Source of the DNA: Candidatus Peregrinibacteria bacterium CG_4_9_14_0_2_um_filter_53_11
Lineage (GTDB): Bacteria; Patescibacteriota; Gracilibacteria; UBA1369; UM-FILTER-53-11
DNA length: 59,195 bases
Assembly: GCA_002788775.1 (NCBI GenBank)
Contig: PFRX01000043.1
Location: 1 to 59,195 of the forward strand
Reading direction: 5' to 3'
The translations under genes were made by a program, and so were the position numbers. Below the pieces are notes generated by a model. The model was not told where the DNA came from. It ran no database searches and saw only the letters and a list, made by a program, of their open reading frames with translations. Below, piece by piece: positions 1 to 59,195 of the stretch (position 1 is the first letter of the stretch; each line of letters begins with the position of its first letter).

Positions 1-27
1 AAAGTTCGACTCCCATCATCTCCACCA
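1..27 (+). ncRNA. 3' end of a tRNA-Ala or tmRNA-like gene (partial)
   Basis: The first bases contain a T-loop (TTCGACT, 5-11) followed by the 3' side of a T-stem, a seven-base acceptor strand CATCTCC and ACCA ending at 27. The acceptor strand would place U at position 70, as in the G3-U70 pair of tRNA-Ala and tmRNA. The order matches the 3' end of ssrA. However, only the G just before the T-loop could pair in the T-stem; the preceding AAA does not match CCCAT. It may therefore be an imperfect copy or an error at the contig edge. The 5' part lies outside the window. Confidence 0.35.
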
Positions 28-29
28 GC

Positions 30-82
30 CTTCGCTCTACGAGCTACGGCTGGCGCAGCCGTAAGCGAGTAGTAAAGCGAAG
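30..82. repeat. Long imperfect palindrome
   Basis: An inverted repeat with the core TACGGCT-GGCGC-AGCCGTA and outer arms CTTCGCT / AGCGAAG. It folds into an interrupted stem of about 20 pairs. It follows the CCA end directly and has no T-tract, so it looks more like a dispersed palindromic repeat than a standard terminator. Confidence 0.5.
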
Positions 83-87
83 TGCTT

Positions 88-115
88 GCCCTTCGTAGCC
101 TTGGCGAAGAAGGGC
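88..115. repeat. Second GC-rich hairpin
   Basis: The arms GCCCTTC (88-94) and GAAGGGC (109-115) pair perfectly around a 14-nt loop. Its base composition resembles the preceding palindrome. It sits between the CCA end and the convergent ABC transporter gene, so it could help end transcription from either side, but it lacks a T-run. Confidence 0.4.
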
Positions 116-178
116 TGTAAATAACGTACATTTTGTTTGGCTAGAATTGGCTGGCGCTATGAATGGCGAACCAGCCTC

Positions 179-1960
179 CTACTCAATATATCCCCCGCTC
201 TGGTGGGCCCAGAGTTCGGCGTAGACTCCTTTTTTGCGGAGCAGCTGGGTGTGGCTGCCCATTTCGACAATCCGACCATCCTCCAAAACAACGATCCTAT
301 CCATCTTCATGATCGTACTCAGACGGTGGGCGATAACGATGCTCGTGCGGCCCTCAAGAATCTTTGAGATCGCCTTTTGGATAAGCTGTTCGGTAATACT
401 ATCCAGAGCGCTGGTCGCCTCATCTAAAACCAGAATGGGCTTATCAGCAAGAAAGGCTCGGGCCAGTGCGATGCGCTGACGCTCTCCACCACTCAACTTC
501 ACGCCCCTCTCGCCTACGGTCGTATCCAGTCCATAGGGCAGACGTTTTATGAAATCCCAGGCGTTGGCGCGTTTGGCGGCACTAATCAGCTCGGCTTCGG
601 TGGCCTCAGGGCGCGCAAAGGAGATGTTCTCACGGAGTGATCGGTGGAAGAGCTCGGGCTGTTGAGGGACGAGGGCGATCGACTCACGCAGACTCTCCTG
701 GGTGACTTTCGCAATATTCTGCCCATCGATTACGATACTTCCTCCATTAAGATCGTAGTAGCGCAACAGCAGCTTAACGAGAGTACTTTTTCCCGCACCA
801 CTGTGACCGACAAAAGCGATCGACTCACCCGGTGCAATTTCGAGCGAGAACTCGTCGACGTCGTTGCCTTTTGGCCGCCCCTCTCCATAGTTAAAGACGA
901 CTTTATCAAAAAGAAGGGCCCCCTTCTTAACCTTCAGCTTAGAAGCCCGTGGGCGGTCACGCACCTCGGGAATGAGCTCGTAGATCTCGGCCATCTCACT
1001 CGCATCGGCAAAGCGCCTGAAGAGTCGGTTAACCGCACCGCCAAAGTTCCAGAGGTTAGTGAAGAGCCAGAGGATATACGACTGAAAGAAGACGAAGTCA
1101 CCAACGTCAACAATACCGGCCTCCCATCCTCGGATCATCCACCAGATGAGATAGAGCTCAAAACAGCTCATAAAAACAGCCTGCCAAGCCATTACTCCTG
1201 AGCCGAGCAGCCAGGCCTTCAATCTAATATAGTAGGTTCTATCCACCGTAGCGGCAAAACGACGGCTCTCGGCCTTCTCGCGAGCGTAGGCCTTAACCGT
1301 CATATGATTGCCAAAGGAGTCGGCAAGCTCACCACCGATCACCGAATCGGCCGCGGCTGAGGCGGCATCATACTTAAACTTCCAGAGCGTGAGAATAACG
1401 TTAATACCCATGAAAAAGATAAGCCAGATCGCAAAGGCCAGTGCCACGCGCGGCAACTCTGTAAAAAAGATGACAATAATAACCGCGCTGACGATAATAT
1501 CGCGCCCTATCTGAAAAAAGATCGCATCGGCAATTCCCTCAAATGAGTTACTGAAACGAGTGACTTTCTTAACGAGCGAACCCGAAAAAGTGTTACCGAA
1601 AAAACGCATAGACTGGGCCTGCAAGAGCTGAAAGTTCTTCTTGTCCAGGTCGCGCATCACGCGAGATTCAAAAAAGGCAATCGCGAAATCAAAGATTCGC
1701 CAAGAGAGGATAAAGCCCACATAAAAAATAAGCAGCCAGTTAAAGACCGTCTTCGCCTCTGAAACCTGCGGATTTGGAGAGGCAAAAATATCAACCAGCC
1801 GGCGAACGAAGTAGGGATAGAAGGCGTCAAATGCGACACCGACGACGAGGCCGGCAATGACCAAAAAAAGAAGACCACGATGGTTCCTCAAGGTAAGCCA
1901 GTAAGCGCGCAAGACGCTCCCAACCGAAACACTCATAGGTGAGGAGTTTTTTTTAGACAT
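179..1960 (-). CDS. ABC exporter, fused permease and ATPase (MsbA/multidrug type)
   Basis: A 593-residue half-transporter. The N-terminal half (about 20-320) has the hydrophobic helices of an ABC type-1 transmembrane domain. The C-terminal half is the ATPase, with Walker A GHSGAGKST near residue 385, the signature LSGGERQR and Walker B ILVLDEATSALD. It should work as a homodimer in the inner membrane and export a lipid, drug or peptide; the substrate cannot be read from sequence. The start lies 21 nt after the secA stop on the same strand, so the two are probably co-transcribed. Length and motifs are normal. Confidence 0.9.
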   Translation of the reverse strand: MSKKNSSPMSVSVGSVLRAYWLTLRNHRGLLFLVIAGLVVGVAFDAFYPYFVRRLVDIFASPNPQVSEAKTVFNWLLIFYVGFILSWRIFDFAIAFFESRVMRDLDKKNFQLLQAQSMRFFGNTFSGSLVKKVTRFSNSFEGIADAIFFQIGRDIIVSAVIIVIFFTELPRVALAFAIWLIFFMGINVILTLWKFKYDAASAAADSVIGGELADSFGNHMTVKAYAREKAESRRFAATVDRTYYIRLKAWLLGSGVMAWQAVFMSCFELYLIWWMIRGWEAGIVDVGDFVFFQSYILWLFTNLWNFGGAVNRLFRRFADASEMAEIYELIPEVRDRPRASKLKVKKGALLFDKVVFNYGEGRPKGNDVDEFSLEIAPGESIAFVGHSGAGKSTLVKLLLRYYDLNGGSIVIDGQNIAKVTQESLRESIALVPQQPELFHRSLRENISFARPEATEAELISAAKRANAWDFIKRLPYGLDTTVGERGVKLSGGERQRIALARAFLADKPILVLDEATSALDSITEQLIQKAISKILEGRTSIVIAHRLSTIMKMDRIVVLEDGRIVEMGSHTQLLRKKGVYAELWAHQSGGYIE

Positions 1961-1981
1961 AAAGCATTGAACTAAAGGAAA

Positions 1982-4636
1982 CTAAGCCTGTCCGTGACAC
2001 TTCTTGTACTTCTTACCGGAGCCACAGAAGCAGGGGTCGTTACGTCCAACCTCAGGCTGACTGATCGTCGCACTGACGTTGGGCTGCTGAGGTTTGGCCA
2101 GGAACGGATTCGCCCCCATGACTGGACGATCGCCGGCCAGGACACCCTCGATCTGAGTCTGGTTCGTCTGGAGCTTCTGAGGCTCGTTGACGATCTGAAC
2201 AGGTACAGGATGGGGCTGCTCGCGCTGGATCTCGAACTTGAAGAGGGCGTTGATCGCATTACGCTGTATCGTACCGAGCATCTCGGTGAACATCTCGAAA
2301 GCCTCGCGCTTGTACTCAATAAGGGGATCTTTCTGGCCATAGCCCCGGAGGGCAACTCCCTCACGAAGACGGGACATGTTGTCGATATGCTCCATCCAGA
2401 CGATGTCGATTGAACGAAGGTAGACGGAGCGCTCGAGCGAGCGAAGGAGCTTTGAGCCCTCTTCTTCGGTAAAGTCGGGGATACTGCGCTCACGTGCTGC
2501 ATAGACTTTCCAGAAGTAGTGCTTAACATAGTCGATCATGTCATCCTGACGATCGAATGCGGCGAAGGTTTCCATAGAGAAGTCGTCTTTGGACTCGCCG
2601 GCAATCGCCTCAACCAGCTTGTGGATAGCCGCATAGTCCCAGTTTTCAGTCTCGTTACCGGGAGTGTGAGCCAGTACGATCCGCTCGGCCTCCTTTTCCA
2701 AAAGGAGCAGCACATTGTTCTTAATATCGGTGGAAAAGAGAATCGTACGGCGACGTTTGTAGACGATTTCTCGCTGCTTGTTCATAACATCATCGTAGTC
2801 GACAAGGTGTTTGCGGATTTCAAAGTTACGCCCCTCAACCTTCTTCTGAGCACTTTCGATAGAGTTGGAGATAATGCCATTTTCGATGGGCATGTCGTCG
2901 GGGACTTTCAAAAACTCCATCATCTTTTGAACACGCTCGCCACCGAAGAGGCGCATCAGCTCATCATCCATCGAGACGAAAAACTGGCTCGTTCCGGGAT
3001 CTCCCTGACGACCACTTCGTCCACGAAGCTGATTATCAATACGTCGAGACTCATGCCGCTCAGTACCGAGAATGTAAAGACCGCCCAGGTCGGAGACTCC
3101 CTCACCCAGCTTGATATCGGTTCCACGACCGGCCATATTTGTCGCGATTGTAACAGCCCCCATCTGTCCGGCCATAGCGACGATCTCAGCCTCACGCTCA
3201 TGCTGTTTTGCGTTGAGAACCGTGTGCGGAACCCCGTGATCGGTGAGGAGTTTGCTCAAAATCTCAGACTTTTCAATGGAGATCGTACCGATCAAAACCG
3301 GCTGTTTTTTCTTATGCAACTCCTGAACCCGCTTAACGACGGCACTGTACTTTCCACGCTGATTCTTATAGACGGAGTCGGGCAGATCCTGACGAGCCAA
3401 GATCCTGTTGGTGGGCATCACCAAGGTCTCGAGCTTGTAGATATTCGCAAACTCACCAGCCTCGGTAAGGGCGGTACCGGTCATACCAGCAAGTTTCTTA
3501 AAGAGACGGAAGTAGTTTTGGAATGAGATGGTGGCGAGCGTCCGGCTCTCGCGGTGAACCTCAACATTTTCCTTTGCCTCAAGCGCCTGGTGAAGACCAT
3601 CGGAGTAGCGACGACCGGGCATCAGACGGCCCGTAAACTCATCGACGATAACGACCTCACCATTCTGCACAACATAATCAGTATCACGCTTAAAGATGGC
3701 CTGTGCCTTGAGTGACTGCTCGATATGGTGGACCTCCGCGAAACCACCCTCGGCATAAATATTATCCATTCCAAGCAGCTTTTCGAGTTTCGAGATACCT
3801 CCCTCGGTTAGAGTGGCGGCGCGCATCTTCTCATCCACCTCATAGTCCTCACTTTCTTGAAGCTGAGGGATGAGACGAGCATAGCGGTAGTACTTCTCGG
3901 TCGACTCCTCGGCGGGGTTGGAGATAATCAGCGGCGTTCGGGCCTCATCAATCAAGATCGAGTCAACCTCATCGACGATGGCGTAATTGAGCTCACGCTG
4001 AACCATATGTTCGGGATCGGTGGACATGTTATCGCGAAGGTAGTCGAAACCGAACTCGTTGTTGGTACCATAGGTAACATCGGCGTTATAGGCCTCCTTC
4101 TTTTCAAGGTGAGACTGGCCCTGAGAAATAATCCCCACGCTCAGTCCCAAGAACTCAAAAAGTCCGCGCATCCACTCGGCATCACGATGAGCCAGGTACT
4201 CATTAACGGTAACAAGATAGACTCCACGTCCTTCAAGCGCATTAAGATAAATGGCCATCGTACAGACCAGCGTCTTACCCTCACCGGTTTTCATCTCGGC
4301 AATCTTTCCCTGATGAAGGACGACGGCTCCAAGAAGCTGGACGTCGAAAGGAATCATATTCCACTCAACCTCCTGACCACGTACCATCCACTTTTTTCCC
4401 ACAAGGCGGCGGCAGGCATTTTTCACTAAGGCAAAGGCTTCGGGGAGGATATCATCGACAGTTTCCCCTTCTTTTAAGCGTTTTTTAAGCTCGAGCGTCT
4501 TGGCGGGAAAGTACTCGTCTTGAAGTGTCTCTTGATAGTGGTTTTCCAGCTCGTTGATTTTATAGACAAGCGGCCAGATCTTCTTGATCTCCTTCTCGTT
4601 TGGGTCACCAAAGAGCTTGTGGATAAGATTAATCAT
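1982..4636 (-). CDS. secA: Preprotein translocase ATPase SecA
   Basis: An 884-residue motor that drives unfolded preproteins through SecYEG. Walker A MKTGEGKT lies at about 115-122, [13 protein letters not shown] is the DEAD-box region, and [17 protein letters not shown] with [11 protein letters not shown] belongs to the second motor domain. The C-terminus ends in a zinc-binding SEC-C tail, [13 protein letters not shown]. The length is normal for a bacterial SecA. There is no Shine-Dalgarno sequence before the ATG. It sits between a sugar transferase gene and an ABC exporter, both on the same strand. Confidence 0.98.
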
Positions 4637-4790
4637 AGTAGGAAGTAGTTTTAGGAGGATTAGTAGGGCAAAAGCAGTGACAGGATACAGCTAAAAAGCC
4701 TACCGAGCAAAGATTCTCTCGAAGCAAAAGGTGGACCGGAGAGCGAAGAATCCGCTCACAGTCTGCCAGCAAGGCCGACTCCGGCTCCTC

Positions 4791-6191
4791 CTACTCTTTG
4801 TAGGGCCTCAAAAGGACAAAAACGGTTTTAACGAGGATTTTGATATCGAGCCAGAGAGACCAGTTTTCGATGTAAAACGTATCGAGCCGGACCTCCTCGT
4901 CGAAGGGGAGGTCAGAGCGGCCGCTAATCTGAGCGAGACCGGTAATCCCCGGCTTGATTGAAAGGACAAATTTTTGTTTACGCTGGTACTTCTCAACCTC
5001 TTCGGGAAGGTGCGGCCTGGGCCCAACGAGACTCATCTCCCCAACGAGGACGTTCCAAAGCTGAGGCAGCTCGTCTATTGAGGTACGTCTCAAAAAGCGA
5101 CCAACTCGTGTAATCCTGGGATCATTTTTAATCTTAACGAGTGGTGAGTCTTTGCGAACGTCATTTGAGGCGAGCTCCCCGTAACGCATGCTGTGGGTCC
5201 CCGCCTTCATCGTCCTAAACTTGAGGAAGGAAAAACGGCGGCCGCGCTCGCCAACGCGTGTGGCAGGCGTCCCATCATCGAGATAGCGGAAGAGAACGGT
5301 CCCGGCCGAGTCCACCTTAATTATGAGCGCAACGACTAACAAAAAGGGCGAGAGGATGACCAGTCCAAGAAGTGAGGCGAAAATATCAAAAATGCGCTTA
5401 ACCACCTTCCCCCAGCCATCAAGTGGGGTCTTACGCAGTGAGATGAGGGGGATTCGCCCAACCGGCGAGATCTCGATATTGCTCTGCTGAACCTCCAAAA
5501 CATCGGGCACAAAGTGAAACTCAAGATGCCGCTCACGACAGAGCGCAAGCAGAGACTCGGTCTCCGTGCGCTCGGCTCGCGTCTGGATAACCTCTTCGAC
5601 AGTGGGATGCTTCTTTAAAAACTCCTCTAACTCCCCGAGCCCCTTAACCCTACCCATGATAGTAACCGCCCCGGTAGCTAAGAGCATCTTCTCTAGATAG
5701 TCGACAATCGAGTCGCTCCCGACGAAGACGATCCGCCTCTTGCCGATGCCGTGGGCGAGGAAGAGCTCTTGAATAAGCCGAATAACTCCCCTACCAACAA
5801 TCGTGAAAATCGCGATGAAAGCGGTTGTGAGGAAGAGAACCAGACGCGAAAACGGAAAGGCGCGAATGACAAAGTAGTAGGTGATGACGGCCATAAGCCA
5901 GAGGAGCGAGGCGAAAAGAATTTTGCTGATCTCACGGCCCGTGGTAGTTCGGGTTTTAAGCGAGTAGCCGCCCAAAAAGGCGACTATGATGAGGAAGAGT
6001 CCCCCACCCCAGAGTGCGAGTGAGACGTAGGCGTCAAATGAGGGAAAAGAAAGAAGGTCGGGACGCTTGAAGAAGTCGGGAAGCCAGGCCTCCTCAGCAC
6101 GCAGATAGTAGGCCGCAAGAAAGGCCCCCAGAACGAAGATCAGATCAAAGGGGATGCGAAGGAGGCCGAGGGCGATTTCAAAACGCTTCAT
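4791..6191 (-). CDS. Undecaprenyl-phosphate sugar phosphotransferase (WbaP/WcaJ-like)
   Basis: A membrane enzyme that transfers a sugar 1-phosphate from a nucleotide sugar to the lipid carrier, starting a surface polysaccharide or glycan chain. The N-terminal part has about four hydrophobic helices and a Rossmann-like CoA-binding-type region (RRIVFVGSDS). The C-terminal half is the bacterial sugar transferase domain: a membrane re-entrant segment after KRIFDI, then KFRTM, RRTSIDELPQLWNV, GPRPHLP and PGITGLAQISGR. I start at MKRFEIAL (6191). An upstream in-frame ATG (6233) would add 14 atypical residues and lies inside a palindromic element. The 467 residues fit the family. Confidence 0.9.
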   Translation of the reverse strand: MKRFEIALGLLRIPFDLIFVLGAFLAAYYLRAEEAWLPDFFKRPDLLSFPSFDAYVSLALWGGGLFLIIVAFLGGYSLKTRTTTGREISKILFASLLWLMAVITYYFVIRAFPFSRLVLFLTTAFIAIFTIVGRGVIRLIQELFLAHGIGKRRIVFVGSDSIVDYLEKMLLATGAVTIMGRVKGLGELEEFLKKHPTVEEVIQTRAERTETESLLALCRERHLEFHFVPDVLEVQQSNIEISPVGRIPLISLRKTPLDGWGKVVKRIFDIFASLLGLVILSPFLLVVALIIKVDSAGTVLFRYLDDGTPATRVGERGRRFSFLKFRTMKAGTHSMRYGELASNDVRKDSPLVKIKNDPRITRVGRFLRRTSIDELPQLWNVLVGEMSLVGPRPHLPEEVEKYQRKQKFVLSIKPGITGLAQISGRSDLPFDEEVRLDTFYIENWSLWLDIKILVKTVFVLLRPYKE

Positions 6192-6212
6192 AGAATCGTA
6201 GCCAAGATACAG

Positions 6213-6277
6213 GAAACAGGATTCTGAATTCAATCCAGAACCACATAATGGGTATCCCTGAGGGATGATCCTGTTTC
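6213..6277. other. Palindromic three-stem element abutting rnpB
   Basis: Outer arms GAAACAGGAT (6213-6222) and ATCCTGTTTC (6268-6277) pair perfectly over 10 bp. They enclose two further perfect hairpins: TTCTG/CAGAA (6222-6226 with 6236-6240, sharing base 6222 with the outer arm) and ATCCCT-G-AGGGAT (6254-6266). The element begins 2 nt beyond the rnpB P1 helix and ends 21 nt before the sugar transferase start. It may stop or process rnpB transcripts, but it has no T-tract. Confidence 0.5.
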
Positions 6278-6279
6278 AT

Positions 6280-6686
6280 GATCTTCTACAGTATCATAAG
6301 CCGAGTTCTGTTCCCCACCGAGGTGGGGTGCGATCATCTCTCTCGATCTCACATTGCTGTGAGACTCTAGCGGCAGGCAGTGTGGTCGTCTGAACCTACG
6401 AAACTCCACATCTCCCATCCTGCCTTGCTGCGGAAAGGGTTTACCCGGACATGCACGTCGCCGTGCAGCCTTATCCGTAGCCGTCTCCGCCGAGGCGAAG
6501 GGACACCGGACAACTTTTCACCTTTAGCTCCACCGAAGTGAAGCGAGTATCGTCTCTGTGGCACTTTCCCTACCTCACAAGGAGGCGGTCGCCGTTAGCG
6601 ACTTTCCCGGTTCAGTGCAGCTCGGACTTTCCTCCCCGAGGGCGGTAAAAACCGCGATAGGGGCGATCGCTCAACTGTAAAAGATC
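6280..6686 (-). ncRNA. rnpB: RNase P RNA (M1 RNA)
   Basis: The catalytic RNA that trims tRNA 5' leaders. On the minus strand it has the conserved GAGGAAAGTCCGAGCT near the 5' end and ACAGAACTCGGCTTA near the 3' end. The P1 helix pairs 6674-6686 with 6280-6292 over 13 positions with one G-U pair, which fixes the ends and gives about 407 nt. A TATAAT box lies 6 nt upstream of the inferred 5' end. The protein subunit rnpA is also in this window at 55071. Confidence 0.95.
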
Positions 6687-6692
6687 ACCGGC

Positions 6693-6698
6693 ATTATA
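6693..6698 (-). promoter_or_regulatory. -10 box of rnpB
   Basis: TATAAT on the minus strand, 6 nt before the first base of the P1 helix, which is the right distance for a start at 6686. The upstream -35 position overlaps the terminator of the next gene and has no good match. Confidence 0.7.
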
Positions 6699-6704
6699 GT
6701 CGAA

Positions 6705-6743
6705 AACAAAAAAAACTCCACACCACCGTAAGGCATGTGGAGT
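6705..6743 (-). terminator. Rho-independent terminator after the 6797-7360 gene
   Basis: On the minus strand ACTCCAC (6737-6743) pairs with GTGGAGT (6715-6721), with inner CC/GG pairs, followed at once by a run of eight T. It lies 53 nt past the stop of the hypothetical gene and just upstream of rnpB, so it insulates rnpB. Confidence 0.85.
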
Positions 6744-6796
6744 TTCAGAAGTCAGATGAGATCTATTGCACTCACCGATCTGAAGGTCACAACATT

Positions 6797-7360
6797 TTAA
6801 AGACCATCAATCACATCACGAGCCTTGGACTCAACAGCCGCTACTGCCGCCTTAGCCTCAGCCTCAATAACAGGACCTTTTTCAAGGAGCGCAACAACCT
6901 CGGCAGGAGTCCCGACCTTCCCCTCAACGACGGGCCTTTCGTTGCCAAAATCTGACGGTAGCACCTTAATATGGTACTCGCCGGTACTAGGATCAACTGA
7001 GAGTAGACCTTTAGTATAAACCTCCTCGCCGTTGACCTCGTCTCGGAAGGTGATAGACATCGTAGTTATATTGTCCTTTAAGCTAGGAGCACCCATAACA
7101 ATACCCAAGTCCTCAAGCGCAGAGACCATGGCTTGCTTCTTTGCCTCAAGCGGGGACTTTTTTTGTGCTCGATCAAGAGTGGCAACCGCCCTATCAACAG
7201 TGTTCCCCCCTTCTTTCATACCATTAACCAGCTTGAGCCCAGAAGCCCCCTTTACCTCTTGGAGCTCATTTTTGGAAAGAGTATCACTACCACCTTCGGG
7301 ACTTTTGAAAACAAATCGGACGGCCGAATCAAACAAATTCTTAGTACAGCTGAATAACAT
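6797..7360 (-). CDS. Hypothetical protein, 187 residues
   Basis: I do not recognise a family. The protein starts MLFSCTKNLF, then has a polar, partly helical stretch (about 25-90) and an Ala/Glu-rich C-terminal helix. The middle (ITTMSITFRDEV, then GLLSVDPSTGEYHIKVLP) looks like beta strands. There is no clear signal peptide or membrane helix. The start at 7360 is chosen because a good promoter lies at 7413-7441; an upstream in-frame ATG at 7441 would fall inside it. The gene forms its own unit with a promoter and an intrinsic terminator, so it is probably real and expressed. Confidence 0.7.
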   Translation of the reverse strand: MLFSCTKNLFDSAVRFVFKSPEGGSDTLSKNELQEVKGASGLKLVNGMKEGGNTVDRAVATLDRAQKKSPLEAKKQAMVSALEDLGIVMGAPSLKDNITTMSITFRDEVNGEEVYTKGLLSVDPSTGEYHIKVLPSDFGNERPVVEGKVGTPAEVVALLEKGPVIEAEAKAAVAAVESKARDVIDGL

Positions 7361-7412
7361 AGTTTTTATTGGTATATGTATTTTGCGAGTTAATTTGTTA
7401 ACTGCTTTTAAT

Positions 7413-7441
7413 ATTATAACATATTTTCTGATTAGAATCAA
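7413..7441 (-). promoter_or_regulatory. Promoter of the 187-residue hypothetical gene
   Basis: TTGATT (7436-7441), a 17-nt spacer and TATAAT (7413-7418) on the minus strand. The transcript start would be near 7406, leaving a leader of about 45 nt. The -35 box touches the stop of the TPR gene upstream. Confidence 0.75.
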
Positions 7442-7444
7442 TAC

Positions 7445-8044
7445 CTAGGCAAGCCGCTTCCCCATGCGCCTGTACTCCTTCTGGAAAAACTGGCATGCCT
7501 TCAGGCACTCTCGAGCCTTATCATTCTCGGGCTCGATGGCCAGAACAGTGCTGAAAAGCTCGATCGCACGAGCGAAGTTTTTGTCATTAAGATAGCAGAC
7601 ACCGAGATCACAGAGGATCAGGCAGTCATCCTGCGAAAGGTTGAGAGCGCGTTCAAGGACGATAATCCCCTTCTTCTTCTGTCCATAATGGAAGAGTGAC
7701 CAGCCAAGGCAGCGAAGAATCTCAGGATGATTAGACTGAAGCTGGTCGGCACGCTCAAGAGTTTCGATCGAAAGCTCCCACTCTCCAAGGGCAGAGTAGG
7801 TAAACCCAAGAAGGTAGTTCGCATTGGCCGAGTCGGGGTCGAGGGCGATGCTCCGCTTAAGAGCCTTGAGTGCTCGCTCATACTCACGAAGTGAGAGATA
7901 GTTATCACCAAGCTCCTCATAGGCCTCAACACACTCGAGGTCACTCATGAGAATATTCTGACAGAGTGAGACCGCCTCTTCGTGGCGCCCCTCCATCTTA
8001 AGCTCATCTGCTTTCACAATAAGCTGCTCGGTGAACGTATCCAT
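7445..8044 (-). CDS. Tetratricopeptide-repeat protein
   Basis: A 199-residue, probably cytoplasmic protein made almost entirely of TPR units of about 34 residues. Clear repeat signatures are AYEELGDNYLSLREYERALKA, ANYLLGFTYSALGEWELSIE and ILCDLGVCYLNDKNFARAIE. Such repeats form a superhelix that binds partner proteins, so it is likely a scaffold or adaptor; no enzyme domain is present. It has its own promoter (8114-8142) and no evident partner among its neighbours. Confidence 0.85.
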   Translation of the reverse strand: MDTFTEQLIVKADELKMEGRHEEAVSLCQNILMSDLECVEAYEELGDNYLSLREYERALKALKRSIALDPDSANANYLLGFTYSALGEWELSIETLERADQLQSNHPEILRCLGWSLFHYGQKKKGIIVLERALNLSQDDCLILCDLGVCYLNDKNFARAIELFSTVLAIEPENDKARECLKACQFFQKEYRRMGKRLA

Positions 8045-8113
8045 ATGTTTTTGTTTTAAGATGTAATTTTTTTTGATTCTCCCGTGTCTCGCCCTTTTTT
8101 TAAGCGATCACTC

Positions 8114-8142
8114 ATTATAACTTTTTCACGCCAAAAAATCAA
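8114..8142 (-). promoter_or_regulatory. Promoter of the TPR gene
   Basis: TTGATT (8137-8142), a 17-nt spacer and TATAAT (8114-8119) on the minus strand. The predicted leader is about 60 nt. The same -35 hexamer and spacing occur before ftsH and the 187-residue gene, which suggests a housekeeping consensus. Confidence 0.75.
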
Positions 8143-8186
8143 TCCCTCTCAACAGATGACAGAGACGGCCAAGGTAAGCCAAAATT

Positions 8187-9068
8187 CTAGCGAATAGTTT
8201 TGAGGTAGGCCCTAAGCTCGGGGCCCAGATCGGGACGCTTCAGTGCGAAATCGATGGTTGCTTGAAGAAAACCAAACTTATCCCCCGTGTCATAGCGCTT
8301 GCCCTTAACCTCGTAGCCGTAGAGAGGCTGCCGTCCGGCGAGCATCTCAAAGGCGGAGATAAGACGTATCTCTCCATCGGGCCCCTTGGGTGCCTTCTCA
8401 AGAGCGGCCATAACCTCGGGAGTAATGATGTACTTACCAATAATAGCGAGATTTGAGGGTGCCTTACTTGGCGAGGGCTTCTCTACAAAGCCCGTGAGCT
8501 CATGCAAACGGCCGGTAGAGCGTCCCGACTTCACAATGCCGTACTTGTGCGTCTGGCTCTTCTCAACCTGCTGGAGGGCTATTACGGGCCCCTGCTCTTT
8601 CTCGTAAACATCAATGAGCTGCCTAAGCGCAGGAACTCTGTAGTCCACGAGATCGTCGCCAAAAAGGACGGCGAAGGGCTCGTCACCAACAACCTCCTTG
8701 GCACAGAGGATCGCGTGGCCGTCACCAAGTGGCTTGGGCTGACGCACATAGACAAAACGTGCCATCTCGGGAATCATCCTCACGGCCTTCAGAAGCTCAC
8801 GCTTTCCACGCTCAACAAGCGTCTGCTCGAGCTCGTAGGAGTAGTCGAAATGGTCCTCAATCGACCGCTTTCCACGGCCGGTGACGATAATAATCTCTTC
8901 GATGCCCGAGGCGACCGCCTCCTCGACAAGATACTGAATAACGGGCTTGTCGACGATCGGGAGCATCTCTTTTGGCTGAGACTTGGTGACCGGCAGGAAA
9001 CGTGTCCCAAAACCCGCGGCCGGGAAGACCGCTTTTCTGATCTTGTGAGGTTGGGAGGATGAGGCCAT
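8187..9068 (-). CDS. galU: UTP--glucose-1-phosphate uridylyltransferase
   Basis: Makes UDP-glucose from UTP and glucose 1-phosphate for surface glycans. The nucleotide-binding signature PAAGFGTRFLPVTKS with PKEMLPIVDKPVIQY is at the N-terminus (about 16-45); later come FGDDLVDY, VEKP and the RYDTGDKFGF segment. The 293 residues match GalU. It is the last gene of a minus-strand run with hsp20 (gap 3 nt) and ftsH. The product would fit the needs of the nearby sugar transferase pathway. Confidence 0.93.
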   Translation of the reverse strand: MASSSQPHKIRKAVFPAAGFGTRFLPVTKSQPKEMLPIVDKPVIQYLVEEAVASGIEEIIIVTGRGKRSIEDHFDYSYELEQTLVERGKRELLKAVRMIPEMARFVYVRQPKPLGDGHAILCAKEVVGDEPFAVLFGDDLVDYRVPALRQLIDVYEKEQGPVIALQQVEKSQTHKYGIVKSGRSTGRLHELTGFVEKPSPSKAPSNLAIIGKYIITPEVMAALEKAPKGPDGEIRLISAFEMLAGRQPLYGYEVKGKRYDTGDKFGFLQATIDFALKRPDLGPELRAYLKTIR

Positions 9069-9071
9069 AGC

Positions 9072-9521
9072 TTAATCTTCTTCAATATGGACAAGGCGCG
9101 TGCGAATACGCTCAACACGGGGAACGCGCACGGTCAGGATCCCCATTTTAAATGAAGAGGTTATATCCGCAACATTAACATCATCGGGAAGAATGACGTT
9201 GCGGGCGAAAGCTCCCCAAAAACACTCTTGAGTCACGTATGAGCTGGCCTCGGTGGTAAAGTGAAAAGGCCGACGCCCCTCAATAGTAAGCACCCCATTG
9301 TTAACTGAGATACTAATATCTTTCGAGCTCACACCCGCAATGGGGGCGACGATGATAATCTCCTCGTCGGTCTGAAAAACATCGAGCGGGAGCTGACCTT
9401 TGGGCTCGTTATAATCAGGAATAGCTGAGCTGAGGGCCACAAACGGCTGAGTCCCATCCTGCTCATCGGGCACGAGTTTCATCTCTTTTTTCGACTCTTT
9501 CTTTGGGGAACGGGCTGCCAT
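9072..9521 (-). CDS. Hsp20 / alpha-crystallin small heat-shock protein
   Basis: A 149-residue ATP-independent chaperone that holds unfolding proteins. The alpha-crystallin domain spans about 45-145: LPLDVFQTDEEIIIVAPIAG, then ISVNNGVLTIEGRR and, near the C-terminus, MGILTVRVPR. The basic N-terminal arm is short and there is no signal peptide. It lies between ftsH (9 nt gap) and galU, so a chaperone and a quality-control protease share one transcript, which suits stress induction, though I see no separate heat-shock promoter or CIRCE-like repeat. Confidence 0.92.
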   Translation of the reverse strand: MAARSPKKESKKEMKLVPDEQDGTQPFVALSSAIPDYNEPKGQLPLDVFQTDEEIIIVAPIAGVSSKDISISVNNGVLTIEGRRPFHFTTEASSYVTQECFWGAFARNVILPDDVNVADITSSFKMGILTVRVPRVERIRTRLVHIEED

Positions 9522-9530
9522 AAGTAGGTA

Positions 9531-11417
9531 TTAGTGAGACTTCTTCTTTGTGGAATTATTTTTCTTGCTCGCAACCTGTTTCTTCTTCATGGGCCCCTCA
9601 CCAAGAACGTGCAGAAACTCTTCTCGGCTGATCGTCTCTTTCTCTAAGAGCAGGTCGGCGATGGCCTTGTGCTTCTCAGTGTTCTTGGAGAGAAGCTCCT
9701 GAGCACGCTTGTATGCGGTCGTAATGAAGTAACGTATCTGAGCGTCAATTTGAGAAGAGATCTCCTCGGAGTAGTTCCGTACATGGCCAAGATCGCGCCC
9801 CAGGAAGACCTCCTGTTTTTGCTCACCATAGATAACGGGGCCAAGGTCGCTCATACCATAGGCAGTGACCATCTTACGTGCAATCTCACTGGCCTTCTCG
9901 AGATCGTTGGAAGCCCCGGTGGTGATATTTTCCTTGCCGTAAACAAGCTCCTCCGCAACATACCCACCCAAGAGAGAAACCAGCTTAGCTTGATACTTTG
10001 CCTTTGAGTAAAGATGCTTATCCTCCTCGGGCAAGAACCAAGTAACACCGAGCGCCATACCACGAGCAACTATCGAAACTTTGTGAACAGGATCAGAACC
10101 GGGAGTGAGCTGTGCGGCAAGAGCATGACCGGCCTCATGATAGGCGGTAATCTCACGCTCCTGCTTAGACATGACTTTCGACTTTCGTTCAGGCCCCATC
10201 AAAACCTTCTCGATGGACTCCTCAAGCTCGCGCATGCCAATCTTCTTCTTACTTTTACGAGCGGTAAGAATTGCAGCCTCATTGAGGAGGTTTTCAAGAT
10301 CTGCTCCGACAAATCCCGAGGTCTGCTTGGCAATCTTCTCAAGATCGACCTCAGGCTCCAGCGGCTTGCCTTTGCTGTGAACGACGAGGATCTGGCGGCG
10401 GTCTTCAATATCAGGCTGGTCGACAACTACGCGACGATCAAAACGTCCCGGACGAAGGAGGGCGGGATCCAGAACATCGGGACGGTTTGTTGCCGCCATG
10501 ACGATAATATTTGTTTCAGTCTCGAAGCCGTCCATCTCGGTAAGAATCTGATTGAGCGTCTGCTCACGCTCGTCGTGCCCTCCTCCAAGACCTGTTCCAC
10601 GCTGGCGACCAACGGCGTCGATCTCATCTATAAAGATTATGCAGGGAGCATTGCGCTTAGCCTTTTTGAAAAGGTCACGTACGCGAGAAGCTCCAACACC
10701 AACAAACATCTCAACAAACTCAGAACCGGAGATATTAAAGAAGGGCACCTTGGCCTCCCCGGCAACGGCACGAGCAAGCAGCGTTTTTCCACAACCCGGA
10801 GGACCAACGAGCAAAACACCCTTTGGTATCTTGGCGCCCATACTTAGGTATTTCGCGGGATTTTTGAGGAAGTCGACGATCTCAATGAGCTCATTTTTTG
10901 CCTCTTTTGCACCGGCGACATCGTCGAAGGTCGTCCGTTTTTTCTGCTGATCGTAAAGACGAGCCCGGCTTTTTCCGAAGGACATCGCCTGATTATTACT
11001 CGACTGCGCCTGTCGGAACATAAAAAAGAAGAAGCCGATAATCAGAACGAGTGGGACGGCACTTATAAGGAGGTTGAGCCAGAAGTCACCTTCTTGGGTA
11101 TCCTCCACCTGAATTTTCAGCTCGGCACGAGCTTCTTGCGGAACATCTCCAAGAACATCGTTGATACTTTGTCGAATCTCTTTAATGGCGAAGACCTTAC
11201 TTCCGTCCTTCATCGTCGCCTCAAGACGAGTGTCCTTTACCGTTACGGAAGTGATATCCCCCACCTCGACAGCATCAACAAAACCTGAGAGCGGAATTTC
11301 CGTGGGCTTCTGCTCGGCGGGGCTCAAGTAGAGAAAAAATGCACTTATTATGAGCGCAATAAGAATGAGGGTGCTAAGACCACTGCGGGGTTTGGGCATG
11401 TGAGGAATACTTGGCAT
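9531..11417 (-). CDS. ftsH: ATP-dependent zinc metalloprotease FtsH
   Basis: A membrane-anchored AAA+ protease that degrades misfolded membrane and cytosolic proteins. Two N-terminal helices flank a short extracytoplasmic domain (about 15-35 and 115-137). Walker A GPPGCGKT is near residue 205, Walker [12 protein letters not shown] and the second region of homology ([19 protein letters not shown]) follow, and the zinc site HEAGH is near residue 426. The 628 residues and Lys-rich tail are normal. It is the first gene of the ftsH-hsp20-galU run and is divergent from sigma-like gene A. Confidence 0.97.
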
Positions 11418-11440
11418 AGATGTTTGTTAAAGCAATTGCC

Positions 11441-11469
11441 ATTATGCAACAGTTTGAGGGAAAAATCAA
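11441..11469 (-). promoter_or_regulatory. Promoter of ftsH-hsp20-galU
   Basis: TTGATT (11464-11469), a 17-nt spacer and CATAAT (11441-11446) on the minus strand, 23 nt before the ftsH ATG. It lies back to back with the promoter of sigma-like gene A. Confidence 0.65.
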
Positions 11470-11473
11470 AAAG

Positions 11474-11501
11474 TAGACAAAATAACTTTTATAGTTATAA
11501 T
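11474..11501 (+). promoter_or_regulatory. Leaderless promoter of sigma-like gene A
   Basis: TAGACA (11474-11479), a 16-nt spacer and TATAAT (11496-11501). Only 8 nt separate the -10 box from the ATG at 11510, so transcription should begin at or within about 2 nt of the start codon. Confidence 0.75.
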
Positions 11502-11509
11502 ATCCACCT

Positions 11510-13624
11510 ATGCTCGATGGAACAGAAGGAAAATATGGAGGAGGTAGTTCGGGGAGCGGAGTCATAAGCAGTCGGCAACCGACCTACTGGGACAGGGCCC
11601 GTATAGAGGAACTGGCACTCGGCGCACGAGCAGAAGTTCCACTACCACCGGAGGTGACGTCTGACCCCCTATCGGAGATAATCCATCAAGTTGTTGCGGG
11701 TATTTTTGGCAACAAACGACTCGACCCAACAAGCATCGTAGAAGCCGTATCTTGGGAACTAGAGCCCCGGAGGGCAGAGATTTTGGCCGAACTTGAGCGC
11801 ACACCGGCCAGTGTCGATACCCTCCGTGCCGGAGTCCACCGCCTTGCGGTCCGCATTTTCAGAGAAAAGGTAGCAACTGAGCCGGAACGCCCCCGAGCGG
11901 AACGCTATAGCCAAGGTGAGATCGCAGAACTCACGAGTCGACTCGTTCAGGGAAAAGAAGAGCTCCTGGCAGATTCCGAGCCCTTTCAAAAACGCTTCGC
12001 GGAGCTCATTGAAGACCCTACACTTGCCTGGCTGCATATGGATCGAGATAAAGATCCTGAAACGCTCCTACTGGCAAACTTTGTGCTGAGTCGCGTATGG
12101 ACCGCCCCCGAGCTGACCGACCTACACCGCGCAGCCTTCTGCCTGGTGAAGATTCAGCACATGCCGATAGCAAAGGTACAGAAACGATTGGGAAAGATGA
12201 AAGGCGCGACAAAAAATGACAAGGCTCAGGTCGAGCAGATAACACAACTTGTAGACGAGACGATGAAGCTCCTTGAGTCGACGACCTCGGAGGAGCTAGA
12301 AAAGTTCGCACAGGAAAGTGATTTCGTTAGAGATCCTAAGCCACGAAGTCAGAGAGCACCCAGACGCAAAGACCCACTTCCTTCGGTGAGTGAGCTCGTT
12401 GGGGCGGACCTGAAGGTTCAGGAAGATATCGACACCACCAACAGTGGAAACAGAGTTTTAGCCGAGGCGAGACGTACCTACAGACTACTGCTGGCCCAGA
12501 ACGGCAACACCCGTGCACGCAACGAGCTGGTCGCTGAGTTGGGAAAGTTCTCGCTTAAGATGGCAGCCAGGCACTTTATAGGACAGCTCCCTAAAACTAC
12601 CAGCGAGGATACACGACAGGGCTGGCTCGTGGAGATAGCCCAAGAGGCGGCGCTACTGACAGTCGAAAAGCTCTACCTGATTGACCCACGAAAGAGTAGT
12701 CCCACAACCTACCTGGGAGAGACACTAAAACGAACGGCCGGCGCCAGAGTCGTTCCGGAGAGCCATCACCAGGTTCCGCTCCACAAAGGATTCATGAAGG
12801 AATTTATTCACCTTGTAAGGGCCCGTCCGGAACTTACGGCAGACGGCATCTTCGCACAACTGAGAGCAAATCGACCTGGACTAAAAAAAGACCAGGTAGG
12901 AGGCGGTAAGGTCTATAATCAGGAGTTAATTCGACAGGTCCGCACTGGCCTTCTCTCAGACCGTCGTCCCGTACGCCTCGACCACGCGGATATCGAGGAC
13001 AGCCCCGAGGCAGCGCTAGTACACACCTTCTTGAAGCGCCCCGAGCTCACGACAGAGCCTCCTGAACTGGCCCCCGATCCAACGCATTTCATAAACCTCC
13101 TTCCGCCCGCCCATGCGGCATTTTTGCACATAGTCAGGCAGGCTTTCGATGAGGGGGCAGAGGGACATAACTTCAGGCCAGTAGTTGCCGATGTGCTGGG
13201 CTGCCATAGAGAAAACGTCCGCAAAACCTTTGAGTTGATACGCCGGCAGCTTGAGGAACCGACCAGCGCTGAAAACCGCTCGTACTACTTAGTGACTTCC
13301 GAGGAGAAGTTTCAGGCGTGGGTGGAGGCTCAGGGCTTCTCCGATAAAACTGTGCAGATGGTTAAACGTTACATGGGGCTCGATCCCGAGACTCACTATG
13401 TAAAAGTCATGAATAGATGGACGCAGGCGCTCCTAACGGATACAGAGCGAGCCGACGAGAGTTGCGTCCAAGACACCCTCGAAATACTCAAACGAGCATC
13501 CAGAGAGCTCATAGCCGAGGGCATCGTTGTCAAACAATACGAGGCCAACACTTACGGGGCCATCCAAAAACTCCTTTACGAGCTGGAAGATGATGGCGCT
13601 ATCGCCATGGCACAGCACTCATAA
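11510..13624 (+). CDS. Divergent sigma-70-like protein, paralogue A
   Basis: 704 residues and the first of three tandem paralogues. About 330-410 reads like sigma-70 region 2: an ARNELV helix, IAQEAALLTVEKLYLIDPRKS, then TTYLGETL where RpoD has STYATWWIRQ. About 530-585 resembles region 4: LPPAHAAFLHIV, then VVADVLGCHRENVRKTFELI. Between them VPLHKGF may mark a region-3-like segment. The N-terminal third (shared block near 178-230, ending PELTDLHRAAF) and the C-terminal 120 residues are conserved among the paralogues but unknown to me. No signal or membrane helix. It could be a sigma factor, an anti-terminator or a non-transcriptional derivative; sigma homology is inferred by eye. Confidence 0.6.
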   Translation: MLDGTEGKYGGGSSGSGVISSRQPTYWDRARIEELALGARAEVPLPPEVTSDPLSEIIHQVVAGIFGNKRLDPTSIVEAVSWELEPRRAEILAELERTPASVDTLRAGVHRLAVRIFREKVATEPERPRAERYSQGEIAELTSRLVQGKEELLADSEPFQKRFAELIEDPTLAWLHMDRDKDPETLLLANFVLSRVWTAPELTDLHRAAFCLVKIQHMPIAKVQKRLGKMKGATKNDKAQVEQITQLVDETMKLLESTTSEELEKFAQESDFVRDPKPRSQRAPRRKDPLPSVSELVGADLKVQEDIDTTNSGNRVLAEARRTYRLLLAQNGNTRARNELVAELGKFSLKMAARHFIGQLPKTTSEDTRQGWLVEIAQEAALLTVEKLYLIDPRKSSPTTYLGETLKRTAGARVVPESHHQVPLHKGFMKEFIHLVRARPELTADGIFAQLRANRPGLKKDQVGGGKVYNQELIRQVRTGLLSDRRPVRLDHADIEDSPEAALVHTFLKRPELTTEPPELAPDPTHFINLLPPAHAAFLHIVRQAFDEGAEGHNFRPVVADVLGCHRENVRKTFELIRRQLEEPTSAENRSYYLVTSEEKFQAWVEAQGFSDKTVQMVKRYMGLDPETHYVKVMNRWTQALLTDTERADESCVQDTLEILKRASRELIAEGIVVKQYEANTYGAIQKLLYELEDDGAIAMAQHS

Positions 13625-13635
13625 CACTTCTACCG

Positions 13636-15075
13636 ATGCTTGATGACTATAATTTTGAAGATCTCGCGGAGGGTGGCCTGAGGGTAGAGAACAGCTACTG
13701 GCGTCCTCTGGAAACACCGCTGAAACGGGCATCTCCGCCTGACGTGCCTGCCGCCCCAACGTTACCGGAGGCGGTCGAAGCGGTTGTTTGTGAGGCGGTT
13801 GAGAGCGTTTTTGGAAAGCGAGTGAAAGTACTCGACAAAGAACCCGTCTATAGAGACCTCCGTGCCATACTAAGTGGACGCGAAGATGAGTTGGTCTCAA
13901 GGCTCAATAGAAACCCCGATGAGGTCAGAGCCGAGGTGCGGAGGCTCGCAATCGCGGCTTTCCGAGAGCACCACGTCGCATCCGGAGACCGCGAGGGAAG
14001 ACCTACCTACAGCCCCGAAGAGCTCGACGATCTAACCAGTCGCCTTTACGCAGGCCAGGAGCAGGCAAAAACCGCGCCCGAAAGTCTGATGGTGCGCTTC
14101 CAAGAAATGATGGCGGATTCAGAGTACAGCTGGCTCAGAATGAAGATCGACAAGCCTGCCGAAGACCTCTTGCTCACAAACTACTGCATCGACCTGATTC
14201 TGGCCTCACCGGATCTCACCGACGAGCACCGCATCGCCTTCGTGTATAGTCTGATCAGAAAAAAAACGGATGAGGATGTAGAAGGCCGTCTTGCTACCGT
14301 CGCGCACCATAGAAAGGTGAAGCCCACCGAAAAGACACCTAGACAACTGGTGGATGAGACGCTCGCCCTTTTGAAAAAGACAGAATCTTCCCATCTAGCG
14401 GCTTACGCAAAACAAGCCGACTTTAGCAAAGAGCCACGCCAACCGGCAACGCCCGGAAGAATGGATAAGCTGACCGGTGACCCGACACGACTCGTTGAGG
14501 CTGAGATCGAGCGCCACGATCCGAAAGCCGCCCCCAAAGAAGCCAAAGTGCTCAAAGACGTGCGCCGAACACTGCTCAGCGTCGCACTACAGCACGGCAG
14601 CATCAGCGCCCGCAACAGCCTTATAACTGAACTCAACCGCTTTATTCTATTATCAGTCAGCAAGTTATACTGGAACAAGCTCCCTGCAGATCGCAGCCGG
14701 GAAACACGAAGAAAAGACATCCTCGATATGGCGTCGGGCGCACTGGCTCGCGTTCTAGAAAAGCTCTGCCTCTTCGATCCTCAGAAAAGCGGCATCATAA
14801 CCTATGTACGCCCCTGGATACTGGCATACATTGACCAGTACGAGCTACCCGCTCACCGCGACGTTCTCCCCATAAAAAAGGGGAAGTTCCAGGAGTTTTT
14901 GTTTTACACGCTCACGCATCCCGACGAGTCACCCAAGGCGATCGTAGCCCGCTTCTCAATGAACCTTCAGCCCGACTCGGAGGGCTCAAAGATGTACACT
15001 CCTCAGCTTGTCGAGGAGATACGGAATGGGAAGCTACAGCCAAACAGGGGGAGTCGCTCTCGATACAGACGATGA
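13636..15075 (+). CDS. Divergent sigma-70-like protein, paralogue B, N-terminal part (frameshifted)
   Basis: Begins MLDDYNFEDL like its neighbours, 11 nt after gene A stops. It contains the shared N-terminal block (KPAEDLLLTNYCIDLI, then PDLTDEHRIAF) and the region-2-like block near 320-400 (ISARNSLITELNRF, LEKLCLFDPQKSGIITYVRPWI). After the segment VEEIRNGKLQPNR it leaves the family alignment and stops at 15075. The missing C-terminus continues in the next frame from 15052. Removing one G from the GGGGG run at 15047-15051 restores a 700-residue protein whose junction reads NRGVALD, matching NRGVVWID of paralogue C. It may be a sequencing error, a recent mutation or a true frameshift. Confidence 0.6.
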   Translation: MLDDYNFEDLAEGGLRVENSYWRPLETPLKRASPPDVPAAPTLPEAVEAVVCEAVESVFGKRVKVLDKEPVYRDLRAILSGREDELVSRLNRNPDEVRAEVRRLAIAAFREHHVASGDREGRPTYSPEELDDLTSRLYAGQEQAKTAPESLMVRFQEMMADSEYSWLRMKIDKPAEDLLLTNYCIDLILASPDLTDEHRIAFVYSLIRKKTDEDVEGRLATVAHHRKVKPTEKTPRQLVDETLALLKKTESSHLAAYAKQADFSKEPRQPATPGRMDKLTGDPTRLVEAEIERHDPKAAPKEAKVLKDVRRTLLSVALQHGSISARNSLITELNRFILLSVSKLYWNKLPADRSRETRRKDILDMASGALARVLEKLCLFDPQKSGIITYVRPWILAYIDQYELPAHRDVLPIKKGKFQEFLFYTLTHPDESPKAIVARFSMNLQPDSEGSKMYTPQLVEEIRNGKLQPNRGSRSRYRR

Positions 15076-15739
15076 TGACGACCAGCCGGGCTCAGCACAG
15101 GCGAATGCCATCTGCGCACTGGAGGAACTCCATACAGAGACGCCAGAGGTACGAGACCCACTCAACTTCCTAAAAGCACTCCCCCCTTCAGCCCGTTACT
15201 TGTTGGAAATTATACGAGATGAGTTAAGAGATCTGGAACTCAACGATGGCTATATGTCGGCAGCGGCAGGAAAACTCGGCTTTAAAAACCGCCAGAACGT
15301 CGGGAACCGTTTGACAGACATTCGCCTCCGCCTTGCGGACCCATCAGCTGCGAAAAATCGAACGTTCTTCCGCCTGACTAAAGAAGACGAGAGCGAGCTT
15401 AACGCCTGGGCAGAGGGACAAGAGCTCGAGCCGCAGATCTTCAACGCCCTCAAGCGACGTCTGGGACTTTCAGTCGAGACAAATTTTGAAAAAGAGATTA
15501 ATACTCGAAGACACCTGCCGCCTGAAGAAGTTGAAGATCCAAAAGCACTCGCGCGATTGCGCGCCCGTCTAGCAAACCTCCAACAACAGCTTCTGGAGCT
15601 CTATATTATTGAGGAAGTTTTTGAACGGGATGCCTATCAGGAGGCTCAGTCCTACCTCCGAGAGCTTGAAGAAACCTTGCAGATACCGAGGCGCGAGGCC
15701 GTTAATTCTACCAACTCACTGTCCAACTACTATGCTTGA
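15026..15739 (+). CDS. Divergent sigma-70-like protein, paralogue B, C-terminal part
   Basis: The downstream half of the gene starting at 13636, in the +1 frame. It carries the region-4-like block (LPPSARYLLEII, then AAGKLGFKNRQNVGNRLTDI) and the family C-terminal domain (FFRLTKEDESELNAWAEGQ). The ATG at 15026 is only the first start codon available in this frame; alignment to paralogues A and C indicates that translation should arrive from upstream through the G5 run. The stop overlaps the start of paralogue C by eight bases (ATGCTTGA), which suggests coupled translation if the C-terminus is made at all. Confidence 0.55.
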   Translation: MGSYSQTGGVALDTDDDDDQPGSAQANAICALEELHTETPEVRDPLNFLKALPPSARYLLEIIRDELRDLELNDGYMSAAAGKLGFKNRQNVGNRLTDIRLRLADPSAAKNRTFFRLTKEDESELNAWAEGQELEPQIFNALKRRLGLSVETNFEKEINTRRHLPPEEVEDPKALARLRARLANLQQQLLELYIIEEVFERDAYQEAQSYLRELEETLQIPRREAVNSTNSLSNYYA

Positions 15740-17867
15740 TGATGGAGGAAAAACTCGTGATCCCGGAGGTGAGAGCAGCTGGGTTGCCGGCGTAAGACCG
15801 ACACAGGCGCCTACGATTACGGCAGCACGCCGAACTGATGGAACAAACCTCGACAAAACCTCACCAAAGGGCATTGGTGCCGATCCTGTTTTTGAGAGAG
15901 CAGCCCCTGAACTACGTCAGGAAGCCATGCAGCTCAAGGAGCTCGTTCGCATGGCGACGGAAAAGGTGCTGGGAGTAAAACGTATGAAAGAAGACACCTC
16001 ACGGTTCTTCTCAATACTGGAGGGAGCGAGACGCAAAGCGGAACCAACGCTCATAGACCTGATGAGAAGAGGCAGAGTTGATGAGCTTCGTCAGCAGATT
16101 CAGAAACTCGCCGTCGGTGCCGCACGGGATGCCTACTATACTGAACCGGCAAAAAGTCCCGGGCGCACAACCTACACGCAAGAACAGATCGGAGACCTAC
16201 CGAGAAGGCTAATTCTGGGAACCGAGCGTGCGGGGGAAAAGCCCACACAACTCGTTAAACGGCTACGAGGCATCATCAAAAAGGGTGACACTATGAGCCT
16301 TCTGGCGATGGACATAGATAAAACGCCGGAAGACCTCTTCCTGACCACCTACTGTCTCGATCGTATTTTGAAAGACCCTAATCTTAGCGACCTGCACCGC
16401 ATGGCCTTCCGCGAGAGAGTCCTACGGAAAAAACCATACGGCGAGGTGGCGAACTCGCTCAAAGCTATTGATAAGGAAGATAGGTTCAAGAAACATGCCG
16501 ATGCGGAAAAGGCCGCGGCCGCTCTTGTCGACCAAGTTATGGTGGTACTCTCCGACGTTTCGGCCAACGATATTAAGACTTACGCGGAAAAAGTCGACTA
16601 TACAAAAGAAGAGCGCCCACGCACGGGGGACCATAAGATTCGAAGCAGCAGACCTCTCCCGGGTGTTAGCGAGCTGGTCACTACCGACCTCGATGCTCAA
16701 GAACCCGATGATAAAAACGGAAGGCGGCAGGTAGAAAAAATGCTCCGCGACTTTCACGCCGTTGCCGCCCAGAATGGAGATACTCGAGCCGCCCGCCTCC
16801 TCGCAGCCGAGATGGGACGCTTTGGTATGCGACTGGTCATAAAAGAGTTCCGCGGAAAACTCCCCAGAGGTATGCACCAAGAGGATAAAACACGTGTCCT
16901 GCTCGAAATTACGCAGAGCGCTCTGCAACTGATACTGGAAAAGCTTTACCTTTTCGATGCGACGAAGAGCAGCTTTACAACGTATGCGGCACGATGGATC
17001 AAGCAGCACCTGGGCGAAACTATGATACCAAAAGTCCTCCACTTGGTACCCCTGAATCGCGGACTGGGAGCCAACTTTGTACGCTATGTCTTGGCGAGCG
17101 ATCCGGAAGTTCCAGCGGAGGATGTCCTGGCCAACATACAGAGAAGGCAAAAACAGTACAGCGCGCCTTGCTATACAGCTGCACTTGTAGCGGATATCCG
17201 ACAGGGTAGGTTGGGAAATCGCGGAGTGGTGTGGATCGATGCAGCCAACGGAGAAGAAGATGACCAGGCCAGTGCACAGGCTCATGCCGTTCTCGGTGAG
17301 CTTTCAGCGGAAGCACCGGTCTGTACTAACGAGCTGCTCAACTTCACAGATGAGATGCCACCGGCAGATGGACACCTGCTAAAACTCATGGCCAAGGCAC
17401 TCGAGACCGTCGAAGAACACTTTACGATTAGACTGGTCAGCCATCAGCTGGGGATCTCATACCAAGGGGTGAAACAACAGTTAAAGAGAATACTGACGTT
17501 CATCGAGGATCCAGAACAAGCTGATGAGCGCGCTTTTTTAAGACTTCCAGATAAAAGAAAATTTGATGAGTGGACACGACAACAAGGATGGACGCCAAAA
17601 ATCGCAGCCTACTTCCTAACCTACTGTGGGATTGATCCCCAAAACGGTTACCGTGACAGCAGCAAAGACATCGCACGAGTCCTATCACCGGAGGATGGTA
17701 AAAACGAGGAGCTCGTTCTGAAACTAAGAAAAACGTTCACACAAGCACGACGAACGCTCGTCGAAAACGATATCTTCGAAAGAGTCTTCGAGGCCGACTG
17801 CTACCATTCCATCCAGCAGCATCTTCGAGAGCTACGAGACGAAGGCATCATCCCCGAGGTTGCTTAG
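15732..17867 (+). CDS. Divergent sigma-70-like protein, paralogue C
   Basis: 711 residues and the clearest sigma-like member. At about 345-430 it reads AARLLAAEMGRFGMRLV, then LEKLYLFDATKSSFTTYAAR followed by WIKQHL, very close to sigma-70 regions 2.3-2.4 (FD...K..FSTYATWWIRQ). At about 541-600 a region-4-like helix-turn-helix follows (MPPADGHLLKLM, VSHQLGISYQGVKQQLKRI). I start at MLDDGGK, as both paralogues begin MLD; longer upstream starts would lie inside gene B. Its 3' end overlaps the convergent tilS gene by 20 bp. A sigma-like role is inferred; the promoter or partner it would recognise is unknown. Confidence 0.62.
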   Translation: MLDDGGKTRDPGGESSWVAGVRPTQAPTITAARRTDGTNLDKTSPKGIGADPVFERAAPELRQEAMQLKELVRMATEKVLGVKRMKEDTSRFFSILEGARRKAEPTLIDLMRRGRVDELRQQIQKLAVGAARDAYYTEPAKSPGRTTYTQEQIGDLPRRLILGTERAGEKPTQLVKRLRGIIKKGDTMSLLAMDIDKTPEDLFLTTYCLDRILKDPNLSDLHRMAFRERVLRKKPYGEVANSLKAIDKEDRFKKHADAEKAAAALVDQVMVVLSDVSANDIKTYAEKVDYTKEERPRTGDHKIRSSRPLPGVSELVTTDLDAQEPDDKNGRRQVEKMLRDFHAVAAQNGDTRAARLLAAEMGRFGMRLVIKEFRGKLPRGMHQEDKTRVLLEITQSALQLILEKLYLFDATKSSFTTYAARWIKQHLGETMIPKVLHLVPLNRGLGANFVRYVLASDPEVPAEDVLANIQRRQKQYSAPCYTAALVADIRQGRLGNRGVVWIDAANGEEDDQASAQAHAVLGELSAEAPVCTNELLNFTDEMPPADGHLLKLMAKALETVEEHFTIRLVSHQLGISYQGVKQQLKRILTFIEDPEQADERAFLRLPDKRKFDEWTRQQGWTPKIAAYFLTYCGIDPQNGYRDSSKDIARVLSPEDGKNEELVLKLRKTFTQARRTLVENDIFERVFEADCYHSIQQHLRELRDEGIIPEVA

Positions 17868-18810
17868 CAAAAGGAGTAAACGACAACCAGTTCCCCGTAA
17901 GAACAAACTCCCCTCCCGCCACAATAATGCGCTTGTTCCCAACACCTCGCTCCAGCAAGCGCTCCAACTCAGCGAGCCGCTTTTGCGAAAGTGCATAATT
18001 AGCCCCGGTGGCATGCGCATACGTATGGCGCAAGACGGCTGCGCGAAGAGCTGAGGGAAGGGCCAAAAAGGCAGCCCGAGAAAAATACTGTAGCCCACGC
18101 CGGTGCACCTCAAGGAAGGTCTCAGCCTCGGCTTCCAGCCAGCTTGTGAGCTCGTCAAAAATAGTACGGTTCCTCAGGAGAGTCAGACGGAGTGAGGGGT
18201 TGATCTTCTCCGCAACCGGCAGCAGCTTGTGCCTAATAAGGTTACGTCTAAAACGCAAGTTAGTGTTGGAGCGGTCGGTGCGCCAAGAGAGCTTCCTACG
18301 CCGGAGGTAGCTTACAAGCTCACTCTTTTTAACACCCAAAAGTGGCTTCAGATAAAGCCCCGAACGCACCTTCATTCCCGCCAAACCGGCAGGCCCCGAG
18401 CCCCTGAAAAAGTTGAAGACCATCGTCTCGAGCTGGTCATCTTCCGTGTGAGCCGTAATGATTGCAGCCGCACCGCGCTTCGCCGCACACCGCTCAAAAA
18501 AAGCACGCCGCGCCTCCCTCCCCTTCTCCTCGAGCCCACTCTCCTTTTTAGAGAGGCTGATTTTTTTCACCTCACACTCACAGCCGAGCTGCCCCGCGAG
18601 CTTCCTTACCCAGCGCTCATCAGCATCTGAAGCCTTCCCACGAAGGCCGTGGTTGATGTGAGCCACGACAATCGTCAGCGGATACGTTTTGGCGAGGCGC
18701 ACCATAAGGTGTAGAAGTGCGGTGGAGTCCGAGCCCCCCGAGACGCCAACAACGACGGTGTCGTTGGGCGAAAGCTGGGCCTTTAACAGATCGAAAACCT
18801 CACGAATCAT
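17848..18810 (-). CDS. tilS: tRNA(Ile)-lysidine synthase
   Basis: Adds lysine to C34 of the CAU-anticodon tRNA-Ile so that it reads AUA. The N-terminal PP-loop ATP pyrophosphatase motif VVVGVSGGSDSTALLHL lies near 18-35, followed by HINHGLRG and TAHTEDDQLETMVFNFFRG, typical of TilS. The C-terminal substrate region is short. The start at 18810 (MIREVF) is chosen because a TATACT box lies 8 nt upstream; the GTG-initiated extension from 18828 would begin upstream of that promoter. That gives 320 residues. The tail overlaps the sigma-like gene C on the other strand. Confidence 0.93.
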   Translation of the reverse strand: MIREVFDLLKAQLSPNDTVVVGVSGGSDSTALLHLMVRLAKTYPLTIVVAHINHGLRGKASDADERWVRKLAGQLGCECEVKKISLSKKESGLEEKGREARRAFFERCAAKRGAAAIITAHTEDDQLETMVFNFFRGSGPAGLAGMKVRSGLYLKPLLGVKKSELVSYLRRRKLSWRTDRSNTNLRFRRNLIRHKLLPVAEKINPSLRLTLLRNRTIFDELTSWLEAEAETFLEVHRRGLQYFSRAAFLALPSALRAAVLRHTYAHATGANYALSQKRLAELERLLERGVGNKRIIVAGGEFVLTGNWLSFTPFAKQPRG

Positions 18811-18818
18811 AGGGCACG

Positions 18819-18827
18819 AGTATATCA
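18819..18827 (-). promoter_or_regulatory. Extended -10 promoter of tilS
   Basis: TGATATACT on the minus strand (a TGN-extended -10; TATACT at 18819-18824), 8 nt before the ATG at 18810, giving a leader of about 0-2 nt. The -35 region has no good match. Confidence 0.6.
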
Positions 18828-18839
18828 CGAAAGATCTCC

Positions 18840-19139
18840 CTACTGAACACGCTCAATCCGCTCGTCATCATCAGCGGTCGAGTTCAGAATTTCTTTTCCA
18901 CATTTGACACAGTGGTGCTTGAGCATAAAACCTTTCGAGCCCTTGTACTCAAGAGCTATCGGCTGCATGGCTCCACCGCATGAGCTCTGACGATCACCCG
19001 GTGTCTCCACATCAACATGCAACGAGTAGAGACAGGCACGACAGTGATTGCGCTCTCCACGAATCAGGGGCGGATTCATAACCTTACAGACCTGACATAC
19101 AAACCCCTCGTTATGCCTCTTGAACTCCTTCCTACTCAT
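18840..19139 (-). CDS. RNHCP-domain zinc-binding protein
   Basis: A 99-residue protein with the signature ERNHCRACLYSLHVD of the RNHCP family, plus CQVCKVMNPP near the N-terminus and a C-terminal HHCVKCGKEI. The CxxC pairs probably bind zinc. The family is small, widespread and of unknown function. The gene lies 29 nt upstream of the tilS start on the same strand. A TATACT box ends 7 nt before its ATG, so its mRNA should be leaderless, and that promoter overlaps the pilN promoter on the other strand. Confidence 0.85.
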   Translation of the reverse strand: MSRKEFKRHNEGFVCQVCKVMNPPLIRGERNHCRACLYSLHVDVETPGDRQSSCGGAMQPIALEYKGSKGFMLKHHCVKCGKEILNSTADDDERIERVQ

Positions 19140-19141
19140 GA

Positions 19142-19170
19142 TTGCTAGTATACGGGATAAATGGTATACT
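19142..19170 (+). promoter_or_regulatory. Promoter of the pilus operon, overlapping a divergent promoter
   Basis: TTGCTA (19142-19147), a 17-nt spacer and TATACT (19165-19170) on the plus strand. On the minus strand another TATACT (19147-19152) serves the RNHCP gene. Together they form a palindrome AGTATAC-N10-GTATACT (19147-19170). Confidence 0.7.
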
Positions 19171-19199
19171 ATATAGATTTAAAAATAAAAAAATATCCC

Positions 19200-19943
19200 A
19201 TGATCGAGTCGGAGATCCAACCAAAGCAAAAATCTTGGTACACCACAGGAATGATCGCACTTTTCGTCGTCCTGATGGGCTTTTCCCTCTACTACGAAAT
19301 AAGCCAGAGTAGCCTCTCAAACAAGATTGCACGCCTCGAGACTCAGAAAGAGCAGCTCCGATCTACGGAAAATGAGGATCGCCGAACGGCTCTGCGCGCC
19401 CGTGCTCTCGTAGTTTTAGATGAGCTCAATCGCATAAAATCAGATCAACGGCTATGGTCAAAGGTGATAGACAAGATCGAAAAAACGATCCCCGTCTTCA
19501 GCACCGATGAGACCTACGAGCCGCTTGTAAGCTTCCGCACCTACAACGGAAACGAAGAAGGACGCATTTCTGCGAATGCCACAACGCGTCCCAACGCAGC
19601 CGATCCTTTTGCCGATGTGGCTACGACGATCAAGGCCTTTAGCCTCGACCCCTCATTTAGCCACGTCTTCGTCCCTTCAATAACCAAAACACTCACGCCC
19701 CAAGGCGAGACCGTTTTGAGCTTCAACATAAGCTTTGAGTACAACGAACAGAAGCTTGTCTCTCGCCCAACAACACCGGCACAGACGACTCCCCCCGCAC
19801 AGAGTTCAGTTCCAGCCGAGACGGCCCCTACGCCTGCCTCAAGCGAGGCTGAGGAGAGCCCGGGGACAGCTCAGCCGACGGCTCCCAAGAGCCCAACTCC
19901 GACAGCTCCAGCGGCCACGCCCCCAGTCGCGCCGCAGTCCTAA
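19200..19943 (+). CDS. pilN: PilN-like type IV pilus assembly protein
   Basis: One cytoplasmic segment, one membrane helix (about residues 18-37) and a coiled-coil stretch, followed by LDELNRIKSDQRLWSKVIDK, the pattern of PilN/GspL-type alignment proteins. PilN pairs with PilO to link the inner-membrane platform to the pilus. The C-terminal 70 residues are a Pro/Ala/Thr-rich tail, longer than usual, which may be flexible and surface-directed. I start at MIESEIQ because the upstream in-frame ATG (19161) overlaps the -10 box. It is the first gene of the operon; pilM is not adjacent. Confidence 0.8.
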   Translation: MIESEIQPKQKSWYTTGMIALFVVLMGFSLYYEISQSSLSNKIARLETQKEQLRSTENEDRRTALRARALVVLDELNRIKSDQRLWSKVIDKIEKTIPVFSTDETYEPLVSFRTYNGNEEGRISANATTRPNAADPFADVATTIKAFSLDPSFSHVFVPSITKTLTPQGETVLSFNISFEYNEQKLVSRPTTPAQTTPPAQSSVPAETAPTPASSEAEESPGTAQPTAPKSPTPTAPAATPPVAPQS

Positions 19944-19971
19944 CTTCTAATCGAACTTTAACGCCCCTCCC

Positions 19972-20502
19972 ATGATCTACCGCGAACGCTCAATCAACAC
20001 GACCCTGATAGCCAGCCTCCTGGGCATGGCCGCGCTCATACTCTTTTTTGCACACACCCGCCCCGCTCATCAAGCGCTCTCCGGACTTGCGGAGAAGGTA
20101 TCGGTACTCGAAGGAGAGATCCAGACTATCCAGGAACACAACACCGGAACAAACCCCAACGGGCTGAGTGAGATTGACGAGAAAGAGCTCGATGAGGCCA
20201 TCCCCCAGACGATTGAACAGGAGAGCCTTGTAAATGACATAAATAAGATAGCCCGAACTACGGACGTCTCATTCAACGCCCTGAGTTTCACCATCCAACG
20301 CAACGCCGTCCTTCCAACCGTCTCAATCTCGGCAAGCTTCCAAGGCACCTACCAGAGCCTCTCACGCTTCATCAGAGAGCTCGAGGTTAATCCCCGCAAA
20401 ATTGTCATCAGCAACGCTTCGGTATCACGTGCAACAAGTGAGGGAGGGCTCGAGCTGGTAAACCTGACCCTCTCCATGGAGAGTTATTTCCGTGAATCAT
20501 AA
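19972..20502 (+). CDS. pilO: PilO-like type IV pilus assembly protein
   Basis: A 176-residue bitopic protein with one N-terminal helix (about 10-27), a coiled coil (VSVLEGEIQTIQEH) and an alpha/beta ferredoxin-like domain containing VSISASFQGTYQSLSRFIRE, a PilO hallmark. It should dimerise with PilN. It follows pilN by 28 nt and precedes pilC by 3 nt in one operon. Confidence 0.83.
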   Translation: MIYRERSINTTLIASLLGMAALILFFAHTRPAHQALSGLAEKVSVLEGEIQTIQEHNTGTNPNGLSEIDEKELDEAIPQTIEQESLVNDINKIARTTDVSFNALSFTIQRNAVLPTVSISASFQGTYQSLSRFIRELEVNPRKIVISNASVSRATSEGGLELVNLTLSMESYFRES

Positions 20503-20505
20503 TAA

Positions 20506-21696
20506 ATGAGCATCCCACAAAAACATCTCGACGAGCTACAAAAGCTCCTCGGCAAAGTTCAGGAAGCGGCTGTAGACGAGGTATTCATCTATGGTGTTAC
20601 CAGTCGCACAGGACGCACACTCCGCCAGCGCATCGACGACTTCCTCATCGACCGCAGCTCAGTTCCCATCGCAGAAAAAGCCTACTTTTTCCAGCTTTTG
20701 GCGACGATGATTCATGCGGGAATCCCGCTGCTTCGCTCACTCAAAATTCTTCTTGTTAAGACCGAGAATCGCCGGCTCAAGCGAATTATCGCCACACTCG
20801 GCCATGATATCGAGCATGGTGCCTCATTTTCAGATGCGCTCAACCGCTTCCCTGAAATATTCTCGGACTCACAGCGTGGAGTGCTAAGATCGGCTGAGGC
20901 GACGGGCTCACTCGAGCAGACGCTCTACAAGATCGCAGATAACTTGGAGCGTCAGCAGGGGCTCCAGTCAAAACTTACAGCCGCCCTGCTCTATCCGGTT
21001 ACCGTCTTTATCGCACTCATCGTGAGCGTCGGAATTATTCTGACCTTCGTCGTACCTCGAATGCAGGAGCTCTTCAATGAGAATACGATCGAGATGCCGC
21101 CGATAACACGCTTCTTTTTAACAATCAGCCTCTGGCTCACTACAAACTGGTGGCTCTTCCTGATACTGACTATCTTCGCCGTCATCGGGTTTCACTTTTA
21201 CGTCAGCTCACCCGAGGGACGCTTCTCATGGGACTTCCACAAGCTCCGCATTCCGTTTGTCGGAAAGCTACTGCGAACAATTTACGTCCTCCGCTTTGTG
21301 GAGTCGCTCGGTCTTCTGATCGAGAGCGGTCTCCCCATCAATCGAGCTCTTGAGTACGTGAGCCAGTCGATCGGGAACGAGGTTTACAAGGTCAAAACAT
21401 ATGAGGCGCTTGCAAACGTCCAGACGGGCTCACCGCTCTCAGCGACACTCGCAACCGCCCCCTTCCTCTTCCCCGAGACGGTAACCAACATGCTCGCAGT
21501 TGCTGAGCAGTCAGCAAGCTTGGGAGATATCTCGATAAAGGTGGGCCGCCACTACCAGCACGAGGTCGACGACACACTTAAGCGAATGACGACGCTTCTC
21601 GGTCCGATCCTTATTCTGGTGATCGGAAGTGCCGTCGCCTTCTTTGCCATCGCAATTCTCTCGCCGATCTTCTCGCTCACAACCTCGATCACCTAA
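20506..21696 (+). CDS. pilC: Type IV pilus inner-membrane platform protein PilC (GspF family)
   Basis: A 396-residue polytopic protein with two GspF domains, each a helical bundle with a membrane pair: FFQLLATMIHAGIPLLRSLK, then LRFVESLGLLIESGLPINRALE. Hydrophobic segments lie near 165-190, 215-235 and 365-390. It is the platform on which the assembly ATPase acts. The N-terminal 55 residues are an additional helical segment. No PilB or PilT ATPase gene is in the window, so those must be elsewhere. Confidence 0.93.
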   Translation: MSIPQKHLDELQKLLGKVQEAAVDEVFIYGVTSRTGRTLRQRIDDFLIDRSSVPIAEKAYFFQLLATMIHAGIPLLRSLKILLVKTENRRLKRIIATLGHDIEHGASFSDALNRFPEIFSDSQRGVLRSAEATGSLEQTLYKIADNLERQQGLQSKLTAALLYPVTVFIALIVSVGIILTFVVPRMQELFNENTIEMPPITRFFLTISLWLTTNWWLFLILTIFAVIGFHFYVSSPEGRFSWDFHKLRIPFVGKLLRTIYVLRFVESLGLLIESGLPINRALEYVSQSIGNEVYKVKTYEALANVQTGSPLSATLATAPFLFPETVTNMLAVAEQSASLGDISIKVGRHYQHEVDDTLKRMTTLLGPILILVIGSAVAFFAIAILSPIFSLTTSIT

Positions 21697-21707
21697 CCCC
21701 GACTCAG

Positions 21708-22250
21708 ATGAAGCGCCAACGCAGTACCGGGGCGAAGGCGGGGTTCACTCTGCTCGAGCTCATCATCGTAATAACCGTCCTCATGCTTGTTACGGCTCTC
21801 GGCTTGGGGAGTTACGGACTGGCCCGCGCCAGCTTGATTATGGACCTGCAAAGTGAGCGGCTTGTTGCAACACTCAACTCACTCCGCGATCAGGCAAAGA
21901 CGCACACGGACTGTATCGGAGTCGACTTCACGAACGATGCTTATCCAGAGCTCCTCAGACAGCCGTATACCAATCCACGTGAGGGGTGCAGTGGAGATAT
22001 AGAGCGAACAGAATTCCCCAACTGGTCTAAAGACGTCGTCACGAGCCAGCTGAGTCTCGACGGCCGTGAGCTCAGCACTCCACTCGTCATCTTCTTTATC
22101 CCGCCAACGGGAGTCGTACGCATCGACCCCGCAGCACAGGTAACAACTATCACGATAAGTCTCACCCGCTACGGCTACGTCCGCGAACGCACTATAGAAA
22201 TCGACGCCACAACCGGACGGATCCAGCGTCTTCCACCTTCTGCACAATGA
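21708..22250 (+). CDS. Prepilin-like protein 1 (GspH/FimT type)
   Basis: A 180-residue protein with a basic leader ending in G and the processed motif GFTLLELIIVITVL (Glu at +5), the recognition site for a PilD-type prepilin peptidase. The hydrophobic N-terminal helix is followed by a mainly beta globular domain. Its size and lack of extra features suggest a minor pilin. It starts 11 nt after pilC and overlaps the next prepilin gene by 4 bp (ATGA). Confidence 0.85.
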   Translation: MKRQRSTGAKAGFTLLELIIVITVLMLVTALGLGSYGLARASLIMDLQSERLVATLNSLRDQAKTHTDCIGVDFTNDAYPELLRQPYTNPREGCSGDIERTEFPNWSKDVVTSQLSLDGRELSTPLVIFFIPPTGVVRIDPAAQVTTITISLTRYGYVRERTIEIDATTGRIQRLPPSAQ

Positions 22251-22786
22251 AACTCGTCCTCACCTCCATCACCAACGCACTCAAAAAAAGACTCAGAAAA
22301 AGTCTGAGGAAGAGTCGTAGTCGAGCGGGCTTCACCTTGCTCGAGACGCTCATCAGCATCTCGATTATCGCACTGGTGATAACCGCCGCCGCTGAACTGA
22401 CGCGGAGCTCGATCAAGATTGGAAGTGTCACAATGAACCAGTTCCTCGCCTTCCATCAAGCCGAGGAGGGGCTCGAAATAACGCGAACAATCCGCGACAG
22501 CAACTGGCTTCGCAACCGACGTTGGGATGAGGGGCTCGCAGCTGGAAGCTACAGAATCGTCCCGGATGAAGAGGCGGGCTCACACCTCCCCTGGAAGCTC
22601 AGCGACGACCTGTTTGAGCCGGCCGACGAAGAGTTCCACCGTATCGTAACGATCAGTTATGCGGAGGAGCCCAACGGCACAAACGTTATGAATATTGTAA
22701 GTACCGTTTCGTACAACGAACGGGGAAAAGACAAGCAGGTCACCCTTCAGACCGAGCTCACCGACTGGAAGCAGGGCCCAATTTAA
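22247..22786 (+). CDS. Prepilin-like protein 2
   Basis: A 179-residue minor-pilin candidate. A 26-residue Arg/Lys-rich leader precedes GFTLLETLISISIIALV with Glu at +5. The leader is longer than usual. The globular part contains AEEGLEITRTIRDSNW and no repeated motif. It overlaps the preceding gene by 4 bp, which implies coupled translation; it precedes the third prepilin by 23 nt. Confidence 0.83.
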   Translation: MKLVLTSITNALKKRLRKSLRKSRSRAGFTLLETLISISIIALVITAAAELTRSSIKIGSVTMNQFLAFHQAEEGLEITRTIRDSNWLRNRRWDEGLAAGSYRIVPDEEAGSHLPWKLSDDLFEPADEEFHRIVTISYAEEPNGTNVMNIVSTVSYNERGKDKQVTLQTELTDWKQGPI

Positions 22787-22809
22787 AACAAAAAACAGTC
22801 TCTAAAATC

Positions 22810-23469
22810 ATGTTTTCCGTTAAAACTTTCATCTCGACTCTCAAGCAGAAAAGCCGTGCCCAGCACGAGGGCTTTACGCTGATCGAGTTGATAATCGCGC
22901 TAAGCGTCTTCATGCTCTTCCTCACACTCTCAACCGGTGCCTACATCAACTTGGTGCGCGCGAATCGCGAGGCGGGAGAAAACCAAAAAATCTATAGAGA
23001 CATACGCCGCGTCTTCGACACCCTCGCGGAAGACATTAGAAGCAAGGCGATCGACTTCACCTGTGTCGACCAGAACTCTCCCTATATCGATGCCTCGTGT
23101 CTGACCAACTTTGAGGGAGAGCACCAGACGGTAATCGCACTCATCGACACAAAAACCAGCCCACTCGAACGAACGCTCTATCGATTCGCCAATGGTGGAG
23201 TCGAAAGCATACAGCAGACTCTCGATCTGAACGGTTTCGGCTGGACGACCCTCAGCGGCTGGCACTCTCTCACCGCCGATACTACGGTCTTTGATGGGGG
23301 CTACTTTGAAGTTTTTCCACTCAATGACCCCTATGCTCAAGAAAATGTTCAAGATGATGAGATCCAGTGGCAGCCCTCAGTCGGAATCACGCTCAAGTAT
23401 AAACGGTACACATTTAAAACAACCTACAGTTCACGCTTTTACGGAACAACCGCTCTCTATTCCCTATGA
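22810..23469 (+). CDS. Prepilin-like protein 3 (PilW/GspJ type)
   Basis: A 219-residue protein with GFTLIELIIALSVFMLFL after a basic leader. The motif NQKIYRDIRRVFDTLAEDIR directly after the helix and the larger globular domain resemble PilW/GspJ minor pseudopilins, which join the tip complex. It contains two cysteines (FTCVDQ, DASCLT) that could form a disulfide. It overlaps the PilX-like gene by 4 bp. Confidence 0.82.
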   Translation: MFSVKTFISTLKQKSRAQHEGFTLIELIIALSVFMLFLTLSTGAYINLVRANREAGENQKIYRDIRRVFDTLAEDIRSKAIDFTCVDQNSPYIDASCLTNFEGEHQTVIALIDTKTSPLERTLYRFANGGVESIQQTLDLNGFGWTTLSGWHSLTADTTVFDGGYFEVFPLNDPYAQENVQDDEIQWQPSVGITLKYKRYTFKTTYSSRFYGTTALYSL

Positions 23470-24500
23470 GTAAGACACGCACACCTTCCTCACTCCTCAC
23501 CGCCAAAACAGCAGCGGCGAGCCGAAAAAAACTCCGCAACAGGGAGGGTAGTTCACTGCTGATTGCACTTATTATTATGGGAATCCTGCTCACACTCGCC
23601 CTGGGTATCAGTGAACTCTTGATCGGGACTCTCCGAGACAACCGGCTCCTACTCGAGCGAACAAAGGCTTGGTATGCGGCTGAGAGTGGTATCGAACGGG
23701 CACTCCTGAGCATCAGCATAAATCCTCCGGGTTATGAGGAAGAAAAAGAAGGCGAACTCAGCGAGGCCGAGGCCAAGTATGCCTACGGCATCTCGGCAGC
23801 AGAGACGAGCGTCCCCCATCGCGAACCGTATGAGATCCAGATCGAGGCGGACACCTACAACGAGCTCGCTGTTGGTGAGGCGATAACCATTCCCCTCTTC
23901 AAAGGGACCGATCCTGACGACGGCGTTCAAGAGTTTCGCGCAGATTTCTACCTCTCACCCACACTCCGACTCAGAAACGGCTACATTTCAAGTGATCTCG
24001 ACATCCTCCGCTGGAAGATTTTCGGTATCGCCACCGACGGCTCGGGAGCCACTGAAGTTATTAACGAGTTCGTACCGGAAGATCCAGGCAGCAGCGCCGA
24101 AAGCCCAACCTGTATTGGAACATCCGTGGAGTGCTACAACGGCGCGACCTTTTTCCAACGCATCCTGGGCTCCGATGGAGCCGAGGAGTACAACGTTATC
24201 GAAGCCTACCCGATCCGCGAGTTTCTACGCACGCACAAGCAAAACTTCCTCGTTCTGACCAACTTCGTGAACGTAAACCTGATTAGTGGAGGCGGGCTTA
24301 CCAGTGCCGAGAAAAAACAGCTGGCAACAATCCGCTACCGGATCCGCGAGAGTCAGGGAGTAGCGCGCCTCACAAGCCCGATAGTTGAGATACGGTCGGA
24401 CGGAACTGTCGCAGAAACTACTCAGAGCATCGACATAAAATTCGGGCGGGAACGCTTCTTGCCGGTCTTCAACTACGCCCTCTACGGCACCTCAAACTAG
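23466..24500 (+). CDS. PilX/GspK-like minor pilin component
   Basis: 344 residues. The leader is followed by EGSSLLIALIIMGILLTLAL and then AWYAAESGIERALLSI, the AAESG motif of PilX/GspK-type proteins. The long C-terminal region has two cysteines close together (TCIGTSVEC). It probably caps or primes the pilus with the three prepilins. It is the last gene of the pilus operon; metG follows after 59 nt. Confidence 0.8.
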   Translation: MSKTRTPSSLLTAKTAAASRKKLRNREGSSLLIALIIMGILLTLALGISELLIGTLRDNRLLLERTKAWYAAESGIERALLSISINPPGYEEEKEGELSEAEAKYAYGISAAETSVPHREPYEIQIEADTYNELAVGEAITIPLFKGTDPDDGVQEFRADFYLSPTLRLRNGYISSDLDILRWKIFGIATDGSGATEVINEFVPEDPGSSAESPTCIGTSVECYNGATFFQRILGSDGAEEYNVIEAYPIREFLRTHKQNFLVLTNFVNVNLISGGGLTSAEKKQLATIRYRIRESQGVARLTSPIVEIRSDGTVAETTQSIDIKFGRERFLPVFNYALYGTSN

Positions 24501-24559
24501 GAGCTCTTGCAACCCTGCCCCCTCCCCATGTAGGCTGATGGAGTCTCAACTTTTTTCGT

Positions 24560-26092
24560 ATGTCAAAGTTCTACATTACCACCGCGATCGCCTACACAAA
24601 CTCCACGCCCCACATCGGTTTCGCGATGGAGCTGATCCAAGGTGACTGCCTGGCGCGCTATCACAGGCTCGTTGGCGACGAGGTTTTTTTCCTGACGGGA
24701 ACCGACGAGCACGGCCTCAAGATGGCTCAGACGGCCAAGGAGAAAAAAACGACGCCCCAGAAGCTTGCAGATACGAACGCCGCTCACTTTAAGCGACTCG
24801 CCGAGTTTGTAGAGGCGAGCAACGACGACTTTATCCGCACTACCGAGGAGCGTCACAAGAAAGGCGCACAGAAGCTGTGGAATAAGCTGGTTGAGGCCGA
24901 CACGCTCTACAAAAAGACCTACGAGGGCCTCTACTGTGTAGGATGTGAGGCCTATATTACCGAAAAAGATCTTGTGGACGGACTCTGCCCCAACCACAAA
25001 AAACCGCCGATCACTTTTAAGGAGGAGAACTACTTCTTCCGCTACACCAAGTACATGCAAGAGGTGAAAGAGCGGATAGAAGACGGCCGCCTGCAGATTC
25101 TGCCCGACTCACGCAAAAATGAGATGCTCGGCCTTCTGGAGCAGGGCCTCAAAGAGAAAAAAGATATCAGCTTCTCACGCCCCACAAAAGATCTTTCATG
25201 GGGAATCCCCGTACCGAATGATCCCGAGCAGACGATGTACGTCTGGTGCGACGCCCTCTCCAACTATATAACCGGACTCGGTTACGGTGAGGAGTCGGAG
25301 CTTTTCAACACCTTCTGGCCGGCAAACGTCCACCTGATCGGCAAAGATATTCTTCGTTTTCACGGCGGAATATGGATCGCGATGCTCATCGCCGCGGGAG
25401 TGGGACCGCCCAAGGCGATCTACGTCCACGGGTACATAACATCCGAAGGGCAGAAGATGAGCAAGTCGCTGGGGAACGTTGTCGATCCATTTGAGACGGG
25501 GAAAAAATACGGCGTCGACGCCTTGCGCTACTTCCTCCTCCGCGAGATTCCAACTACGGACGATGGCGATTTTTCTCAAGACCGTTTTATGGCCGTCTAC
25601 GACAGCGAGCTGGCAAATAACCTCGGTAACCTTGTCAGTCGCGTCCTGACGATGACCCAGAAGTATGCGGAAGGGAAGGTTCCGGCGAGCTCAAAAAATG
25701 AGGCGCTCGAGACGCGCGTTCTGGAGACCTGGAAAGAGTACCAGAAAAACTTTGAGCAGTTTAACCTGAAAGGCGCACTCGAATCCGTCGTCAACCTGCT
25801 CAACACGGCAAACCAGTACCTGGAAGAACAGAAGCCCTGGATACTTGCCAAGACGGATCCCTCGGCGGTCCTCAAAACTCTCTACCACACACTCGAAATC
25901 CTCCGCCACATAAGTCTGATGATCATGCCCTTTATTCCCGCCACAGCGCAAAAACTCCAAGACGGGCTCAACTGGCACGGCACAAAACTCTACCCCGACA
26001 ACATCAACTGGGGCATCCTAAAAGAAGGAACGCAGACACAGAAACTCCCCTCCCTCTTCCCACGACTGGAGAGCAAGGAAGACGCGGCCTAA
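24560..26092 (+). CDS. metG: Methionyl-tRNA synthetase
   Basis: Charges tRNA-Met. The class-I signature is PHIG at residues 17-20, and KMSKS lies at about 298-302 (EGQKMSKSLGN). A single zinc-knuckle-like insert (CVGCEAY, then LCPNH) lies near 130. The 510 residues lack the C-terminal tRNA-binding dimer domain, giving a monomeric short form. The gene ends 9 nt before a convergent membrane-protein gene. No Shine-Dalgarno is visible. Confidence 0.97.
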   Translation: MSKFYITTAIAYTNSTPHIGFAMELIQGDCLARYHRLVGDEVFFLTGTDEHGLKMAQTAKEKKTTPQKLADTNAAHFKRLAEFVEASNDDFIRTTEERHKKGAQKLWNKLVEADTLYKKTYEGLYCVGCEAYITEKDLVDGLCPNHKKPPITFKEENYFFRYTKYMQEVKERIEDGRLQILPDSRKNEMLGLLEQGLKEKKDISFSRPTKDLSWGIPVPNDPEQTMYVWCDALSNYITGLGYGEESELFNTFWPANVHLIGKDILRFHGGIWIAMLIAAGVGPPKAIYVHGYITSEGQKMSKSLGNVVDPFETGKKYGVDALRYFLLREIPTTDDGDFSQDRFMAVYDSELANNLGNLVSRVLTMTQKYAEGKVPASSKNEALETRVLETWKEYQKNFEQFNLKGALESVVNLLNTANQYLEEQKPWILAKTDPSAVLKTLYHTLEILRHISLMIMPFIPATAQKLQDGLNWHGTKLYPDNINWGILKEGTQTQKLPSLFPRLESKEDAA

Positions 26093-26101
26093 GGGCGTTT
26101 T

Positions 26102-26548
26102 TTAAGAGTCTGCCGGGGCTTCTACAGCTGCCGGAGCGGGCTGTGGAGTAGAGACGGGCTGGTCCGCCGTAAGCAGAATCCCGATAATCAGACGGATAAT
26201 TGAGAAGGCGAAAATAATGAGGACGAGGCCACCAACTTCCCAAGCGAGAGCCTTTTTTTCCTGCGTTATCGTCTCCTCACTTCCGGCACCGATAACCAGA
26301 CGCCATCCCGTGGAGGCGATCATGTAGATGGCGATAACTCCAGCTATACCGGTAACTATATTAACTATGCGCTGGGTCAAAATAATGCGGGCTTTATCGG
26401 GATCTTGAATATCCTCCTTAACACTGCCGGAAATGGTTGGCGCACCTGTCGGCAGGTACTCCGAGGGAATGCCGTATGCCGCCTGAAGCGTCGCGGGTGC
26501 AACCAAAATCTGAGCGACGAGGACGAGAGTGAGGAGAAGTTTTTTCAT
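26102..26548 (-). CDS. VirB2/TrbC-like two-helix membrane protein 1
   Basis: 148 residues: a signal peptide (MKKLLLTLVLVAQILVAPATLQA), a short polar segment and two hydrophobic helices separated by a small basic/acidic loop (GAGSEETITQEKKA). This is the TrbC/VirB2 pilin layout seen in type IV secretion systems. The tail is Pro/Ala-rich. It is the last of five such genes on this strand, 18 nt after the previous one. The family assignment rests on topology and the W-G-G-L pattern before helix 2. Confidence 0.7.
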   Translation of the reverse strand: MKKLLLTLVLVAQILVAPATLQAAYGIPSEYLPTGAPTISGSVKEDIQDPDKARIILTQRIVNIVTGIAGVIAIYMIASTGWRLVIGAGSEETITQEKKALAWEVGGLVLIIFAFSIIRLIIGILLTADQPVSTPQPAPAAVEAPADS

Positions 26549-26566
26549 GAGAAAAAATGAGAGCTA

Positions 26567-26974
26567 TTACTGAAAGACGAGCTGAAGGACACCACGAACG
26601 ACACCATAGGCTGTTATCATCACGCCAAGCCCAACAACAGACCAGACGAGCATCGTCTTAAACTTCTTGTACTCATCTTCATTTCCTTGGGCGACGATGA
26701 GCATTACTCCGGCATAGATTATAAGACCGACAGTGATCGTAGCTACAAGACCCAAGAAAATCTTAATAGATTTGGGAATAAGATCGTTAAGTAAGTCACC
26801 TGTAGGAACAGCACTGCCCGCACCATCAACATTTTTGACTGCGGCATCAGGGAGAATATCGCTCGCGGACTTTTGAGCAAAAACCGTTGAAGGAAGCAGA
26901 AGTGCAGTTAGAAGTTGCGCCGAAAAAACGAGGACGAAGAGTGCTTTTTGACGAAGGTGCTTAAGAGAGTTCAT
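26567..26974 (-). CDS. VirB2/TrbC-like two-helix membrane protein 2
   Basis: 135 residues with a signal peptide ending at VFAQ, then two helices (FLGLVATITVGLIIYAGVML and MLVWSVVGLGVMITAYGVV) joined by the loop QGNEDEYKKFK. This short loop with charged residues between two membrane helices is shared by all five genes of the cluster. It starts 2 nt after the stop of the upstream gene. It probably forms or anchors a surface fibre or channel. Confidence 0.7.
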   Translation of the reverse strand: MNSLKHLRQKALFVLVFSAQLLTALLLPSTVFAQKSASDILPDAAVKNVDGAGSAVPTGDLLNDLIPKSIKIFLGLVATITVGLIIYAGVMLIVAQGNEDEYKKFKTMLVWSVVGLGVMITAYGVVRGVLQLVFQ

Positions 26975-26976
26975 TT

Positions 26977-27423
26977 CTAAAGGTTAAGTTTGGAGATGAT
27001 GCTGACAATACCAACCGAGAGCATCGCCAAGACGAGTCCGGCGATAGACCAAAGAATCGTTCGCTTGGCACGTCCGATCGCATCATCATTACCGGCGGCA
27101 AAGAGCAGCTGAGCTCCACCGACAATCAAGAAGATGACTGAGCTGATTGCGATAAGTCCCAAGAAGCCGGCAATAAAAGAGCTTCCGAAGGTATCGAGAA
27201 TATATTCGCGCGTCGCCTTACCACTTTCCTGAGTCGCTTCCTGAATGCAGGGCAGGCTTGGTACGCAGGGAATAGGATTGGGGGAAGCCAGATTCTTAGT
27301 AGGATTCTCTATCGATTCGGCGGCATAGGCCAGAGGCGTTGAGGAGGCCGAGAGGCCCAGACCGAGCGAGAGCGCGATCATGAGAGCGACAAGAAAACTG
27401 CTGGTTTTTGGTGAGGTGTGCAT
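26977..27423 (-). CDS. VirB2/TrbC-like two-helix membrane protein 3
   Basis: 148 residues. The start at 27423 (MHTSPKTSS) is chosen because it follows the previous stop by 1 nt and yields a proper signal peptide ending AYAAE. Two cysteines (IPCVPSLPCIQ) precede the helices. The helix pair carries the loop FAAGNDDAIGRAKRT, as in its neighbours. Longer in-frame starts would lie inside the preceding gene. Confidence 0.7.
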   Translation of the reverse strand: MHTSPKTSSFLVALMIALSLGLGLSASSTPLAYAAESIENPTKNLASPNPIPCVPSLPCIQEATQESGKATREYILDTFGSSFIAGFLGLIAISSVIFLIVGGAQLLFAAGNDDAIGRAKRTILWSIAGLVLAMLSVGIVSIISKLNL

Positions 27424-27424
27424 C

Positions 27425-28561
27425 TTAGCCGGTATAGAAAGTAGGATTGATAACGTACAAAATAATTCCGGAGAGGAAGAGGATAATGATACCGATGAGA
27501 GACTGCATAATGCGCGTCTTGGCCTCATCCACCTTACCCGTATCACCACCGGCCATCGATATCTGAATACCGGAGACGACGATAACAAGCACCGAGATAA
27601 TGCCGACTACGCTGGCCGCCCAGCGATAGAGCGCACTGACATAGCGGCCGAAAAGATCGGAGCCGGAGCGCCCCGTAAGACGATAGAGGGTACTACAGGT
27701 GACACTATCGGTTGAGTTGAAAGGTGAAGAGTGGAGATCGGGCCTATCTTCAAGTGAGCTATTATTATCGTTGTTACAGCCGGCATCGACGAGAGCTTTG
27801 GGAATACCCGAATCGGCAAAAGTGGTGATGAGTTTTTTCTGGGTAGCCGTAATCCGGCCCGAAGAGCTGGCGCTGCCGGCGCTGAAATCCTCACCATCGG
27901 CCGTCCAGTCCCAGCGGGCACAGACACCGGTTCGGTAGAGAGGAAAGGCCTTTGCATCATCAACAATCGACTCGGCGACCTTGTCCAAACCGTCAACCGG
28001 CGAAACAGCGGAGCCCGAGTACGGGAGGGAGGGCCAGGCGACAGTGGCAACCACATTACCAGCGGAGTAGGAATTAGGATCCATCAGAAGAGCAGGGGGG
28101 TCAGTGGGATTGCTCTTCACAATTCCAAACTCGGGCACATAGACGAAGCTCTGATTCTCGGGATTTTTCAGACACTCCTTGGCATCGTACTTAACGACAT
28201 CCACCTGTGGATAAAGTCCTCCGATTAGAGCCCCCCCCAGTCTGATACACCCTTTGATCGGCTGGCCCTTGAGCACCTTCCCGTCAACTCTGCACTGCTG
28301 GAAATACTTAAAACCTCCAGCTGAGGCCAAGAGCTCTTCCGTACAGAGGAGCGGAGCAAAAGAAACCTGTTTTTTACAAGCAGCTATCTGATAGACACGC
28401 TCTCCGGCACCAATCGGCTCAGAGTAGTAGATGCTGATCTCGTTGGGATCACGCGCATCTTGTAGAGCCGCTGGCTGTGACGTCTGGGCATGCGCGGGAA
28501 CGACGGTGAAAACCGCTGCCGAGAGAAGAGTACTGATAAGAAAAACCCACAGAGCCTTCAT
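27425..28561 (-). CDS. Large secreted or membrane protein with a C-terminal VirB2-like helix pair
   Basis: 378 residues. After a signal peptide (ending AHAQ) comes an extracytoplasmic domain of about 270 residues with seven or more cysteines, probably disulfide-linked. The C-terminal 70 residues hold the same two-helix unit (VVGIISVLVIVVSGIQISMA, loop GGDTGKVDEAKTR, then helix 2). It thus looks like a pilin-type anchor that gained a surface domain. I recognise no fold for the Cys-rich domain. It overlaps the upstream gene by 4 bp. Confidence 0.65.
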   Translation of the reverse strand: MKALWVFLISTLLSAAVFTVVPAHAQTSQPAALQDARDPNEISIYYSEPIGAGERVYQIAACKKQVSFAPLLCTEELLASAGGFKYFQQCRVDGKVLKGQPIKGCIRLGGALIGGLYPQVDVVKYDAKECLKNPENQSFVYVPEFGIVKSNPTDPPALLMDPNSYSAGNVVATVAWPSLPYSGSAVSPVDGLDKVAESIVDDAKAFPLYRTGVCARWDWTADGEDFSAGSASSSGRITATQKKLITTFADSGIPKALVDAGCNNDNNSSLEDRPDLHSSPFNSTDSVTCSTLYRLTGRSGSDLFGRYVSALYRWAASVVGIISVLVIVVSGIQISMAGGDTGKVDEAKTRIMQSLIGIIILFLSGIILYVINPTFYTG

Positions 28562-29079
28562 GAAGAGAAGAAGAGTGACTGAACAAAGGTTACAAACAAG
28601 AATGAGGCCATCGCGATGGCAACGCCAATAAGGGCAAAGAGCATCGCACTTTTTCCTTTCTCTAAACGGTCTTCACGACCTTCGGAGGTAATCGTCAAAA
28701 GTGCTCCGATCATAAAAATAATCAGGGCGATCGAGCCGACCCACTTAACAAACATGTCGATAATTCGGATCAAGACGAGGACGATGGGATTGGTAGCAGA
28801 TCCGGAAGCACCTGCTTGAGCCGGACCCGGCTCACCCGGGGCCAACTCCTTAGCCGGCACAAACGTTGACCCCCTCTGCTCATCAATCGTTAAACAGTCC
28901 CCTACCGAAAAGGTATCGGGGATCGCAGTACCGTTCTTTGAGGTCGCATCACAGGGCGTTTCAGCAGCACGTACATTCTGCCCGGGGGCCAGTACACCTC
29001 CAAAACTTATGACCAAAACGGCCGACACAATGGTCAGTGAGAGAAGTCGTCCGAGGAAGTTCAATAAGGTCTTTTTCAT
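28558..29079 (-). CDS. VirB2/TrbC-like two-helix membrane protein 5
   Basis: 173 residues and the first gene of the five-gene run. A signal peptide (ending VRAAE) is followed by a small domain with two cysteines (PCDATSK, GDCLTID) and a helix pair separated by TSEGREDRLEKGK. The paralogues resemble a family expanded by duplication. A TGN-extended TATAAT promoter lies 18 nt upstream of the ATG. No VirB4, VirB6 or VirD4 homologue is present in the window, so whether these serve secretion, DNA uptake or adhesion is open. Confidence 0.7.
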   Translation of the reverse strand: MKKTLLNFLGRLLSLTIVSAVLVISFGGVLAPGQNVRAAETPCDATSKNGTAIPDTFSVGDCLTIDEQRGSTFVPAKELAPGEPGPAQAGASGSATNPIVLVLIRIIDMFVKWVGSIALIIFMIGALLTITSEGREDRLEKGKSAMLFALIGVAIAMASFLFVTFVQSLFFSS

Positions 29080-29097
29080 AAATCTTTGTTTCCGCTA

Positions 29098-29106
29098 ATT
29101 ATAGCA
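29098..29106 (-). promoter_or_regulatory. Extended -10 promoter of the five-gene membrane operon
   Basis: TGCTATAAT on the minus strand (TATAAT at 29098-29103), 18 nt before the ATG at 29079. The TG pair extends the -10 box and the -35 region is weak. It is followed by a short AT-rich leader. Confidence 0.65.
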
Positions 29107-29189
29107 CAAAAACCTTTCTTTAGAAAGACTCAGGGGTGGGGCGAAAAGATACTCTGTGTCATAGGATATGTAGAAAAACAATAAAACGT

Positions 29190-29219
29190 TTGGCAAGCGC
29201 GAAAAAATCAGCTTATAAT
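29190..29219 (+). promoter_or_regulatory. Promoter of the 29241 gene
   Basis: TTGGCA (29190-29195), an 18-nt spacer and TATAAT (29214-29219). The transcript should start near 29226, leaving a leader of about 15 nt before the ATG at 29241. Confidence 0.7.
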
Positions 29220-29240
29220 GAGCCATTACACACTCAACTT

Positions 29241-30161
29241 ATGCGTAAAGATCCGGATCAATCAGCAGGCCCAAACCGCCGCACAGTGATGTCTCGCCTG
29301 GTTGCACCAGTCGCACTTGTGGCTGCCGGTCTCATTCAAGGCGGGAGGCCCGAAGTAAGAGATGAGCTCAGAGGCCACGTGAGACGAGCTGTGCACGAGG
29401 AGATGCTCATGGGTGGCGAAGAGGCAGACGCTGACCGTAAGAGTTCCGATAACCGGGAGATCGAGATCGATGAGCCGATGGTCATAACGGGACGCGCCAA
29501 ACAACCTTTTCGCCTGAAGCTCCCCCGATCCGTCACCAATTTCAACTTCCGACTGGCTCACCCCATGACTGCGGCTTTTGCGGGTGCACGAAGGTGCTTC
29601 AAAACCGATGCCGAGCCGCCGTGCACAGCAAGAACAACTCAAACTGATACCACGGCCGCTACGCCCTTCCGCTATGGGCCTCCGACAGGAGGCATGGCCG
29701 GCCACTTCCTCATAAGAACCGTAACCGAACCCTCACTGGCCGGATACGACTCTTCTTCCGAACAAAGGGTGAATGCGTACGAGCCCGAAGGCGACAAGGA
29801 TGCAGGAGTTGATACCGAGGACGAAGGGCTACCGCCTGAGTTCGTTGAGCAGTTCGCGCAAGACCTTGAGAGAATACTGGAAGCCGATCCGGCGGACCGG
29901 CTGAGCGACGAACGCGCGTCAGAGATCCTGCTGACCTTGGCCCAGCTCAACAGCCCGCTCGGCGGTCAGCTCCTCAGTAGGGGAGTCTTCAGCTGTGATG
30001 AGCTCATGACCGCGGGGATGAACTTTGCCAACGACTACGACCAAGACACTCAGAGCTGGCGCACGATGCTGGTTGGAGCCGGCTTCGATAAAAACCAGTA
30101 CGGCGCCTGGGAGTGGTTCAGACTTCCCAACGCTCTGGCCTGTGACCCCAGTGCCGAGTAG
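29241..30161 (+). CDS. Hypothetical protein, 306 residues
   Basis: I do not recognise a family. The start at MRKDPDQ is set by the promoter just upstream; a longer in-frame start at 29136 would precede that promoter. The N-terminus has a short hydrophobic stretch (VAPVALVAAGLI, about 20-31) that could be an anchor but is weak. The middle is low in structure (Thr/Pro/Ala-rich), and the acidic C-terminal part is helical (FVEQFAQDLERILEADPAD). It lies between two minus-strand operons and nearly touches the ftsK stop (gap 4 nt). Confidence 0.6.
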   Translation: MRKDPDQSAGPNRRTVMSRLVAPVALVAAGLIQGGRPEVRDELRGHVRRAVHEEMLMGGEEADADRKSSDNREIEIDEPMVITGRAKQPFRLKLPRSVTNFNFRLAHPMTAAFAGARRCFKTDAEPPCTARTTQTDTTAATPFRYGPPTGGMAGHFLIRTVTEPSLAGYDSSSEQRVNAYEPEGDKDAGVDTEDEGLPPEFVEQFAQDLERILEADPADRLSDERASEILLTLAQLNSPLGGQLLSRGVFSCDELMTAGMNFANDYDQDTQSWRTMLVGAGFDKNQYGAWEWFRLPNALACDPSAE

Positions 30162-30165
30162 CAGC

Positions 30166-32502
30166 CTACTCTACAGGAGCCTCTTCGACCTGCTGGATGT
30201 AGATCTCACGGGGCTTAGCTCCACGCACAGGACCGATCACTCCGTTCTCCTCCATCTCATCAAGAATACGGGCGGCTCGAGCATAACCTATCTCCAGACG
30301 TCGCTGAAGCAGTGAGGCCGAGGCTTTGCGTGAGTCGACCACCACAGCAAGGGCTTTTTCATAGAAGGGATCTCCTCCACCGGTGCCAACTTTTGTTGAA
30401 GGAAGACCGTGAACGGAACTTTTTGCGACATCCATCGAGGTAATACTCTCGTCATACTCGGGCTCAAGAGTTATCTTAACGCGATTGGTAACCCGCTCGA
30501 TCTCCTTCGAGGAGATATACACTCCCTGCACACGGACCGGCTTGCTCATCTGCCCCGAGACGAAGAGCATGTCTCCCTGGCCCAAAAGGTCTTCCGCCCC
30601 GATCGAGTCCAGAATCGTGCGGGAGTCGATACCCGAGGTGACAGCATACGAGACACGTGCGGGAATATTGGCCTTAATCAGACCGGTAATAACATCAACC
30701 GACGGCCTCTGAGTGGCGATAATCAGGTGAATACCGACAGCACGGGCCATCTGCGCGATGCGACAGATCGAAGCCTCAACGTCCTTTCCGGCGGCCATCA
30801 TAAGGTCGGCAAGCTCATCAATCACAACGACAATTTTTGGCATCTTCACGCGGATTGTGCTGTCCTCATTATAGTCGTCGATCTTACGGTGCCCGACCTC
30901 GGCCAAAACGCTGTAGCGGCGGTTCATCTCGGCAACAGTCCAGCGCAGAGCGGTGGCCGCCTTCTCGACATCGGTAATGACGGGAGTCAGGAGGTGAGGA
31001 ATTCCGTTGTAGGTATTGAGCTCGACCCGTTTGGGATCAACCATCAAGAGCTTCAAGTCATTGGGGGAGTTTTGGTAAAGAAGTGCCGTGAGGAAGCTGT
31101 TCATTCCCACCGACTTACCTGCTCCGGTCGCTCCGGCGATAAGCATGTGGGGCATCTTAGAGAGATCGACAACGACGGCCGAGCCACTAACATCGTGACC
31201 GAGCGGCAGACGGAGGTTCGACTTAGACTCCTTCCACTGAGGACTTTCGAGAATCTCCCGGAGGCTGACGGTCGTGCGCTGTGCATTGGGCAGCTCGATT
31301 CCAACAAGTGACTTTCCGGGAATCGGAGCCTCGATGCGGATCGCCTCGGCCGCCAGAGCCAGAGCCAGATCACTCTTCAAAGCTGTAATTTTCGAGAGCT
31401 TCACCCCCTCGTGCGGCTTAAGACTATACTGGACGACCGTAGGACCGACATGAACATCGGACATCACGACATCGATACCAAACTGCTCAAGTTTTTTGCG
31501 AATAATCTCCGCGTTTTTCTTGAGCCCCTCTTCGTCAAGCGACTCGGCACGGGCCGGTGGATCCAAAAGGTCGAGTGGTGGAAACTCCCACTGACTCACA
31601 TCCTGAGTTCCCATGACAGGCTGGGTGGTATCATCGTCGGAGGCGACGGGCTGTGGTGGCGGACGGTGACGAACAACGGGCTCGGTAGGCTCAGTGATCT
31701 CAGCGGATGCGCCTGAACTCCCCTCCTCAACGACCTTCCCGGGAAGCATGGTACGAGGCTTAATAATATTGATCTGAGCATCCTCAATCTCGTCAAATTC
31801 GGCATCGACGGCGTCGACGGCCTCATCATCATCGTGCTGTGAACGACGTCTCTCAAGGCGGATCTCAGGCTTCGCCTTCCGCAAAAAATCGACGATCGAA
31901 AACTCGAAAGTGAGGAGGAGTCCTACGATAAAAGTTGAGACAAAGACGATACTCGCACCCAGATTCCCAATCTGGAGGAAGGAGCGGAAAAAGAAGTTGA
32001 GCACAAATCCGATATACCCTCCATACTCACCACGCTGAGCCGCACTGAGCAGGTCACTCTCTGGGACGGAAAGATGAAAGATGGAAAGGAGGGCTCCGAA
32101 AAATAAAATAACACCCGTTATTTTCGAGAGGCTGAAAGGAGATTTTTTTGCGAATAAGAGTCCGAGCGAGATCCCGAAAAAGACAAAGGGAAGAAGGTTT
32201 ATTCCAAAACCGAAAAAGGGCTCGAGGCCACCATTCAGAAACTCCCCCACCTTCCCGAGCTTCCCATAAATGGAGAGCGTCACAAGCAGGGCGAGAGAGA
32301 GATAAACCACAGCAAAAATCTCACGTGCAACCTGGTGATCAACGTTAAACTCAAGAGGCGCACCCTTGCGACGACGATAACTGCGTCGAGAAGTTGTGGA
32401 GCGCGTCCGGCGGGTTCGAGCAGTTGTGGGCTCACCTGTAAGGAGGCGCATAAAGGCTCCACCAAGGGTAGCGGGCTGAGACCGGCGTCGACGTCGTGGC
32501 AT
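30166..32502 (-). CDS. ftsK: DNA translocase FtsK/SpoIIIE
   Basis: Pumps chromosomal DNA through the division septum. An Arg-rich N-terminus is followed by four hydrophobic helices (about 60-200), an acidic linker, the FtsK alpha/beta motor with IPGKSLVGIELPN and Walker A AGATGAGKSVG, Walker B VVVIDELADLM, and a C-terminal winged-helix gamma domain (ASLLQRRLEIGYARAARILD) that reads KOPS-like sites. I start at MPRRRRRS (32502), because a TGN-extended TATAAT lies 9 nt upstream; an earlier start at 32541 precedes this box. The resulting 778 residues are typical. Confidence 0.95.
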   Translation of the reverse strand: MPRRRRRSQPATLGGAFMRLLTGEPTTARTRRTRSTTSRRSYRRRKGAPLEFNVDHQVAREIFAVVYLSLALLVTLSIYGKLGKVGEFLNGGLEPFFGFGINLLPFVFFGISLGLLFAKKSPFSLSKITGVILFFGALLSIFHLSVPESDLLSAAQRGEYGGYIGFVLNFFFRSFLQIGNLGASIVFVSTFIVGLLLTFEFSIVDFLRKAKPEIRLERRRSQHDDDEAVDAVDAEFDEIEDAQINIIKPRTMLPGKVVEEGSSGASAEITEPTEPVVRHRPPPQPVASDDDTTQPVMGTQDVSQWEFPPLDLLDPPARAESLDEEGLKKNAEIIRKKLEQFGIDVVMSDVHVGPTVVQYSLKPHEGVKLSKITALKSDLALALAAEAIRIEAPIPGKSLVGIELPNAQRTTVSLREILESPQWKESKSNLRLPLGHDVSGSAVVVDLSKMPHMLIAGATGAGKSVGMNSFLTALLYQNSPNDLKLLMVDPKRVELNTYNGIPHLLTPVITDVEKAATALRWTVAEMNRRYSVLAEVGHRKIDDYNEDSTIRVKMPKIVVVIDELADLMMAAGKDVEASICRIAQMARAVGIHLIIATQRPSVDVITGLIKANIPARVSYAVTSGIDSRTILDSIGAEDLLGQGDMLFVSGQMSKPVRVQGVYISSKEIERVTNRVKITLEPEYDESITSMDVAKSSVHGLPSTKVGTGGGDPFYEKALAVVVDSRKASASLLQRRLEIGYARAARILDEMEENGVIGPVRGAKPREIYIQQVEEAPVE

Positions 32503-32511
32503 ACAGCGCTC

Positions 32512-32520
32512 ATTATAGCA
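32512..32520 (-). promoter_or_regulatory. Extended -10 promoter of ftsK
   Basis: TGCTATAAT on the minus strand (TATAAT at 32512-32517), 9 nt before the ATG at 32502, giving a leader of about 0-3 nt. It is the same hexamer and extension as at 29098. Confidence 0.65.
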
Positions 32521-32614
32521 GGATGAAGACGAGGCAACCACTGTTTGACTCCGGTTTTAAGACGGAAGGCATCTACCGTTTGTTTTTTTACCTGGAGCAG
32601 GTTAGTTTAGGGGC

Positions 32615-34093
32615 ATGATCGTTACCCGCTTCCCCCCATCACCAACCGGCTACCTCCACGTGGGAGGCCTGCGCACGGCTCTCTATAACTACCTGCTCGC
32701 ACGTCAGCAGAAGGGCCGTTTCATTTTGAGGATCGAGGACACGGACCGTGCCAGATATGTGGAAGGAGCGGTCGAAAACATCATCGAAACGCTCAACTGG
32801 GCGAGCATAGACCACGACGAGGGGCCGGATATCGGAGGCCCCAACGGTCCCTACACCCAATCTGAACGTCTGAAAATCTACAAGGAAAAGGTTCAGTTTC
32901 TGGTCGAACAGGGGGAGGCCTATCACTGCTTCTGCACGGCAGAACGACTGACAGAGATGCGCGAGCGCCAACAAGCGCACAAAGAGGCCCCCAAGTATGA
33001 CCGCCACTGCCTCAGGCTCGCAGCGGAAGAGGTTGCAAAAAAACTTAATGCCGGCGAGCCCTCGGTCATCCGACACAAAGTTCCCGGCGGCAAAAAGGTG
33101 AGCTGGAAGGACCTAGTTCGTGACGAGGTGAGCTTCGACTCTGATTTGATCGACGATCAGGTTTTGATGAAGTCCGATGGCTACCCCACCTACCACCTTG
33201 CAAACGTCATCGACGACCACTCGATGGAGGTGACACACGTCATCCGTGGAGAGGAGTGGCTCTCGTCAACGCCAAAACACATCCTCTTATACGAAGCCTT
33301 CGGCTGGGAGATTCCACAGTTTGCGCATCTTCCCCTCCTCCTCAACAAGGACCGCAGCAAGCTCTCAAAACGCCAGGGAGACGTCGCCGCAGACGACTAC
33401 CGAAAAAAAGGCTACCTCCCCGAGGCCCTCATTAACTTTATCGCCCTTCTGGGCTGGCATCCGGGTGGAGATGAGACGCAGGAAATTTTCAGCATGGAAG
33501 AGCTGATTGAGAAGTTCTCACTCGAGAAAGTTCACAAAGGTGGAGCCGTCTTCGACCTTGAAAAGCTCGACTGGATCAACTGGCAGTGGCGTCGACGCAA
33601 GTTCGATGAGCTTCCGGGTGAGTACGAAGATAAACTACTTAACCTGGTAGAAAACGAGATACCGGCCAACTGGCGAGATGATGCGGAGCTCCTAAAACGC
33701 TGCCTCAAGACCGTTGCCGAAAAGGTTATTAAAGAGCCCTCAACAACAGTTGAAAACCTCAGCTTTTACTTCAAGGAGAAGGTCACCATAGACGCGCAAC
33801 TGATTGCTAATGAGAAGATGAAGGTAGACCTGCCGCTCGCTAAAAACTCCCTCGAAAAGGCGTTCGAGGCACTCTCAGCTGCTCCTGAAAGTAGTTTTGA
33901 TGATGAAGAAGCTCTCAAAACTCTTCTTCTAGAGCTGGTTGAAAAGCTGGGAATCAAGAATGGGCAGCTCCTCTGGCCGATGCGCGTGGCACTAACCGGC
34001 GAGCAGTTTTCTCCGGGTGTTTTTGAGCTCCTCTGGGCTCTGGGGAAAGAGCGCTCACTCGAAAGGTTAAAAAGCGCAGCGGAATCGCTTTAA
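32615..34093 (+). CDS. gltX: Glutamyl-tRNA synthetase
   Basis: 492 residues. The class-I signature appears as PPSPTGYLHVGGLRTALYNY (HVGG at the HIGH position) at the N-terminus, and KLSKRQGD is the KMSKS motif (about 250). ALLGWHPGGDETQE and the C-terminal anticodon-binding helical domain follow. It charges tRNA-Glu and, where GatCAB is present, may also charge tRNA-Gln. The zinc-site region has two cysteines (HCFCTAER). No Shine-Dalgarno; the ATG follows GGGGC. Confidence 0.96.
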   Translation: MIVTRFPPSPTGYLHVGGLRTALYNYLLARQQKGRFILRIEDTDRARYVEGAVENIIETLNWASIDHDEGPDIGGPNGPYTQSERLKIYKEKVQFLVEQGEAYHCFCTAERLTEMRERQQAHKEAPKYDRHCLRLAAEEVAKKLNAGEPSVIRHKVPGGKKVSWKDLVRDEVSFDSDLIDDQVLMKSDGYPTYHLANVIDDHSMEVTHVIRGEEWLSSTPKHILLYEAFGWEIPQFAHLPLLLNKDRSKLSKRQGDVAADDYRKKGYLPEALINFIALLGWHPGGDETQEIFSMEELIEKFSLEKVHKGGAVFDLEKLDWINWQWRRRKFDELPGEYEDKLLNLVENEIPANWRDDAELLKRCLKTVAEKVIKEPSTTVENLSFYFKEKVTIDAQLIANEKMKVDLPLAKNSLEKAFEALSAAPESSFDDEEALKTLLLELVEKLGIKNGQLLWPMRVALTGEQFSPGVFELLWALGKERSLERLKSAAESL

Positions 34094-34110
34094 GATAACA
34101 AAAACTTCTA

Positions 34111-34139
34111 TTGAATTTAGCACTTTATCGAGCTATTAT
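34111..34139 (+). promoter_or_regulatory. Promoter of the zinc-ribbon gene
   Basis: TTGAAT (34111-34116), a 17-nt spacer and TATTAT (34134-34139), with the ATG 27 nt downstream. Confidence 0.6.
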
Positions 34140-34166
34140 TGGGGTGCATCTTAACGAAGCTACCGC

Positions 34167-34523
34167 ATGCCTTACAAACTCCTCAGAGAGGTAATTTTGC
34201 ATCTCAAAAAGAAGAGTCTCTGCCCCCTCTGTCAGGCTCGCTATGACAATGAGCATATCTTCGTATTGGGCTCAAATATGAATCCCGAGACAAATGCAGC
34301 CTACGGACTTTTTGTAGCGGTCTGCCCTCGCTGTGACTCAGAGTCGGTGATGATGGTTGAGGCTGCAGATAGCCATCACGCCACAGACCTCGACTCTCTC
34401 AGCATTCAGAGCCAGCACTCAGCCGGTCCCGCCGTTACCGTCAACGAGGTACTCGACATGCACAACTTCCTCAAGAGCTGGAAAGGTGATGTGAGCGAGC
34501 TCTTCAACAAGCAGCGTTCATAA
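34167..34523 (+). CDS. Small zinc-ribbon protein of unknown function
   Basis: 118 residues. CPLC (about 18-21) and CPRC (about 53-56) are spaced as in a zinc ribbon, and the surrounding strands (HIFVLGSN, YGLFVAVC, ESVMMVEA) fit a small beta fold. The C-terminal part is helical (VNEVLDMHNFLKSWKGDVSE). Such proteins occur widely in candidate-phyla genomes without an assigned role; RNA or protein binding is possible. It has its own promoter. Confidence 0.65.
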   Translation: MPYKLLREVILHLKKKSLCPLCQARYDNEHIFVLGSNMNPETNAAYGLFVAVCPRCDSESVMMVEAADSHHATDLDSLSIQSQHSAGPAVTVNEVLDMHNFLKSWKGDVSELFNKQRS

Positions 34524-34582
34524 CGGAGTTCCGGCAGCCGAGACAGAGTGTTCAGACTGTGTCTTAAACGACCTACTCATGC

Positions 34583-34588
34583 TATACT
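34583..34588 (+). promoter_or_regulatory. -10 box of the lipoprotein gene (leaderless)
   Basis: TATACT preceded by TGC (extended -10); 7 nt separate it from the ATG at 34596, so the mRNA probably begins at the start codon. Confidence 0.6.
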
Positions 34589-34595
34589 CCAAGGG

Positions 34596-34931
34596 ATGAA
34601 GCTCCTTACACGACTCTCACTTCTTGCAACACTGGTAGTCATGCTCGCCGGCTGCCAAGGCGCCGCCGATCTTCGCGATGCTATTTTGCAGAGGAAAGAT
34701 GCGACAGTGGATAAGGTAAATCAGGTGAAAGACCAGGTAGTAAAGACAAAAGAGTCAGTTGAGCAGAAAATCGACGATATCGACACGGCCGTAAACGAGG
34801 TAAAAGAGGCCATCGACGCAGTGAAGAAGGTAACCGATACCGAATCGAACGGAAGGCGAACAACAGATGCAGATGAGGGCAGCGGAGCGACTGGGACGGC
34901 TCCGAACTCACCAAGTTTAAGTTTGGAATAA
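34596..34931 (+). CDS. Small lipoprotein with a coiled coil
   Basis: 111 residues. A lipoprotein signal peptide (MKLLTRLSLLATLVVMLAGC) has its lipobox cysteine at residue 20. The mature part is a long amphipathic helix of Val/Lys/Asp heptads (DKVNQVKDQVVKTKESVEQK and on), followed by a disordered polar tail. It should be anchored in the outer face of the membrane and could act as a spacer or bind another surface helix. The leaderless promoter at 34583 fixes the start; a longer reading from 34548 would precede it. Confidence 0.75.
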   Translation: MKLLTRLSLLATLVVMLAGCQGAADLRDAILQRKDATVDKVNQVKDQVVKTKESVEQKIDDIDTAVNEVKEAIDAVKKVTDTESNGRRTTDADEGSGATGTAPNSPSLSLE

Positions 34932-34984
34932 GCGACTGGGCATTAAGGAAGGGCGAACACTGTACCTTAGTGGCTCTTTAATGG

Positions 34985-34990
34985 TACAAT
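34985..34990 (+). promoter_or_regulatory. -10 box of pta (leaderless)
   Basis: TACAAT preceded by TGG (extended -10), only 6 nt before the ATG at 34997. The transcript start would coincide with the start codon. Confidence 0.6.
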
Positions 34991-34996
34991 GACAAG

Positions 34997-36019
34997 ATGA
35001 AAAGCTTCCTTATCGATATCCAGAAGCAGGCGCAAGCCAACCCGGCACGTATCGTATTTCCGGAGACGTTTGATGATCGTACTCTTCAGGCGTGTGCCCA
35101 AGTTGCACAACTGGGAACCGGACACCCTGTTCTACTCGGAAAACCGGCCGAGATCTGGGCCGCCTATGAACGGCTTGGGATCGAGATCAATCGAGACGAG
35201 TTTGAGATTATCGACTGGCAGGGCGATACCGAGCGCCGCAACCGGTATGCACGACAGCTGGTGGAGATACGAAAATCAAAGGGTATGACTCTCGAGGAGG
35301 CCGAGAAGCTAATGGATAATCTGAACTACTTTGCAGTTATGGTTATTGAGAGTGGTGACGCACAAGCACTGATCACCGGTGCGAACGTCCCCAGTCACGA
35401 CACCCTCCGACCGGCTCTTCAGATCATTAAGACGAAGGAGAAGTTCCATAAAGTTTCGGGCTTCTTCTTCATGATTTTAGAAGACCAGCTCCTCCTTTTT
35501 GCTGACTGCATGGTAAATATTGAGCCCACGGCCCAGGAGCTCGCGGAAATTGCCATCGATACGGCAGAGACGGCACTTCGTTTTGGCATCGAGCCCAGGA
35601 TTGCGATGCTCTCGTTTTCAACAAACGGCTCGGCCGACCACCCACACGTCAAGCGGGTCCAGGAGGCAGTAGCCCGGGTCAACCACATGCGCCCAGAGCT
35701 GTTATGTGAGGGGGAAATGCAGGTGGATGCGGCTCTGGTTCCGGCAGTTGCCGAGAAGAAGATGCCGGGCTCAAAGATTGCCGGGAGAGCTAATGTTCTG
35801 ATCTTTCCAAACCTTGAGGCGGCAAACATCTCGTACAAGTTAGTGGAGAGGTTGGGAGGTGCAAAGGCGATCGGGCCTATTTTGCAGGGGCTACGGAAGC
35901 CGGTGAACGACCTTTCGCGGGGATGTAGTGTTCAGGATATTGTGGATTTGGCGGCTATTAGCTCGGTTGAGCTCTTGCCATCCCTATCCCCCACCCACCC
36001 AAACCCAAGGGGAAAATAG
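34997..36019 (+). CDS. pta: Phosphate acetyltransferase
   Basis: Converts acetyl-CoA and phosphate to acetyl phosphate. The 340-residue enzyme has only the catalytic Pta domain (ARIVFPETFDDRTLQA at the start, MLSFSTNGSADHPHVKRVQE and AGRANVLIFPNLEAANISYK near the C-terminus), without the DRTGG/BioD-like N-terminal regions of long forms. It lies 20 nt before ackA; together they make ATP and acetate from acetyl-CoA by substrate-level phosphorylation, fitting a fermentative lifestyle. Confidence 0.95.
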   Translation: MKSFLIDIQKQAQANPARIVFPETFDDRTLQACAQVAQLGTGHPVLLGKPAEIWAAYERLGIEINRDEFEIIDWQGDTERRNRYARQLVEIRKSKGMTLEEAEKLMDNLNYFAVMVIESGDAQALITGANVPSHDTLRPALQIIKTKEKFHKVSGFFFMILEDQLLLFADCMVNIEPTAQELAEIAIDTAETALRFGIEPRIAMLSFSTNGSADHPHVKRVQEAVARVNHMRPELLCEGEMQVDAALVPAVAEKKMPGSKIAGRANVLIFPNLEAANISYKLVERLGGAKAIGPILQGLRKPVNDLSRGCSVQDIVDLAAISSVELLPSLSPTHPNPRGK

Positions 36020-36039
36020 CATAGTGTGATGAACCAATT

Positions 36040-37134
36040 ATGAACAAGAAGACACCACTCATCCTCGTTATCAACGCCGGCTCATCCTCGGTAAAGTATG
36101 CGGTTTTTGCTGCGACAAAAACTCTCCCACTCCTTTTCAGCCACCTGGTTGACGGACACGGCAGCGCCATCAAAGACTACACATCGGTTATCGAAGAGGC
36201 GCTCGAAAAACTCACAGAAAAGGGCATAGTCACAGCCTCAGCAGAGCTCGTCGCCGTAGGACATCGGGTTGTGCACGGAGGATCACGCTATACTCAACCT
36301 ACCGAGATCACCCCAACCATCCTCAAAGCCATAGACAAGCTCTCGGAGCTTGCACCGCTCCACAATCCAGCCAACTCTGCGGGCATAAAAGCCTGCAGAC
36401 GACTTCTCCCCAAAGCCCTTCAACTAGCTATTTTCGACACGGCCTTCCACCACACGATCCCCGAATATGCAGCACTCTACGCCCTCCCCCACCAACTGAG
36501 CACCAAGGAAGGGATACGACGCTATGGCTTCCACGGAATCAGCCATGAGTACGTCTATGAAAAGGCACGTGAAAAGTTGGGAGCCCTAAAAACGGCAAAA
36601 ACCGTAAGCTGCCACCTGGGAAATGGCTGCAGCATAACGGCCATCCTCAAAGGCTCCGCCGTAGACACCAGCATGGGACTGACACCTCTGGAAGGAGTCC
36701 CCATGGGAACGCGAAGTGGAGATATCGACCCGGCCATCATCTTCCATCTGGCGAAAAAAGGAATGAAAATCGACCGGATTGAGCACCTCCTCAACAAAGA
36801 ATCTGGACTGCTGGGACTCTCCGGGATCTCATCGGACATGCGCCTCATTCACGCTGCAGCGCTCAAGGGAAAGCCGGGCGCCCTCCGTGCTCTCGCGGTA
36901 TTCAGCTACAGAATCGCCAAGTATATCGCAAGTTACGCGGGAATTCTTGGGGGGCTCGACTGCCTCATCTTCACGGGTGGTATCGGCGAGCACGCAGACT
37001 ATCTCCGAAAAATGGTCCTTGAACACCTCAAAGGAATTAAGCCGAAAATTATCCTCGTTATTCCAACGAACGAAGAGAAAAAAATTGCAGAAGAGGTATA
37101 TAAAATGCTCCGACAGGCGGGTGGTAAAAAGTAG
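36040..37134 (+). CDS. ackA: Acetate kinase
   Basis: Transfers phosphate from acetyl phosphate to ADP, yielding acetate and ATP. LVINAGSSSVKYAVF is the N-terminal phosphate-binding motif of the ASKHA fold, and HRVVHGG, FDTAFHHTIP, YGFHGISHEYV and FTGGIGEH follow. It has 364 residues, slightly shorter than the usual ~400, but all core motifs are present. It follows pta closely in one operon. Confidence 0.95.
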   Translation: MNKKTPLILVINAGSSSVKYAVFAATKTLPLLFSHLVDGHGSAIKDYTSVIEEALEKLTEKGIVTASAELVAVGHRVVHGGSRYTQPTEITPTILKAIDKLSELAPLHNPANSAGIKACRRLLPKALQLAIFDTAFHHTIPEYAALYALPHQLSTKEGIRRYGFHGISHEYVYEKAREKLGALKTAKTVSCHLGNGCSITAILKGSAVDTSMGLTPLEGVPMGTRSGDIDPAIIFHLAKKGMKIDRIEHLLNKESGLLGLSGISSDMRLIHAAALKGKPGALRALAVFSYRIAKYIASYAGILGGLDCLIFTGGIGEHADYLRKMVLEHLKGIKPKIILVIPTNEEKKIAEEVYKMLRQAGGKK

Positions 37135-37197
37135 ATCCACCGGGCACACTACCCTCTCAAAATACCCAAGCTGGAAAAAAACTCCACACTGCGCTAC

Positions 37198-37203
37198 TAT
37201 GAT
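37198..37203 (+). promoter_or_regulatory. -10 box of the asparaginase-like gene
   Basis: TATGAT ending 9 nt before the ATG at 37213. The -35 region is A-rich and poor. Near-leaderless spacing as at other starts here. Confidence 0.45.
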
Positions 37204-37212
37204 TGCCAGTAT

Positions 37213-37701
37213 ATGGCAATCAGTATCTTTCTTACCGGCGGAACCTTCGACAAAGAGTACGATGAACTTACGGGTAATCTCTTTTTTCGTGATACCCATG
37301 TCCCCGAGATGCTCTCGATGGCCCACACACACCTCGATATAGAACTTCGTACGCTGATGCTGATCGATAGTCTCGATATGTCTGAGGCCGACCGGCTGAT
37401 GATAGCCGATAACTGCGCCAAATCTCCTTCCGATGAGATCGTTATTACTCACGGAACCGATACGATGGTCGAGACGGCTCGTGCCATTGCCCAACGCGTG
37501 GAACATAAGACGATCGTTCTCACGGGAGCGATGATCCCCTTCCGATTTGGAAGTTCAGACGGGCTGTTCAACCTGGGCAGCGCACTAGCATTCGCACAGA
37601 TTCTTCCCCCGGGCGTTTATATTGCGATGAACGGCCAGTATTTCAACTGGGACAACTGCCGCAAAAATAAGAAACTCGGGCGATTTGAGGAGATTGAGTG
37701 A
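37213..37701 (+). CDS. Stand-alone asparaginase N-terminal-domain protein
   Basis: 162 residues. LTGGTFDKEY (first catalytic Thr in TGGTFDK) and ITHGTDTMVETA (second Thr and Asp) are the two active-site signatures of type I/II L-asparaginases. The C-terminal domain found in the usual 330-residue enzyme is absent. Family members of this size occur in several bacteria; the activity is uncertain, as the missing domain completes the usual active site through the dimer. It precedes the TauE/SafE-like gene by 10 nt. Confidence 0.8.
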   Translation: MAISIFLTGGTFDKEYDELTGNLFFRDTHVPEMLSMAHTHLDIELRTLMLIDSLDMSEADRLMIADNCAKSPSDEIVITHGTDTMVETARAIAQRVEHKTIVLTGAMIPFRFGSSDGLFNLGSALAFAQILPPGVYIAMNGQYFNWDNCRKNKKLGRFEEIE

Positions 37702-37711
37702 AAAAACTTCT

Positions 37712-38074
37712 ATGACATCTTTTCTTCTCTACATTGTGTTGGGACTCTTTGCCGGGGTCATGAGTGGCGTCGTAGGTATAGGCGGAGGTGTCGTACTTGT
37801 TCCCGCACTCATCTTCATATTCGGCTTTACTCAGCATCAGGCACAAGGAACCACTCTTGCTCTTCTCGTGCCGCCAATCGGCTTCCTCGCAGCGTATACT
37901 TACTACCGAAGCGGCTTTGTAGACTTAAAAATTGCCCTTCTCGTAGGGCTCGGCTTCTTCGTGGGAGGACTGATTGGGTCAAAAATTGCCGTTAACATAT
38001 CGGGGCCATTATTACAGAAAATATTTGGCAGTTTTGTCATCCTGATTGGTGTCTACATGATTATAAAGAAGTAA
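37712..38074 (+). CDS. Half-size TauE/SafE family membrane transporter
   Basis: 120 residues. Four hydrophobic helices; MSGVVGIGGGVVLVPALIFI with QAQGTTLALLVPP is the TauE/SafE signature, which in full-length anion exporters (about 250 residues) occurs twice. Here only one half is present, so it should dimerise. Substrate unknown (sulfite, sulfoacetate or other organic anions in the family). I start at MTSFLLY (37712); a start at 37685 would overlap the previous gene. Confidence 0.8.
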   Translation: MTSFLLYIVLGLFAGVMSGVVGIGGGVVLVPALIFIFGFTQHQAQGTTLALLVPPIGFLAAYTYYRSGFVDLKIALLVGLGFFVGGLIGSKIAVNISGPLLQKIFGSFVILIGVYMIIKK

Positions 38075-38155
38075 AGTAGTACCAGAAGTAGACCAAGAGA
38101 GTGCGCTATGCCAAGATAGTTCGCCTGCAAAAAGCCCTTCAATAGGGGGTTTCGC

Positions 38156-38184
38156 TGTACAAAAACACCATATTCTGCTACACT
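38156..38184 (+). promoter_or_regulatory. Promoter of the RRM gene with a long leader
   Basis: TGTACA (38156-38161), a 17-nt spacer and TGC-TACACT (-10 at 38179-38184). The leader would be about 110 nt, far longer than others here. It contains no clear open frame and may hold a control structure. Confidence 0.45.
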
Positions 38185-38300
38185 TTGTGCGAATCTTGGA
38201 TAGCGTGTAGATACCTTGTAAGTTATGTGCACAGTTCCCCTAGAGATTTACCACTATCACACACAAGATTCAGTTTTTATTTTCTCTTTTCTCAAGACGT

Positions 38301-38570
38301 ATGTCTAAAAAATTATTTGTTGGAAACATTTCATGGGGTGTCTCAGATGAGGACCTCAAGGCAGCATTCGCTGTCTACGGTGAAATCGAAGAGGCAGTTA
38401 TCATTAAGGATAAGTTCTCAGGCCGATCAAAAGGCTTCGGTTTTGTCACTTTCGTAAACGGCGAAGATGCCGATGCAGCAGTTGCTGCTATGGATGGTAA
38501 AGAGCTCGATGGACGCCCATTGGCTGTCAACGAGGCTCGCCCACCAAAGCCACGCGAGGACCGCTACTAA
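38301..38570 (+). CDS. RRM-type RNA-binding protein
   Basis: 89 residues, one RNA-recognition motif. RNP2 is LFVGNISWG near the N-terminus and RNP1 is KGFGFVTF near residue 50, followed by MDGKELDGRPLAVNEARP. The layout is that of bacterial Rbp/cold-inducible RNA chaperones, with a short basic tail. It should be cytoplasmic and bind single-stranded RNA. It has its own promoter and a strong terminator, so it is a single-gene unit. Confidence 0.93.
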   Translation: MSKKLFVGNISWGVSDEDLKAAFAVYGEIEEAVIIKDKFSGRSKGFGFVTFVNGEDADAAVAAMDGKELDGRPLAVNEARPPKPREDRY

Positions 38571-38604
38571 GAGTAGCGACCTTCACTAGGTTGTAACTAA
38601 ATTA

Positions 38605-38639
38605 AAATAGAGAATGTGTGCAGTTCTCTATTTTTTTTT
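38605..38639 (+). terminator. Rho-independent terminator of the RRM gene
   Basis: AAATAGAGAA pairs perfectly with TTCTCTATTT around a 9-nt loop, followed by an unbroken T-tract to 38639. It lies 34 nt after the stop. Confidence 0.92.
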
Positions 38640-38690
38640 GTACTTTTTTAGATACGGTGCCCCTTATTCAGGTAATGCAGTTAGCCTGGA

Positions 38691-38705
38691 CTACCTTTAA
38701 GGTAG
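38691..38705. repeat. Perfect palindrome upstream of the trpR promoter
   Basis: CTACCTT-T-AAGGTAG, two 7-bp arms around one base, ending 21 nt before the trpR -35 box. It may bind a second regulator; no other copy was noticed. Confidence 0.45.
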
Positions 38706-38726
38706 CAGTCAGCACAAGAAACTATC

Positions 38727-38755
38727 TTGACGTTCACCGATGAACCATGTACTGT
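38727..38755 (+). promoter_or_regulatory. Promoter of trpR
   Basis: TTGACG (38727-38732), a 17-nt spacer and TACTGT (38750-38755). The -10 box lies within the palindromic operator, so repressor binding would block RNA polymerase. Confidence 0.6.
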
Positions 38756-38770
38756 TGCGGCAGTACATGG
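38745..38770. promoter_or_regulatory. TrpR operator 1 (autoregulation)
   Basis: CCATGTACTG-TTGCGG-CAGTACATGG, perfect 10-bp arms. The core GTACT-N8-AGTAC has the half-sites and spacing of the E. coli trp operator. It covers the trpR -10 box and the start codon at 38767. Confidence 0.8.
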
Positions 38771-39033
38771 ATACTACAACCTCCTACGACCAGCTACTGA
38801 GACTCTTTCTCAACCTGCGCACGCGCAAAGAGATTGATACTCTCCTACACGACCTACTTACCGACCAAGAAATCGAGAAGATTGTGCAGCGTCTACAGAT
38901 CGTAAAGCTTATTGCGAAAGGGGTTCCTCAGCGCAAGATCAGCGAGCGACTCGGCGTTAGTATTGCAAAGGTGACTCGTGGGTCACTGGCCGTCAAAGAG
39001 AGTAACGGTCTCTTCAAACGGATGCTCAGCTAG
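38767..39033 (+). CDS. trpR: Trp operon repressor TrpR
   Basis: 88 residues. The helix-turn-helix QRKISERLGVSIAKVTRGS (about 55-74) is very close to the TrpR sequence with its IATITRGS recognition helix, and LTDQEIEKIVQRLQIVKLI matches the preceding helices. It should dimerise and, with bound tryptophan, repress its own gene and trpEGDCBA. I start at MDTTTSYDQ (38767), downstream of the promoter; an ATG at 38740 would lie between the -35 and -10 boxes. It directly precedes the trp genes. Confidence 0.9.
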   Translation: MDTTTSYDQLLRLFLNLRTRKEIDTLLHDLLTDQEIEKIVQRLQIVKLIAKGVPQRKISERLGVSIAKVTRGSLAVKESNGLFKRMLS

Positions 39034-39052
39034 TATTTTTTTTATCCCGAGT

Positions 39053-39070
39053 GTACTGCTCAATCAGTAC
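39053..39070. promoter_or_regulatory. TrpR operator 2 (before trpE)
   Basis: GTACTG-CTCAAT-CAGTAC, again GTACT-N8-AGTAC. It lies 59 nt before the trpE ATG and 19 nt after the trpR stop. TGTACT (39052-39057) inside it could be a -10 box (4 of 6 matches) but the -35 is poor. Confidence 0.8.
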
Positions 39071-39129
39071 GGCGCGGCAGACTTCACCACACATACGCTC
39101 CACTACACAGGCATCAAAACTCCACCACC

Positions 39130-40515
39130 ATGAGACCCCACCACATCACTTATCACTGCGACACAGAGACTCCCATCACCCTCTTTGCAAAAATGGCCGA
39201 AGAAGAGTCATACGCCTTCCTCTTCGAGAGCGCCGAGTCGCATACCACCGTCGGACGCTACTCATTTATTGGCTTTGATCAGCGACAGACCCATGTCTTT
39301 GAGTCCGGAGGAGAGACAAATCCGCTCGATACGTTACGAAGAGCAGCCTATGAACTTAACTATGAAGCCTCGGATGAGCTGCCCCGTCTTCAGGCGGGAT
39401 TTGTTGGGTTCATGAGCTACGAAACGATACGGCACTTCGAGAAACTCGACCTCCCCCTGAACGGAACGAGTACTCCCGAGGCGATCTTCTTCCTACCACG
39501 ATTTCTCGTCGTCTTCGACCACCTCAAACGAACGGTTACGCTCATCGCCTACGCGGAAGATGAGCTCACGGTCCTGAAAGACCTCTTCGCGAGAGCGCTT
39601 ACACGCCAAAATCCTACGGCCTTAGCTCAAAGAGCCGGGGGTAGTGAAGAAACAGAGGCTGAGATGGAGGTTGAGACGGCAAAGAAAAAAGACTTCGAAG
39701 AGCTGCTCGGACAAAACTCGGCCCAAGAGTTTGAAAAGCTCGTGCGGCAGGCCCAAGAAGACATCTGTGCCGGAGAGATATTTCAGGTCGTCCTGTCACA
39801 AGAGTTTTCCGCACCGACCTCTCTATCCGCTCTCGAGCTGTATCGCCGACTCAGAGTCACGGCACCATCCCCCTACCTTTTCAACCTCCGCTTGCCCTCT
39901 TTCTCTGTGGTTGGCTCTTCACCGGAGACGCTCGTTCGGGTAGAAGAGGGCGAGATGATTATCCGCCCCATTGCGGGAACCAGACGACGCGGAGAGACAC
40001 TACAGGCCGATGAAGAGCTCGAAGCCGACCTTCTCAGTGACGAGAAGGAGTGCGCCGAGCACATGATGCTGGTCGACCTGGGACGCCACGATGTAGGCAG
40101 GGTTTGTGAGCCGGGAAGTGTCCGTATGACCCAGCTGATGCAGCCCGAGCGTTTTAGCCACTTGATCCATCTAGTCTCGGAAGTTCGAGGGAGACTTACT
40201 AAGGAGTGTGATATTTTTGAGGCCTTTCGTGCCTCCTTTCCGGCAGGAACACTCACCGGCGCGCCGAAAATTCGCGCGATGCAGCTGATCGCAGACTACG
40301 AAAAAACACCCCGCGGAATTTATGGAGGAGCCGTGGGCTACTTCGGACTTAATGAGACGATGGACTTTGCAATTGCAATTCGCACTATGATACATGAAAA
40401 AGGATCGGTTAAACTCCGGGCAGGTGCGGGTATAGTTTACGACTCACAGCCGACCAACGAGTACCATGAGTGCCTCAACAAGGCACGCGGCCCCCTGAGC
40501 TCACTCACACACTAA
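39130..40515 (+). CDS. trpE: Anthranilate synthase component I
   Basis: Makes anthranilate from chorismate with ammonia supplied by TrpG. 461 residues. FLFESAES (about 30-37) corresponds to the LLES feedback site for tryptophan, and the chorismate-binding domain carries PSPYLFNLRLP, GSSPETLVRV, RPIAGTRRRG, LVDLGRHDVGRV and FPAGTLTGAPKIRAM. First gene of trpEGDCBA. The leader before it has operator 2 but no run of Trp codons. Confidence 0.96.
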   Translation: MRPHHITYHCDTETPITLFAKMAEEESYAFLFESAESHTTVGRYSFIGFDQRQTHVFESGGETNPLDTLRRAAYELNYEASDELPRLQAGFVGFMSYETIRHFEKLDLPLNGTSTPEAIFFLPRFLVVFDHLKRTVTLIAYAEDELTVLKDLFARALTRQNPTALAQRAGGSEETEAEMEVETAKKKDFEELLGQNSAQEFEKLVRQAQEDICAGEIFQVVLSQEFSAPTSLSALELYRRLRVTAPSPYLFNLRLPSFSVVGSSPETLVRVEEGEMIIRPIAGTRRRGETLQADEELEADLLSDEKECAEHMMLVDLGRHDVGRVCEPGSVRMTQLMQPERFSHLIHLVSEVRGRLTKECDIFEAFRASFPAGTLTGAPKIRAMQLIADYEKTPRGIYGGAVGYFGLNETMDFAIAIRTMIHEKGSVKLRAGAGIVYDSQPTNEYHECLNKARGPLSSLTH

Positions 40516-40524
40516 ACAACTATC

Positions 40525-41103
40525 ATGAAAACCCTCATCATAGACAATTTCGACTCCTTCACCTACAACCTCTACCAGTACTGTGCACAGCTTGGTGCAA
40601 CACCGACAGTAGTGAGGAACAACGCCCTGACGCTCGAGGAGATCGAGTCGGAACAGTATACGCATATCATCATCTCACCGGGACCGGGAACCCCGGAAGC
40701 AGCCGGCGATATCGGCATTTGTGGAGAGGTGGTAAAGAAGATAACCAATACACCGATTTTGGGTGTCTGCCTTGGACACCAGATCATCATGAATGAACTC
40801 GGCGGAAAAATTGTACGTGCGCCAAAACCGGTTCACGGAAAGTCGAGTGAGATCGTTATTGATACGAACAGCCCACTCTTTAGTGAGCTTCCAAAAAAGA
40901 TCGAAGTCATGCGCTATCACTCTCTGATCGGCTCGCGTGAAAAGCTACCACCGACGCTCAGGCTTACCGGCGAGACGGTCGACGACCAGCTTATTATGGC
41001 CGTGCAGCACATCAGCCGCCCACTCTTTGGCATCCAGTTTCATCCTGAAAGCATCGGAACTCCACACGGAATGAAGATTCTTGAAAACTTCCTCTCGTCA
41101 TGA
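40525..41103 (+). CDS. trpG: Anthranilate synthase glutamine amidotransferase
   Basis: 192 residues, class-I glutamine amidotransferase. The nucleophile is in GVCLGHQ (Cys about 79), the catalytic His and Glu are in FHPESIG, and DNFDSFTYNLYQY opens the protein. It feeds ammonia to TrpE; it could also serve as PabA if a pabB exists elsewhere. It starts 9 nt after trpE and overlaps trpD by 4 bp (ATGA). Confidence 0.96.
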   Translation: MKTLIIDNFDSFTYNLYQYCAQLGATPTVVRNNALTLEEIESEQYTHIIISPGPGTPEAAGDIGICGEVVKKITNTPILGVCLGHQIIMNELGGKIVRAPKPVHGKSSEIVIDTNSPLFSELPKKIEVMRYHSLIGSREKLPPTLRLTGETVDDQLIMAVQHISRPLFGIQFHPESIGTPHGMKILENFLSS

Positions 41104-42116
41104 AAACCCTCCCCCCTACTCAGAGCCTTACCCGTGACGAGGCGGAGCTCCTCCTCGATCATTTTTTTAGTGGAACGATGTCGGAAGATGAGATAGAGAT
41201 GACTCTAGAAAGATTTGCAGAAAGGGGGACGACGATCGACGAGGTGGTCGGCATGGCTCGAGGCATGAGAAAACAGGCCGTGAGTATCCCCTATCAAGGA
41301 GTTATTTTGGATAACTGCGGAACCGGCGGCTCGGGACTTCCCCGGATGAACATCTCAACCGTCGCAGCTTTTGTCTTATCGGCGGCCGGTGTTGTTGTGG
41401 GAAAACATGGAAATCGAGCGGCCTCGGGGCGCTGTGGAAGCTTCGACCTTCTTGAGGCACTTGATCTTCCCATTGAGCTTCCGCCGGAAGTTGTCGCACG
41501 AACACTCACAGAACTTAGGTTAGGTTTCATCTTCGCCCCACTCTACCACCCGGGGATGCGTCACGTTATGCCCGTGCGGAAAAAGATGGGACGCAAGACT
41601 ATCTTTAATATGCTGGGGCCACTAACCAACCCGCTAAAACCCCAGTTCCATCTTTTGGGGGCGAGTTCTATCGAGCAGGCTGAGCAGCTCGCGGAGGTTG
41701 TAGGCCAACTCGACCTTGAGCAGGTTCTTATCGTCTCGGGCGCGGACGGACTCGACGATGTCACGCTCACCGGAAGCACGCACATTATTACGGTTACCGG
41801 CTCAGAACTAACTCACGCCGACTTCGAACCGGAGGAGGTTGGGATTCGCCGCATCGACTCATTCGAACCGATCAGCGGAGGCAGCGCGAAAGAAAATGCC
41901 GAGCTCGCCGTCTCACTACTTGCGGGACGAGGACCGCGCGCCCTCCAGGATCTCCTCGCACTCAATGTGGCCTTCGGACTCCTTACCGCAAAGGCAGTCA
42001 AAAACCCGACGGAGGGAGTGGAGGGCGCGCGGAGAGTTATAGCTTCAGGCGCAGCACAGAGACAGTTTGAAAACTACAAGGAGCTCACTAACCGATGTAT
42101 CAATGAACTTTCATGA
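41100..42116 (+). CDS. trpD: Anthranilate phosphoribosyltransferase
   Basis: 338 residues. Joins anthranilate to PRPP. The PRPP-binding loop reads CGTGGSG, where GTGGDG is usual, then KHGNRAASGRCGSFDLLEAL, FIFAPLYHPGMRHV and NMLGPLTNPLKP. The D-to-S change in the glycine loop is worth noting but occurs beside intact flanks. It overlaps trpG by 4 bp and trpC by 14 bp. Confidence 0.95.
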   Translation: MKTLPPTQSLTRDEAELLLDHFFSGTMSEDEIEMTLERFAERGTTIDEVVGMARGMRKQAVSIPYQGVILDNCGTGGSGLPRMNISTVAAFVLSAAGVVVGKHGNRAASGRCGSFDLLEALDLPIELPPEVVARTLTELRLGFIFAPLYHPGMRHVMPVRKKMGRKTIFNMLGPLTNPLKPQFHLLGASSIEQAEQLAEVVGQLDLEQVLIVSGADGLDDVTLTGSTHIITVTGSELTHADFEPEEVGIRRIDSFEPISGGSAKENAELAVSLLAGRGPRALQDLLALNVAFGLLTAKAVKNPTEGVEGARRVIASGAAQRQFENYKELTNRCINELS

Positions 42117-42804
42117 AGCCATCTCCGGCAAAGAAAAGATCTCCATCATCGCTGAGATAAAGAGGCGCTCCCCAAGTTTTGGGGAGTTTCCACAGCGCGA
42201 TCTGGCAACTCAGTTGAGAGCCTATGAAGAAGGCGGCGCAGCCGCCGTCTCAGTGGTGACCGATAACAAGCGCTTTGGAGGAAGTCTCGAACTTATGAGA
42301 GAAGTTATCTCACTCACCTCACTACCGGTTCTGAGAAAAGACTTCCTCGCAGAAAAAGCCGAACTCGAAGCTACACGTGAGGCCGGAGCACAAGCCGTCC
42401 TCTTAATCGCACGGGAGCTCTCACAAGAACTGCTCGAAGAACTAACCCGAACAGCTCTCGCACTCGAGCTCGCTCCGCTCATCGAACTGCACACTCAAGA
42501 CGACGTGGCCAAAGCACGAGCGGTCATAACCAACTGCAGTGTAGAAAAATATGCGGACCGGATTATGCTCGGCATAAATAACCGCGATCTGACGACTTTC
42601 AAGACCAGTCCTAAGTATGCGCTCAACCTTATTGAGACAGACAAAAAACTCTTTGCACAGACACCATTGGTCATAGAAAGCGGCATTACGTTAGCTGATG
42701 AGCTCGCCCCCTACCGGGGGCTCGCTGACGCCGCACTGGTAGGAACCTCCCTCTTAACGAGCGACAATCCCAAAGAACTACTAATGACTCTGACTCATGT
42801 CTAA
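42103..42804 (+). CDS. trpC: Indole-3-glycerol-phosphate synthase, short N-terminus
   Basis: 233 residues. Closes the indole ring from Cd[19 protein letters not shown] carries the catalytic Lys of strand 1, LRKDF and [10 protein letters not shown] follow, and VIESGI is near the end. I start at [10 protein letters not shown], overlapping trpD by 14 bp; a longer start at 42067 adds 12 residues in trpD. Either way the protein lacks most of the N-terminal alpha-0 helix (about 30 residues) that covers the active site in most IGPS enzymes. No PRAI (TrpF) domain is fused. Confidence 0.93.
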
Positions 42805-43960
42805 AGACTCACTCACAACCGGCCGCTTCGGCAGCTACGGCGGAATGTTCGTCCCCGAGCTCCTCATCCAACCTCTAAAAGAAGTCGCCGAGGCTTTCGA
42901 ACGCTTTAAGAAAGATAAGCAGGCACAGGCAGAGCTGCAACGGCTCCTCCTGACCTTTGCGGGCCGCCCAACTCCGCTCTACCATGCGCGAACACTCTCT
43001 GACGAGCTCGGCTTTCAGCTCTATCTGAAACGCGAAGACCTTCTACACGGTGGAGCACATAAGACGAACAACACGCTGGGCCAGGGCCTTCTTGCTCAGT
43101 TTATGGGCAAGCGCAAGCTGATCGCAGAGACGGGAGCCGGACAGCATGGTGTCGCAGTCGCGATGATCGGGGCGCTGCTCAACATGCCCGTCACCGTCTT
43201 TATGGGGGAGCGAGATATCAAACGACAGCAACCCAATGTCAAACGAATGCAGCTGTTCGGCGCAGATGTTGTCTCTGTAACCGGTGGATCAAAAACTCTT
43301 AAAGATGCCATCAACGAGGCGCTCCGCTACTACGTTGCCCACAGCACGGAGACCTTCTATGTCTTTGGCACGGCAGCCGGCCCCCACCCCTACCCCACAA
43401 TTGTCCGCCAGTTCCAGGAAGTCATCGGCCGCGAGGCACGAAGACAGATACTCGAGCAGACAAACCGCCTCCCCAAAAAAGTTATCGCCTGTGTCGGAGG
43501 AGGAAGCAATGCGATCGGCATCTTCTCGGGCTTCTTGGCTGACTCAGAGGTTGAACTTATCGGCGTGGAACCGGCCGGCGGCGCTCCTCTCAACTACGGC
43601 CAACCCGCCATTCTACACGGTGCGCTCTCTTATGCCCTTCAAGACCGCCACGGTAATATAAGCGAGAGTGAGAGCATCGCCGCCGGCCTCGATTATCCCG
43701 GCGTTGGCCCCGAGCACAGCGCACTCAAAGACGCCGCCCGAGCAGAGTACGTCACGGTCACAGACGCGGCCGCTCTGAGTGCCTTCCACCAGCTCTGCAC
43801 AAAGGAGGGCATCATACCGGCCCTGGAATCAAGCCATGCCCTGGCGCACGCGGTCAGCCTCAAAGGAAAACTCAAAAAAACCGACCTCGTAATCGTCAAC
43901 CTCTCGGGGCGCGGAGACAAAGATATAGACCAGCTTCCCCCACTCACTACTCACCCATGA
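42797..43960 (+). CDS. trpB: Tryptophan synthase beta chain
   Basis: 387 residues, PLP enzyme joining indole and serine. The PLP lysine lies in [13 protein letters not shown], followed by [11 protein letters not shown], and the phosphate-binding [10 protein letters not shown] and [11 protein letters not shown]. It is the canonical TrpB1 type that pairs with TrpA. It overlaps trpC by 8 bp and trpA by 4 bp. Confidence 0.97.
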
Positions 43961-44718
43961 GCTCATACCACGAACTATTCAAGCAACTCAGAGCTGACAA
44001 GCGCATCGGACGCTGCCCCTTTGCCGTCATCGGTGACCCCACTCCCGAGGCCTTCCTACAGCGGATCGACCTCTACCTAAAAGCGGGTGCCGAGATGCTC
44101 GAGCTGGGCCTCCCCTTCTCGGATCCGGTTGCCGACGGGCCAACTATTCAGCAGGCGGACGAGCGAGCCCTCCGAGCCGGCATGACTCCCAGAAAGGCGC
44201 TCTCTCTGATCAAAAAAATCCGCTCACGTACAGCGGTACCCATTGGGGTGCTCGCCTATGCGAATAGTGTTTTCCGCTACGGGACGGAAGAGTTCTACCG
44301 GGAGCTTAAAAAAAGCGGAGCTACGAGTCTGCTCATCGCCGACCTCCCTCCTGAGGAAGCAACTTCCTATGTAGAAGCGGCGCAAAACTCAGGGATAGAC
44401 CAGATCTTCATCGTAAGCGAAGCCACCTCCCCGGAACGTCTGAGGCTCATCGAGAAGCTGGGCAGTGGCTTCCTCTACCTTGTGAGTACGCTCGGCGTGA
44501 CGGGCGCGCGCACAGCACTCCCACGGGGCCTCTCAACAACGATCAAGCGATTAAAAAAAGCGTGCACCCTCCCGCTGGCGGTTGGCTTCGGCATCTCTTC
44601 GGCAGAACATATTAGCGAGATAAAAAGGGCCGGCGCTGACGCGGCAATAATTGGAAGTGCCCTTGTCGGCACGCCACTCACACAACTCCCCAAACAACTC
44701 AAAAAACTCTTCGCCTAA
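43957..44718 (+). CDS. trpA: Tryptophan synthase alpha chain
   Basis: 253 residues, TIM barrel that releases indole from indole-3-glycerol phosphate and passes it to TrpB through the tunnel. The catalytic Glu and Asp are in [32 protein letters not shown] and [10 protein letters not shown] bind phosphate. Last gene of the trp operon. The 110 nt that follow hold the deoA promoter; I see no clear terminator. Confidence 0.97.
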
Positions 44719-44758
44719 ACGGTAGGCCTGCAGATCAAGTTCAGGAAGGTAGGCCATT

Positions 44759-44787
44759 TTGCTGAAAAGAGAAAAATATGTTATAGT
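44759..44787 (+). promoter_or_regulatory. Promoter of the AMP-pathway genes
   Basis: TTGCTG (44759-44764), a 17-nt spacer and TATAGT (44782-44787), 41 nt before the ATG at 44829. A small inverted repeat GTTAG-AGGAAG-CTAAC (44786-44801) covers the expected start site. Confidence 0.7.
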
Positions 44788-44828
44788 TAGAGGAAGCTAA
44801 CACAAATACATAACTTAAATTCATACAG

Positions 44829-46388
44829 ATGAGACTAAAACCATATAATCTAAAAATCAAAACGGGCGGGCCTCTTGTTGCAATTCTCCACGAGGACACG
44901 GCGCATCAGTTTGACCTTCATGTTGGAGACCGCGTCAAACTGAACTGCGATCGCACCGAGATAATCTGCTCGCTTGACGTCACCAAAAACGGCTTTCCCA
45001 AAGGGCGAATCGGCCTATTCACGGAAGCCTACAATGCTCTCAATATTGACAAGGGAGATCGCGTGGAGGTAAGCCCCGCCGAAAAACCCGAATCACTCCT
45101 CTTCATTCGTAAGAAGCTTGATGGAAAGGCACTCGATGAGAGGGAGATTAATGAGATAATCAAGAATATTGTCCATGGTGAGCTCTCACCTGTGGAGATG
45201 ACCTACTTCGTCTCCGGCTGTTATGCAAACGGCCTCAATGATGCCGAGACGACCGCGCTCACAAGAGCAATCGTCAACAATGGAAAGAAGCTGACCTTCA
45301 AAAAAGGGACCGTTGTTGCGGACAAGCACTGCATCGGTGGAGTCCCCGGTAACCGCGTAACGCCAATCGTCATTCCGATCGTCGTCGCTGCGGGTATCCT
45401 TATGCCAAAAACCTCCTCACGAGCTATCACTTCTCCCGCCGGCACTGCCGATGCCATCGAGACGGTATGTAACGTAACGGTTAACGCCCAGCGACTGCGT
45501 AAAATTGCCGACACAGTCGGTGGATTTATGGTCTGGGGTGGTGGAGTCGACCTGGCCGCCGCCGATGATAAGTTGATAAAAATCCGTCACCCGATGAGTC
45601 TCGACCCGGAGGGAATGCTCCTCGCCTCGATCATGGCAAAAAAGCACTCGGTTGGTTCAAACATCGTCATAATTGATATTCCCGTGGGGAAGACCGTTAA
45701 AATTCCGGATGCAAAATCCGCACAGCACCTCAAAAAACGTTTTATAACAATTGGGAAGATGCTGGGGATGAAGGTCCAGGTGATCATAACTGACGGCTCA
45801 CAGCCAATCGGTGCGGGTATCGGTCCCTTCCTTGAGATGATTGACGTCATGGACGTTCTGCAAAATACACCGGGTGCTCCTGAAGACCTACGGGCAAAGT
45901 CCGTTATGGAAGCGGGCATCCTCCTTGAGATGGCGGGGAAGGCCGCCAAGGGAAAAGGTAGAGCTATGGCAGAACAGCTCTTGGTCTCAGGTGCTGCGTG
46001 GAAAAAGTTCCAACAGATCGTCCGCGCCCAGGGTAAGAAACGCCCACCAAAGATGGCACGCTACCAAGAGCCGATCGTCTCAATACATGACGGCGTCGTC
46101 CTTGAGATTCACAACAAGTTAATCGCTCACATGGCTCGTATTGCCGGCGCACCAACTGATCCGGCCTCGGGCCTCGTGATCGTAAAAAAAGTTGGAGATA
46201 AGGTCAAGAAGGGCGAACCACTTTTCATCGTTCACTCGAATAGTAAAGACCGCATTGCCTACACCCTCGAGTTCGCAAGCAAGCAGAACGGCTACACAAT
46301 AGGGAAAAACAAGGTCGCCGTCGTGAAGGCTAAAACGCCGAAAGTGAAGCCAAAAGCTGAACAAAAGAAAAAATCCTCTAAAAAATAG
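44829..46388 (+). CDS. deoA: AMP phosphorylase (archaeal type)
   Basis: 519 residues. Splits AMP (or other NMPs) with phosphate into the base and ribose 1,5-bisphosphate. An N-terminal double-psi-like domain of about 85 residues (absent from ordinary thymidine phosphorylase) precedes the phosphorylase fold, with KHCIGGVPGNRVTPIVIPI (about 160-180), TSSRAITSPAGTADAIE and the C-terminal biotinyl-like domain. The Lys-rich tail is additional. R15P isomerase is 9 nt downstream, so both act in the same AMP salvage pathway toward RuBP. Confidence 0.94.
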   Translation: MRLKPYNLKIKTGGPLVAILHEDTAHQFDLHVGDRVKLNCDRTEIICSLDVTKNGFPKGRIGLFTEAYNALNIDKGDRVEVSPAEKPESLLFIRKKLDGKALDEREINEIIKNIVHGELSPVEMTYFVSGCYANGLNDAETTALTRAIVNNGKKLTFKKGTVVADKHCIGGVPGNRVTPIVIPIVVAAGILMPKTSSRAITSPAGTADAIETVCNVTVNAQRLRKIADTVGGFMVWGGGVDLAAADDKLIKIRHPMSLDPEGMLLASIMAKKHSVGSNIVIIDIPVGKTVKIPDAKSAQHLKKRFITIGKMLGMKVQVIITDGSQPIGAGIGPFLEMIDVMDVLQNTPGAPEDLRAKSVMEAGILLEMAGKAAKGKGRAMAEQLLVSGAAWKKFQQIVRAQGKKRPPKMARYQEPIVSIHDGVVLEIHNKLIAHMARIAGAPTDPASGLVIVKKVGDKVKKGEPLFIVHSNSKDRIAYTLEFASKQNGYTIGKNKVAVVKAKTPKVKPKAEQKKKSSKK

Positions 46389-46397
46389 CTTCCTACC

Positions 46398-47261
46398 ATG
46401 ATGACTTTTGAAGAAACCGTCGATAAGATCCGCTCACTTGAGATACAGGGAGCTCAGAATATTGCACTGGCAGGTGTAACAGCCTTTGGCGAGAAGCTTA
46501 AGGAGACTTCCGATGAGGCCGAACTTCAAGGTTACTTTGACGAGCTGGCGACAGCTCGTATCACCGAGCCGGCTCTCCGAAACGGAATGAAGTTCTGCAT
46601 GAAAAACTTCAAAAAAAATCCAAATGTCGTTGAGGAGGTCGTGAAGTATTTTAAAGACTCAAAGGCCAAGATCGCAGAAATCGGAGCTGAAAAAATTCGA
46701 GATGGCATGACGGTCTTTACCCACTGTCACGCCAGCACGGTAACGGCAATTCTTATTGAGGCACAGATGCGGGGACGAAAATTCACCGTACGCAATACGG
46801 AGACTCGCCCACGCTGGCAGGGACGTAAGACCGCCGAAGAGCTCGCATCAGCGGGCATTCCGGTAATCCACTCCATTGACTCCGCGGGACGACTCGCACT
46901 CAGAGAGGCCGACCTCTTCCTCTTCGGTGCCGATGCCATTACTGCAGAAGGAAATGTTATAAACAAGATCGGAACGGCAACCTTCGCCTACTTTTCAAGC
47001 CTCTACCAAACTCCCCTCTACGCCTGCAGCAACTCGTGGAAGTTCGATCCCCTCACCCTTGATGGCGCAGATGAACCCATCGAAGAGCGCACTCCCGATG
47101 AAGTCTGGGAGAATCCGCCCGAAGGCGTCAAAATAAGTAATCCGGCCTTCGAACTAACCCCAGCCGATACCATTTCAGGTGTCATTACCGAGCTCGGAGT
47201 ATTCAAACCGGAGATTCTCGTACTCGAGATTCAAAAAAACTACCCATGGATGGTAGAATAG
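46398..47261 (+). CDS. Ribose-1,5-bisphosphate isomerase (eIF2B-like)
   Basis: 287 residues. Converts R15P to ribulose 1,5-bisphosphate, the RuBisCO substrate. The catalytic Cys is at 110 (VFTHCHAST) and the Asp at 179 (LFGADAITAEGNVINKIGT), as in the archaeal enzyme; NTETRPRWQGRKTA and the eIF2B-alpha-like fold surround them. RuBisCO itself is not in the window. An alternative reading as a translation-factor eIF2B subunit is unlikely given the deoA neighbour. Confidence 0.93.
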   Translation: MMTFEETVDKIRSLEIQGAQNIALAGVTAFGEKLKETSDEAELQGYFDELATARITEPALRNGMKFCMKNFKKNPNVVEEVVKYFKDSKAKIAEIGAEKIRDGMTVFTHCHASTVTAILIEAQMRGRKFTVRNTETRPRWQGRKTAEELASAGIPVIHSIDSAGRLALREADLFLFGADAITAEGNVINKIGTATFAYFSSLYQTPLYACSNSWKFDPLTLDGADEPIEERTPDEVWENPPEGVKISNPAFELTPADTISGVITELGVFKPEILVLEIQKNYPWMVE

Positions 47262-47265
47262 GCAC

Positions 47266-47745
47266 ATGCCTCTAACGGATAGCGACAGAAAGTTCATCAA
47301 GCAGCTCAAGCAGGTCGGGGAAGGATCCAGCTGTCTTCGCGCTAAAGTTGGCGCGATTGCAGTGCGACAGGGGAAGGTTCTGGCGACGGGAGACAACAGC
47401 TTCCACTCCTGCTACGACTGCAATCTTATTGGCTGTATTCGGGATATCCAGCAGGTCCCCTCCGGCCAGAAGCGCGAGATCTGCTACGGGATCTGTGCGG
47501 AGCAGCGTCTCTTTGCCCACGCCGTGAAGGAAGGCGTAAAACTCGGCGGCTCAACAATCTATGTCACCTCTCACCCCTGCCGCATCTGTGAGGGGATGAT
47601 CGCCGAAAGCGGAATCACGAAAGTGGTCTATCTACGAGGCTATCCCGACGTTATTCCAATCTATGATACGCTGAAAGATTTTGGCGTAGAGGTTGTACAG
47701 GCCTTTGAGGAAGATCAGACACCACACGAAGCCTCCACGATTTAA
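47266..47745 (+). CDS. CMP/dCMP-type deaminase
   Basis: 159 residues, zinc-dependent deaminase. The site is ICAEQ (Cys77, Glu79) with PCRIC (Cys105, Cys108). Most dCMP deaminases use HAE, so this protein uses an all-cysteine site, as in cytidine deaminases, within an otherwise dCMP-deaminase-like frame. Additional cysteines (SCYDCNLIGC) could bind a second zinc. The gene follows R15P isomerase by 4 nt, so it probably feeds or balances nucleotide salvage; substrate (dCMP, CMP or another cytosine) is not determined. Confidence 0.85.
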   Translation: MPLTDSDRKFIKQLKQVGEGSSCLRAKVGAIAVRQGKVLATGDNSFHSCYDCNLIGCIRDIQQVPSGQKREICYGICAEQRLFAHAVKEGVKLGGSTIYVTSHPCRICEGMIAESGITKVVYLRGYPDVIPIYDTLKDFGVEVVQAFEEDQTPHEASTI

Positions 47746-47793
47746 CCTCTCGGCCCGGACGATAATTACCACCCCACCGTCAAGGCGGAGGCT

Positions 47794-47823
47794 TTGACAA
47801 ATCCGCTATCCGATCCCTATATT
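47794..47823 (+). promoter_or_regulatory. Promoter of the giant fusion gene
   Basis: TTGACA (47794-47799, consensus), an 18-nt spacer and TATATT (47818-47823), 24 nt before the ATG at 47848. It is among the best promoters in the window and places an internal start after the deaminase gene. Confidence 0.8.
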
Positions 47824-47847
47824 CATTGCCGAGCTACGCTTATTTTT

Positions 47848-50800
47848 ATGCTCACCAACCACACCTCACACTACACCGGCCGACGACTTATTTATCGCCA
47901 ACCGCGTAACGGTGAGCTGATTTCGCATATTGCCGCCGCAAAAAAGAAGATTCAGCATGAGATAGAGACGACCGCGGCAGCCTATGAGGCAAAAATCCGT
48001 TCGGCCCAAGAGTCACGAACCCGCCTTATTGATGGGCTAAGGAGCAAGAATGGGGGGATCAAGATACGGACTGAGCACGATCCGAATACCGTAGACCACA
48101 TTGTTGAGGCCGGCACGGCAAGTGTTGATGACGCCGGAAAGCTCATCGAGACCAACTTTCAGATTGAGGTGAGCAGCGAGCAAGAGGTTGTCGATGCGAT
48201 CAACTACTGCAAAGAAAACCGCCTCTTGGCCATGCCCATCGGAGCTAAGACGAGCGCGCTGGGTGTTTTTGAGGCGATGCATGCCGCAGCTGTAAATGGC
48301 CTCAACGGGGTTGTCGGTATCGTCATCAAAGACATAACCGGAGATCAGGATGGCAGTGCGATAGCACTTAGCATTCCCGAGTATAATACTGAAGAGTATG
48401 AGCTGGTTCGCCACCCGAACCTCCCGATCGCCCTTCTTAAATCAACAGACTTCAGGGCACGGCCCCACAGGATTATCGCCTATGCCGGTGCCCACATTGA
48501 GGATGCAAATATCTTCCTCAATAAGGAGATTAAAGATAAGAAGTATCGCTTCCGCCTTATGCCCGATCCCACGAGTAAGGCCGAGGCGCAGATCGGTGGT
48601 GTTGTGGCAACCGGTGCCGAGGGGGGCAATAGAACAAAGGCCTCCGAAGACGTCCTCCGCGCTCGCATGATTAACGGAAACGGCGAACTTATTGATGCCG
48701 GACCGGAAGAGCTCAGTAAGCTCGTCGGACTGAATGGAAACGCAGGCATCATTACGGAGGCTGAGTTTGAGGTGAGCGCGTTCCCCAAGAATGAGCACGC
48801 CCTCTTCATTCCGGTGAACGGAAGCGGCAAAGATGCATGGAAGAACATGCTCCGCATCCAGCAGCTCCTGAAGAAGTTCTGCCGACCCGATGGGGAAAAC
48901 TCCCGCCTACAGGAGCGAAACGAGTACGATGGTCTTATCATCACGGGCATCGAGCCCCTCTCACGAAACGCAATTGATATCGCCACCGAGGCCTCCACAA
49001 AGCCTTTCGACAAGAAACTCAACAAAGTAATGGGCAGTCACGACTTTGGCCTCTACATAACCTGTTCGAGCTTTGAAAAAGACCTGAACTTGGAGTTCCT
49101 CGAAGAGATCCTCGGTATGGATATCGAAGAGGGTGAGGCCGATGGCGACGACTTCTTCCTGAGCAAGAAAGCTGACGAAAAAAGCTTCAGCCGTTTTGCG
49201 GTTTTCCAACATCAAGAGCACAAGCGCATGGACGAGATTCGTCACGGCGCCCCCTCGCACTCTCGCGAAAAGGCTAGAAAGCTGGGCGGCGTCACCTCCT
49301 CAACAGATCTCAACATCCGCATTGAGACCGACGATGAGACAGAACAAGAACTCGCACAAGAGGCTCTCGGAGCCATTTTCTCGGAGTTCACCGACAGCTT
49401 TGACGACCGTAACGGCTTCCGCGTGGCCGTCTATGGCCATATGCACCCGGGGGTAGGTATGGGCGGCGGAATCAATCCGCACATTCGCGTTCTCTTTGAG
49501 CTGAGCAACCCTTCGAGCCGCCGACACGCGCCCGAACAGGTGCTCGCGATGAAGGACCAGCAGAAGAAGCTCTACCGAAAACTTCTCGCACTCGATGGTA
49601 AGTATGGAATCAAAATTCTCTGCCCGGAAAAGAGCCGCTTCACAAATGCGGAGTACTGGAACTGGCTCTGCCTCTACAAGCCCGAAGAGGCTGAAAAATA
49701 CCTCCAGGCCGTTGTTGAGGGTGGTTATGCACGCGACGATCAAGGCAGGCCAACAATCCCGACCCTGGGTGCTCGTATTCCCCACGAGATGCCAGGAAGT
49801 CTGCCACGACAACCAGGCGCAGTAGGTGAGATTCTGGACCGCGGCTACATCTTTGACGACGAGGAGCTCATTCCCGACGTTCCCAACATGCCGCCAGTCG
49901 TTCAGAAGTACCTTCACTCAATTCTCGAGCTGAGCCAGCTCTCGCACCGTGGTGCCGAAGTTAAGCGCCTCTTTGCGGAGGTAGATCGAACCATCCACGA
50001 GAAGTTCAGACTGAGCAACCGCCAGTACGCCTTTCACATAGAGTCGGCTCGGGAGGGCGAGGCGATCGTCCAACGCAACTTGGGAGACTCCCACGACTAT
50101 AATATTGAGTACGTCTCACTCAGCTCGCTCGATGCACTGAAAGCCGAGACGCCCCTCTTCCCCGATGACGGCAAGACATTTTACGTCGTTAACTTCGAGG
50201 GTATCGGAGTCCTCCCCGGCCTCTCTCTGCTCATCACGCCCCACCAAGCGGTCAAAGACTCCTACGAAAACAAGAACAATAAGGCCGCCTTCCGCAACCT
50301 CCACGACATGTGGGCCCGCTGGCCTGCAGAGACATCAGAGACGCCAAACATCCCCGCCGTCGCCTCCCTGGGACTCATACTCCAACAGGACGAGATAGCC
50401 CCACGAAATGAGGCAAAAACGACGGGAAGACAGACCTACCTCCCCGTCGTTCTCAGCAAATACGAGAAGGAAATCAGCAAAGCAGCTACGGAAAAAGGCT
50501 TCCGATACGACAAAGAAACGGTCATGCTACCCACCGACACCGAAGGTGAACCGGACATGCAGACACTTCAAGCACGGCTGGCTGAGGCGGCAAGCCACAC
50601 GGAACGAGACCTGGTAAAGACCTGGACCTTCCGCTTCCAGAATCCAGAAGGAAAGATCGTTCGCGAGGTAGAGTATCTCACCGCCTCCGAGCGCTTCTAC
50701 GTTGAGGCCTGGGTTGACCCAAAACTCCGCGAAGAGCTCGAAGACGTTGTCTACCTCTGGCGTGATGGTCAGGAGAACCGCCAGATTCTCACGGCAAATC

Positions 50801-52500
50801 CCGGCCCCGGCCAGCTCCACGAGAGCATCCGCTCACCCCAGAAACTCCTCAAACTGCTTGAGCTGCTCAAGCAGCACAATGGCAACGGCCTCTCACCTGA
50901 GCTACAAAAAGAGATCATTGAGAAGTTCCGCCACTTTGTGGGCATTCCTTCAAGCCACAAGCTGGGCTTTTTGGGCTCAGCCACACAGTGCATGCAGCAG
51001 CTTGCCGAGGCGATAAGCCGCAACGAGTCGGCCTTCGAGGTTATACAAGTTACCAACGGCTCATTCAGTGAGCGCCTCAACGAGGTCCTGACAAAGCACC
51101 TGAAAAAAGTTAACCGCATCACCACGCCCTGGACCACCTCGGAGCACTCGGAACTCAAGCCGGTCGTCGCAAGAATTAAGGATGCCATTGCAAAGGCCGG
51201 AAGCAAGCGCCCAGTCATCTTCGTCACTCCCCACAAAACCTCTACCTCAGCCGACTTCCTCCCTGACCACCTCCTTAAGGCGCTCAAAGAAGAAGGACTC
51301 ATTCAAGGCCGCGACTTCGACATGATCTGCGATGTCACCTCAGGTATCGGAGCACGCCACTACGCAACGCTCGACGACCCCGACACCGGCGAGGGACGTA
51401 TTCCCTTCGGTGGCTGGTTCGGCTCGTTCCAGAAAGGTATGGGACTCCCACCGGGCATAGCCTTCCTCTCACTCTCACCCCAGCTCGCCCAACGGCTTGG
51501 ATATGGCTCAACTGTGGAGGAGTCGACTCCGGACTTCAACCTCAGTGCCTCACTCGACGCCGCATCAAACGGTTCAGTCAACAACCCACTGGCTCTCGCC
51601 CTGCTCAGAGAAAAACTCAGTGCGGAACAAGAGCAGAAACGTACCCCCGAGACGATTCAGGCGGAGGCGAGAGAGAAGATTAATATGGTAATGGGATGGA
51701 TGGATACTCACGCCGACCTTATGCCGCTTGTGCAGAATGCGGTAGACCGCTCACCACTTCTGATGGGTATCTTCTCACAGTCAAAAAATCTCGTGGTCGC
51801 TCGACGCCTCCTCTCCGAGATCTTCGGGTACCATATCGGAGCCGGCTACGGCCCCTACTCAAGTGAGGCGATCCGTCTCTACCTGCCGAATCTGACACTT
51901 CGTGACACCGAGCGCCTCCTTACCGCTCTTGACCACGTTCTCACACTGGACGACGTCGTTAAAACGCGCGGTGAGAACATACCGAACATAGCCCTACGCG
52001 AGCCCCACGATCCTCTCGCCGTCATCGACCGGCTCTCACGGGATCTGAGTGCCGATGACATCTTTAAAGACGAGGCGGGCCTTGGCTGGCTCGACCGAAT
52101 AGTGAAAACCTATAACGCAGGTGTAGAGCCCCCCAGGCGCAGAAAGATGCGTGGACGCCTTCCGGCAACGACCAATGCCTACGATGAGAAGGCCGGTATC
52201 TACAACTTTGATCGCAATATCAGAGCAATGGAGGCGATACTCAACCTAAGCGATACGAACGGGCATACGATCCTTATGCACTACACACTGTTGCAGGACA
52301 ACCTCAGCAACATACGGGATATGATCGCCGGTGCTCCTGAAGAGATCTACAACGAAAGCGACGACTTCACGGCTATGGTCAACTTCTACCTGACCCAAGC
52401 ACGCGAAAGTCTGACAACGATCTCCCAGCTGCTCAAACAGTACACCGAAACAGCCGAGCGTGATGCAGACGGATTCGTCATCTGGCCGCTGGCAGCCTAA
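47848..52500 (+). CDS. FAD-linked oxidase fused to a class-V aminotransferase
   Basis: 1550 residues. Residues about 95-310 form a PCMH-type FAD domain (PIGAKTSALGVF, then IGGVVATGAEGGNRT), and about 530-548 has GHMHPGVGMGGGINPHIR, the metal/substrate site of D-2-hydroxyacid dehydrogenases (D-lactate, glycolate, D-2-hydroxyglutarate type). A middle part (about 690-975) is unknown to me. From about 980, NPGPGQLH opens an aminotransferase class-V domain related to PSAT/AGAT, with the PLP lysine near 1196 in GSFQKGMGLPPG. Likely reaction: a hydroxyacid is oxidised to a 2-oxoacid, which is then transaminated; 3-phosphoglycerate to phosphoserine is one candidate. No Fe-S cysteines. Start set by the promoter at 47794-47823. 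Confidence 0.75.
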   Translation: MLTNHTSHYTGRRLIYRQPRNGELISHIAAAKKKIQHEIETTAAAYEAKIRSAQESRTRLIDGLRSKNGGIKIRTEHDPNTVDHIVEAGTASVDDAGKLIETNFQIEVSSEQEVVDAINYCKENRLLAMPIGAKTSALGVFEAMHAAAVNGLNGVVGIVIKDITGDQDGSAIALSIPEYNTEEYELVRHPNLPIALLKSTDFRARPHRIIAYAGAHIEDANIFLNKEIKDKKYRFRLMPDPTSKAEAQIGGVVATGAEGGNRTKASEDVLRARMINGNGELIDAGPEELSKLVGLNGNAGIITEAEFEVSAFPKNEHALFIPVNGSGKDAWKNMLRIQQLLKKFCRPDGENSRLQERNEYDGLIITGIEPLSRNAIDIATEASTKPFDKKLNKVMGSHDFGLYITCSSFEKDLNLEFLEEILGMDIEEGEADGDDFFLSKKADEKSFSRFAVFQHQEHKRMDEIRHGAPSHSREKARKLGGVTSSTDLNIRIETDDETEQELAQEALGAIFSEFTDSFDDRNGFRVAVYGHMHPGVGMGGGINPHIRVLFELSNPSSRRHAPEQVLAMKDQQKKLYRKLLALDGKYGIKILCPEKSRFTNAEYWNWLCLYKPEEAEKYLQAVVEGGYARDDQGRPTIPTLGARIPHEMPGSLPRQPGAVGEILDRGYIFDDEELIPDVPNMPPVVQKYLHSILELSQLSHRGAEVKRLFAEVDRTIHEKFRLSNRQYAFHIESAREGEAIVQRNLGDSHDYNIEYVSLSSLDALKAETPLFPDDGKTFYVVNFEGIGVLPGLSLLITPHQAVKDSYENKNNKAAFRNLHDMWARWPAETSETPNIPAVASLGLILQQDEIAPRNEAKTTGRQTYLPVVLSKYEKEISKAATEKGFRYDKETVMLPTDTEGEPDMQTLQARLAEAASHTERDLVKTWTFRFQNPEGKIVREVEYLTASERFYVEAWVDPKLREELEDVVYLWRDGQENRQILTANPGPGQLHESIRSPQKLLKLLELLKQHNGNGLSPELQKEIIEKFRHFVGIPSSHKLGFLGSATQCMQQLAEAISRNESAFEVIQVTNGSFSERLNEVLTKHLKKVNRITTPWTTSEHSELKPVVARIKDAIAKAGSKRPVIFVTPHKTSTSADFLPDHLLKALKEEGLIQGRDFDMICDVTSGIGARHYATLDDPDTGEGRIPFGGWFGSFQKGMGLPPGIAFLSLSPQLAQRLGYGSTVEESTPDFNLSASLDAASNGSVNNPLALALLREKLSAEQEQKRTPETIQAEAREKINMVMGWMDTHADLMPLVQNAVDRSPLLMGIFSQSKNLVVARRLLSEIFGYHIGAGYGPYSSEAIRLYLPNLTLRDTERLLTALDHVLTLDDVVKTRGENIPNIALREPHDPLAVIDRLSRDLSADDIFKDEAGLGWLDRIVKTYNAGVEPPRRRKMRGRLPATTNAYDEKAGIYNFDRNIRAMEAILNLSDTNGHTILMHYTLLQDNLSNIRDMIAGAPEEIYNESDDFTAMVNFYLTQARESLTTISQLLKQYTETAERDADGFVIWPLAA

Positions 52501-52567
52501 GCGGAGCCATGCGGAGCGAAGGAGACCCACCGCTATCAAAGCCGGAATAACCCTACCCGTTCTACGC

Positions 52568-54652
52568 TTACTCAACCGGAAGGCCACGGAGATTTACGAA
52601 GTAGACCTGTTTGTCGTCCGCGATGTAGAGGCGGTTATCTACAACCTCAAGATCGCGAAGCGTACCAACATTCTCAAAGACGTACTGAGTCTGGTAGGCG
52701 GCTCCTCCATTTTGGAGATCCTTGCGGTAGATGAGAACACGCTGCTGAGCCGGCTCAAGAACATAGAGATAGAGAGACTCCGGCGCCGTAACCAACTTTG
52801 TTGGCTGAGTTACCGGAACGACCGGAGAGCGACGAAGTGGAAACTCCTGCTGCTCACCCTGATAGAGCTGAGTGATGGTTCCATCTGAGTTCAAAACGTA
52901 GATGTTGGAGTCGATGGCGATTGAGACGCCCTTCTCAAGCGAGGCATCCTGATTGTAAGCCTCACTCACGTCAAAGCCCTCACGACGACGCTGATAGCGC
53001 CAGATCTGATTGTGCTCAGGATCAAGAACATAGAGACGAGGACCATATGAAGTCATATCAACACCTTTCTTCCACAGACCATCACTCGTGCTGACCTCTT
53101 GGACGCGACCATCCTTGTACTCGAGCATCTTCCCGGTACGAGTGAGGAAAAGCAGAGAGTTCTCTTCATTGAAAGCTGAAGCGAGAATAACCGTCTCAAC
53201 ATCACTGATCGTAAGAGGATCCTGGAGCTTATCGAGGACGATCTCATACAGTGCATTGTATTCAAAAGCATACAGAAGATCCTTAAGCGCGATCAGCCCC
53301 AACGCACTTACATTCTCACGCTTTTCGGCAAGATTGGCCACGATCGTGGGGGTCAGACGCTTGATATCGTCGAGCGTATCGCGCTGAGTCTGAATCTCAT
53401 CGAGGAGTGTGACCGCCTCACTGCGCAAGAAGCGCGAGCTCAAAACGGTAAGAGCCTCTTGCTCCGCAGCTGTGAGGGTATCGGCCGCCTTTTCTTTATC
53501 GAACTGGCCAACAGTCGAAGCCTCACCAAGAAGCTCACGAACATGATTAAGACGAGACTGATGTTCGGCAATGAGCTCCTGCTGGCCTCCACGCGAGCGG
53601 AGCCAGAAGACACTAACAACAAGAAGGATGAGCAGACCGGCGGCGATCATGAGGATGCGCTCCTTTCTCATCTCTTTGCGGAAACGAATCTTCGGCAAGA
53701 CACGTCCCATCTTTTCTTGAGCGGCTGCTGCAGTACTCTCCAAGGTTTCGGAGACCTTATCTTTTACGGTATTAATCTTATTCCTCATCCAAAGTTTCGC
53801 CCCCCAAGCAACGAGCGTTTTAACCCCGGGAATCTTAGCGACGAAAGAGATCATCCGGAACTTGCGATAGAGACTCTTGCAGCTTCCTGAAAACCGCCTC
53901 CAAGCCTCAACCGGATGCCATGCAGAACGCTCTCCCGACTCCATCAACTCACTATCGAACATCCCCTCAATATCGGCTGCTACGGCCTCCTCCTTACCCA
54001 TGTACAAGCCAACAACAGCACTGCGCCCCAGGATTTCGGTAAGAAGATAGTCTTGCAGCTCACCGAGAGCTTCAGCGAGCTCACCATGATGAGTAAGCGC
54101 AAACATCTTACCGAGATCACCTTTGGTTATATAACGAACGAGACGAGACGACGATAAGAGAACGGTATCCCCTTCTTCAAGGGCACCGTTGGCAATATTA
54201 ACGAATGATTCGGTGTGAGCATCCTCAACAAGACCTTCGGAGATGATCGAGACGAAACGCTTTCTAATAAGGTAGGCCTCTGCATCACCCGTGACCGAGA
54301 TATAAAGGGTGTTTTCTACAATCGCACCTATCGAGATGTTCAGGTTGCCAATGAAGCGTGAGGCCTTTTCCTGACGGAAACTCTCAATCGTGGCATTTAC
54401 CTCTTTTAGTGACTCCTCAAATCGCTCGTAAGGATCAGCCTCCATGGAGCGGTAAAACGCTTGACGGAAGTTAGAAAAAAGAGCCTCGCCTATATCCTCG
54501 GCCTCGGATTGGTTATTAAGGATCTCGAGTGCCATAAAGATTCGCCCACCTTTAGCAGTGGGATCATCGGTCAGCTCGTAGGAGTAGTTCTCGAGGAAGC
54601 TTTCGTCTCCCTTTCCAATAAAGATGAATTCCGATTCACAGGCGAGAGCCAT
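52568..54652 (-). CDS. Membrane protein with PP2C-like and propeller-like domains
   Basis: 694 residues. Residues about 1-210 resemble a PP2C/SpoIIE-type fold (FIGNLNISIGAIVENTLYISV, GDAEAYLIRKR, ALEEGDTVLLSSS) but I do not see the Asp metal ligands of active phosphatases, so it may be a binding module. A membrane helix (ILMIAAGLLILLVVSVFWL, about 335) is followed by a coiled coil and C-terminal repeats of NHL/propeller type (LYVLDPEHNQIWRYQ, IYVLNSDG, LYLYVLEPAQQRVLIYR). It may transmit an outside signal inward. Convergent with the fusion gene. Confidence 0.7.
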   Translation of the reverse strand: MALACESEFIFIGKGDESFLENYSYELTDDPTAKGGRIFMALEILNNQSEAEDIGEALFSNFRQAFYRSMEADPYERFEESLKEVNATIESFRQEKASRFIGNLNISIGAIVENTLYISVTGDAEAYLIRKRFVSIISEGLVEDAHTESFVNIANGALEEGDTVLLSSSRLVRYITKGDLGKMFALTHHGELAEALGELQDYLLTEILGRSAVVGLYMGKEEAVAADIEGMFDSELMESGERSAWHPVEAWRRFSGSCKSLYRKFRMISFVAKIPGVKTLVAWGAKLWMRNKINTVKDKVSETLESTAAAAQEKMGRVLPKIRFRKEMRKERILMIAAGLLILLVVSVFWLRSRGGQQELIAEHQSRLNHVRELLGEASTVGQFDKEKAADTLTAAEQEALTVLSSRFLRSEAVTLLDEIQTQRDTLDDIKRLTPTIVANLAEKRENVSALGLIALKDLLYAFEYNALYEIVLDKLQDPLTISDVETVILASAFNEENSLLFLTRTGKMLEYKDGRVQEVSTSDGLWKKGVDMTSYGPRLYVLDPEHNQIWRYQRRREGFDVSEAYNQDASLEKGVSIAIDSNIYVLNSDGTITQLYQGEQQEFPLRRSPVVPVTQPTKLVTAPESLYLYVLEPAQQRVLIYRKDLQNGGAAYQTQYVFENVGTLRDLEVVDNRLYIADDKQVYFVNLRGLPVE

Positions 54653-54685
54653 AGTGGAAGGTTTATTAATGACAAATTTTCTGAA

Positions 54686-54713
54686 ACTATACCAAATCGA
54701 AGATGAACCTCAA
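54686..54713 (-). promoter_or_regulatory. Promoter of the PP2C-like gene
   Basis: TTGAGG (54708-54713), a 16-nt spacer and TGG-TATAGT (-10 at 54686-54691) on the minus strand, 33 nt before the ATG. Confidence 0.55.
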
Positions 54714-54823
54714 AGAAGACTCTTCTTACTATACGGATCGGGGGGAAATTAGCAATTTCACAGCATTTTTCTTGAAAATCCAGCTCAATTCGATGAGCAC
54801 CGGCTATTTTAAGCCTGTTTGTT

Positions 54824-54852
54824 TTGACTTTTTAAGGTTTCGTCCGTATGAT
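54824..54852 (+). promoter_or_regulatory. Promoter of rpmH
   Basis: TTGACT (54824-54829), a 17-nt spacer and TATGAT (54847-54852), 10 nt before the ATG at 54863. Two upstream in-frame ATG codons lie within or at the -10 box. Confidence 0.75.
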
Positions 54853-54862
54853 GCGTGGGCTT

Positions 54863-54991
54863 ATGTTGAGCAAACTTAAAACACGAAAGCGAAAGCGCAC
54901 ACACGGATTTCTCAAGCGCATGCGTACGACTGCTGGCCGCGAGGTCATCAAGCGACGCCGCAGCAAGGGGCGCAAACAGCTGACAGTCTAA
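54863..54991 (+). CDS. rpmH: Ribosomal protein L34
   Basis: 42 residues, almost all basic. [20 protein letters not shown] followed by [16 protein letters not shown] is the L34 signature (typical: RKRKHGFRARM...GRKVLARRRAKGRKRL). It binds 23S rRNA in the 50S subunit. The start at MLSKLK (54863) is set by the promoter, because the ATGs at 54848 and 54851 overlap the -10 box. It precedes rnpA as in many bacteria. The usual neighbours dnaA and dnaN are not seen here. Confidence 0.95.
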
Positions 54992-55070
54992 AGAGCGAGT
55001 AGCCAGGAGCTCGTAGCACGCCCGCACGCCCTCGTTACGAACTGCTTGCTACCCGCTACCGTACTGCATC

Positions 55071-55427
55071 ATGCTCCCCTCAACTCACCGGATAGGTCAG
55101 AGTTACCGCATTCAACAAATTTTGAGACGGGGTCTTTTCTTTCGTAGTTTTAGCTTTCAGGCAAAGCTGCTCACCTCCAACGAGGCGCATAACCGCTTCG
55201 CTCTCATCGTCTCAAAAAAAACAGCGAAAAAGGCCGTTATCCGCAACAGGATACGACGCCGGCTCGATGAGGCGGTTCGCAAATGTATTCACGCACCCTC
55301 CTCAACATGTTACGATATCGTCATTCTCGCTCGGAGCGAGGCGCTAACGACCGAGTTCAGCAGGCTCGTCGAGGAGATACTTACTCTGCTTAAAACTATA
55401 GACCGCTCTCCCCCATCACATGGATAA
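55071..55427 (+). CDS. rnpA: Ribonuclease P protein component
   Basis: 118 residues. Basic protein that helps RNase P RNA bind pre-tRNA. NRFALIVSKKTAKKAVIRNR followed by IRRRLDEAVR is the conserved RNR motif helix; the FFRSFSFQAKLLTSNEA strand lies before it. The partner rnpB is at 6280-6686. It overlaps yidC by 8 bp and follows rpmH by 79 nt, in the usual rpmH-rnpA-yidC order. Confidence 0.94.
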   Translation: MLPSTHRIGQSYRIQQILRRGLFFRSFSFQAKLLTSNEAHNRFALIVSKKTAKKAVIRNRIRRRLDEAVRKCIHAPSSTCYDIVILARSEALTTEFSRLVEEILTLLKTIDRSPPSHG

Positions 55428-56652
55428 GAAAAAACTCATAACTTGGCTTCTGTTTTTTACGGTCATCTTCCTCGGCCTACAGCTGCTCAACCCTGCAAAA
55501 CCCGCTCAGCAAAACCCGGAATCGACCGCGTCGGTAACAATCAGTGCAACAAAGGACAGTTATGCGGTGGATGAGGCGGTGAGTGTAAAGGTAAAAAACA
55601 ATACGGAGGAGGCCATAACTCTTCCGAAAACCTGCCCCACCAATCCCCTGACGGTCAGCACGCTTGCCGGAGATAGCTTCACCGAGAAGACGGCGACGGC
55701 CGCTATCTCGTGCGATGAGGTAACACCGACGACCATAAACCCGGGCGAAGAAACGACGATTAACTTTGAGTACTGGAATCACAGCCTCTTCGGAGAGGTT
55801 GGCCAGTATAGAGTCAGTCTTACACTTCCAAGCGGCGATCCCGAAGGTGAGCCACAAACGTTCTCATCGGCAAGTTTTAATGTAGAGCAGGCGGGAGTAG
55901 TTAAACGCTTCTTCAGAGCTGCCTTTTACCAGCCGATCTACAACGCCCTCATCTTTATCGTCTCAGTTATTCCCTACCATGACCTTGGTTTTGCAATAAT
56001 CATTCTGACCCTGATCATCAGACTGATCCTCCTTGTACCCTCACAGCGTGCCATAGTCTCACAGAAGCGAATGCAGGAGCTTCAGCCAAAACTGACTCGA
56101 CTACGTAAGGAGCACGAGGGAAACCAGGAAAAAATCGCCCAGGAGACAATGAAACTCTGGAAAGAACACAAGGTAAATCCGTTTGGAAGCTGCCTCCCGC
56201 TCCTCATCCAGTTCCCCTTCCTCATCGCAATCTTCTATGTTGTGCAGAGCGGACTCAATCCGGACAACGCCTACCTTCTCTACAGCCCGCTTCAGCACTT
56301 TAATCTCCAGTCGATTCAGACACTCTTCCTGGGCATTCTTGACCTTAGGAAGGTGGACCACTTCGTCCTGCCGCTGATCGTTGGACTTCTGCAGTTCGGG
56401 CAGATGAAGCTCGCCATGGCACAGAAAAAAGAGAAAGATGAGTCACGGAAGGAGAGCCGCAAGCACAAAGACAAGAAGGAGAAGAAGCCGTTAGCGGGAT
56501 CAGAAATGGAGATTGCGAACAAGGCGATGATCTACATTATGCCCGTCATGATAGCCGGATTCAGTGCAACTCTCCCGGCCGGCGTAGGCCTCTACTGGGG
56601 CGTCTCAACTCTCTTCGCCCTGGTTCAGCAACTGGTGGCAAACAGGAAGTAA
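55420..56652 (+). CDS. yidC: Membrane protein insertase YidC
   Basis: 410 residues. An N-terminal helix (LITWLLFFTVIFLGLQLL), then an extracytoplasmic beta domain of about 120 residues (shorter than in E. coli), then the Oxa1 core: five helices with IIRLILLVPSQRAIVSQKRM, NPFGSCLPLLIQFPFLIAIF and, at the end, LPAGVGLYWGVSTLFALVQQ. The cytosolic loop (KKEKDESRKESRKHKDKKEK) is highly charged. It inserts membrane proteins with or without SecYEG. khpB follows after 48 nt. Confidence 0.95.
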   Translation: MDKKKLITWLLFFTVIFLGLQLLNPAKPAQQNPESTASVTISATKDSYAVDEAVSVKVKNNTEEAITLPKTCPTNPLTVSTLAGDSFTEKTATAAISCDEVTPTTINPGEETTINFEYWNHSLFGEVGQYRVSLTLPSGDPEGEPQTFSSASFNVEQAGVVKRFFRAAFYQPIYNALIFIVSVIPYHDLGFAIIILTLIIRLILLVPSQRAIVSQKRMQELQPKLTRLRKEHEGNQEKIAQETMKLWKEHKVNPFGSCLPLLIQFPFLIAIFYVVQSGLNPDNAYLLYSPLQHFNLQSIQTLFLGILDLRKVDHFVLPLIVGLLQFGQMKLAMAQKKEKDESRKESRKHKDKKEKKPLAGSEMEIANKAMIYIMPVMIAGFSATLPAGVGLYWGVSTLFALVQQLVANRK

Positions 56653-56661
56653 GAGCCTTCC

Positions 56662-56690
56662 TTGCGCTCCTCAGACAGCTATATTATAAT
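56662..56690 (+). promoter_or_regulatory. Promoter of khpB
   Basis: TTGCGC (56662-56667), a 17-nt spacer and TATAAT (56685-56690), 10 nt before the ATG at 56701; near-leaderless. Confidence 0.65.
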
Positions 56691-56700
56691 CATCCGCGTT

Positions 56701-57171
56701 ATGGACACACTTCTGCAAGAGATTCTCAGCGAACTCCTTGAAGCCCTCGGTATCAGCTTCCGCCACATCGCGGTTGCGATCGATGAGAGTGAAGGGCCAC
56801 GCCGCGCACCACTCTACAAGATTGATATTGAGACGGACGAGTCAGCCATACTGATCGGTCATCACGGTGAGAATGTTTACGCGCTTCAGCACGTTCTGAA
56901 AACTATCGTCTGGCGAAAAACCAACGAGAGCATCTTTGTCGTAATCGACGTAGATGGCTACCGCCGACGACAAGAGGAAAGCATAATGGAGCTGGCCCGA
57001 CGTAAGGCGGAGATGGTCCGTAAAAATGGCGGATCACAGATACTTCCTCCAATGTCTCCCTACTTCCGTCGCATCGTCCACCTCACCCTCACAGCTGACG
57101 AGTATGGTGACCTGACGACCGAGAGTGTAGGTGAAGGCGAAAATCGAGCGGTAAGTATAAAAAAGAGTTAG
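56701..57171 (+). CDS. khpB: KH and R3H domain RNA-binding protein KhpB (Jag/EloR)
   Basis: 156 residues. A KH-like domain (LIGHHGENVYALQHVLKTIV, about 55-75) precedes an R3H domain (ILPPMSPYFRRIVHLTL, then TESVGEGENRAVSI). It lacks the Jag_N domain, or has only a short version. It binds RNA and in other bacteria links to cell elongation with KhpA. I start at MDTLLQEI (56701) because the promoter at 56662 lies inside the longer reading that begins at 56662. It follows yidC, as is usual. Confidence 0.93.
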   Translation: MDTLLQEILSELLEALGISFRHIAVAIDESEGPRRAPLYKIDIETDESAILIGHHGENVYALQHVLKTIVWRKTNESIFVVIDVDGYRRRQEESIMELARRKAEMVRKNGGSQILPPMSPYFRRIVHLTLTADEYGDLTTESVGEGENRAVSIKKS

Positions 57172-57173
57172 AG

Positions 57174-58352
57174 ATGAGGAGGAGCATTGCCAGCATACTG
57201 ATCGCAACAACTCTCATCTCACCTACAGGGGTTTTTGCCCAAACAACTGACGGTCTTCCTCAACAAGTCATCCCAAACTTCTACGACCTCCCCGAAGACT
57301 CGGAGTACTTCTTACCCGTAACCTATCTTCATGAGCGCGGACTTGTTGCCGGCTACGAAGACGGGACCTTCCATGCGGAGGAGCCGGTAAATCGAGCTGA
57401 GGCTCTGGCAATGGTGCTACGCGCTACAGATCACGAGATACTCCACGAGATCACACGCAAGAAGGCGGAGGCCGAGGCGGCGCTAAGAGCTGCTGAGAAA
57501 GCAAAGCTCGAGGCCGAGGCCGCAGAGAGAGAGGACCAAACCCAAGCTCATGAGGCTGAGAAGTTCGAGAGTGAGACCTCCACCGAAGCGACACCGAGCC
57601 AAAGAGAACCGGTAGCTGAACCGACGTTGGCAGATAACACTGGTACGGAGGCTGAGCCAGTTACGCCAGTTACCGAACCAGCCGCATTTGCCGATATTTC
57701 CGAGGAGGACTGGTTCTACGATATTGTGACGGGTGCAAAACGGTATGGAGTGGTGAGCGGAACGGGTGAGGGCACCAACTTTGAACCCGAAAAAGAGGTT
57801 ATTCTTGTTGGAGCGCTACGAATGCTCTTCAAAAGCAGCGGCGAAGAGCTTCCCCTACCCGAGGAGATCAACCTGCGCTATCCCCTCCCCGACCTCGACA
57901 AAACTCAGTGGTACGCTCCCGACCTCATGCTGAGCGCAGCACGCGGCATGCTCCTAAGAACAACCGGCGGCGAGCTTGTAATAAAGCCGGACGAGACGCT
58001 GAGCCGTGGTGAGATGGCCGCTCTCATCTATCGCTACATCAAGACCGAGGAGGGGGGAATGTTTGGCTACGCGAGCTGGTATGGCGATGGACTGGCGCAC
58101 ACGAGCGTCCCGCAAGGAGAAGAGTATGTCGACAACTACCGGACGGCGGCAAACCGCACACTCCCCTTTGGTACTATCCTCAGGGTTACCAACAGTCTTA
58201 ACGGGAAGCAGGTGGATGTCGTGGTCAACGACCGTGGCCCCTTCATACCGGGCCGCATCCTGGACCTCTCACGCTCTGCTTTTGCAGAAATAGCCAGTCC
58301 GGGAGCCGGCGTTGCCCGCATCGAGTTTGAGATTATCGATCCGGTTGAATAA
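57174..58352 (+). CDS. SLH-domain protein with a C-terminal RlpA domain
   Basis: 392 residues. A signal peptide (ending VFAQ) is followed by SLH motifs (ITYLHERGLVAGY-like at about 50-90, WFYDIVTGAKRYGVVSGTG near 180, and a third before 270). A charged helix of Ala/Glu repeats (about 95-150) links the first SLH to the rest. The C-terminal 110 residues are a double-psi beta-barrel RlpA domain: YASWYGDGLAHTSV, NRTLPFGTILRVTN, VVNDRGPF and GRILDLSRSA. RlpA cleaves naked glycan strands in peptidoglycan in some bacteria; SLH would hold it on the wall or S-layer. It starts 2 nt after khpB. Confidence 0.87.
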   Translation: MRRSIASILIATTLISPTGVFAQTTDGLPQQVIPNFYDLPEDSEYFLPVTYLHERGLVAGYEDGTFHAEEPVNRAEALAMVLRATDHEILHEITRKKAEAEAALRAAEKAKLEAEAAEREDQTQAHEAEKFESETSTEATPSQREPVAEPTLADNTGTEAEPVTPVTEPAAFADISEEDWFYDIVTGAKRYGVVSGTGEGTNFEPEKEVILVGALRMLFKSSGEELPLPEEINLRYPLPDLDKTQWYAPDLMLSAARGMLLRTTGGELVIKPDETLSRGEMAALIYRYIKTEEGGMFGYASWYGDGLAHTSVPQGEEYVDNYRTAANRTLPFGTILRVTNSLNGKQVDVVVNDRGPFIPGRILDLSRSAFAEIASPGAGVARIEFEIIDPVE

Positions 58353-58404
58353 GAGCCGTGAGGCTTGCATCCACAACTCAAGACTACTACGATAACAGAC
58401 AGTC

Positions 58405-59195
<791 letters not shown>

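Follow-up and report, generated by a model that had tools for sequence, protein, structure and literature searches.

The window, the whole stretch of 59,195 nucleotides analysed here, carries a gene for a protein of 1550 residues in which a flavin dehydrogenase is joined to a class-V aminotransferase. ATG 47848 is the start that yields this length, and the alignments of homologues begin at the same Met. The gene, its parts and its neighbours are as follows.

39130..44718, + strand: trpE-G-D-C-B-A cluster upstream (Pfam); its TrpB is a serine consumer
44829..47745, + strand: AMP phosphorylase, R15P-isomerase-like and dCMP-deaminase-like genes, between the trp cluster and the fusion
47848..52500, + strand: whole fusion gene, 1550 aa (single uninterrupted ORF; six full-length homologues)
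48118..48852, + strand: FAD-binding (PCMH-type) domain, about residues 91-335 (Pfam FAD_binding_4, fold, invariant columns)
48853..49791, + strand: substrate/cap domain belonging to the flavin dehydrogenase, roughly residues 336-648 (12-sequence alignment)
49789..50415, + strand: AT1, residues 648-856, a degenerate half of a class-V aminotransferase (hhalign, PSAT alignments, motifs)
50416..50769, + strand: linker or insertion of about 118 aa, mostly peculiar to this species and of low pLDDT (alignment and model)
50770..52002, + strand: AT2, class-V aminotransferase domain, residues 975-1385 (profile, fold, motifs)
52003..52497, + strand: C-terminal helical extension, residues 1386-1550 (alignment and model)
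52568..54652, - strand: conserved protein without a clear Pfam match, bounding the slot on the other side

No trpF was seen within the trp cluster. Between this cluster and the fusion, the AMP phosphorylase gene scores 534 bits against a cut-off of 535 and the R15P-isomerase-like gene 208.7 against 314.1 (44829-47261); both also adjoin the fusion in two further genomes (G042 and G026). A link to Rubisco through these neighbours was rejected: the window genome gave no Rubisco match to go with the pair, or with ribulose-1,5-bisphosphate if it is made. The gene at 52568-54652 is syntenic beside rnpA-yidC in several genomes, and positions 11510-15075 encode another long protein without a clear Pfam match.

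FAD_binding_4 is the only Pfam match on the fusion (34.7 bits, cut-off 26.4). PF02826, the NAD-binding 2-hydroxyacid dehydrogenase domain of SerA, has no match in it, none of the NCBIfam serC models matches the whole fusion, and the GlcD model TIGR00387 gives 20.1 bits against a cut-off of 567.9. The sequence-only reading had described an oxidase and a PSAT-like transaminase in one chain, and the single ORF, the Pfam match, the family profile and the predicted folds bear this out; the GHMHPG motif that it named spans residues 530-535, and Lys1196 is the PLP lysine that it placed near residue 1196. The fusion is not an assembly accident, since six further full-length fusions (G003, G042, G026, G044, G049 and G079) occur in independently deposited genomes. 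The C-terminal helical extension is present in the window genome (G000), G003 and G042 only.

The flavin dehydrogenase part

Structure models were built from 7 sequences and reached pLDDT 71-72; residue equivalences were taken from motif alignment. In the model of residues 60-856 (pLDDT 71) the dehydrogenase fold match spans residues 60-647, and the flavin part shares the VAO/PCMH fold of D-lactate dehydrogenase (mLDHD, 8jdp; Z 25.8, 425 residues, 3.1 Å), human D-2-HGDH (6lpn; Z 25.0) and Acetobacterium LctD (7qh2; Z 24.7). The FAD loop PIGAKTSAL lies at residues 130-138. Seven residues are invariant in an alignment of 12 sequences, namely Arg465, Tyr529, His531, His545, Arg547, Glu594 and Lys595, which correspond by motif to Arg386, Tyr432, His434, His441, Asn443, Glu475 and His476 of human D-2-HGDH, the roles of which have been described (PMC7801405). 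By these equivalences the metal ligands His531, His545 and Glu594 and the carboxylate-binding Arg465 are all kept, as in D-LDH and D-2-HGDH, and the dehydrogenase is probably metal-dependent.

The fusion differs from the known enzymes in an insertion in the GH..H motif, in the attached aminotransferase domains and in three positions of the active site. In place of the catalytic His (His476 of D-2-HGDH), which D-LDH and GlcD conserve strictly, the fusion has the invariant Lys595, a change that counts against the function proposed below. Arg547 stands where D-2-HGDH has Asn443, a residue that binds the distal carboxylate (PMC7801405), and the distal Lys401 is Ser485 by motif; together these two changes argue against D-2-hydroxyglutarate and would suit another anionic side chain.

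The two aminotransferase halves

AT2 carries the motifs NPGP (984) and SAT (1044-1046), Asp1162, the PLP lysine Lys1196 (nt 51433-51435, within SFQKGMGLPPG) and the carboxylate-binding Arg1343. A single-sequence search against solved structures sees the aminotransferase weakly (best E 0.014), and the family profile finds the serine aminotransferase 2dr1 (E 2.5e-46) and SerC 3ffr (E 5.4e-37), with similarity also to serine/alanine-glyoxylate aminotransferases. The model of residues 640-1550 (pLDDT 72) matches SerC 3ffr with Z 36.3 and 2.6 Å over 352 residues, covering residues 338-727 of that model. AT2 therefore has the class-V fold and the SerC-type Lys, Asp and carboxylate Arg, but the His-Arg phosphate-binding pair of SerC is missing from it and is found in AT1 instead.

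The middle domain exists, as the sequence-only reading had it, but is not of the unknown kind supposed there: comparison of profiles identifies it as a degenerate second aminotransferase half, a copy of the AT2 fold. AT1 and AT2 profiles align by hhalign with a probability of 90-94% and a score of 50-57, against a maximum of 18.6 among 60 column shuffles. AT1 is without the PLP lysine and retains SHR (699-701, nt 49942-49950) and TP (832-833, nt 50341-50346, in an ETP motif), both of which align with PSAT and AGAT structures in weak matches (E 0.4-1). Aligned with only two SerC proteins of family f13, AT1 gives a weak score of 20.3 against shuffles of up to 17.6.

In the Arabidopsis SerC dimer, the partner subunit supplies two pairs of residues, His-Arg for binding the phosphate of phosphoserine and Asn-Thr for binding that of PLP (PMC6043687). 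Every motif lies within one chain in the SerC of family f13, whereas in the fusions the His-Arg and Thr-Pro motifs are gone from AT2 and kept in AT1, a separate pseudo-domain of the same chain, and the AT1 lysine is missing except in G026. This complementary split fits the PSAT dimer, in which the two pairs are supplied by the other subunit, and would be expected if the chain formed a pseudo-dimer within itself; AT1 and AT2 would thus form one active site. The split persists in six of the seven fusions, with identity to the window protein down to 26%: AT2 retains Lys, Asp, SAT and Arg, and AT1 retains SHR and TP. The seventh (G042, L023 7200-11603) has lost the Lys, the carboxylate Arg, SAT, SHR and TP together and still has the AT2 Asp and the flavin-site residues; this joint loss counts in favour of a pseudo-dimer. 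In the window protein the FAD- and PLP-site residues, whose loss would have spoken against the sequence-only reading, are retained.

Distribution and genomic context

Among the 89 genomes of the order, the fusion occurs in seven, the oxidase alone (567-635 aa) in seven and a stand-alone aminotransferase in two, and never do two of the three occur in one genome; G008 has a weak oxidase-like match. No match was found outside the order (Peregrinibacteria/Peribacteria) in a 380-genome sample of the phylum. A scan of public genome contigs with the single protein returned no relative and an alignment-based scan of the same contigs returned six; six of the seven fusions are in public genomes named Gracilibacteria, Peregrinibacteria or Peribacteria. 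Judged by sequence, the fusion forms a small family, overlooked by the sequence-only reading, of which one member (G042) has evidently lost its transaminase site. One fully supported branch of the oxidase tree divides the fusions from the stand-alone oxidases, so that a single fusion event is possible; the placement of two genomes of family f10 in separate parts of the fusion group suggests transfer of the fusion between families.

The window genome, which is 99% complete, yielded neither SerA nor a separate SerC, the two genes that the sequence-only reading had proposed to look for. One of its two strong class-V matches is a SufS-type gene. Its sole strong NAD 2-hydroxyacid dehydrogenase is of the glyoxylate/hydroxypyruvate-reductase type; this 327-aa protein was rejected as a SerA, as it scores 387.6 bits for glyoxylate reductase against 260.0 and lies beside glycerate 2-kinase. 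A class-I aminotransferase, the hydroxypyruvate-reductase-type gene and glycerate 2-kinase stand there in a row (L074 1671-5218, G000:C25), as they do in most relatives inspected.

In G005, a genome of the same family, the slot between the dCMP deaminase gene and the p694 gene holds a TrmB-type regulator and a 506-aa SerA-like NAD dehydrogenase (PRK11790 72 bits, glyoxylate reductase 19 bits; motif TPHIGGS). The flavin fusion of the window genome and this SerA-like dehydrogenase, which is unrelated to it in fold and cofactor, therefore occupy the same genomic place. The G005 TrmB shares 54% identity with the one adjoining the G003 fusion and is a member of an orthologous group found by that fusion and by all seven stand-alone oxidases; orthologous regulators and a shared slot thus place flavin and SerA-like NAD dehydrogenases beside the same kind of regulator. 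In G002 a 526-aa 2-hydroxyacid dehydrogenase, with PGDH as its best NCBIfam match, is flanked by trpA and the AMP phosphorylase gene, and in G028 a TrmB-serC-serA set is close to the same AMP genes. Within the order, the stand-alone proteins closest to AT2 are encoded in serB-serC-serA (G017) or serC-serA (G028) gene sets. Taken together, these neighbourhoods suggest that the fusion replaces the usual two enzymes opening serine synthesis. Regulation shared with the serC-serA genes of family f13 was rejected, as the TrmB beside them shares only 24-28% identity with the oxidase-linked TrmB and belongs to a different subgroup.

TrmB-type regulators are abundant in the order, with as many as 12 matches in a single genome. 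The fusion adjoins dnaK in G044 (L025), G049 (L026) and, to judge from the size of the neighbour, G079 (L089); in G044 it is antisense to its neighbours, with hrcA-grpE on one side and dnaK on the other.

Proposed function and its alternatives

We propose, with confidence that falls slightly short of even, that the fusion is a flavin-dependent enzyme converting 3-phosphoglycerate to phosphoserine in place of SerA and SerC. The N-terminal FAD-dependent, presumably metal-dependent dehydrogenase would act on an anionic D-2-hydroxyacid, for which 3-phosphoglycerate is the likeliest candidate, and AT2 would then transfer an amino group to the resulting 2-oxoacid, most likely yielding phosphoserine. 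AT1 would act as a pseudo-subunit that pairs with AT2 inside the chain; the dimer so formed would have a single PLP site, with AT1 supplying the cross-subunit His-Arg and Thr residues. The full proposal, in which a flavin 3-phosphoglycerate dehydrogenase and a phosphoserine aminotransferase with its own intrachain pseudo-subunit together take the place of SerA and SerC in a single protein, is a little more tentative again. We infer both the identity of the substrate and any channelling between the two steps. No flavin-dependent phosphoglycerate dehydrogenase is described in the literature searched, which covered few subscription papers, and the papers searched give no account of this oxidation chemistry or of the intrachain dimer.

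Several results count against serine synthesis as the function. No SerB was found at E<=1e-8 in the window genome, and in the other fusion genomes the search gave only a partial match inside an 854-aa frame of G044; G028, though it has serC-serA, is likewise without a SerB match, and a distant phosphatase is possible. No ETF was found in 19 genomes, which also led us to reject an analogue of the electron-bifurcating LDH-ETF complex. The loss of the transaminase site in G042 counts against it as well, and so do the seven oxidase-only genomes, which have no such aminotransferase and indicate that the oxidase can act without one. They agree, as does G042 with its oxidase residues kept and its PLP Lys and carboxylate Arg gone, with the flavin enzyme being the sole essential activity and the aminotransferase part a scaffold or in the course of being lost; the retention of the AT2 Lys, Asp, SAT and Arg and the AT1 SHR and TP in the six other fusions, divergent as they are, makes this very doubtful, and we rate it lowest of all.

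Another hydroxyacid could be the substrate, with glycolate giving glycine, D-lactate alanine, D-malate aspartate, D-2-hydroxyglutarate glutamate or D-glycerate serine. The fold shared with D-LDH, D-2-HGDH and related enzymes, the likeness of AT2 to serine/alanine-glyoxylate aminotransferases and the glycerate 2-kinase gene set of the window genome would all agree with this, but Ser485 in place of Lys401, the invariant Arg547 and the SHR motif, which favour an anionic, phosphorylated substrate, and the SerA-like gene in the place of the fusion in G005 render it unlikely. A serious rival, and the main one, comes from vitamin B6 biosynthesis, where the FAD-dependent PdxR stands in for the NAD enzyme PdxB and the next step is carried out by SerC (PMC9997740). 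PdxR is, by its description, a flavin enzyme replacing an NAD dehydrogenase ahead of the SerC step, as proposed for the fusion, although it stands unfused. The flavin domain would then oxidise 4-phosphoerythronate and AT2 would make 4-phosphohydroxythreonine, with identical cofactors and in an anionic pocket that would suit this substrate too. Set against it are the serine-like context, in which serB-serC-serA and SerA-like genes hold equivalent positions, and the serine-using trp cluster upstream, so that we regard a vitamin B6 step as improbable, more so than another hydroxyacid.

If the fusion does convert 3-phosphoglycerate to phosphoserine, it would provide a non-NAD route into serine synthesis and would alter the interpretation of serine prototrophy for the reduced genomes of Peregrinibacteria, offering a candidate kind of answer for genomes without SerA and SerC. 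An aminotransferase dimer contained in one chain, with one half active and the other its helper, would in addition be a clean example of complementary degeneration.
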